A program made the translations under genes and the position numbers. This document shows positions 1 to 23,943 of a stretch of DNA of 23,943 bases, piece by piece (within the stretch, counting starts at the first letter, position 1; the number at the start of each line of letters is the position of its first letter). This stretch comes from a virus, in IMG/VR virus record IMGVR_UViG_3300046167_000165, positions 1 to 23,943 of that record. The stretch is one strand, 5' to 3'. The notes under the pieces are model-generated. The model was not told where the DNA came from. It made no database searches and saw nothing but the letters and a program-made list of their open reading frames with translations.

Positions 1-455
1 GCGTATTCGGGCTGTAAATGCCTCATGGCTTCCTGCTGCATCCGCTCGGCCTCTTTGCGTTCGTTCTCTCGGATCGTCTGAACTACTGGCTGCTTCAGTT
101 GGTCGTACTTGGTGAAGCAATCGACAAACTGCGCCAACTTTAGGCGTTCGTAGTACGGTCCAAAGCTTTCCTTTGCCATCATGTACAGGCACAGGCGCCA
201 ATCTTCAAGCGTAAACGTTGGAAACTGCTGAACCAGCTCGTTCACCGTCATTGCAATGTGTTCGGGTTCTGTTAGTGTCTTGTTTGCGTCGATAAACTTG
301 ACGCAGCGGCCTAGCATACCGATCAGCGCGGCCCGTGTTGGTGCTTCGTCGCAGACTAATGCCGTGCGCACGTTCGTGCCTTTAAAGCACGTTTCCACCG
401 TCAGGCGCGATACGTCCAGTTCTTGCAAATTCTGCAAGCTTTTCGCGGTTGACAT
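1..455 (-). CDS. Replication-associated protein, 3'-truncated at window edge (possible helicase loader)
   Basis: An open frame starts at ATG 455 (MSTAKSLQNLQ...) and runs off the left edge without a stop, giving 151 residues. It overlaps the end of the initiator gene (stop at 382) by 74 bases in another frame. The visible part is soluble, mostly helical and charged. A central block (TLEDWRLCLYMMAKESFG, then PYYERLKLAQFVDCF) reads like proteins that follow replication initiators in Bacteroidota phages, which I recall but cannot verify here. Position right after an iteron-bearing initiator is that of lambda P relative to lambda O, so helicase loading or recruitment is a reasonable guess from context only. 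The C-terminal visible stretch (RENERKEAERMQQEAM) is a charged helix. The frame is certain; the function is not. Confidence 0.72.
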   Translation of the reverse strand, partial: MSTAKSLQNLQELDVSRLTVETCFKGTNVRTALVCDEAPTRAALIGMLGRCVKFIDANKTLTEPEHIAMTVNELVQQFPTFTLEDWRLCLYMMAKESFGPYYERLKLAQFVDCFTKYDQLKQPVVQTIRENERKEAERMQQEAMRHLQPEY

Positions 456-1098
456 CTCTTTCAAGGTTATCCGCTCGCCGCTTGTTAGCTCTCCCGCCTT
501 TGGGTGAGTTAAATACCAAGCCTTTCCATCCGTTTGCAATTGCTGTATGAATTGCGTTGATTGCGTCGTTTTCGTTGGTGTGTTCATTTTGTAGTTTGAT
601 TAATGCCCGTTGTTCGCTTTTGGGCGATTTGTAAGTAAATCGGTGATCCGTCTTTTTATATTCTAGCCACTCAGACCATGCGGCTTCAAAGGCTTCTGTT
701 TGCCATGGAAGAACCACAGGCAAAATTTCTTCCTTGTTTTGTAGTGTTTTAGTAATATGTTTTGTAAGTTGATTAGTACGTGTCCGTTTGCGCCCACCCC
801 CCTGTCCGTTAGCACCCACCCCCCTGTCCGTTTGCGCCCACCCTAAAGTCCGTTTGTGCCCACCCTGTCCGTTTGCAACCACCCCCCTTTTGAGGTGGCC
901 GCTTTGGATCAGTCGGTATATAATCTTTCGGGTACGGTCTTCGCTTATGCCGAGCGCCTCGGCTAGTTTGGCGTTGGTCATAAAGCACGCCTTGCCATTT
1001 TCCGCAAAGCTGGCAACCTCAGCCAATAGAATACGATCCATCGGCGCGAGGTCAAGCCCCCAAATCTCCAGCGGTATCCAAATGCCTGTGCGCTTCAT
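382..1098 (-). CDS. Replication initiator / replisome-organiser-like protein carrying internal iterons
   Basis: 238 residues. The N-terminal third holds a winged helix-turn-helix (residues about 40-70, TNAKLAEALGISEDRTRKII followed by YRLIQSGHLKR), the arrangement seen in phage replication initiators and DnaD/O-like proteins. The middle (about 72-107) is a low-complexity Gly/Arg/Lys linker with two GANGQGG/VANGQGG-like units, encoded by tandem DNA repeats that look like initiator binding sites. The C-terminal part (about 136-200) has the F-x-x-A-W-x-x-W pattern and the ending ANGWKGL common in phage replisome organisers. The plan matches lambda O: DNA-binding N-terminus, origin within the gene, C-terminus for partner contacts. 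It overlaps the nuclease gene upstream by 4 bases (ATGA). The likely role is to bind the iterons and recruit the helicase/loader. Confidence 0.75.
   Translation of the reverse strand: MKRTGIWIPLEIWGLDLAPMDRILLAEVASFAENGKACFMTNAKLAEALGISEDRTRKIIYRLIQSGHLKRGVVANGQGGHKRTLGWAQTDRGVGANGQGGGRKRTRTNQLTKHITKTLQNKEEILPVVLPWQTEAFEAAWSEWLEYKKTDHRFTYKSPKSEQRALIKLQNEHTNENDAINAIHTAIANGWKGLVFNSPKGGRANKRRADNLERDVNREKLAEFARTGRIAPDGGNVL
721..778. other. AT-rich stretch beside the iterons (candidate unwinding element)
   Basis: This segment, still inside the initiator gene, is visibly rich in A and T, with runs such as ttttgtagtgttttagtaat, unlike the G+C-rich repeat block that begins at 782. Iteron origins commonly have such a segment on one side, where the duplex opens. 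This is inference from composition and position only. Confidence 0.45.
782..884. repeat. Five tandem iterons (putative replication origin)
   Basis: Five copies of an 18-bp unit, plus-strand consensus GTCCGTTTGCGCCCACCC, begin at 782, 804, 826, 848 and 867. Spacing is 22, 22, 22 and 19 bases, about two helical turns, so the sites lie roughly on one face of the helix. Copy 2 reads GTCCGTTAGCACCCACCC, copy 4 has TGTG and copy 5 TGCAACC at the variable core; the ends GTCCGTT and CCACCC are constant. The period is not a multiple of three, so the repeat encodes different residues in successive copies. Selection therefore appears to act on the DNA rather than the peptide. Location inside the initiator gene parallels the lambda origin. 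Confidence 0.75.
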
Positions 1099-1607
1099 TT
1101 TAGCTCGTCAATTGGGCGTAAATCACGCAGCTCAATTTTAAACGCGTCGGCTGGCTCTGTGTAATATTTGCCGTCTTTATCACCTTTGCGCACTTGGTAA
1201 AACCGTTCATTATACAGGCCGCGATCAATCCACCCAAGCAAGTAAGCGCCGTGCATTAACTTTTTTGGGTTGTCTGCGCGTTTCATTACCTGCATAAACA
1301 AATACACGTCACAAAGCTGATCCGCATTTGATGCATAAACACAAGCCGCAAAATTCGGATCGGGTAGTCTGTTCCGCACCTTTGTTTTTACTTCTATGCG
1401 TTTGCCATTGCGCTCTAAATCATACTCATAATCGTCAATGTTTACCGCCTTTAGGTACTTCATTGCTGCGACCTGACCAACGTAACCAGCATACTTACTG
1501 AGTTCATTGTTGCCTGTATGATTGTTTTTCATTTTTGCCTGTATGACGTCCTTGCCTGTTTCGTATGCAAAGGCCATTTCATCGGTTGTAAGCTTTTGCC
1601 ATATCAT
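1095..1607 (-). CDS. PD-(D/E)xK-type nuclease-like protein
   Basis: 170 residues. A restriction-endonuclease-like core is visible: Asp63 in DDYEYDLE, a short hairpin, then IEVKTK (Glu72-x-Lys74), the classic D...ExK triad, followed by a strand of hydrophobic residues (CDVYLFMQV). The upstream helix (YAGYVGQVAAMKYLK) fits the helix that usually precedes the first catalytic strand. Such small nucleases sit in phage replication and recombination modules, where they process junctions or free ends; the substrate cannot be read from the sequence. It overlaps both neighbours by 4 bases (start at 1607 with the HTH gene, stop at 1095 with the initiator), so it belongs to the early operon. Fold assignment is by motif only. 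Confidence 0.65.
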   Translation of the reverse strand: MIWQKLTTDEMAFAYETGKDVIQAKMKNNHTGNNELSKYAGYVGQVAAMKYLKAVNIDDYEYDLERNGKRIEVKTKVRNRLPDPNFAACVYASNADQLCDVYLFMQVMKRADNPKKLMHGAYLLGWIDRGLYNERFYQVRKGDKDGKYYTEPADAFKIELRDLRPIDELK

Positions 1608-1849
1608 TTCGGGCGGTTCTCGTTGATTTGCTCCATGGACGCGGCTACCGCGTCGAATAGCTGCAACGGCTCCACGCCGTCCAGCTGTATGATTTGACCA
1701 CTGTGCTTCAATATGCCTGACGGGTTACGGAAACAGTAATTTTCTACCGTGCGGCGGGTTACGCCAAGATCATCCGCGCACCTGTCTACCGTCTTGTAAT
1801 GTTGCTTTATAAACTGTCTCAAATTCATCGTATTCAATGTGAAGTTCAT
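1604..1849 (-). CDS. Small helix-turn-helix DNA-binding protein
   Basis: 81 residues from ATG 1849; a second ATG at 1828 gives 74. I prefer 1849 because it follows an A-rich stretch (GCAAATAAAAC), the usual initiation context in Bacteroidota. The segment DRCADDLGVTRRTVENYC is a compact helix-turn-helix of the Cro/XRE type: helix, glycine turn, recognition helix with RRTVENY. The rest is a short helical tail. The start lies inside the preceding gene (80-base overlap) and the stop overlaps the nuclease start by 4 bases. Probable role: transcription regulator of the phage, or an origin-binding accessory protein. No binding site can be assigned, although the direct repeat in the early promoter is a candidate. 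Confidence 0.65.
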   Translation of the reverse strand: MNFTLNTMNLRQFIKQHYKTVDRCADDLGVTRRTVENYCFRNPSGILKHSGQIIQLDGVEPLQLFDAVAASMEQINENRPK

Positions 1850-1979
1850 GTTTTATTTGCTTGGTGCGCAGATCCTCGACGTACTTGGCAAAGCTGCCGT
1901 AGTTCTCGAACGTGACGCGCGTGTTTTGCTTTGGTAGCTTAACGATATATCGCACCTCAGAAAGGGAAATCTGCGCCAT
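1770..1979 (-). CDS. Small unknown protein of the early operon
   Basis: 69 residues, beginning MAQISLSEVRYIVKLPKQNT. I recognise no family. It is soluble, with several short amphipathic strands and a charged middle (DLRTKQIKHELHIEYDEFE), suggesting a small alpha/beta fold. The ATG lies in the last codons of the DUF3127 gene (23-base overlap) and its 3' end overlaps the HTH gene by 80 bases, so the frame rests on overlaps at both ends. The dense packing and coherent amino-acid composition favour a real gene. Function unknown. Confidence 0.6.
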   Translation of the reverse strand: MAQISLSEVRYIVKLPKQNTRVTFENYGSFAKYVEDLRTKQIKHELHIEYDEFETVYKATLQDGRQVRG

Positions 1980-2298
1980 CTTTTGCAGGTTGCTGGGTTG
2001 GTGCTGGATTGCCTTCTACTATCTCATACTTCCAAGGCACTAGCGACATAAATACAATCAATGGCGATGTTTCATCCTTTTGCCATTCGCTGCCGCGTAC
2101 GTTGCACCGTGCTTTGATCGTCTTGCCTTCAGGCAATGCAACGGCTTCATCTACGTCGTCTTTCAGAAACTCCAGCGCCAAGGTCTGCGGATATTTGCCA
2201 TCTTGGATTTCAACGTGTACTTCGCACTTCCTAAAGCCGCTTTCAAATTCCATCGGTTTGCAAACGCGCTTAATAACTCCCTCAATTATCAATTCCAT
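1957..2298 (-). CDS. DUF3127 family OB-fold protein (single-strand-binding-like)
   Basis: 113 residues from the internal ATG at 2298. The longer frame to 2355 adds residues that would overlap the upstream gene heavily. Features of DUF3127 are visible: MELIIEGVIKRV at the start, GFRKCEVHVE, then KYPQTLALEF, and an NVRGSEWQ block followed by FMSLVPWKYEIVE. The family has the look of a single-stranded-DNA-binding OB fold and is widespread in Bacteroidota and their phages. The C-terminus ends Pro/Gln-rich and then acidic and aromatic (DGADFPF). This resembles the acidic tip by which SSB proteins recruit partners, so an SSB role in phage replication is likely. It sits among recombination and replication genes. 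The family call is strong; the SSB role is inferred. Confidence 0.8.
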   Translation of the reverse strand: MELIIEGVIKRVCKPMEFESGFRKCEVHVEIQDGKYPQTLALEFLKDDVDEAVALPEGKTIKARCNVRGSEWQKDETSPLIVFMSLVPWKYEIVEGNPAPTQQPAKDGADFPF

Positions 2299-2557
2299 GT
2301 TTTTTATATGATTTAGTGAATTCAGTTTGTGAACAGTTGGGCAAGTCGATTGCACGCAACTGGTTTAATCGTAGCCGCTCGAATATCTCACGCCAGCGGC
2401 TTGGCGTTGGGTCTGTGTCTATTATTTCATCTTCTAACCCGTCATCGTCGTCCTTCATCGTGGACGTGCTGAGCAGGTGTAATGCGTAGTCTTTGACATC
2501 CTCCACGTGTGCAGATTGGTCAGCCTCTACACTGTCAAAAAATTCGTCAAGGTTCAT
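2282..2557 (-). CDS. Small acidic unknown protein
   Basis: 91 residues, very acidic in its middle (KDDDDGLEDEIIDTD). I recognise no domain. The C-terminal third (SRWREIFERLRLNQLRAIDL) looks like an amphipathic helix with basic residues. It starts by an ATGA overlap with the gene upstream (2554/2557) and overlaps the DUF3127 start by 17 bases. The acidic stretch could mediate contact with a DNA-binding partner encoded next door, but that is speculation. Its presence in an uninterrupted, coupled operon supports it being real. Confidence 0.6.
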   Translation of the reverse strand: MNLDEFFDSVEADQSAHVEDVKDYALHLLSTSTMKDDDDGLEDEIIDTDPTPSRWREIFERLRLNQLRAIDLPNCSQTEFTKSYKKHGIDN

Positions 2558-2928
2558 TCGTCTATTTCATGTTCAGAATAAACGCCTGCGGTGTAGAAGC
2601 CTGCGAGTTTCAATATTGCACGCGATAAGGCCCTTTTTTCAGCCATGGCAATCGGGTAAGCGTTTCGGTTATTTGCTTTGCTGCTTTCGCCATACGTCTC
2701 CACTTGCCCTATTTCGCATTTTGCGTAGGCTTTAATGCAATATCTCCCCTCCTTTGGGTCTGAGTATTCCGCGACGGTAGAAAAGCGCACTGTGGCCTTT
2801 ATTTTGGCTTGTAAGTGCTCAACGCCTCGGCGCGTCATAATGACAAAGCCGCGCGGGTCTTTGTGGAAGTGATCAGGCTGCATATCATACTTCTCGGACA
2901 GCGCCCGCAGTTCATCGGTGTTGTTCAT
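2554..2928 (-). CDS. Unknown phage protein, possibly recombination-associated
   Basis: 124 residues. The N-terminal half predicts strands (GFVIMTRRGVEHLQAKIKAT, then VRFSTVAEY); a middle block covers CIKAYAKCEIG. The C-terminal part has NAYPIAMAEKRALSRAILKL followed by AGFYTAGVYSEHE. A run like AEKRA..RAILKL..G.Y occurs near the end of several phage single-strand-annealing proteins (Rad52/ERF-like) and in a Bacteroidota phage family of unknown function. I cannot tell these apart. Position between a primase-like and an SSB-like gene fits a recombination role. Both ends show 4-base overlaps. The gene is secure; the function is a guess. Confidence 0.6.
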   Translation of the reverse strand: MNNTDELRALSEKYDMQPDHFHKDPRGFVIMTRRGVEHLQAKIKATVRFSTVAEYSDPKEGRYCIKAYAKCEIGQVETYGESSKANNRNAYPIAMAEKRALSRAILKLAGFYTAGVYSEHEIDE

Positions 2929-3449
2929 GACTCGAATTTTAATGGTTTGACGTCGTAATTAATGAAGGGTGCATACCCTGAAGCAAAGCGCAGGCTGCTT
3001 AAATTGTTTGAAACGGGCACATCTACCACTACATTAAACTGTTCTTCAATTAGATCCATGACGCGGCTGGCCTTTTCCCTGTGGTTGTTTTGGTCGATGC
3101 CTTCGACTGCAACCAGCATATAACAACCCTCGCCCATGCAGCTAATGCCACCCGCTACAATGTAGGGCGCGGCCTCCATGTCTCGCGCTAAGTTCTCAGG
3201 ATCAAAGCCACCGCGTTGGTGCTTGCCGTCTATGTCAACCTGTACTAGACCGCTGTGCTGCTGAATCGTGTCCTGCCTGCGGCTGTAAAATACACCGTGC
3301 GGCATGATCGCAGGGAGCTGCTTCTTGTTGTAGTCGTTGATCATGACGTCAGGCCGTACGTGTTCGAGCCATTCCATTAGATACACGCGCCTCGTTTCGC
3401 GATCAAACGCGCCACGGCAGGAGCTTACTTGTATTGTTTCAACGTTCAT
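2925..3449 (-). CDS. BT4734/VirE N-terminal domain protein (primase-like)
   Basis: 174 residues. The visible pattern is that of the BT4734-like/VirE N-terminal domain: a KKQLPAIMPHGVF segment (residues 42-54), then QHSGLVQVDIDGK (64-76) with the paired acidic residues expected for a metal site, a glycine-rich GGISCMGEGCYMLVAV strand-turn (100-115), and a late FASGYAPFIN region resembling the usual closing motif. This domain is related to archaeo-eukaryotic primases and is common at the start of Bacteroidota phage and mobile-element replication proteins, often fused to a helicase. Here it stands alone, about half the length of the fused forms, with no helicase in the window. Likely role: priming or initiation of phage DNA synthesis. 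Confidence 0.72.
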   Translation of the reverse strand: MNVETIQVSSCRGAFDRETRRVYLMEWLEHVRPDVMINDYNKKQLPAIMPHGVFYSRRQDTIQQHSGLVQVDIDGKHQRGGFDPENLARDMEAAPYIVAGGISCMGEGCYMLVAVEGIDQNNHREKASRVMDLIEEQFNVVVDVPVSNNLSSLRFASGYAPFINYDVKPLKFES

Positions 3450-3595
3450 CGTTCTCGGTTTTGCTTTAGGTGCATTTTCATCTTGTCAATCAAGCGCAGA
3501 AACTCGCGTTCCTCGGCTAGGTCTTGCTGCCATTGGTTGAATGACGTCGGGGCTGTTACTTGTACGCTGCTGCGCACGCAAATAGGTTTGTTCAT
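3446..3595 (-). CDS. Small unknown protein, 49 aa
   Basis: ATG 3595 to TGA ending 3446 encodes 49 residues (MNKPICVRSSVQVTAP...). The C-terminal two-thirds is one strongly charged amphipathic helix (QQDLAEEREFLRLIDKMKM...), coiled-coil-like. The start overlaps the stop of the gene before it (ATGA), and the stop overlaps the ATG of the primase-like gene the same way, so it fills the operon exactly. The perfect coupling at both ends is the main evidence. Function unknown. Confidence 0.62.
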   Translation of the reverse strand: MNKPICVRSSVQVTAPTSFNQWQQDLAEEREFLRLIDKMKMHLKQNRER

Positions 3596-3708
3596 TGGTC
3601 TAGTTTTTCGTCTTGGTATTTGTCGTGTTGTTCGTCGGCCTCTTCAAAAAAGTCACGGCCTTCGTCTTCGTCGTCTGCTGGGTAATCGTATCCTTCGCGC
3701 CACATCAT
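3592..3708 (-). CDS. Small acidic protein, 38 aa
   Basis: Starts at the first of two adjacent ATGs (3708 or 3705) and ends with TGA at 3592, giving 38 or 37 residues. It is extremely acidic (ADDEDEGRDFFEEADEQ in the centre) with a few aromatic residues at the start (MMWREGYDY). It is coupled by ATGA overlaps to the genes on both sides. A tiny acidic early protein could act as a DNA mimic or an inhibitor of a host enzyme, but there is no direct evidence. It is too small for family recognition. Confidence 0.6.
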   Translation of the reverse strand: MMWREGYDYPADDEDEGRDFFEEADEQHDKYQDEKLDQ

Positions 3709-3968
3709 TTTACTTTATTTGAAAACCATTGCATTGGGTTATTGTACTCTGTTCCTGTCATTATGTTGCGTGCGCTTATTGGTTCAAAACCGTTTCCGCA
3801 ATCTTCCAAAACAACTAACCAATCTCGATACTTCACAATTGCTTGAGCTGGTTTCAATACGCCTTCCATAACGTATTTACCGCCTTGAATGTAGTCAATT
3901 GAAGTTGAATCACCACTTATAACTAACTTGTCGTCAAGGTCTTGAAGTTGTTGGATTGAGTAATTCAT
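3705..3968 (-). CDS. First gene of the early operon, unknown, 87 aa
   Basis: 87 residues from ATG 3968. The longer frame to 4010 starts with a TTG lying inside the promoter and is rejected. I recognise no family. It is soluble: a charged N-terminus (MNYSIQQLQDLDDKL), a strand-rich middle (KYRDWLVVLEDCGNGFEP) and a SARNIMTGTEYNNP turn. By eye it is richer in A+T than its neighbours, which may mark a recent acquisition. It lies about 30 bases downstream of a clear Bacteroidota promoter, so it should be the first and most strongly transcribed early gene, a usual place for host-takeover or regulatory proteins. Its stop overlaps the next start (ATGA). Confidence 0.7.
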   Translation of the reverse strand: MNYSIQQLQDLDDKLVISGDSTSIDYIQGGKYVMEGVLKPAQAIVKYRDWLVVLEDCGNGFEPISARNIMTGTEYNNPMQWFSNKVK

Positions 3969-3997
3969 GGTAGTGTTGTTTGTTTGTTTGACTGAGT

Positions 3998-4027
3998 CAA
4001 AGATACGCAACTTATTTCGTTACGCAA
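3998..4027 (-). promoter_or_regulatory. Bacteroidota-type promoter for the early operon, with a TTGCGTA direct repeat
   Basis: Reading the minus strand, TTG (4027-4025) is followed by a 19-base spacer and TATCTTTG (4005-3998). This matches the Bacteroidota housekeeping promoter TTTG-N19-TAnnTTTG, with the -33 element reduced to TTG. TTGCGTA occurs twice, once over each element (4027-4021 and 4010-4004), 17 bases apart start to start, and could be a repressor operator. Transcription would run leftwards into the 87-aa gene, leaving a leader of roughly 25 bases. Confidence 0.75.
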
Positions 4028-4065
4028 GCTTTTTCGTAAAAAACTTTGATTTTTTTTTAGCGCAC

Positions 4066-4096
4066 AAAAAAAGGCCACCCCGTTGGGCAGCCCTTT
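4066..4096 (-). terminator. Intrinsic terminator at the end of the lysis/late operon
   Basis: On the minus strand AAGGGCTGCCC, a short AAC loop and GGGGTGGCCTT form an imperfect hairpin (one bulged G and two G-U pairs), followed by seven T residues (4072-4066). It lies 46 bases after the holin-like gene and just before the early promoter, so it separates late from early transcription. The segment 4097-4141 holds nothing else that I can identify. Confidence 0.65.
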
Positions 4097-4141
4097 AAAT
4101 CAACTTGCAAACAAACTAGGAAACAAACCTATTCGGCTAAG

Positions 4142-4327
4142 TTAGTCATTTTTTCGCGCTTCTCGGCGTTCCTTTCGCCTATCGCTTACGATTGCATTTA
4201 TTAGCGTGTCTAGCCATCCAAATACTTTGTTATCTGCTTCTGTCGGTGTGAGGTTTACAATCACCTTCACGAATGCCATAAGAGCCAAAACAATCTCGGC
4301 CCAATAAGTCTGAATCAATTCACCCAT
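4142..4327 (-). CDS. Small membrane protein, holin candidate
   Basis: 61 residues with one clear transmembrane segment near the N-terminus (residues about 8-25, YWAEIVLALMAFVKVIVN). A conserved-looking LTPTEADN turn, a second weakly hydrophobic helix (FGWLDTLINAIV) and a strongly basic tail (DRRKERREARK) follow. One or two helices plus a charged C-terminus and lysis-cassette position fit a holin. The VNLTPTEADNK block recalls phage proteins with LTPT-K-DD that are annotated as holins, from memory. It is the last gene before the terminator. Other candidates for the same role are the 40- and 67-residue membrane proteins upstream of the endolysin. Confidence 0.6.
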   Translation of the reverse strand: MGELIQTYWAEIVLALMAFVKVIVNLTPTEADNKVFGWLDTLINAIVSDRRKERREARKND

Positions 4328-4351
4328 AATGTAAAAATTTAGTGCAAGGTA

Positions 4352-5065
4352 TTAAAGCGGCATCAAACAATTAATAGCCGTATGCCCACCTATGACCACG
4401 CCGCAACCGATTGCCTGCTTTTTGTAGTGCTTGGCATATGCAGCCGCGTAGCTATCGCGGTCGATGCCGCACCCCACCTGCATACCAAATATTTTGCTGC
4501 GGTTGCCTACCAGCCACTCAACATATGCCTGCGTGTGTATGTGCCCCTGTACCGTGCTCTGCATATCGTTCTTCGCCTTGGTGCGTGCTGTGCCACCTTC
4601 CCCGTGAACGTATTGCACGCCGTCGTATTCAATGCGCTCCACCCAATTCCATGCTGTACCCAACACTTCGTTGTAGTCTTTAATCCATTCGCGCGGCACT
4701 GATGAGCTGAACGCTTTGCGCATTATTAGCCTGTCATGGTTGCCTATAATGACGTCAGCAATCGGAAACGCCTGCGCCCACTTATCGACGTGCTTTATAG
4801 CTTCCTGTAGCTCATACCCTCCACTCATTCCGTTGCCGTCAGTCTCATGGTACGACGCATAATGATTGTCGAGAATATCACCGATTGCAATGACTTGATT
4901 GCAGGCAAAGCGGTCGTACGTGTCTAAACAAAACTCAAAATATCCGTCAAGCTCGAACGGACAATGTAAGTCACCTATAACCAAAATACGCCGCTCCTTT
5001 GTTCTCAGGTAGTCTAGCGCACGCATCTGCTGGGCGTTTATTCGTGGGCGTATGTCCTTAGTCAT
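4352..5065 (-). CDS. Calcineurin-like metallophosphoesterase
   Basis: 237 residues with the full metallophosphoesterase signature: GDLHCPF (Asp32, His34), GDILDNH (Asp63), GNHDR (Asn109, His110), a VHGEGG block (His154) and GHIHTQA (His175, His177). These residues bind two metal ions in the calcineurin/Mre11/serine-threonine phosphatase superfamily. The substrate cannot be told; phage members include protein phosphatases, nucleotide phosphoesterases and DNA nucleases. The LHCPFE variant in the first motif is frequent in phage-encoded members. It starts inside the end of the endolysin gene (8-base overlap), so it is translated with the lysis genes. That is an unusual position, as phage phosphoesterases are more often early genes. 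Confidence 0.85.
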   Translation of the reverse strand: MTKDIRPRINAQQMRALDYLRTKERRILVIGDLHCPFELDGYFEFCLDTYDRFACNQVIAIGDILDNHYASYHETDGNGMSGGYELQEAIKHVDKWAQAFPIADVIIGNHDRLIMRKAFSSSVPREWIKDYNEVLGTAWNWVERIEYDGVQYVHGEGGTARTKAKNDMQSTVQGHIHTQAYVEWLVGNRSKIFGMQVGCGIDRDSYAAAYAKHYKKQAIGCGVVIGGHTAINCLMPL

Positions 5066-5441
5066 ATAACCAAACTACATCCGCATCTTTTGCGGGGTGA
5101 TCGTCCACGTGTATGAAGTCCTTGTGAATGCCAATGCGGTTAAATCCCGCCTCGTAAAGTGCGCCAAGGATATAGCCGCGCGTTCTGCTGTCACTGCATA
5201 CAATATCAACCGCCAAGCCGTCAAGGTGGGCGCTGTCTTTCTTTCCGCCGCTCGCCCGATTGTGTGCGCTGCATCTCACGCCTGAGCTGATCCGAAACTG
5301 TACGCCAGCTTTGTGGCGGGCGTCGTCCAGCATCATTAAAAAATCCATGTCCATTATGTCGATACCAAGGCCCTCAGAATTTGTGCGGCATTTCTTGCAC
5401 TTGCAGTCAAATTCTTCAAAGCGGAAGTATCTTAGTTCCAT
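5058..5441 (-). CDS. Peptidase M15 endolysin (D-Ala-D-Ala / L-Ala-D-Glu peptidase type)
   Basis: 127 residues, the whole length of a single M15 catalytic domain. Zinc ligands are visible: SAHLDGLAVD gives His72 and Asp79 of the SxHxxGxAxD motif, and FIHVDDH gives His111. A preceding ISSGVRCSAHN strand-loop is also typical. The N-terminal segment has a CKCKKC cluster (residues 13-18), seen in M15_3 members, where it may hold structural metal. No signal peptide or cell-wall-binding domain is present, so a holin is needed for release to the periplasm. It cleaves peptidoglycan stem peptides. It overlaps the 40-aa membrane protein by 10 bases and the phosphoesterase by 8. Confidence 0.88.
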   Translation of the reverse strand: MELRYFRFEEFDCKCKKCRTNSEGLGIDIMDMDFLMMLDDARHKAGVQFRISSGVRCSAHNRASGGKKDSAHLDGLAVDIVCSDSRTRGYILGALYEAGFNRIGIHKDFIHVDDHPAKDADVVWLYD

Positions 5442-5554
5442 AATAGGGCGCAGGCGGCGATCAATATAATTAAATCCGCAACGTCTGCCCTTCCGTACTC
5501 GCGAGCCTTATATATGACGTTGACGGTTATGGTTGCTAAGATAATCCAAATCAT
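5432..5554 (-). CDS. Tiny membrane protein, 40 aa, in the lysis cassette
   Basis: ATG 5554 to TAA 5432 encodes 40 residues. Two hydrophobic segments, IWIILATITVNVIY and then LIILIAACALLW, are separated by a charged turn (KAREYGRADVAD). That gives a two-helix hairpin like a small holin or holin regulator. Its start overlaps the stop of the preceding membrane/coiled-coil gene (ATGA), and its end overlaps the endolysin start by 10 bases. Location directly before the endolysin is the classic holin position. No homolog is recognised. Confidence 0.65.
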   Translation of the reverse strand: MIWIILATITVNVIYKAREYGRADVADLIILIAACALLWN

Positions 5555-5754
5555 TTTTGAAGCTTTGCAATCATTAACTCGATTTTGTGGACGCTAGCCA
5601 GTAGTTCTTTCATGTCGCTTTTTATCTCGTTGCTGTCTAGTTCCAACTGTATCACGCGGCTTTTGAGGCGTGCCACCGTGCTGTTAAGGTTTACCCATAC
5701 ACCTACCAAACCCGCCACAACTGGCAATACGATTGCAACAATTTCCCACTCCAT
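5551..5754 (-). CDS. Membrane-anchored coiled-coil protein, 67 aa
   Basis: 67 residues from ATG 5754. The start overlaps the tail gene stop as TGATG; the longer frame to 5784 is unnecessary. Residues about 3-20 (WEIVAIVLPVVAGLVGVW) form one transmembrane helix. The remainder is a heptad-patterned coiled coil (STVARLKSRVIQLELDSNEI, then KSDMKELLASVHKIELMI). This is the plan of small phage lysis-cassette proteins related in layout to XhlA or to spanin/holin accessory factors, although XhlA has its membrane helix at the other end. It is probably an inner-membrane lysis accessory factor. An alternative is a tail-associated membrane protein, because it directly follows the tail-tip gene. Confidence 0.65.
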   Translation of the reverse strand: MEWEIVAIVLPVVAGLVGVWVNLNSTVARLKSRVIQLELDSNEIKSDMKELLASVHKIELMIAKLQK

Positions 5755-8153
5755 CACTTCTCTTTTTTCTGTATGATAAACCAATTCGAATTATGGCACA
5801 AGATAGTGATGCCGTCATAAGAGCGGTTGAAAGCGTAAGCGCCTGCGCCGTCAATAGTTACACCCGTATCGCTTGAATGCGGCTCAAGCTGTATGTTCTT
5901 GTTTGCGCTTATAGTTTCGTCGCTGTGAAATTGTACCGTGCGCCCTTCGTTACCCGTTACGCTTGGCAGATATATGAAGCTCCTGCCGTTCGCTCCTGAC
6001 CATGTGTTCATGACCATATAATCAACTGCCGTTACTTGGTAGGTAGATGCATCGCTGTTATTTACTGCCGTTACGGGCTGTTGTAGCAAGCGGCGGAATA
6101 CATTCGGTGCAATGTTGCCAGCATCGGGCGCAAAGGTGTTGCGGATATTGTACACGGGTTCGCTGTCGTCCTGCGGGTCGTGCGTGTCAATCACTTCAGG
6201 CTGTGGCACTACTATATCCTCATCATTATCGTCCAGATGCCACGCTTCAAATTCACCTTCAATTGGTCGCGCTATGAAAGACGTTTGAAACGGCAAGTAA
6301 AAACCGCCTTCAATTTCTAACGTATTTAACGGGCTGACAAATCGTTTATAATAGCCGCCGCGCTTAATCATCGTGCTATTATTTTGGCCCGCTATAATTT
6401 CCTGCACTCCAAGCGAATGTATTGACGTATCTGCTTGCGGGTATAGTATCCCACTCCACTCGTTTATCACTTCACCCTGTCCTATATTATCATAAATGTT
6501 TTTATGATTATCAAACGTGCCTGAACCAATCTCGACGCTTGGCTGCTCAACAATTAACTGGCCGCTGTTTCCTGTGTTGGCCTCGTATACTACTTGGTCG
6601 CCATTGGTCGCCGCTCCAGTCATGGCATACACGGCAATATTGGAAAGCTTGCCGTAGGCGTTCGCGCCGTTAATATCTGTGATAGGTGCACCACTATGGT
6701 CGTTTGCCATTATTGTAGCCGTCACACTTAAACCAGTTTGCTGAGAAGGTAAAACGGGTAAATCCACTAATAAATTCTGATCACCTACAGGCACTTCTAA
6801 CACATTACTAAAAAAACTCTGTGCTAAAAATATTTGACCTGTGTTCCTGTCGAAATACATTGGATCTGGAGTCAAAGGAATATAAAAGAAACCACTTGAA
6901 GCCCATGCAGGGCCACTTATGTTCATGTTGTCAATGCTTACACTGCTTTGGTAGTTTCCGTATTCCGTAGTATCAGGACCAAAAGTAACAGAATTTGCTA
7001 AGAAAAGCGTTCCGCACTGAATGCGCAATCTTAAAACTAAACGGCCTAATATATCCTCACCAACTGGAAACGTGCCGCCGCCTGAGTAACTGTGATTGTA
7101 TCGGAATTGCAAGCGCAGAACTGTGTCAGGTTCATAAACCAAATCATCATCAGTTATTTCCGTGCCAATCAATTCGCTGTAAAGCCCCTGAGAATTTAAG
7201 AACTGTGCGAACTGAAACAACACGGGAAAATTGGCGTTAGTTTCCCAAATTCGCTGCACCTTCTGCAATGGCGGCAAGAAAGTAGTCGATCCACCTGCAA
7301 GCTTTATAACGTCTTCACCCACTTCTAAGTTTACATCTACCGCCGTGGCGCTTGCGCTTACTGTGCCGCCTTTGGTGACGCTGTAAAAAGATAAATACGT
7401 ACTGTCCGTAACCGCGCCAATTGGTATGAAGTAAAACACGCCTTCAGCAAAAAACACGCGGCTGTTAAATGTGATCGCCAAATCTTGAAGCACTTTGAAT
7501 GTATCAAAAAACTCAGGTGTGCCGTTCTCATTTTGATTGTAAAAAGCTGAGTGATTTACCTCTGACTCTATTAGCGCGTTCGTGCTCTGAAAATCTGTTG
7601 TAGGGAAAAAATTATTGGCGTATTTGAATAAGACATCTGTGCTGCTGTACACATGGAGCGCCCGCGTTTTAAGTAGGCATTTGTAAATATGCTGCGCTAT
7701 ATTGTCGCGGCCTGTGTATGCCGTGCCGTCGTTCGTGTACAATGTATTAGCAAGGTTGCCCAATTCATCCACCGCGTTAAACGTGTTTTGTATCGGATAA
7801 GCTTCATCCATTAGGCTTATCTGCTCAGACAAAAGTACACCCGTCCAAAACAATTCATTCGTAACCTGCCAACCCTTCCAAACTGACACCGTAAATTCTG
7901 CATCCTCCGAGTTTGCTAATTGCCCGATAAAATTGGTGTGCTGTTGGGCGTTCTCAATAAGCGTGAAGGTAAGTTCACTGCCTATGATTGGCTGCATTCG
8001 GTTTTCATTGTCGCCGCTGTATTGCAGCGTGAAGCCATCAGCGCCAAGATTAAACTCGAACGGCGATACTTGCCAGCCTGCTTGGTGAATGTTCAAACGG
8101 TACTCAAGGCCGTTATCATCTTTGAAGTCTGCGTATAGTCGTATCGGGTCCAT
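5754..8153 (-). CDS. Tail-tip / baseplate hub protein with fibre-like C-terminus
   Basis: 799 residues, the gene right after the tape measure, where siphophages encode distal tail and hub proteins. The first ~170 residues (RLYADFKDDNGLEYRLNI..., ...EFTVSVWKG..., ...FWTGVLLSEQ...) are beta-rich and look like the hub domains of Bacteroidota phage tail proteins. The middle is long, Ser/Thr/Gly/Asn-rich beta structure. The last ~100 residues (VDYMVMNTWSGANGRSFIYL, GRTVQFHSDETIS, TGVTIDGAGAYAF, then GITILCHNSNWFII) follow the beta-rich tip pattern of phage tail fibres, suggesting a host-binding or trimerisation end. No lysozyme or peptidase motif is seen. It would combine hub and central-fibre roles in one protein. 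Exact family not identified. Confidence 0.7.
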   Translation of the reverse strand: MDPIRLYADFKDDNGLEYRLNIHQAGWQVSPFEFNLGADGFTLQYSGDNENRMQPIIGSELTFTLIENAQQHTNFIGQLANSEDAEFTVSVWKGWQVTNELFWTGVLLSEQISLMDEAYPIQNTFNAVDELGNLANTLYTNDGTAYTGRDNIAQHIYKCLLKTRALHVYSSTDVLFKYANNFFPTTDFQSTNALIESEVNHSAFYNQNENGTPEFFDTFKVLQDLAITFNSRVFFAEGVFYFIPIGAVTDSTYLSFYSVTKGGTVSASATAVDVNLEVGEDVIKLAGGSTTFLPPLQKVQRIWETNANFPVLFQFAQFLNSQGLYSELIGTEITDDDLVYEPDTVLRLQFRYNHSYSGGGTFPVGEDILGRLVLRLRIQCGTLFLANSVTFGPDTTEYGNYQSSVSIDNMNISGPAWASSGFFYIPLTPDPMYFDRNTGQIFLAQSFFSNVLEVPVGDQNLLVDLPVLPSQQTGLSVTATIMANDHSGAPITDINGANAYGKLSNIAVYAMTGAATNGDQVVYEANTGNSGQLIVEQPSVEIGSGTFDNHKNIYDNIGQGEVINEWSGILYPQADTSIHSLGVQEIIAGQNNSTMIKRGGYYKRFVSPLNTLEIEGGFYLPFQTSFIARPIEGEFEAWHLDDNDEDIVVPQPEVIDTHDPQDDSEPVYNIRNTFAPDAGNIAPNVFRRLLQQPVTAVNNSDASTYQVTAVDYMVMNTWSGANGRSFIYLPSVTGNEGRTVQFHSDETISANKNIQLEPHSSDTGVTIDGAGAYAFNRSYDGITILCHNSNWFIIQKKEK

Positions 8154-8156
8154 GGC

Positions 8157-10160
8157 TTAAAATCCTCTTACTCGGTTACGGTCGATTGCATTGCGCTCAC
8201 TTGTTAGCAGTATGTCACGGCCTGAGATCTTGCCCGTAACCTGTACAGCTTGGCCGCCCATCATGCTTTGTAATTTACTCAGTGGCGCAATTACCTCAGG
8301 GTCTACGCTTGCATTTTGGTTATCTCCTACCATTGCCATGGTTGGGCCGTACGCTAAGCCACCTTGTGCTAGTGCTGGCATATTAACACCAAAAGCACTT
8401 CCGACTCCTTTTAAAACACGACCAATGATGCCTTTACCTGCTCCAGCTGCGCCGCCCGTCACTGCTTTAATTGCTAAAATAACTCCCTCAATTATGAGCA
8501 TTTTAATCACAACTTTTGCAAGCGTTTGTAATAACTGCCTGAACTGTGCTTCAATAGCCTCGGCAAATGTCATTGTACCCGTTTGCATCGTTTGAAATGC
8601 TGAACCAATAAAATCCGCCATACCCGTGGCCATTCGTTCGGTTGCATCCTTGACCTTTTGCGCTTTTTCAATTACCGTATCAATTGGAATTTCATCTAAA
8701 TCATCGTCGTCTAAGTATTCAATATCTACCAGCTGTAAAGTGCCCTGAACTGCTACGCCTGTGCTTGGTGTTGGTGTTACCGTAGCACCTGCACCGCCGC
8801 CGCTAATTGCTGACGGTATTAAATTAGTCAAGCCGCCCAATGTACTCAACGCATTTGCTACACTTTCCTTTGTGACTAGCTCCAGTGGTTCGCGTTGCAG
8901 TTCTGTGTTAACGGCGTCTGTAAAGTCCTTGGCTGCTTTCGTGCCAAAGTCTGCCATACGATCCGCAGCGTTAGTGAATGCAGCGCTTATTGCGTCGCCT
9001 ATGTTTGACAGGTCACCGCTGAGGACGGCGCTAATGATTGCGCCAAGGTCCGTGAACGCTCCTATAACGCTATCCACTGCGAACAGGAAAAAATCGAATA
9101 CAACTTGCACCGTGCCTTTAATCCCGCCAATGATGCCACGCAAAAGGCTGGACTCATTGTAGAGCGTTATAAAGTAATTGATCACGTCGGTGATATACGG
9201 CGCAATCTCATCGGCAAAGGTTACGATCGCAATGCCTAAGCCTACGACTGCGGCAATGACCAACCCAATAGGCGAGAGCAAAGCCATGAAGCCCTGTATT
9301 ATGCTTGGCAGTATTACCAGCAACGGACCGAGTGCCGCCGCAATACCTGCACCCATTACCATGAACCTCTTTACTTCTGGGCTGAGGTTTTGGAAGGTGG
9401 CAAGCATATTTTTTAGGCCGTCAATTACAGGCGGCAAAAACTCCATAATGATCTTACCGAATTCCTCTTGCAAATCACCAAATGAATTGGCCAGTTGCTT
9501 TAGTCCGCCCGTGCCCGCCTTCGCTGCTGCCTCTGCTGATCCGCCGTACTGCTTCTCCAGCTCATCAAGGATAACCGTTTGCGCCTCGGCTAGTCGCCCG
9601 CTTTCGGTTAGGCTTTTGATAACCTGCTTTTGGTCTTCGCTGAACTGGATACCCGAACGGCTCAACGCGCTCAAGTTTGCAATCGGATCATTTAGCGCCT
9701 TGCCCAATTGAATGGATGCGCTTTTGAGATCGCCATCTAAACGCGTCGCAAGATCTAACGCCACGGCCTGCGTGCGTGCAAATTGATCGCCTGCAATATT
9801 GGTGAACGTCAGCAGCTGCGAAGTTGCACCCTTCAATATTTCTTCGTCGCCGAATATTGTTTTCGTTTGCAGGTCGCTAGCCATCTGCTGCAACTGCTTC
9901 GAAGTAAAACCAACGGTTGCACCTGTTGACTTCAAACCCGCCTCAACTTGTGCAATCGCTTTGGCCTGCTGGTCGAATGCTTTGACGGCTGTAAAGCCAA
10001 GCGCCGCAATCGGTGCGGTCAGCCCCATGGTCATAGACTTGCCGAGCTTCTTGGTGTTCATACCAAAACGCTGCATCTTTTTCATAGATGAACCAAGCGC
10101 CTTATCAAACTGCCGCGTTTGCGCTCCGATGGTTACAATTAAATCATTCAGCTTTGCCAT
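8157..10160 (-). CDS. Tail tape measure protein
   Basis: 667 residues. The N-terminal ~260 residues are helical and contain the TP901/phi13-like tape-measure features (KKLGKSMTMGLTAPIAALG, later LQQMASDLQTKTIFGDEEIL, and GLKQLANSFGDLQEEFGKII). Two or more strongly hydrophobic segments follow in the 265-320 region (GAGIAAALGPLLVILPSI, then LIGLVIAAV-like runs), then Ala/Gly-rich helices, and near the C-terminus another hydrophobic helix (VVIKMLIIEGVILAI). It sets tail length: by the usual 0.15 nm per residue this gives roughly 100 nm. It may help DNA pass the inner membrane through its hydrophobic segments. It lies directly after the G/GT chaperone genes, the standard order, and overlaps them by 13 bases. 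Confidence 0.92.
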   Translation of the reverse strand: MAKLNDLIVTIGAQTRQFDKALGSSMKKMQRFGMNTKKLGKSMTMGLTAPIAALGFTAVKAFDQQAKAIAQVEAGLKSTGATVGFTSKQLQQMASDLQTKTIFGDEEILKGATSQLLTFTNIAGDQFARTQAVALDLATRLDGDLKSASIQLGKALNDPIANLSALSRSGIQFSEDQKQVIKSLTESGRLAEAQTVILDELEKQYGGSAEAAAKAGTGGLKQLANSFGDLQEEFGKIIMEFLPPVIDGLKNMLATFQNLSPEVKRFMVMGAGIAAALGPLLVILPSIIQGFMALLSPIGLVIAAVVGLGIAIVTFADEIAPYITDVINYFITLYNESSLLRGIIGGIKGTVQVVFDFFLFAVDSVIGAFTDLGAIISAVLSGDLSNIGDAISAAFTNAADRMADFGTKAAKDFTDAVNTELQREPLELVTKESVANALSTLGGLTNLIPSAISGGGAGATVTPTPSTGVAVQGTLQLVDIEYLDDDDLDEIPIDTVIEKAQKVKDATERMATGMADFIGSAFQTMQTGTMTFAEAIEAQFRQLLQTLAKVVIKMLIIEGVILAIKAVTGGAAGAGKGIIGRVLKGVGSAFGVNMPALAQGGLAYGPTMAMVGDNQNASVDPEVIAPLSKLQSMMGGQAVQVTGKISGRDILLTSERNAIDRNRVRGF

Positions 10161-10770
10161 TGATCTCTTTCTAATATTCGTTCTCTCAGTTCCTCCTTGG
10201 TGAGCTTGTCAGCCTTTGCCTTTGGCTTCTCCCATGGGAATTGCATCAGGTCCTTTGGCTGCAATTTACGCCCTTTTTTTAGGTGGGGTTGCATGATCAT
10301 AGAACCAAGCCACCGCGTGCGCTCCCACTCCATCCGTTCGCGCATCTCCTCGCTCTCACGGTTGGCGTCAAGTGCAAGGCTTACCTCGCCGAATGTCATT
10401 GACCAAAACGCAGAAGGGGACAGGCGTAAAATGCCCATCCCCATCCGTATAATATCAGGCCAGCCAATCGGCTTGTCTGTGCCGTCTATGCTTTTTTTTC
10501 GCTGCTGTATTCGCCGAGTGCATCAAAGCACTGGGTGACGTGTTCAAGTGTAATGTAATCTTCAAACGTCGGCAGGTCCATATCGAAGTCTTGCCCTTCA
10601 AAGGTGCATCCACATTCAACACCAACGAAACAAAGGAAGGCGCACGCCTCTGCACTTAGCTTCGACGGATCGGATAAGCTGAATACATTGACTTTTGTTT
10701 TACGCTCAAACTTCTTCAGCGCCTTCATGCTGTACCGCACTGGGTACTCTGTGCCGTTTACTTCAATCAT
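10148..10770 (-). CDS. Tail assembly chaperone GT (frameshift fusion product)
   Basis: The second chaperone frame (10148-10444 from its first ATG, MGMGILRLSPSAFWSMTFGE) is open upstream all the way to an A8 run at 10492-10499, with no stop. A -1 slip on the A run after GAA AAA AAA joins the first protein to it, continuing SIDGTDKPIGWPDIIRMGMG. The product has 207 residues: 93 from G and 114 from T. The LSPSAFWSMTFGE block is the typical T-domain motif of siphophage chaperones (sp..fw.mt..E). The role is to hold the tape measure and guide tail tube assembly; it is not part of the virion. Gene order (tube, G/GT, tape measure) is canonical. Confidence 0.82.
10486..10770 (-). CDS. Tail assembly chaperone G
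   Basis: 94 residues (MIEVNGTEYPVRYSMKALKK...), ending YSSEKKA at TAG 10486. It has the small alpha/beta look of phage tail chaperones that start with a short 'nG..yp.r.sm.al..fe' segment, as in the TAC families. The stop codon lies just after the slippery A8 run, so most ribosomes would make G and a minority the GT fusion. Its ATG overlaps the stop of the tail tube gene by 4 bases. Assignment rests on start motif, size, order and slippery site. Confidence 0.8.
   Translation of the reverse strand: MIEVNGTEYPVRYSMKALKKFERKTKVNVFSLSDPSKLSAEACAFLCFVGVECGCTFEGQDFDMDLPTFEDYITLEHVTQCFDALGEYSSEKKA
10491..10500 (-). promoter_or_regulatory. Slippery site for -1 programmed frameshift
   Basis: Minus strand G-AAAAAAAA-G, read in frame as GAA AAA AAA G, provides the heptamer A AAA AAA where both tRNAs can re-pair after slipping back one base. 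The 0-frame stop TAG follows one codon later, and the -1 frame continues for 114 codons. No downstream stem-loop was worked out by eye. Confidence 0.78.
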
Positions 10771-11180
10771 TCAGCCGTTTGTGTAATTGCACCGCTCAAC
10801 TCAAAGGTAGCTGAATAAGTAGCTGTGTCCTCCGTGCCGCCTGATTGCTCAAGGCTAGTGATGAAACCGCTGGCGCTATAATTGAAGTCTTCACCTACTA
10901 CTGCGGTAGCTTTTCCAAACTTCAATGTTAAGGATGTGCGATCGTTTAACGCTGTAAACAAATCAGAAACATCTTTATTGGATGCATCGTTATAGTCAAC
11001 CAAACCGCTGACGCTCATTGATCCTGATTTGACACCGCCGAGCAGCTCACGAAATCCCGCGCTGTCTTTTGTGGTAATGTCAATCGTTTCCATGTTTAGG
11101 GAAAGCGAGCAATCTGTAGCCGCTGCGATCAGCGTGCCGCCGATGTATACACCCAATTCTGTACCGTTAAAAATGGCCAT
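10767..11180 (-). CDS. Major tail tube protein
   Basis: 137 residues, the typical size. The start (MAIFNGTELGVYIGGTLIAA) and blocks METIDITTKDSAGFRELLGG and KSGSMSVSGLVDYND match the TP901-1-type major tail protein family: a beta-sandwich that forms hexameric rings of the tail tube. The GTEDTATYSATFELSGAIT segment near the C-terminus supplies the closing strands expected in the family. No C-terminal Ig-like extension is present. One base separates its ATG from the 55-aa gene upstream, and its stop overlaps the chaperone G start by 4 bases, so it is embedded in a coupled tail operon. It should be the most abundant tail protein. Confidence 0.88.
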   Translation of the reverse strand: MAIFNGTELGVYIGGTLIAAATDCSLSLNMETIDITTKDSAGFRELLGGVKSGSMSVSGLVDYNDASNKDVSDLFTALNDRTSLTLKFGKATAVVGEDFNYSASGFITSLEQSGGTEDTATYSATFELSGAITQTAE

Positions 11181-11181
11181 T

Positions 11182-11349
11182 TTATTCTTCTATTAAATCG
11201 TTATTATCTGAGTCCGTTTTTTTCTTTGGGGCGTCGAGGTATCCCTTTGCTTTTAGTTCTGCGGCGAACTCAGAAGTAACTGACGGCGTCGCGCCTTTCT
11301 TCCAGTTGTTACCGCGTAGCTTGCACGCCTTTTGAATTGTGACCTTCAT
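11182..11349 (-). CDS. Small basic protein before the tail tube gene, 55 aa
   Basis: ATG 11349 to TAA 11182 gives 55 residues. It starts MKVTIQKACKLRGNNWKKGA, has a helical LKAKGYLDAP segment and ends with a Lys then Asp/Glu-rich tail (KKKTDSDNNDLIEE). The gene begins 9 bases after the previous stop and ends one base before the tail tube ATG. The first half resembles short phage proteins with a pattern like 'G..y..G....v....A..L...G.a', often found between connector and tail genes, with no known function. It is short but fits its gap exactly. Confidence 0.65.
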   Translation of the reverse strand: MKVTIQKACKLRGNNWKKGATPSVTSEFAAELKAKGYLDAPKKKTDSDNNDLIEE

Positions 11350-11358
11350 GCCTGCAAG

Positions 11359-11763
11359 TTAATCAATTTCAGGTTGATCAGGAAACCACCCGTTATCGTC
11401 CATGTACTCCTGTGTTCTTATCGTTGTGTCACTCGGTACGATATGCCCGAACGGGAACTTCTGATTCACTTGCACGTAACTGCTCAGGCTGTACCGCTCA
11501 TCATTCGACAGCTCAGGAAAACACGCAACAAGGCGTTCAAGGTTTGCAGCGGGATGTACGTTGATGAGGTAATCCGTGTCCACTTGCAAAGCGTTCTGTA
11601 CTCCGTCAGGGTGTACGACAATCCCAAACACGGTCGAGGCCGCTTCGCCTTCCGCCTGTATCAAAACGGGTCGGGAGATGTTGTAGAGTTCGCGCGTGAT
11701 TTGGTACGCTCTGCGCTCGCTTGTCTGCGTGTCCGTTGGTAGGACTATGATAAATCCGTTCAT
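11359..11763 (-). CDS. Unknown protein coupled to the tail terminator-adhesin gene
   Basis: 134 residues (MNGFIIVLPTDTQTSERRAY...). No family is recognised. It is an acidic, mixed alpha/beta soluble protein without signal peptide or membrane helix. Its ATG overlaps the stop of the 948-aa fusion gene by 4 bases, which suggests its product works with that protein, for example as a fibre assembly chaperone or a structural partner at the head-tail junction. In related phage orders nothing obligatory sits here, so it may belong to the inserted adhesin cassette. Confidence 0.62.
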   Translation of the reverse strand: MNGFIIVLPTDTQTSERRAYQITRELYNISRPVLIQAEGEAASTVFGIVVHPDGVQNALQVDTDYLINVHPAANLERLVACFPELSNDERYSLSSYVQVNQKFPFGHIVPSDTTIRTQEYMDDNGWFPDQPEID

Positions 11764-14606
11764 ATCGTAATTCCGTAAAAGGTTGCCTGATTCGCTTCTA
11801 TTCCTGCGCGGTTGCTACTTTGGTTTGCTGTCCAAATAATAACCTCGGTAGTGTTTGCGTGAGTGCCTCGGTCGCGCGCGATATCGCCGCTTGTTAGGTA
11901 GTTGAATGTAGGATTCAAATCTAAATCTTCGCCCGTCGTTCCAAAAGTTCCAGCGCTTGTACCGTTAACATACCCGTTCGTTGGTGTTATGGTGTGCAGT
12001 TGCAAGTTTGTGCTAGATGTATAATTTACTGGATTGAGAGCCGCCTGAACACTAGAGGTGCCTAAAGCAAAGATATTGCGTGCAATCCAAAATTGTTTAT
12101 ATCGGTAGTCAAACGAACCACCCTCCTCGCCTATAAAAATTGCGCGCCCAATAGCGCTGTCAGAGTAAAACTTTGAAACAAGAGTGCAAGTAAAGTCACT
12201 AAGATTGATTGTAAAGCTTGGAATGTTCAAGCCTTGTACTCCACTTAATACATTCTCAACCGCAGGCTTTCCGTTCTCCGTCACCACGCCCGTACTTCCG
12301 TCGTAAATCTTTGGCATTTTGGAGGTCGTGGTTTGCGTCGCGTCGTTTGAGTTAGATGACTGGTCGTACCACTTCGATACAAACCCGTCATTTGAACCGC
12401 AGTGAGCAGCCAAGGCAACCGTATCGAGTTCACCGAATACGTTGAAGCCTATATCCGCGTAGCTGCTCCCGTTGTAAACCTCTACCGCGTCACCTGTGTA
12501 AGCCGTGCGAAGTTTACGCAGTGAATACGCAGCCGCTGCACCGCTGTACGTGTCGAGCAGTGGCGTGTTTTGGGTGAAGTAATCGCCCATGTTGCTTTCG
12601 ATGCCTGTGCGGTCGTTCGTTCTATCGTCTGAATAAATTATTAATTCTTGGCGGTTACCGACCCAGCTTCTAGTCAAAAAACGGTCTTTACTTATTCTAC
12701 TAGCTACGGCTGTGCCATCTGTGTGAATCATACTTAAAACATATTGCCCTGCGCTTCTTGCCAAAGTCGTAAGGTTAACGCTTAAACCATTTAAATAATT
12801 ATCGCCGTTTCTGACCACGGGGTCAGCGTGAGTTGCGCTCAACCACTCAGCTGAATTGCCACTATGATAATCGAAATTTGTACTATCCCCGAGGATAAAA
12901 CTCGAGTTACTATTTGTAAAGTCGGTAGGTCTTAATACAGAAAAAACACTATTGACGTTTGAGATTTGAGTGAAGTCAAAAGAGGTGGACGCTGTTGAAG
13001 TAAAAGCTACGCGCCCTCCATCCTTCACCAACGCGCCACCCGTGTAAATTGTCGGTTCGTTAGATGGTGCTGCCGCAGTCGCATCGTTCCCGTTTCCGCT
13101 TTGGTCTTTCCACTCGCTTACCGTGCAGCTTGTACCCGTGCAGAACGTTTCTATATCTGCCTCCGAGATGTTGCCTGAACCGTCAAAGCCAATTGTGGTG
13201 GTAGTGCTATCCGATGCTCTGCGAATGACCATGCAATCGGTTTGAGCAAATCGAAGTTGCCGCGTCGAATACGCTGCCTCTGCTCCACCTCCAAATGATC
13301 TGTCAAGCAAGTATTGAATAGAGCTAACCTCCTCCCATGTTTGAAACAACGTGAACGGTGGCACGCCATAGGTTGCGCCTTCCTCGAACGCGTCAAATAC
13401 CGCCACGGTATCCGCGTAAGCTGTATCGTCTGCAAAGGTGTGGATTAACGTGTAGTCGCCGATTACATCCGCATCAGTAATGAATCCAGTTTTGTGGTAA
13501 ATCTTACGTTTGATAACCTTGCCCGCTGCTGGTGTGTCGGGCGATGGATCAATGAAAATGCCGTCGCCTTCTGACTTTACAGAATATCCGCGCTCGGCGT
13601 ATATCGTTGCAATCTGTAACCCCGTCTCTACCTCATCTTCAAATCGGTTTGTATAGCTTGCCCGAGACTGAAACGCGCCCGCTGTAGTGTCATAAATCAA
13701 AGCCTGATTGCCTACGGGCGTGCCGACTATACTAACGTCGCTCAGGTCGTTTAAATCCGTAGGCACTGCGCTTGTATCGGCCTTTGCATTTAGTGCCGTT
13801 TGTGTTGCTGTGCTTACTGGCTTATCTGCGTCGCTTGTATTGTCTACGTTGCTAAAGTCGGCACTGTTCGCCTTAGCTGTTAGCTCGGTTTGGGTGGCCG
13901 TGCTTACGGGTTTATCTACGTCGCTCGTATTGTCAACGTTGCCTAGTCCAATCTGTGATTTTTGCAGCGTGTCGTTTGTCCATATATCACCGTCGTAAAA
14001 TAACACGTTGCCATCCTCTGGACCGCCCTGCTCAAATTGCACATCATCCAACTGCCCTAACTCAGTAACGCCGCCCGTGCCATCTGCTGGCTGCCATTCC
14101 TGTGCGGCTGCATCGTAGGCAATTACTTGGCCATCGGTTACGCCTGTGGTGTCAACGTCGTAAAGATCGCCAAGCTTTGCGCCCGTGACTGGTGTGCCCT
14201 GTGCAATCTCTACATCGTCGCGCTTGATCCGAAAAGTAAACGTTAGCACCTGAGCAAAGCGGCGCGGTGCGTCGATCGTGTCAATGTCAACGTCATTGAA
14301 TTGGATGCTCTCCACGTTCACGCCGTTGTATGTGCCGCTCACGCGATCCAGTGCGCCGCGTACCTTGCTGCCAAGATCAGCGGCGAGGGCATAGCTGTCA
14401 GCATAGCACAGGAATTCAAAGCGCACTTCGTCCAACGTACTCGGCCCGTCGTGCGTGTCTTCAGGCGCTACGCTCAACAGTTGGTAAACGATGAACGGCG
14501 TGGCGGTTTCCTGCTCTGCTACTTCAGGGAATATGTTGACGCCAACGATGTCGGTGACGTCTGTGTTTTGCGTTAATATTACATACGCGGCAATTCCTGC
14601 ATTCAT
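11760..14606 (-). CDS. Tail terminator (gp17/DUF3168-like) fused to fibre repeats and two lectin-like adhesin domains
   Basis: 948 residues in one open frame. Residues 1-130 look like the tail-completion/terminator family (gp17-like, DUF3168: TPFIVYQLLSVAPEDTHDGP, then LDEVRFEFLCYADSY, and an ending VLTFTFRIKRD). Residues about 146-310 hold fibre repeats: three LxDLxDV...YD...W units (near 145, 183 and 285) and two NVDNTSDxDKPVSTATQT units (223 and 253). Residues 442-678 and 690-944 are two copies of a domain of ~240 residues. Each has an AAYSxRxLR start, an IGF turn, a W(K/Y)DQSxNxNDAT core and an end with E(L/V)IIxxxxxxxxRxGIE. They resemble the concanavalin/arabinofuranosidase-like domains of Bacteroidota and phage adhesins. 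The fusion would attach host-binding arms to the top of the tail. A normal terminator is ~130 residues. Confidence 0.75.
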   Translation of the reverse strand: MNAGIAAYVILTQNTDVTDIVGVNIFPEVAEQETATPFIVYQLLSVAPEDTHDGPSTLDEVRFEFLCYADSYALAADLGSKVRGALDRVSGTYNGVNVESIQFNDVDIDTIDAPRRFAQVLTFTFRIKRDDVEIAQGTPVTGAKLGDLYDVDTTGVTDGQVIAYDAAAQEWQPADGTGGVTELGQLDDVQFEQGGPEDGNVLFYDGDIWTNDTLQKSQIGLGNVDNTSDVDKPVSTATQTELTAKANSADFSNVDNTSDADKPVSTATQTALNAKADTSAVPTDLNDLSDVSIVGTPVGNQALIYDTTAGAFQSRASYTNRFEDEVETGLQIATIYAERGYSVKSEGDGIFIDPSPDTPAAGKVIKRKIYHKTGFITDADVIGDYTLIHTFADDTAYADTVAVFDAFEEGATYGVPPFTLFQTWEEVSSIQYLLDRSFGGGAEAAYSTRQLRFAQTDCMVIRRASDSTTTTIGFDGSGNISEADIETFCTGTSCTVSEWKDQSGNGNDATAAAPSNEPTIYTGGALVKDGGRVAFTSTASTSFDFTQISNVNSVFSVLRPTDFTNSNSSFILGDSTNFDYHSGNSAEWLSATHADPVVRNGDNYLNGLSVNLTTLARSAGQYVLSMIHTDGTAVASRISKDRFLTRSWVGNRQELIIYSDDRTNDRTGIESNMGDYFTQNTPLLDTYSGAAAAYSLRKLRTAYTGDAVEVYNGSSYADIGFNVFGELDTVALAAHCGSNDGFVSKWYDQSSNSNDATQTTTSKMPKIYDGSTGVVTENGKPAVENVLSGVQGLNIPSFTINLSDFTCTLVSKFYSDSAIGRAIFIGEEGGSFDYRYKQFWIARNIFALGTSSVQAALNPVNYTSSTNLQLHTITPTNGYVNGTSAGTFGTTGEDLDLNPTFNYLTSGDIARDRGTHANTTEVIIWTANQSSNRAGIEANQATFYGITI

Positions 14607-15133
14607 TTCTTTTGCTTTTTTGCTTTCTCTCTCGCGGCCTTTCTTATCTGAAAATCATATTTCTTTTTCATAGCCGTTAACGCTGCGCCTCGCGTGTTTG
14701 CTATTGATCGCGCAAATAAACCTTTTTGTTTGTTGCCTCCAAACTTTTGGTCACCGCCCTCGACTATGTTGGCAAACCATCCATCGGCGTCTTTCGGTGC
14801 ACGCCTACCTACACGCGGCCCAACCCAAAAGGTACTGAAACGCTTGTCAATCTGCCAAACCTTTATTGATCGGCGCAGCGTACCCGTTTTAATATCTAAG
14901 CGCCTTGCCCTTTGCCCCTGCGTATTCGGATTACCTCGCGAGCGTCCTGTATGTTCCCTATCATTTCCTTTTTGTATAGGTTGCCAACGCTTCGATGAAT
15001 CCGTGTTTGCACCTTCGGATCGCTTACCTGTTTGCGCAGCTGCTCGAATTGCTTTCAGTAGCGGCTTTATGTCTGCGCCGATTCCTTCAAAGCCTACGCC
15101 GCTACCTTTGGCCTCAAGTGATCCCTGTGCCAT
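14603..15133 (-). CDS. HK97 gp10-like head-tail / tail completion protein
   Basis: 176 residues. The GTLRRSIKVWQ segment and the later FWVGPRVGRRAPKDADGWFA, with NIVEGG after it, are typical of the HK97 gp10-like family: the substrate strand, then the 'v.vGp' strand and '.a.w..f.E.Gt'. N- and C-terminal parts are strongly basic (KAAREKAKKQKK at the end). It is longer than the usual 120-150 residues because of a polar insert around residues 38-75 (SEGANTDSSKRW, REHTGRSRGNPNTQG). It lies between head-closure and tail-terminator genes, as expected, and overlaps both (31 bases and 4 bases). Confidence 0.75.
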   Translation of the reverse strand: MAQGSLEAKGSGVGFEGIGADIKPLLKAIRAAAQTGKRSEGANTDSSKRWQPIQKGNDREHTGRSRGNPNTQGQRARRLDIKTGTLRRSIKVWQIDKRFSTFWVGPRVGRRAPKDADGWFANIVEGGDQKFGGNKQKGLFARSIANTRGAALTAMKKKYDFQIRKAAREKAKKQKK

Positions 15134-15464
15134 GTGTTCCAGTTATTTCGCACAGTAAGATAAGCTGATCATTACGCCCAACTTCCTCAATGCCTTGTAT
15201 GGTGTACGTGTTGCTGTTGTAGATAACGCGGTCCGCTGGATTGATTGCCCGCGTGTCCGTGCTGCTGCGGATCTTAAAACGTAGCCGCTGCACTGGTGTA
15301 TCCTGATCGCCTGTTATCTTCTCGGCCATGCCTTCGCCTGCCTTCATCAGTTCAGCCCAAACCGTGACCAGCGTGGACCATGACGGCACGCGCTCGCCGT
15401 ACGCGTTGGCGCTGGTGGTGTAGCTCTGCACCTCTATTCGTCTGTCGCTCTGTCCTATCCTCAT
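15114..15464 (-). CDS. Head-closure / head-tail adaptor protein
   Basis: 116 residues of the phage head-tail joining family (SPP1 gp16-like): begins MRIGQSDRRIEVQSYTTSAN, then GERVPSWSTLVTVWAELMKA, RLRFKIRSSTDTRAINPADR and YTIQGIEEVGRNDQLILLCE. This is the usual run of strands with 'G....v.w..l..vwA.v' and 'y.I.gi.e...r...l.l.c'. It closes the portal vertex after packaging and gives the docking face for the tail. The start overlaps the connector gene stop by 4 bases and the end overlaps the gp10-like gene by 20 bases. Confidence 0.85.
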   Translation of the reverse strand: MRIGQSDRRIEVQSYTTSANAYGERVPSWSTLVTVWAELMKAGEGMAEKITGDQDTPVQRLRFKIRSSTDTRAINPADRVIYNSNTYTIQGIEEVGRNDQLILLCEITGTHGTGIT

Positions 15465-15682
15465 ACTGAAGTAATAACGCGGTAAGGGTTAAGTATAGCA
15501 TACAGGCCGAGCGGTAAGGTGGTAGCAATTGTACCCGCTACAACTGGCTGGCGCTGCTCGTATAGGTGCGCCACCATCCAACGGATCGCGGTAATGAAAG
15601 GCTTTGGTATATCGGCCTCGGCATATCCTACATTCATGTTAACCTGCACCGCGTTGAATGTGTCGTCATATAGATCGGGCAC
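15461..15682 (-). CDS. Head-tail connector (gp6-like), C-terminal part after a frameshift
   Basis: This frame holds 73 residues from its first GTG (MPDLYDDTFNAVQVNMNVGY...). It shows the C-terminal half of the gp6-like connector: a strand, a 'GYaeadIPkPf..AIrwmvahlYeqRqpv' helix and the closing PYRVITSV. It is not an independent gene: the frame continues upstream without a stop (...KWWADIKTKAARITFDSV) to the end of the 98-aa N-terminal part. The joined protein spans 15461-16028 and would have ~188 residues, the usual family size. The change of frame lies within CTAGCCGACAGC, around 15734-15742; removing one base there (for example one G of gg at 15741-15742 on the plus strand) restores one frame. 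Confidence 0.75.
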   Translation of the reverse strand: MPDLYDDTFNAVQVNMNVGYAEADIPKPFITAIRWMVAHLYEQRQPVVAGTIATTLPLGLYAILNPYRVITSV

Positions 15683-15731
15683 GCTGTCGAATGTGATCCG
15701 CGCGGCCTTGGTTTTTATGTCGGCCCACCAT

Positions 15732-16028
15732 TTAGCTGTCGGCTAGCGTCTGCGTGCTGTTCGCTGTGTCCGTGTACTGCACTGAGGTGATGGAATTGAC
15801 TGGACCGATAGGCAGGCGCACGTTATAAAAAAAGTCTATGTATCCAACGGCGTCAACATCACCGAGGCGCGTGTTACAATAGTCCTCAACCCACGCAATG
15901 GATGCATCGCGGTAGGCTTCTATTAGTGTATCCTCGTCTGTGTGATCAACTCTCAAATGCTCTTTGAGTTGTGCCACGGTTATAATGCTGTCAAGGTCGG
16001 GCGTGCCTGTTATTTCTACGGTCATCAT
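15732..16028 (-). CDS. Head-tail connector (gp6-like), N-terminal part
   Basis: 98 residues ending at a premature TAA (15732). The opening (SIITVAQLKEHLRVDHTDED) and the helix with YRDASIAWVEDYCNTRLG, then PIGPVNSITSVQYTD, are the standard N-terminal half of the gp6-like/DNA-packaging connector family, which forms the ring under the portal. The rest of the protein is found directly downstream in another frame (see 15461-15682). Its first two codons are both ATG (16028 and 16025). It is the first gene after the capsid terminator. Confidence 0.82.
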   Translation of the reverse strand: MMTVEITGTPDLDSIITVAQLKEHLRVDHTDEDTLIEAYRDASIAWVEDYCNTRLGDVDAVGYIDFFYNVRLPIGPVNSITSVQYTDTANSTQTLADS

Positions 16029-16045
16029 ATGGCTAAAATACGGAC

Positions 16046-16074
16046 AAAAAAAAGAGGGGCCGAAGCCCCCCTTT
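16046..16074 (-). terminator. Intrinsic terminator with UUCG loop after the capsid gene
   Basis: Minus strand AAAGGGGGGC-TTCG-GCCCCTC followed by eight T residues: a G+C-rich stem capped by the very stable C(UUCG)G tetraloop, then a T run at 16053-16046. It lies 28 bases after the capsid stop and 17 bases before the connector start. It should end or attenuate transcripts from the terminase-portal-capsid block, leaving capsid mRNA more abundant than downstream messages. Confidence 0.9.
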
Positions 16075-16101
16075 CACCAAACTATGCTACCAACCAAAAA
16101 A

Positions 16102-18309
16102 TCAATCAGGAGCTTGATTGCTGAGCTTAGTTGCTCGGCTCAATGCGCCGCCTTGTCGGATACCAAAGTCAAAGAAACGGTTAACGTGCAATGCAATCTG
16201 TGCCGTTGACGCGTTTGAGTATTGGTCAATCAAGATGTCGATGCCGCCAAAGTAAGCCAAGATGCCGCCCTGTTGGAAGTTTCCATAAATCATATTTCCG
16301 CCAACTGTTGAACCTCCCGCAGCTGCGTCAAGTGTTGAGTTGACCAAGTATGGAGTTGCTACGCCACGGTACATATTAAACAGGCCATTTTCCCAAACTG
16401 CATTCACATTAGCAACCTGAGCCAATGTTTTTGAGAATTCGTAAGCTCTTGGACTCATAACATACGCAGCACCTGCAAGGTTTCCACCAGCTGCAAGAAC
16501 AGCGGCCTCCATTTCGTTGGCAACCGCTTGCGTCAAAATTAAATCAGCTGAGTTGACGACATCAACATCAGTCGATGCCATAATAGCGTCAAAAGCGTAG
16601 TCGTCTACATAAGCGTTCATGGCTGCTGCCAACTCGTTAGCAATAAGCGCATCCACCTCTGCACCGCCCTGCAAAATCAATTGCTTGCTGTACTTGGTAT
16701 TAGCTGCAACTCGCTGCGGCGTCAAAGTAACGTCATCCATCTCCAAGCCTGAACCTGCATCGCCTGAAACTTCTGTTTCGTCTGTTCCAACTGCTTTGTT
16801 GCTTACACGTGGAAACTGCAAGTTACCTGTGGCGTTTCGAATTACTGTTGTGCCGAGTCCTTCCAATACGGTAGGGGCGCGCAGTGCTTCGATTGCAGCA
16901 GGTACAACAGTTGGAACGAATCCTGAACCGTCGCCGCTTCCTGCTTGGAAGTCGTCAGCAGCTCCAGCACGCAAAGCCACTGAAGGAATTGCAATCTGTC
17001 CAGCCATCTGTAGTCCTTGGCTTCGTGCCTCCTTGCTTGCCTCACTTGCCCACTCTGCTTCTGCACCTTCCAAGTTTCGGCCGTTTGCAACGGCAGCTAC
17101 TGCACGGCTCAAGCTGAAAGAACTATTAACGCGCTCAACTTCGCGTTGCTCGGATGCGCCAGCTGTTCCGCTCTGCGCCATTCGTGCAACCATGTCCTGC
17201 TCACGTGTTTTGTGCTTGATTTTGACGTCAAGGTCTTGCATCAAGCTGTCAAGCTTATCGCATCGCTCCTGCTCTGCTTCTGTCATAACGCGGCCCTCGC
17301 TGTCCGCCTTTTGGCCGATTGCAACAAACTCTTCATAGTTTGCATTGCGCTGGCCTTTCAAATCGTTTAAAGTCATCTTAGTAATGTTTTGCGTAAAGTT
17401 ACGCGGTTCTGTTTTTATCGTTTCAGGTTCTGCGCGCTTCTCCTCTACGGGTTCGGCTGCTACCTGTTCTTCTTTTAATTCCTCCACTTCCTGCGCCGCC
17501 TCTGCCATGTTTCGCGCGTAGACTGATGCCGTCGGGCTGGCTGGGTATGTAACCGCCGACGTGTCTAATAATTTGCCCACCTTGGTAATTGTTCGCGTGC
17601 TGCGGTCCTCGCTCCACGTATCCGAGTCAATTGTAAAAGCGAACGAGCTTTGTGTAATATCGCCGCGCTTGATAAGCTTGTAAAGATCGCGCCCGTCCTG
17701 CGTGTCGGCAAGTGCTGCACGATACTTTAAACCTTGGTCGTCTACGCTAAGTTCTAACGTGCCGTTCGTAGTTCGTGCCAATGGTGCGCCTGTGTGATTC
17801 AGTAAAAACCTTACATCGTCCTGCATTACGTCATCGAATGCGCCACGTGCTACGGTTTCTTTGAAGTATCCTAAATCATACTCCACATCAAAATTGCTCG
17901 CGTAGCCTTCGACTACCAAAGCATCATCGCCAGCGGCCCGCACTTCTGCCGTGCGTAATTCTACGCTGTCGCCGTATTGGCTGCGCAGTTCTTCCGTGCG
18001 CTTGTCTTCTTCTTCTTTCATTGCTTTAACTTTTGATTCACTCCAATTCAAAGCGGTATCACCGCCCCAAAGTAAATAACTAATTGTGCCGCACGCTTCT
18101 GTATCGTCGGGCTTGTAATATGTTCGGGCGCGGCTCAGAAAGCTGTACATCCTTTTGGTGCGTGCCTCGCTGATTGCTTCTTTGTTTGATAAGATCCGCG
18201 CGGTCTCTTTGCCTACCGCCGTCGCGCATTTTCCGCCTACCTCTTCATTGAGACGCAGGCCGCGCTTCGCGTTGTTTGTCATCGCCTCGGGGTACTTACT
18301 AAACGCCAT
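16102..18309 (-). CDS. Fused prohead protease - major capsid protein (HK97 fold)
   Basis: 735 residues in one frame, three parts. Residues 1-95 form an extra domain (NAKRGLRLNEEVGGKCATAV, EARTKRMYSFLSRARTYY, then GTISYLLWGGDTALNW), a block I recall from other phage structural proteins, function unknown. Residues 118-265 are an S78-type prohead protease: EGYASNF, catalytic His172 in FLLNHTGAP, Ser222 in TQSSFAF. A charged Glu/Lys linker (270-310) leads to the HK97 capsid part: delta-like helices (MTLNDLKGQRN from Met312), then TTVIRNATGNLQFPR and a C-terminal domain ending near RFFDFGIRQGG. An ATG for Met312 at 17376, preceded by an A-rich stretch, could also start capsid protein alone (424 residues, normal size). 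The protease start overlaps the portal end by 11 bases. Confidence 0.92.
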   Translation of the reverse strand: MAFSKYPEAMTNNAKRGLRLNEEVGGKCATAVGKETARILSNKEAISEARTKRMYSFLSRARTYYKPDDTEACGTISYLLWGGDTALNWSESKVKAMKEEEDKRTEELRSQYGDSVELRTAEVRAAGDDALVVEGYASNFDVEYDLGYFKETVARGAFDDVMQDDVRFLLNHTGAPLARTTNGTLELSVDDQGLKYRAALADTQDGRDLYKLIKRGDITQSSFAFTIDSDTWSEDRSTRTITKVGKLLDTSAVTYPASPTASVYARNMAEAAQEVEELKEEQVAAEPVEEKRAEPETIKTEPRNFTQNITKMTLNDLKGQRNANYEEFVAIGQKADSEGRVMTEAEQERCDKLDSLMQDLDVKIKHKTREQDMVARMAQSGTAGASEQREVERVNSSFSLSRAVAAVANGRNLEGAEAEWASEASKEARSQGLQMAGQIAIPSVALRAGAADDFQAGSGDGSGFVPTVVPAAIEALRAPTVLEGLGTTVIRNATGNLQFPRVSNKAVGTDETEVSGDAGSGLEMDDVTLTPQRVAANTKYSKQLILQGGAEVDALIANELAAAMNAYVDDYAFDAIMASTDVDVVNSADLILTQAVANEMEAAVLAAGGNLAGAAYVMSPRAYEFSKTLAQVANVNAVWENGLFNMYRGVATPYLVNSTLDAAAGGSTVGGNMIYGNFQQGGILAYFGGIDILIDQYSNASTAQIALHVNRFFDFGIRQGGALSRATKLSNQAPD

Positions 18310-18844
18310 CGCTCGAAACTTTATCGGAATACGCGCCTAGCTTATCCAGTGCGATTTGATTAACCTGCACCGTGTGCGTGTCGCCTCCGTCCGTTGGGTT
18401 CATATCTTCCTTGCCCCTGACTTCGTTAATACTTAGCACGCCGTTGTTTAGCATCTTAGTATAAAAGTCTGCGCGGCTTTGCATATCGCCTCGGTACAAA
18501 TCGTTGAGGTTAAACTTGCTGTATATCTGTGGGCGCTCACGTGACTGGATTAGCTTTCTGTCTATCTCCTGCTCGATGCGCTTGGCCCAAGGTGCAATCG
18601 TGTGCCGTGCAAATTGTAGGTTTTGCTGTTCAACATTGTTGTATGTTGTTTGGCTTTCTAGCTGTACCAACGTAGGCGGCACGCTAAAAATGCGGCATAT
18701 CTCTTCAGCCTGAAATTTGCGCGTTTCAATGAACTGCGCTTCGTCGGGGCTGATGCTTATACGCGAATACTTAAAGCCAAACGGTAGCAACTTAGTGCCT
18801 GCTTGCTGTGCGGCCTTGTTCCAACTGCCTTGGATTATATCCAT
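18299..18844 (-). CDS. Portal protein, C-terminal part after a frameshift
   Basis: Carries the C-terminal half of an HK97-type portal: SWNKAAQQAGTKLLPFGFKY, ETRKFQAEEICRIFSVPPTL, then NNVEQQNLQFARHTIAPWAK, all standard stem/wing/clip blocks of the family. The listed start (MDIIQGSW) is an internal Met, not a real start. In the intact protein the sequence continues from the 233-aa part as ...LKK-EQMDIIQGSW. One extra base at 18850-18851 (GG for G on the minus strand, in AAAGGAGC) separates the two. Joined length is 397 residues, normal for this family. Confidence 0.85.
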   Translation of the reverse strand: MDIIQGSWNKAAQQAGTKLLPFGFKYSRISISPDEAQFIETRKFQAEEICRIFSVPPTLVQLESQTTYNNVEQQNLQFARHTIAPWAKRIEQEIDRKLIQSRERPQIYSKFNLNDLYRGDMQSRADFYTKMLNNGVLSINEVRGKEDMNPTDGGDTHTVQVNQIALDKLGAYSDKVSSDGV

Positions 18845-19493
18845 CTGCTCCTTTCTTCAAAGGCTGATCGCTGGATAGTATCCCCGTCATTTGCCCGCCG
18901 CTGCCAAAGTATTCAGCGCCAAAGTCCTCGGCGCTTTTGGCTAGTCCTAAATTCTCACGGTGCAAGCGTATCGGTGACTTTCTTTGTAGGTTGCAAATCT
19001 CCAGCATATTCTCAGGCTGAACAATGCCCACATTGCGCACGCTGTAAACTATCTGCCCGTTGACGTTTTTGCGGTCTACGTCGTATATGTCCAAACAAAC
19101 AAGGCTAGTAACATAGCCACGTCCGTCGCGCTCAATCAGTGCATAGCCAACGCCGTTAATGACTGCATTACTTATAACGGTCTCCCAAAAGTCAAACGCC
19201 GTTTGATATTCGTTAGGCTTGTATTTTATAACGTCATAGGCTGGATGCACATTCGCGGGTTCTATCTCGCGGCCTGTGCGCTCATATACCTCAAGATCTA
19301 AACTCGCCAAAGTGCTGGCGATCTTATAGACGCAGGCGTAAACCGTCGAGATTGTAAGCGCGGTATTCTCGTTGATATTCGCACCGCTTACCGTAGTGCC
19401 GTAAATACCTAAGTCGTTCGCCAAGGTCTGAGAATCGTACTTGCCTACGCGATACCTCAAAAGCGCGTTTAATCTGTCGCGAAGTGTTGCCAT
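18792..19493 (-). CDS. Portal protein, N-terminal part (frame broken)
   Basis: The first ~213 residues belong to an HK97-type portal: ENTALTISTVYACVYKIAST, LASLDLEVYERTGRE, ...KPNEYQTAFDFWETVISNAV..., and the LVCLDIYDVDRKNV region. The tail of this frame (after LSSDQPLKK: GADGYNPRQLEQGRTASRH) is out-of-frame readthrough caused by the one-base insertion at 18850-18851. The portal is the dodecameric channel for DNA entry and the docking site of the terminase. The start ATG 19493 lies 15 bases after the terminase stop. Confidence 0.85.
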   Translation of the reverse strand: MATLRDRLNALLRYRVGKYDSQTLANDLGIYGTTVSGANINENTALTISTVYACVYKIASTLASLDLEVYERTGREIEPANVHPAYDVIKYKPNEYQTAFDFWETVISNAVINGVGYALIERDGRGYVTSLVCLDIYDVDRKNVNGQIVYSVRNVGIVQPENMLEICNLQRKSPIRLHRENLGLAKSAEDFGAEYFGSGGQMTGILSSDQPLKKGADGYNPRQLEQGRTASRH

Positions 19494-19508
19494 ATGGCTT
19501 GCAATTTA

Positions 19509-19793
19509 CTACAATGATATTATATCGAAATTCTGTTCAAGCTCCTGCGGCGTCTTCATGTGTTCGCCTATGCCCATAACCATGGCCACAATCGGATCAA
19601 TCTTACCGCCGCTCTTTTGTTTGTCGGCTTTTATGTTGCCAGCTGGGTCCATTTTTAGATCGACATTACCAAGCGCCCAACGTAGTACAGGGTCGCCATC
19701 ATGCCACACCTTGGCCGTTCGTACTAAAACCTCCAGTTGTTTGGTAGGTGACGACATTGACACAAAGCCCTGACCGAATGGCGTCAAGGGCAC
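19509..19793 (-). CDS. Terminase large subunit, C-terminal nuclease fragment
   Basis: The open piece after the last frame break, 94 residues (MPLTPFGQGFVSMSSPTKQL...). It shows the last part of the terminase nuclease: 'ls.ptk.le.lv...kvwHdGdPvlrWalgNv', then GNIKADKQKSGGKIDPIVAM with the final catalytic aspartate. The Met shown is an internal codon. The true preceding frame supplies ...FDRYNSTQIAIDLVDDG. Confidence 0.8.
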   Translation of the reverse strand: MPLTPFGQGFVSMSSPTKQLEVLVRTAKVWHDGDPVLRWALGNVDLKMDPAGNIKADKQKSGGKIDPIVAMVMGIGEHMKTPQELEQNFDIISL

Positions 19794-20091
19794 GCCGTCG
19801 TCAACCTAAGTCAATCGCGATCTGTGTGCTGTTGTATCTGTCGAAAGCAATCTTTTCTATTTGATACTTATGCATCAGGCTGCTGCCGTCTACCTCCTGA
19901 CCGTCAGGCCGATTCATGACGCCACTGACTAGCCTACGAATCGCTGCGTAGTCTGTTACGTTGCCATCTGTCACGTGAAAGTTTGGAGATCTAAAAACGT
20001 GCGGTAGATATGCGACGGCTCGCGGTCCAGTATATTGTCAATTGTATCGCTGGGCATAAAGTAATGGCCGCGCACGTGGTAGCCTTCGCCG

Positions 20092-20955
20092 TCAGGGTAC
20101 ACCATAACCAGCGCCGTCATATCCGAAACGCTTGCAAGGTCCTAGCCCGCCCCAACAGATCCGCCCCGTCAAATCCTCCTGCCGTTCGTTAGCGCTCCAT
20201 ATTTCATCCTGTATCCAAGTCTTTGAGGCGGTCACCCATTTGTTTAGGTGCTTGGTTTTAAATTCTACTTCGCGCGATCCGCCTAGGTTAATGGCTTGCT
20301 GTAACTGTGACTCCAATAGCTGCGGGCGTAGCGCCACGCCCAACGATGGGTTCGCCTTTATCCATGTGCTGGAGTCCGTCCAGTCGTCATCTTCGTCCAG
20401 CTCATAGATCAACGCAAATTGTGCATCATCGTGCTTCACCCCGTCGAGTATTTCCTTGCACGTCTTTTGCATTTCGTAGCATGGAGATTCACGGTTAAAG
20501 CCTGCCGTGGTGATTGTAAGGTGTAACGGGTTACGCCGCGCCTGCATACCTGATCGTAAGACGTTCGCCACGCCATCGGTAGGGTGCGCGTGGTATTCGT
20601 CAATCCCTGCAAAGTGTATATTGAGGCCGTCGAGTGTGTCGCGTTCGCTACTTAGGTACGTGCATCGCGCTGAGAGCGTCGGCGCTTTAATGTCGTGCTT
20701 CCCTGCTCTAAGGTGTTTACGGAGCGGCGGCGAGATTGAAACCATCCTTTGCGCTTCGTCGAATCCGATCTTTGCTTGGTCTTTCTTAGTTGCTGCAAAA
20801 TAAACCTCAGCAGCTTTTTCCTGATCAAAGAAAAGAGCAGCGAGCGCACAGCCCGCCATAAGTGTCGTCTTACCATTCTTCCTAGCAACCGTAATATAAG
20901 CATAGTTAAAGCGTCTTGTGCCGTCCTCACGAAACCACCCGTAAAGATTCCACAA
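20092..20955 (-). CDS. Terminase large subunit, ATPase fragment
   Basis: The longest intact piece, 287 residues, beginning at a TTG that is really an internal Leu codon (FILWNLYGW). It holds the whole ATPase: Walker A VARKNGKTT (residues about 23-31), a coupling segment (FAATKKDQAKIGFDEA), Walker B and catalytic Glu in IHFAGIDEYHAHPTDG, and the ITTAGFNRESPCYEM motif III region. The last 18 residues (after CWGGL) are out of frame; the corrected frame there gives DLASVSDMTALVMVYPDGEG, the start of the nuclease domain. Confidence 0.88.
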   Translation of the reverse strand: MWNLYGWFREDGTRRFNYAYITVARKNGKTTLMAGCALAALFFDQEKAAEVYFAATKKDQAKIGFDEAQRMVSISPPLRKHLRAGKHDIKAPTLSARCTYLSSERDTLDGLNIHFAGIDEYHAHPTDGVANVLRSGMQARRNPLHLTITTAGFNRESPCYEMQKTCKEILDGVKHDDAQFALIYELDEDDDWTDSSTWIKANPSLGVALRPQLLESQLQQAINLGGSREVEFKTKHLNKWVTASKTWIQDEIWSANERQEDLTGRICWGGLGPCKRFGYDGAGYGVP

Positions 20956-21195
20956 TATAAACTGTTGCCATGGAAGTGGATCAAACGGCTTGCCGTCCCA
21001 TTCGCCTACCGTGTGCCTGATTGCCCTTTGAAAAAATGTAATGTAAGCCTGTGCAGGTCTTTGGCTTAAACTCTAGACCCCGCTCCTCTGCTGTGTCGAG
21101 ATCCGGTGAGGTATCGTTGGCACGCCTTGGCTACATATTTGGCCGCTGGTATTTTGCCCGTAACTACGTCAAGAGCGTAATTGTGCCCAACGCTG

Positions 21196-21559
21196 TCAAG
21201 CATCTTTGAATGTTAAGAGCTGCTCAAGTTCATCGTCCATTTCAACCTCGACTTCAATGCGCTTACGTGCGGCTGGTGTCATGCCTAATTCCTTTGAGCA
21301 CCACCAAATACTTTGATCGTGACTCAACTAACATCTGATGCTCTGGCCTGTGCTTCGTCATCGTGCCGCCGTCCCTGTTTTTAAATTCGTAGGTATATCC
21401 TTTTTCGTCAATCAGGCTTTGAAGTTCGCGCACCTCAACTGCTAAACAAGCGGCCATTGTCAACAGGTCTTCATCTAGTTCGCCGATGTGTCGAGCGCTG
21501 CGCAGTGCGTTCTTTATCCGCTTGTATTCAAGCTTCTGCGTGTCTGTAAGTACGTCCAT
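21196..21559 (-). CDS. Terminase small subunit (P27-like), frame broken near its end
   Basis: Starts at ATG 21559 (MDVLTDTQKLEYKRIKNALR); the longer upstream frame is non-coding. The helical body and the 'Y.fknrdGgtm.khrPehq....' region identify the P27-type small terminase. As written the frame reaches a stop at 21263 after 98 residues. An extra G at 21291-21292 (AAAGGAATT) causes this; without it the protein continues LKELGMTPAARKRIEVEVEM to a stop at 21196, 120 residues, with the LGMTPAAR motif normally found at the family's C-terminus. It recognises viral DNA for packaging. The corrected stop overlaps the large-subunit ATG by 8 bases, which independently supports the correction. Confidence 0.85.
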
Positions 21560-21562
21560 GCT

Positions 21563-21570
21563 CAAAGGTA
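21563..21570 (-). promoter_or_regulatory. Candidate -7 element of a late promoter, leaderless arrangement
   Basis: Minus strand TACCTTTG matches the Bacteroidota -7 consensus TAnnTTTG and ends 3 bases before the terminase small-subunit ATG. Transcription would begin at or near the A of that ATG, giving a leaderless mRNA. The -33 region at the correct distance is only T-rich, with no TTTG, so a phage activator or a weak promoter is possible. Confidence 0.4.
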
Positions 21571-21657
21571 GCGCCAAAACGCAAAGAAAAAAATGAAATA
21601 ATTCGCCATGGATACTACGGCGATGCAGGCGCTTTTTGCTCAGGTTTTTGCGGGGGG

Positions 21658-21939
21658 CTACCCCTCGTGCGCTTCTCGCCCTGACTTGGAGGCATGGCAG
21701 GGTGTGCAAAGGCTTTGCCAGTTGCTTACATCGAAGAACTCAGCACCCTGCCGCACAGGCACAACGTGATCTACCACGTTGGCAGGTCCGCCGCACCCAG
21801 TGCATTCGGGGTTAGTCTTTAGGAATGCCAGCCGACTCTTACGCCATGCGTTGGTCCAGTATCTGCGATCTTGTGGCGTGTCTCGCTTACGTCCTTTGCG
21901 CCTCGGATCGGGCGTCTGCTTACGTGGTATCGTAGGCAT
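21658..21939 (-). CDS. HNH endonuclease adjacent to terminase
   Basis: 93 residues. A zinc-ribbon HNH motif is visible: CTGCG (Cys46, Cys49), VVDHVVPVRQG with Asp57-His58, the NWQSLCTPCH segment (Asn73, Cys78, Cys81, His82) and a basic N-terminus (TPDPRRKGRKRD). Small HNH proteins encoded next to the terminase are required for specific cos cleavage in HK97-like phages (established for that group), so this one likely works with TerL. Its ATG overlaps the stop of the tiny gene upstream as TAATG. A gap of 98 bases separates it from TerS. Confidence 0.88.
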   Translation of the reverse strand: MPTIPRKQTPDPRRKGRKRDTPQDRRYWTNAWRKSRLAFLKTNPECTGCGGPANVVDHVVPVRQGAEFFDVSNWQSLCTPCHASKSGREAHEG

Positions 21940-22049
21940 TACTGATAGTAATAACCGTGGTGCTTGGTCAGGTGGTAAATTTCATGGCTGATACGCTTGA
22001 ACCTTTCCCATCTTGATCCATAGTTTAACGCTTTGATATTGCTCACCAT
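21939..22049 (-). CDS. Tiny basic protein, 36 aa, coupled to the HNH gene
   Basis: ATG 22049 to TAA 21939, 36 residues (MVSNIKALNYGSRWERFKRI... ending HHGYYYQ). GTG at 22055 or TTG at 22064 could extend it by a few residues; the same frame further upstream lies inside NinG and is not believed. It fills the gap between NinG (stop 22090) and the HNH gene, and its TAA overlaps the HNH ATG (TAATG). It is basic and rich in Tyr and His, with no recognised family. Evidence is position and coupling, so confidence is moderate. Confidence 0.5.
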   Translation of the reverse strand: MVSNIKALNYGSRWERFKRISHEIYHLTKHHGYYYQ

Positions 22050-22089
22050 GCTCACATCTAGCAACTCATTGCGCTCCGCTCTTAGCTTA

Positions 22090-22527
22090 TCATACCTTCG
22101 CCTTTGCTTTTGGCTTAGGCATAACGTCTTTCCGCTCTGCGTACTTGAGCGCCTCGGTCCTATGATACTCGAATAGGTGCTGAAGCTCCTGTATCTTGAA
22201 CTTTCTACCTTCGTCCGCTTGTTGCATAAGCTGCGCAGTTCGTCCTCTGTTTTCGCTTTCAATACGGCAGCCAAAAATCCATTGTTCTCCTTGGTTGTGA
22301 ATATTGCAGGCAAAGCATTGCGGCTTAACGTTAGCTTCTTCCCACCGAGTAGCCATGTGCCTTCGGCTGAGAAAATGCCCTGCATGGATCTTAGATGCGT
22401 GATGGACTCGGTTGCAGGTGTAACACGTACAGTTTCCGCGTAGATCTGCCGCTTTCCATCTGATGTGCTTGCTGAACCACTCATCGACCTTCTTCTTTAG
22501 TTGTGCGTGTGTCTGCTTCTTTGCCAT
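22090..22527 (-). CDS. ninG: NinG-like recombination protein
   Basis: 145 residues. NinG (lambda Rap) features: a helical start (MAKKQTHAQLKKKVDEWFSK), a C-x2-C knuckle (CTCYTC, Cys35-x2-Cys38), the IHAGHFLSRRHMATRWEEAN block with His48 and His51, and CFACNIHNQGE (Cys71, Cys74). These residues form the HNH-like zinc site of this Holliday-junction/branched-DNA nuclease family. The basic C-terminus (MPKPKAKAKV) is likely a DNA-binding tail. It starts 47 bases inside the preceding gene. It resolves recombination intermediates during phage replication, and could pair with the early annealing/SSB-like proteins. Confidence 0.88.
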   Translation of the reverse strand: MAKKQTHAQLKKKVDEWFSKHIRWKAADLRGNCTCYTCNRVHHASKIHAGHFLSRRHMATRWEEANVKPQCFACNIHNQGEQWIFGCRIESENRGRTAQLMQQADEGRKFKIQELQHLFEYHRTEALKYAERKDVMPKPKAKAKV

Positions 22528-22867
22528 TGCCGTTAATTGCTTGGCTAATGTAGTCCTTTAACATTTCGCGCTCACGCTTACGGCTTTTGTATTCATCGGA
22601 CTGCTGTACCCTGTGCCAGTTCGCCCGTAGTTTCCGCCTGTATGCCTCGCGTTGCTCTCCGTAATGTTTGTTGCACATATCCCAAAAGTCCTCGTTATAT
22701 CGTGAAACATCAGGGTGCGCTGTGAACGTGCCGCTGTTGTTTATAAAATACTCCTTTTCCAAGTGGTGCGGCCTGTAACGGCTTGCACATTCCGCGCCGT
22801 AAACTTCTGTGATGGCGTAGCGGCGTGAGTCCATCAGGTCAAGCCAAAATTGCTCAATCGGTGTCAT
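22481..22867 (-). CDS. Unknown protein between methyltransferase and NinG
   Basis: 128 residues, start overlapping the methyltransferase stop by 14 bases and end overlapping NinG by 47. No family is recognised. It is soluble and rich in aromatic and charged residues; the C-terminal half is one long basic helix (QREAYRRKLRANWHRVQQSD, then EYKSRKREREMLKDYI), which could bind nucleic acid. The N-terminal half has a conserved-looking MTPIEQFWLDLMDSRR opening. Position among DNA-modification and recombination genes suggests DNA metabolism, with no firmer evidence. Confidence 0.68.
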   Translation of the reverse strand: MTPIEQFWLDLMDSRRYAITEVYGAECASRYRPHHLEKEYFINNSGTFTAHPDVSRYNEDFWDMCNKHYGEQREAYRRKLRANWHRVQQSDEYKSRKREREMLKDYISQAINGNGKEADTRTTKEEGR

Positions 22868-23828
22868 TTTCGTAATCGTTTATGCTTTGAAATATGCGGT
22901 GCGCCACTTGCGGTACTATAGCGTTTCCGTATGCTTTAATAGATTCTCTTCTCCACTTTGAAAAGGTAATGCCGTCCAGTTCTTTGGGAAGCCCATCATC
23001 TCCTCCACAAATAGGGGGGACAGTTGGGAAGTTTTCCCACCGATTTTGAATTGACTTGCTTCCTCGTCTGAAAGATTCCCCTTTCCCCTGTCGATTGATG
23101 CGTTCGCCCTTTCTGCTTGTGCTGTCGGTGTCGGGAGCATTTGTGGAACGTGTTGGGCCATGCTTGACAGATTCGGCATCGAGTTGGTTGTTCTGTCTCC
23201 GTTGCGCTTCGCAAAGTTCTCCGGAGTCTCCACAAACTCGACCGCCCTTGGTGTCGGAAGCATTCCCGTTTCCTTCAATGCCGTGAACATCGACTTTCCT
23301 CCCTGCTTGAAGTCGCTCTTTCTGCCCGTCTCCGTTGTGATTGTGGGCAACAATCCAGACTCTGTCGCGTCGGTGCGGCGCATTGCCTGCGGCACAAGCT
23401 GGAATAATAAACGATTGGACGGAGTACCCAAGATTTTCCAAGTCAGAGTAACACGTTTCGAGTACCAATCCGTCCGACCAACTAACAAGCCCGCGAACGT
23501 TCTCGCCCACGACCCAACGGGGTTGACACTCTCCGATAACTCTAAGCATCTCCGGCCACAGGTGGCGCGAGTCTTCTGTTCCTTTTCGTTGTCCTGCAAC
23601 GCTAAACGGTTGACAGGGGAATCCTCCGCTAAGAACGTCAATTCGTCCATTATAGTCAGTTGCGTCAAAGTCTTTGATGTCTTCATATTGTTTGGCATTT
23701 GGGAAATGATGTTTTAACACTTTTCGCGGAAATTCCTCCCACTCACAATTAAACAGGTTTTCCCATCCTGACCATTCAGCAGCTAAATCAAAGCCGCCAA
23801 TGCCTGAGAATAGACTGCCGTGCGTCAT
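22854..23828 (-). CDS. dcm: DNA C5-cytosine methyltransferase
   Basis: 324 residues from ATG 23828; the upstream TTG at 23903 only adds non-conserved residues and overlaps another gene. Motifs in order: I LFSGIGGFDLA (6-16), IV SGGFPCQPFS with catalytic Cys72, VI GENVRGL (108-114), VIII HRRDRVWIVA (152-161), and X AYGNAIVPQVA near the C-terminus. The target-recognition part between VIII and X is short and low in complexity. It methylates C5 of cytosine within a short unread target, probably to protect phage DNA from restriction; no partner endonuclease is seen here. The ATG overlaps the stop of the upstream gene (AATGA). A second long frame overlaps its centre. Confidence 0.93.
   Translation of the reverse strand: MTHGSLFSGIGGFDLAAEWSGWENLFNCEWEEFPRKVLKHHFPNAKQYEDIKDFDATDYNGRIDVLSGGFPCQPFSVAGQRKGTEDSRHLWPEMLRVIGECQPRWVVGENVRGLVSWSDGLVLETCYSDLENLGYSVQSFIIPACAAGNAPHRRDRVWIVAHNHNGDGQKERLQAGRKVDVHGIEGNGNASDTKGGRVCGDSGELCEAQRRQNNQLDAESVKHGPTRSTNAPDTDSTSRKGERINRQGKGESFRRGSKSIQNRWENFPTVPPICGGDDGLPKELDGITFSKWRRESIKAYGNAIVPQVAHRIFQSINDYENDTD
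22916..23698 (-). CDS. Long out-of-phase ORF overlapping the methyltransferase (possible overprinted gene)
   Basis: 260 codons open on the same strand in another frame, wholly inside the methyltransferase. It begins MPNNMKTSKTLTQLTIMDEL and contains NPVGSWARTFAGLLVGRTDW, three LPT motifs (LLPTITT, MLPTPRA, MLPTPTA) and an ending LSPLFVEEMMGFPKNWTALP. I recall similar sequences annotated as separate phage proteins in Bacteroidota, but they could be shadow translations of the same methyltransferase family. In the main frame these LPT units correspond to low-complexity NAPDTDS-type residues of the recognition region. Translation is unproven, and no clear ribosome site was seen. Confidence 0.35.
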   Translation of the reverse strand: MPNNMKTSKTLTQLTIMDELTFLAEDSPVNRLALQDNEKEQKTRATCGRRCLELSESVNPVGSWARTFAGLLVGRTDWYSKRVTLTWKILGTPSNRLLFQLVPQAMRRTDATESGLLPTITTETGRKSDFKQGGKSMFTALKETGMLPTPRAVEFVETPENFAKRNGDRTTNSMPNLSSMAQHVPQMLPTPTAQAERANASIDRGKGNLSDEEASQFKIGGKTSQLSPLFVEEMMGFPKNWTALPFQSGEENLLKHTETL

Positions 23829-23943
23829 TTGTTGCTTTGCTTCTGTCGGTTCTTCATCTCCTCGCGCTCTGTGTACGTTAAGCGGTCCTCTCCTGCCATC
23901 CAATCGGCTGGGTGCACCCTTGACGCCACAGGGTTAACTTGAG
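23825..23943 (-). CDS. C-terminal end of a gene entering from the right edge
   Basis: A frame open from the window edge codes for the last 38 residues of a protein (QVNPVASRVHPADWMAGEDR, then a charged helix rich in Glu, Lys and Gln) and ends in TGA at 23825, overlapping the methyltransferase ATG (AATGA). It explains why the methyltransferase should start at 23828 and not at the TTG in 23903. An internal ATG would give a 24-residue peptide, but the in-frame upstream residues look equally protein-like. Function unknown. Confidence 0.6.
   Translation of the reverse strand, partial: QVNPVASRVHPADWMAGEDRLTYTEREEMKNRQKQSNK

Follow-up and report, generated by a model that had tools for sequence, protein, structure and literature searches.

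Clustered single-base frame breaks in the late genes of a 24 kb tailed-phage record are very probably residual consensus errors

Viral genomes assembled from long reads are known to retain single-base errors. According to the VirION study, a mock viral community assembled from long reads alone carried a mean of 474 indels per 100 kb before polishing and 22.78 after it, and PacBio subreads are described there as enriched in insertion errors (PMC6487183). The present analysis concerns a 23,943-base viral contig (the window). Compared with its relatives, the window contained 10 single-base insertions and one single-base deletion, all between 14.89 and 21.30 kb (6.4 kb), in genes that the changes as recorded would inactivate for packaging and head formation.

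The record is a tailed-phage genome of about 24 kb. Its late genes, all on the minus strand, encode an HNH endonuclease, the small terminase (PF05119), the large terminase (19510–21200; PF03354 and PF20441, the latter being the nuclease domain), the portal protein (PF04860), a fused prohead protease and major capsid protein of 735 codons (16102–18309; PF04586 and PF05065), a gp6-like head-tail connector (PF05135), and the head closure, major tail and tape measure proteins. The two ends of the window (1 and 23941) adjoined inside another contig, L160, with four bases between the matches, so the window is probably a near-complete and circularly permuted genome of about 24 kb. Its ends were classed as linear by end-type assignment. 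Among annotated phage records there was a single short match, which covered 1% of a 6.5 kb query at 79.7%.

The nearest relatives were 3300047359_000596 (L009), with 97.2% DNA identity over 16873–21640 of the window, and 3300047359_000471 (L176), with 97.2% over 13021–17041. Both differed from the window in that the corresponding genes were unbroken. Against these two contigs the capsid gene (16110–18300) showed seven silent differences and no amino-acid changes. So few silent differences, compared with 73 in the large terminase, suggest that mosaic exchange may occur among these phages.

Relatives were collected with large terminase (best 80 of 596), tape measure (52 loci) and capsid (70 loci) queries. 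Loci belonging to the same contig were combined using a manually prepared list, L190–L269 (from bacterial genomes) were left out of the counts, and alignments shorter than 300 bases were dropped before counting. In the strictest count, the reading frame to the left of a site was compared with that to the right in the DNA alignments of contigs spanning both sides, and those differing from the window by the identical frame change were scored. The identity cut-off was 70% in this count, in the first of two earlier counts and in a fixed-interval count, and 75% in the second earlier count and in the baseline described below. The number of DNA relatives fell below three in seven parts of the window, which ranged from six to 511 bases and together made up about 2.1 kb.

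Eight one-base breaks in terminase, portal and connector genes had been claimed in an earlier note, which proposed a comparison with related phages at these positions. With this comparison all eight were confirmed by DNA alignment, with 55 to 68 relatives per site and no exception. The small terminase contained an extra base at 21291–21297 (about 21294; 55/55 relatives). Near the start of the large terminase there were two, at 21103–21107 (about 21105; 60/60) and 21054–21058 (about 21056; 62/62). Further into this gene, an extra base at 20141–20145 (about 20142), a missing base at 19984–19990 (19986) and an extra base in the nuclease domain at 19805–19808 (19806) were each opposed by 68/68 relatives. 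The portal gene was split by an extra base at 18850–18856 (18853; 56/56), with PF04860 matched by both pieces, and the connector gene contained one at 15732–15743 (15740; 55/55).

As a full tally, the eight fell short by three extra bases, all in the gene at 14603–15133 on the same strand. Two single bases were added at 14893–14906 (about 14893–14905) and one at 15050–15053 (about 15051), each place with 42/42 relatives. Together the three make up one codon, and the 176-codon frame therefore stayed open and escaped the first reading, while about 48 residues in between were misread. Since an open frame can hide a misread stretch of this kind, an intact length would by itself be no proof of a correct sequence. 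The 735-codon gene, taken by the earlier note for an intact flank, was indeed unbroken; it lies inside the affected stretch and not beside it. No shared frame break was found in it in either of the earlier DNA counts. In the part of its frame at 18020–18309, the first 78–96 residues were unmatched in many relatives, in which the matches started at residues 79–97.

The breaks were absent from all relatives compared (42 to 68 per site), and the earlier counts led to the same result. The first gave 59/59 at each of 21294, 21105 and 21056, plus 3/3 in which 21056 and 21105 were merged, followed by 69/69 at 20142, 68/68 at 19986, 69/69 at 19806, 65/65 at 18853 and 58/58 at 15740. The event near 15051 was scored in 41/43; the remaining two contigs, L055 and L057, also showed the change. 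The second count gave 57/57 at 21294, 59/60 at 21105 (one contig was unscored), 60/60 at 21056, 41/41 plus 26/26 at 20142, 66/66 at 19986, 67/67 at 19806, 58/58 at 18853 and 53/53 at 15740. In the gene at 14603–15133 it gave 36/36 for a net two bases at 14893–14906 and 36/36 at 15050–15053. Counting net length in fixed intervals was mixed at 19986 (44 as expected, 24 not) and at 21056 plus 21105 (40 and 22), because nearby gaps enter or leave the interval. The strictest count was run to settle this ambiguity and gave no exceptions at any site.

Exact strings across the breaks at 21294, 18853 and 20142 were found in no other viral contig in a search from which records very near the window were possibly omitted. 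The unbroken form of the 21294 string, serving as a control, was present in two viral contigs.

A protein-level search over 23,864 bases of the window listed the known sites (21056 and 21105 merged) and no break outside the affected stretch. It also listed events in contigs G005, G008 and G011. Its counts were set aside in favor of the DNA frame counts, as many spans contradicted the listed sites. At 19991, for example, two spans were for the break and 91 against it, an effect of pieces from all frames being included in the protein library. An event of this search at 16062, between genes within the affected stretch and with 18 relatives for and 18 against, was left uncounted, as was one of the second DNA count at 3998 for which two of two relatives were too thin a sample.

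If 11 sites were placed at random, the chance that all fall within 6.4 kb would be about 2e-5 analytically, and this occurred in one of 200,000 simulations, for an interval that was chosen post hoc. Within it the errors were patchy; the stretch between 15740 and 18853 was clean, and about a quarter of the genome was affected.

In an alignment to at least one close relative, about seven of the 10 insertions can be explained as the doubling of a single base, in most cases G or C. The earlier note had counted at least five cases of G read as GG. This is possible, with the qualification that the exact inserted base is often ambiguous in alignments to close relatives, at several sites because the relatives use different synonymous codons. 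The window contained 35 long single-base runs, of which 24 were inside the genes used (23 of these were compared) and 11 outside them. None of the 11 changes was inside any of these runs. This argues against homopolymer slippage, and an error of that type was disfavored; it may point to an insertion-rich platform. All relatives changed frame near only one compared run, located at 21031 and separated by 20 bases from the 21056 break. Near some other compared runs, part of the relatives changed frame; at 2537, next to the end of a gene, five of 10 did so.

The state of selection on the broken genes was estimated from silent versus amino-acid-changing differences against the nearest relatives. 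For the large terminase these were 73/10 against L009, 56/10 against L005 and 63/12 against L010; counted by codon against L009, 71 were silent and five changed, one of the latter being 1–2 bases from a break. The portal gene gave 27/0, 33/11 and 46/1 against the same three contigs, and the small terminase gave 4/0 (L009). In the connector gene the ratio was 4/1 (L176), and the sole change was 1–2 bases from the break. The gene at 14603–15133 gave 8/3 (L005), 13/0 (L010) and a weaker 20/13 (L176). For comparison, the unbroken capsid gene gave 5/0 (L009) and 111/54 (L005), and the unbroken replication protein gave 10/9 (L009). Conservation at the protein level was found on both sides of each break, and was weaker for the gene at 14603–15133 against L176. 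By these ratios, the broken genes are under purifying selection and at least as constrained as the unbroken ones. A gene dead for long enough to collect several indels should carry many changing substitutions. Long decay thus seems unlikely, because the evolution of the broken genes is still that of functional ones.

How often such events occur in related records was estimated from a baseline of 142 related contigs (566 kb of coding sequence), in which only events that persisted for 30 bases and lay more than 40 bases inside a gene were kept. There were 10 frame events in seven contigs. Five of these were in two contigs of metagenome 3300046167, and those of L115 and L008 at 14644 resembled alignment ambiguity near a gene end. 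In the literature searched, no mention of this metagenome number was found.

The two contigs, 3300046167_000333 (G001) and 3300046167_000376 (G002), were like the window in having private single-base insertions on which relatives agreed, at positions that differ from those of the window. Several of them read as one base becoming two in local alignments. Over its full length, G001 contained five insertions with all relatives agreeing (57/57, 14/14, 25/25, 62/62 and 21/21) and three further events with few relatives (5/6, 5/6 and 3/3). In G002 the extra bases numbered three, with a pair at one position (62/62) and a single base elsewhere (4/4), and there were two additional events of opposite sign, one where the capsid frame ends (15/18) and one with 5/6. 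In the loci L270 and L271 of G001 and L272 of G002, the private single-base insertions included some in portal and capsid genes; in G002 others were present in the region of the tape measure, with a split frame there. The third contig of this metagenome, G003, showed no such events over its full length. Two of the three contigs thus had private insertions, and their tie to the window is one of signature only.

Private frame events also occur outside 3300046167, and four of seven full-length contigs of other metagenomes carried nine in total: two in G005 (5/5 and 3/3), five in G008 (5/5, 5/5, 8/8, 5/5 and 11/11, the last one 40 bases from the record end), one in G010 (2/2) and one in G011 (8/8). 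The other three, G004, G006 and G007, had none over their full length. These nine events were mostly supported by few relatives or were of different sizes. Two of them were single extra bases, both in G008, where they lie inside one open frame together with a 17-base difference. At 2815–3320 of the G008 locus L284, a cluster of frame events against 5–8 relatives was seen near and inside a 219-codon open frame, and may reflect either divergence or error. Among the ten records, only G001 had a single extra base with at least 14 relatives agreeing; next came the two-base place in G002.

We interpreted the frame breaks as residual consensus errors in the assembled sequence that are not present in the phage, and regarded this as very probably correct. 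Five lines of evidence favor it: the absence of the breaks from every related contig compared, the purifying selection still seen in the broken genes, the ratio of 10 insertions to one deletion, the lack of changes in long single-base runs, and the comparable private insertions found in two of the three contigs from a single metagenome. The earlier note had named consensus error as the likely cause, and these lines bear it out. The assembled sequence would carry 11 residual errors, 10 insertions and one deletion, over 14.89–21.30 kb. Their source may be an insertion-prone, PacBio-like long-read method, with too few reads or incomplete correction across the affected stretch. In the phage itself, the terminase, portal and connector genes are most likely intact. 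Against this interpretation stand the events in four contigs of other metagenomes, the clean contig G003, the clean stretch at 15740–18853 and the weaker ratio of the gene at 14603–15133 against L176.

The alternative in the earlier note, a prophage losing its packaging ability first, belongs to a reading in which the phage or prophage is truly defective and its packaging genes were lost by mutation. Such a reading accounts for the location of the breaks in packaging and head genes, which they would inactivate. It is disfavored by the lack of any sign of relaxed selection in the terminase, portal and connector genes and by the 10 to one excess of insertions, since natural decay usually favors deletions. 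A prophage would moreover be expected to show an integrase or host flanks. No integrase was found among the open reading frames scanned (a few small ones were outside the scan), and the adjoining of the window ends in L160 is as expected of a complete phage genome. Among the best 80 of 103 loci from species-representative bacterial genomes, large terminase identity did not exceed 46%. We considered a defective phage or prophage very unlikely. Indels of very recent origin, on the other hand, would leave an identical selection signal, and the insertions do resemble one another, as they would if a burst of real insertions, caused by a mutator or by some insertion process not yet known, had struck a genome that is now dead and happened to be sampled. 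With 11 changes in one genome and none in its relatives, this would have to be an extreme event, and the comparable private insertions in two contigs from a single metagenome are in keeping with a technical cause. Such a burst appears extremely unlikely. Similarly improbable to an extreme degree is a hitherto unknown process of biological origin by which single bases, predominantly G or C, are added in clusters to late genes of these phages, leaving freshly dead genomes, of which G001 and G002 would be further cases. Finally, breaks in essential genes would need some read-through, which programmed ribosomal frameshifting or unusual decoding could provide by restoring the proteins. The close relatives encode the corresponding genes in one frame, none of the compared relatives has the breaks, and by eye the sites lack a common slippery sequence; we regarded this reading as vanishingly improbable.

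Residual consensus error, the preferred interpretation, makes the finding an ordinary one, mainly a warning about data quality, and its use lies mainly in quality control. In such records, gene calling breaks up the terminase and portal genes, which are common phage markers, and the records could pass for defective phages. Comparison of frames with many relatives detects these records without reads, including errors that cancel in frame.

The VirION study (PMC6487183) worked with MinION reads, and the platform behind the window may differ; the insertion bias may point to a PacBio-like one, in view of the insertion-enriched PacBio subreads described there. The window also differs in that only about a quarter of its genome is affected by the errors. 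As in that study, the errors are frame-breaking single-base indels that would have been incompletely removed by polishing. The density in the window, 11 in 23.9 kb or about 46 per 100 kb, is of the same order as the values given there, 22.78 per 100 kb with polishing and 474 without it.

Follow-up and report, generated by a model that had tools for sequence, protein, structure and literature searches.

The C5-cytosine methyltransferase gene (alpha) near the right end of the analysed DNA, a stretch of 23,943 nucleotides from a viral metagenome record (hereafter the window), holds a second gene nested in its +1 frame. On the basis of sequence comparison and structure prediction, we put at about 90% the probability that this second frame, ORF2, encodes the beta subunit, i.e. 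recognition plus motif IX, of a two-polypeptide C5-cytosine DNA methyltransferase of the M.EcoHK31I kind. According to this proposal, alpha, in the main frame, would supply the SAM-binding and catalytic domain with motifs I–VIII, plus the C-terminal motif X. Beta would have its own start codon and be read in +1 from the mRNA that also encodes alpha, and it would supply what alpha is without, namely motif IX (LSPLFVEEMMGFP) and, most likely, the target-recognition (LPT) region. Together, the two chains would form a single site-specific methyltransferase acting on the phage DNA, plausibly as a defence against host restriction.

Layout of the two frames

The features discussed below are all on the minus strand, and their positions in the window are the following:

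22854..23828 (-): alpha, C5-cytosine methyltransferase, 324 aa from ATG 23828, near the right end of the window
22916..23698 (-): beta (ORF2), 260 codons from ATG to stop, in the +1 frame of alpha and fully nested
23650..23698 (-): candidate beta start codons, ATG 23698, 23686 and 23650, in-frame ATGs common to close relatives
23387..23449 (-): predicted hairpin of beta (LTWK...LLFQLVP), strands 84-91 and 97-104, block pLDDT 71-89
23346..23378 (-): alpha motif VIII (PHRRDRVWIVA), just past which alpha no longer matches ordinary MTases in profile or structure
23126..23350 (-): LPT units of beta, proposed target-recognition region, unit number variable among relatives
23339-23350, 23249-23260 and 23126-23137 (-): the individual beta LPT units, LPTI, LPTP and LPTP
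23010..23345 (-): stretch joining motifs VIII and X of alpha (the linker), disordered and free to vary in alpha, with the beta frame conserved
22973..23023 (-): motif IX of beta (LSPLFVEEMMGFPKNWT)
22908..22946 (-): alpha motif X (ESIKAYGNAIVPQ)

A TTG at 23903, upstream of ATG 23828, also opens the alpha frame. The initial annotation had described a 260-codon second frame within the methyltransferase, with three LPT units and a closing block, and both descriptions hold: the frame spans 22916-23698 on the minus strand, in +1 relative to the C5-MTase frame, and has LPT units at beta residues 117, 147 and 188 and the closing block LSPLFVEEMMGFPKNWTALP at residues 226-245. Its remark that the main frame is low in complexity here was also correct, alpha residues 168–286 being without confident predicted structure.

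The record is a metagenomic fragment whose head genes comprise a portal, a terminase large subunit and a fused head protease/major head protein. The portal is found in two overlapping ORFs, 18299-18844 and 18792-19493 (-), which match successive parts of phrog_12; this split is a frameshift in the record, i.e. a sequencing error or a broken gene. The head maturation protease and the major head protein are apparently fused in a 735-codon ORF at 16102-18309 (-). Another overlap is seen at 22090-22527 (-), where an ORF for a NinG/Rap-like endonuclease (phrog_5034, E=3e-18) overlaps, in another frame, a 181-codon ORF at 21939-22484 (-) that has no PHROG match. This overlap could be due to chance or to a second overlapping gene.

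Openness, conservation and selection of the second frame

The longest open stretch in the +1 frame of alpha is 265 codons. Permutation of the synonymous codons of alpha gives a mean open +1 stretch of 129 codons and P = 0.002 for the observed one, and when codons are resampled from the other long genes of the window, none of 5000 trials is as long (the maximum is 245). In four more of the window's long genes, the +1 stretches are at most 36–97 codons. The length is thus unlikely to have arisen by chance, as had been supposed from the letters alone.

Searches with ORF2 found relatives in phages, plasmids, viral contigs and bacterial genomes. In all of the 241 loci anchored on ORF2, it overlaps a C5-MTase frame in +1, with complete nesting in 228, and no ORF2 relative without an MTase was found among them. 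Since this set had been gathered with ORF2, the search was repeated with alpha as the anchor. Here, an open +1 frame with the closing motif is retained at 77 of the 78 usable loci, and the single exception is a locus cut by a contig end, which answers the question raised in the initial annotation of how often related genes retain the frame. The median open length in these MTase-anchored genes is 270 codons for the +1 frame versus 61 for the +2 frame. As a control, the C5 MTases of 20 host genomes were considered: the +1 stretches of 14 non-nested ones, which include a nested-type alpha cut by a contig end (L361) that is no ordinary gene, have a median of 63 codons (range 37-106), compared to 257 codons for the 15 nested ones of the same genomes.

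The same layout is found in phages of E. coli, Vibrio, Pseudomonas, Mycobacterium and cyanobacteria, and in a Leptospira plasmid; in L007, where ORF2 is likewise +1 and nested, an unrelated downstream ORF is in +2. The methylase of Mycobacterium phage Hades (L323) carries the nested beta frame. In five loci (L009, L031, L213, L231 and L232) the linker has stops in the alpha frame, the beta frame is open, and motif X follows downstream in the alpha frame; these interrupted alphas are either decayed genes or sequence errors. Most of the examined records annotate alpha alone, or call the nested gene 'hypothetical' or plain 'methyltransferase', and it follows that alpha expressed alone would likely be an inactive enzyme.

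The 4-fold degenerate sites of alpha were compared pairwise across 47 distinct alphas. Outside the overlap, they differ in 0.60 (5') and 0.64 (3') of the comparisons, values that, like those below, are effect sizes without P values, the alpha pairs being non-independent. In the successive zones of the overlap the difference is 0.37, 0.28 (motifs IV–VIII), 0.13 (linker) and 0.10 (motif IX/closing block), and it goes back up to 0.41 in the tail coding for motif X. The synonymous variation of the main frame, which had been named as a check on the second frame, is accordingly roughly 2- to 6-fold lower inside the overlap. In the linker, alpha amino acids differ in 66% of the pairs, as compared to 13% for the 4-fold sites. 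A variable alpha protein with nearly fixed synonymous sites is the mark of a region where the beta frame dictates the sequence, as it appears to do in the linker. The positions of the substitutions agree with this: 74% (5') and 59% (3') of those outside the overlap are at position 3 of alpha codons, and in the linker and motif IX they fall most often on alpha position 1, that is, the wobble position of beta. The division of labour between the frames is in this way seen codon by codon, and the substitution patterns show both frames to be under selection. Of a true overprinted gene and a sequence constrained by two frames, the two options considered earlier, both find support in the retention of the frame and the reduced synonymous variation. 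Neither of the outcomes that the initial annotation had named as refuting the gene, frequent stops in the homologues or unreduced synonymous variation, was observed.

These results bear directly on the possibility that the codon usage or composition of alpha opens the frame as a by-product, with no gene there at all. It is true that the +1 frame of alpha is more open than average even after synonymous permutation, but the permutation P value stands against this explanation already in the window alone, as do the frame's retention across hundreds of loci, the reduced synonymous variation and the Shine–Dalgarno (SD) sites described below. An artefact of chance or codon usage is ruled out by the first three of these, and the by-product explanation, to which we attach practically no weight, is refuted by the comparative data. 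We thus take the ORF2 frame to be a real gene, as judged from its sequence and that of its relatives.

Complementary contents of alpha and beta

Alpha matches PF00145 with E=2.9e-45, and only over residues 2-174, where the catalytic domain with motifs I–VIII is present; it also matches phrog_363. Its model consists of an M.HhaI-like domain that is predicted with confidence as far as motif VIII (residues 1-173 have the M.HhaI catalytic fold, with a structure match of E=2e-15), a stretch with pLDDT below 50 at residues 168-286, disordered in the model, and a confident helix pair at motif X. No motif IX was found in alpha by motif scoring and pattern search, its best segment scoring 7.7, and the predicted structure contains no folded recognition domain. 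A monomeric-type C5 MTase carries motifs I–VIII, motif IX and the recognition domain on a single chain, and this is not the case for alpha.

ORF2, on the other side, matches phrog_1008 (E=1.1e-25, residues 12-249). Neither ORF2 nor its profile matched Pfam, NCBIfam or PDB sequences, profile-profile comparison with the alpha alignments indicated no relation, and no profile match to solved MTases was obtained by sequence. When beta alone is modelled in AlphaFold, the mean pLDDT is 58.7, and a Foldseek search of the PDB with this model gave nothing significant. Because of this low confidence and the Foldseek outcome, no fold is argued for from the model. Its most confident parts are the hairpin, with the conserved columns L85, W87, F99 and L101, and motif IX.

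The assignment of motif IX relies on three observations. Firstly, the closing block of ORF2 is the best motif-IX segment in 148 of 165 ORF2 proteins, and that of the window scores 14.2, compared to 6.5 for the next segment in ORF2. Secondly, in the control genomes, MTases whose own frame has a clear motif IX show a short +1 frame and never the block in +1, and where LNPxFVxEMMGFP is present in +1 the MTase frame itself is always without motif IX, as scored with a regular expression that overlooked this motif in a number of ordinary MTases. Thirdly, in 16 relatives (L217, L364, L365 and others), several of which are near-duplicates, the ORF2 frame runs from the LPT region through an LNPDWVEWLMG block to motif X in one polypeptide, and this continuity makes the block motif IX by position. 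No monomeric relative with motif IV and an LNPxWVEWLMGFP block in one ORF was found among the relatives searched. From these comparisons, we identify the closing block of ORF2 as motif IX.

The finding also speaks to the option that ORF2 is an unrelated accessory protein, such as a restriction inhibitor, overprinted by accident in an MTase gene. Small accessory proteins are frequent in phages and ORF2 has no Pfam family, but such a protein would not be expected to accompany an MTase in every relative found, to contain exactly the motif that alpha lacks, and to be continuous with motif X in the 16 relatives. We consider this option highly improbable. Holding the motif IX that its host gene lacks, ORF2 is instead predicted to be half of the same enzyme.

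The location of target recognition is a separate issue. In the 16 relatives mentioned above, alpha ends about 10-31 residues past motif VIII in those in which this motif could be placed, and 7-35 stops follow in the alpha frame beyond its end. The alpha linker is thus dispensable, and recognition is therefore placed in beta, where the LPT region is most likely the target-recognition region. These relatives also suggest how split layouts can interconvert. The alternative is that beta provides only motif IX and that recognition stays in the alpha linker, in line with the predicted target-recognition domain (TRD) of M.EcoHK31I, which was placed in the larger subunit, with only motif IX in the smaller one (PMC3404938). 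However, the linker is disordered in the model, the alpha protein varies freely there at the same time as the ORF2 frame is conserved, and the linker is absent in the relatives with a short alpha, which makes recognition by alpha unlikely in our judgement. With recognition in beta, the varying number of LPTP-like units (1-7 per beta in 169 dereplicated relatives) may possibly reflect a modular specificity region.

We now consider how beta would be made. In SD-using hosts, the first ATG/GTG of beta has an SD match of at least 4 nt in 86% of the loci and of at least 5 nt in 57%, against a background of 22% and 5%, respectively, for the remaining ATGs of these alphas. No SD was found at the beta start in the viral and Bacteroidota set, which includes the window's own Bacteroidota-like group, and for this reason the start in the window (23698, 23686 or 23650) is not fixed. 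A programmed ribosomal frameshift could in principle fuse the catalytic half of alpha to the ORF2 half, in addition to alpha itself, and a +1 shift beyond motif VIII would indeed give one chain with motifs I–VIII, the LPT region and motif IX. Upstream of motif VIII, however, ORF2 is already open and constrained, with the alpha 4-fold variation at 0.28-0.37, and the SD matches in SD-using loci are those of a gene with a start of its own. The constraint upstream of motif VIII makes independent initiation the better supported of the two, and frameshifting very unlikely.

Breadth of the layout and comparison with known systems

Few gene overlaps in bacteria and phages go as far as the full nesting of two parts of one enzyme. 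To our knowledge, complete nesting of two enzyme parts in two frames is known from very few cases, and the textbook examples of two-polypeptide C5 MTases are M.EcoHK31I and M.AquI. Here, the nested layout is conserved over hundreds of loci in Bacteroidota, Bacillota, Pseudomonadota and several phage groups, so the arrangement, rare but known, has a far wider spread than those two cases suggest. A tentative extension, somewhat doubtful at present, is that of a large and ancient family of nested two-subunit C5 MTases in many phyla and phages, with the recognition subunit always in +1 and the LPTP count as modular specificity. If true, a change in the number of LPTP units would change the target, or give several targets, with the conserved protein parts of alpha untouched.

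No paper on the nested family in phages was found in the open literature searched. A separate out-of-frame HNH insertion in the DNA methylase of mycobacteriophage ShiLan, other than the nested beta frame, is described in PMC11855218, and the nested frame is not mentioned in the available portion of that text. As far as the searched literature goes, what is new here is the breadth, the zone-by-zone selection in two frames and an intermediate layout in which beta holds motif X.

Among annotated entries, PHROG 1008, 'DNA methyltransferase', includes ORF2, but its label is silent on a nested second subunit without catalytic motifs. In Escherichia phage K1G, ORF30 ('Mte8-like protein') is nested in +1 in ORF31 ('C-specific methylase') and both are annotated, as in the layout discussed here; however, the sequence is distant and the record gives ORF30 no function. 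Alpha residues 1-173 share the catalytic fold of M.HhaI, but the monomers M.HhaI and M.HaeIII both keep the TRD and motif IX in that same chain.

The closest parallel is M.EcoHK31I, whose small gene lies inside the large one in a different frame and which belongs to a restriction-modification system recognising YGGCCR; M.EaeI is a two-polypeptide C5 methyltransferase of the same sort. No cognate endonuclease was recognised among the ten window genes scanned, the window ending 40 bases past TTG 23903. The large subunit of M.EcoHK31I has motifs I–VIII and X, motif IX is in the small polypeptide, and the predicted TRD has been assigned to the larger subunit (PMC3404938). Compared with M.EcoHK31I, the window agrees in the nesting of the smaller gene in a different frame, in an alpha with motifs I–VIII and X and without IX, and in a motif IX assigned to the smaller polypeptide; it differs in that the evidence here points to beta for the TRD. 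M.AquI also consists of two polypeptides, and its small subunit has the distal recognition region and motifs IX-X (PMC3404938). Unlike in that enzyme, motif X of the window is in alpha and beta is wholly nested, so that IX and X are not together in the small chain; the likeness lies in the two polypeptides and in the 16 relatives that, as in M.AquI, have motif X in the beta frame.
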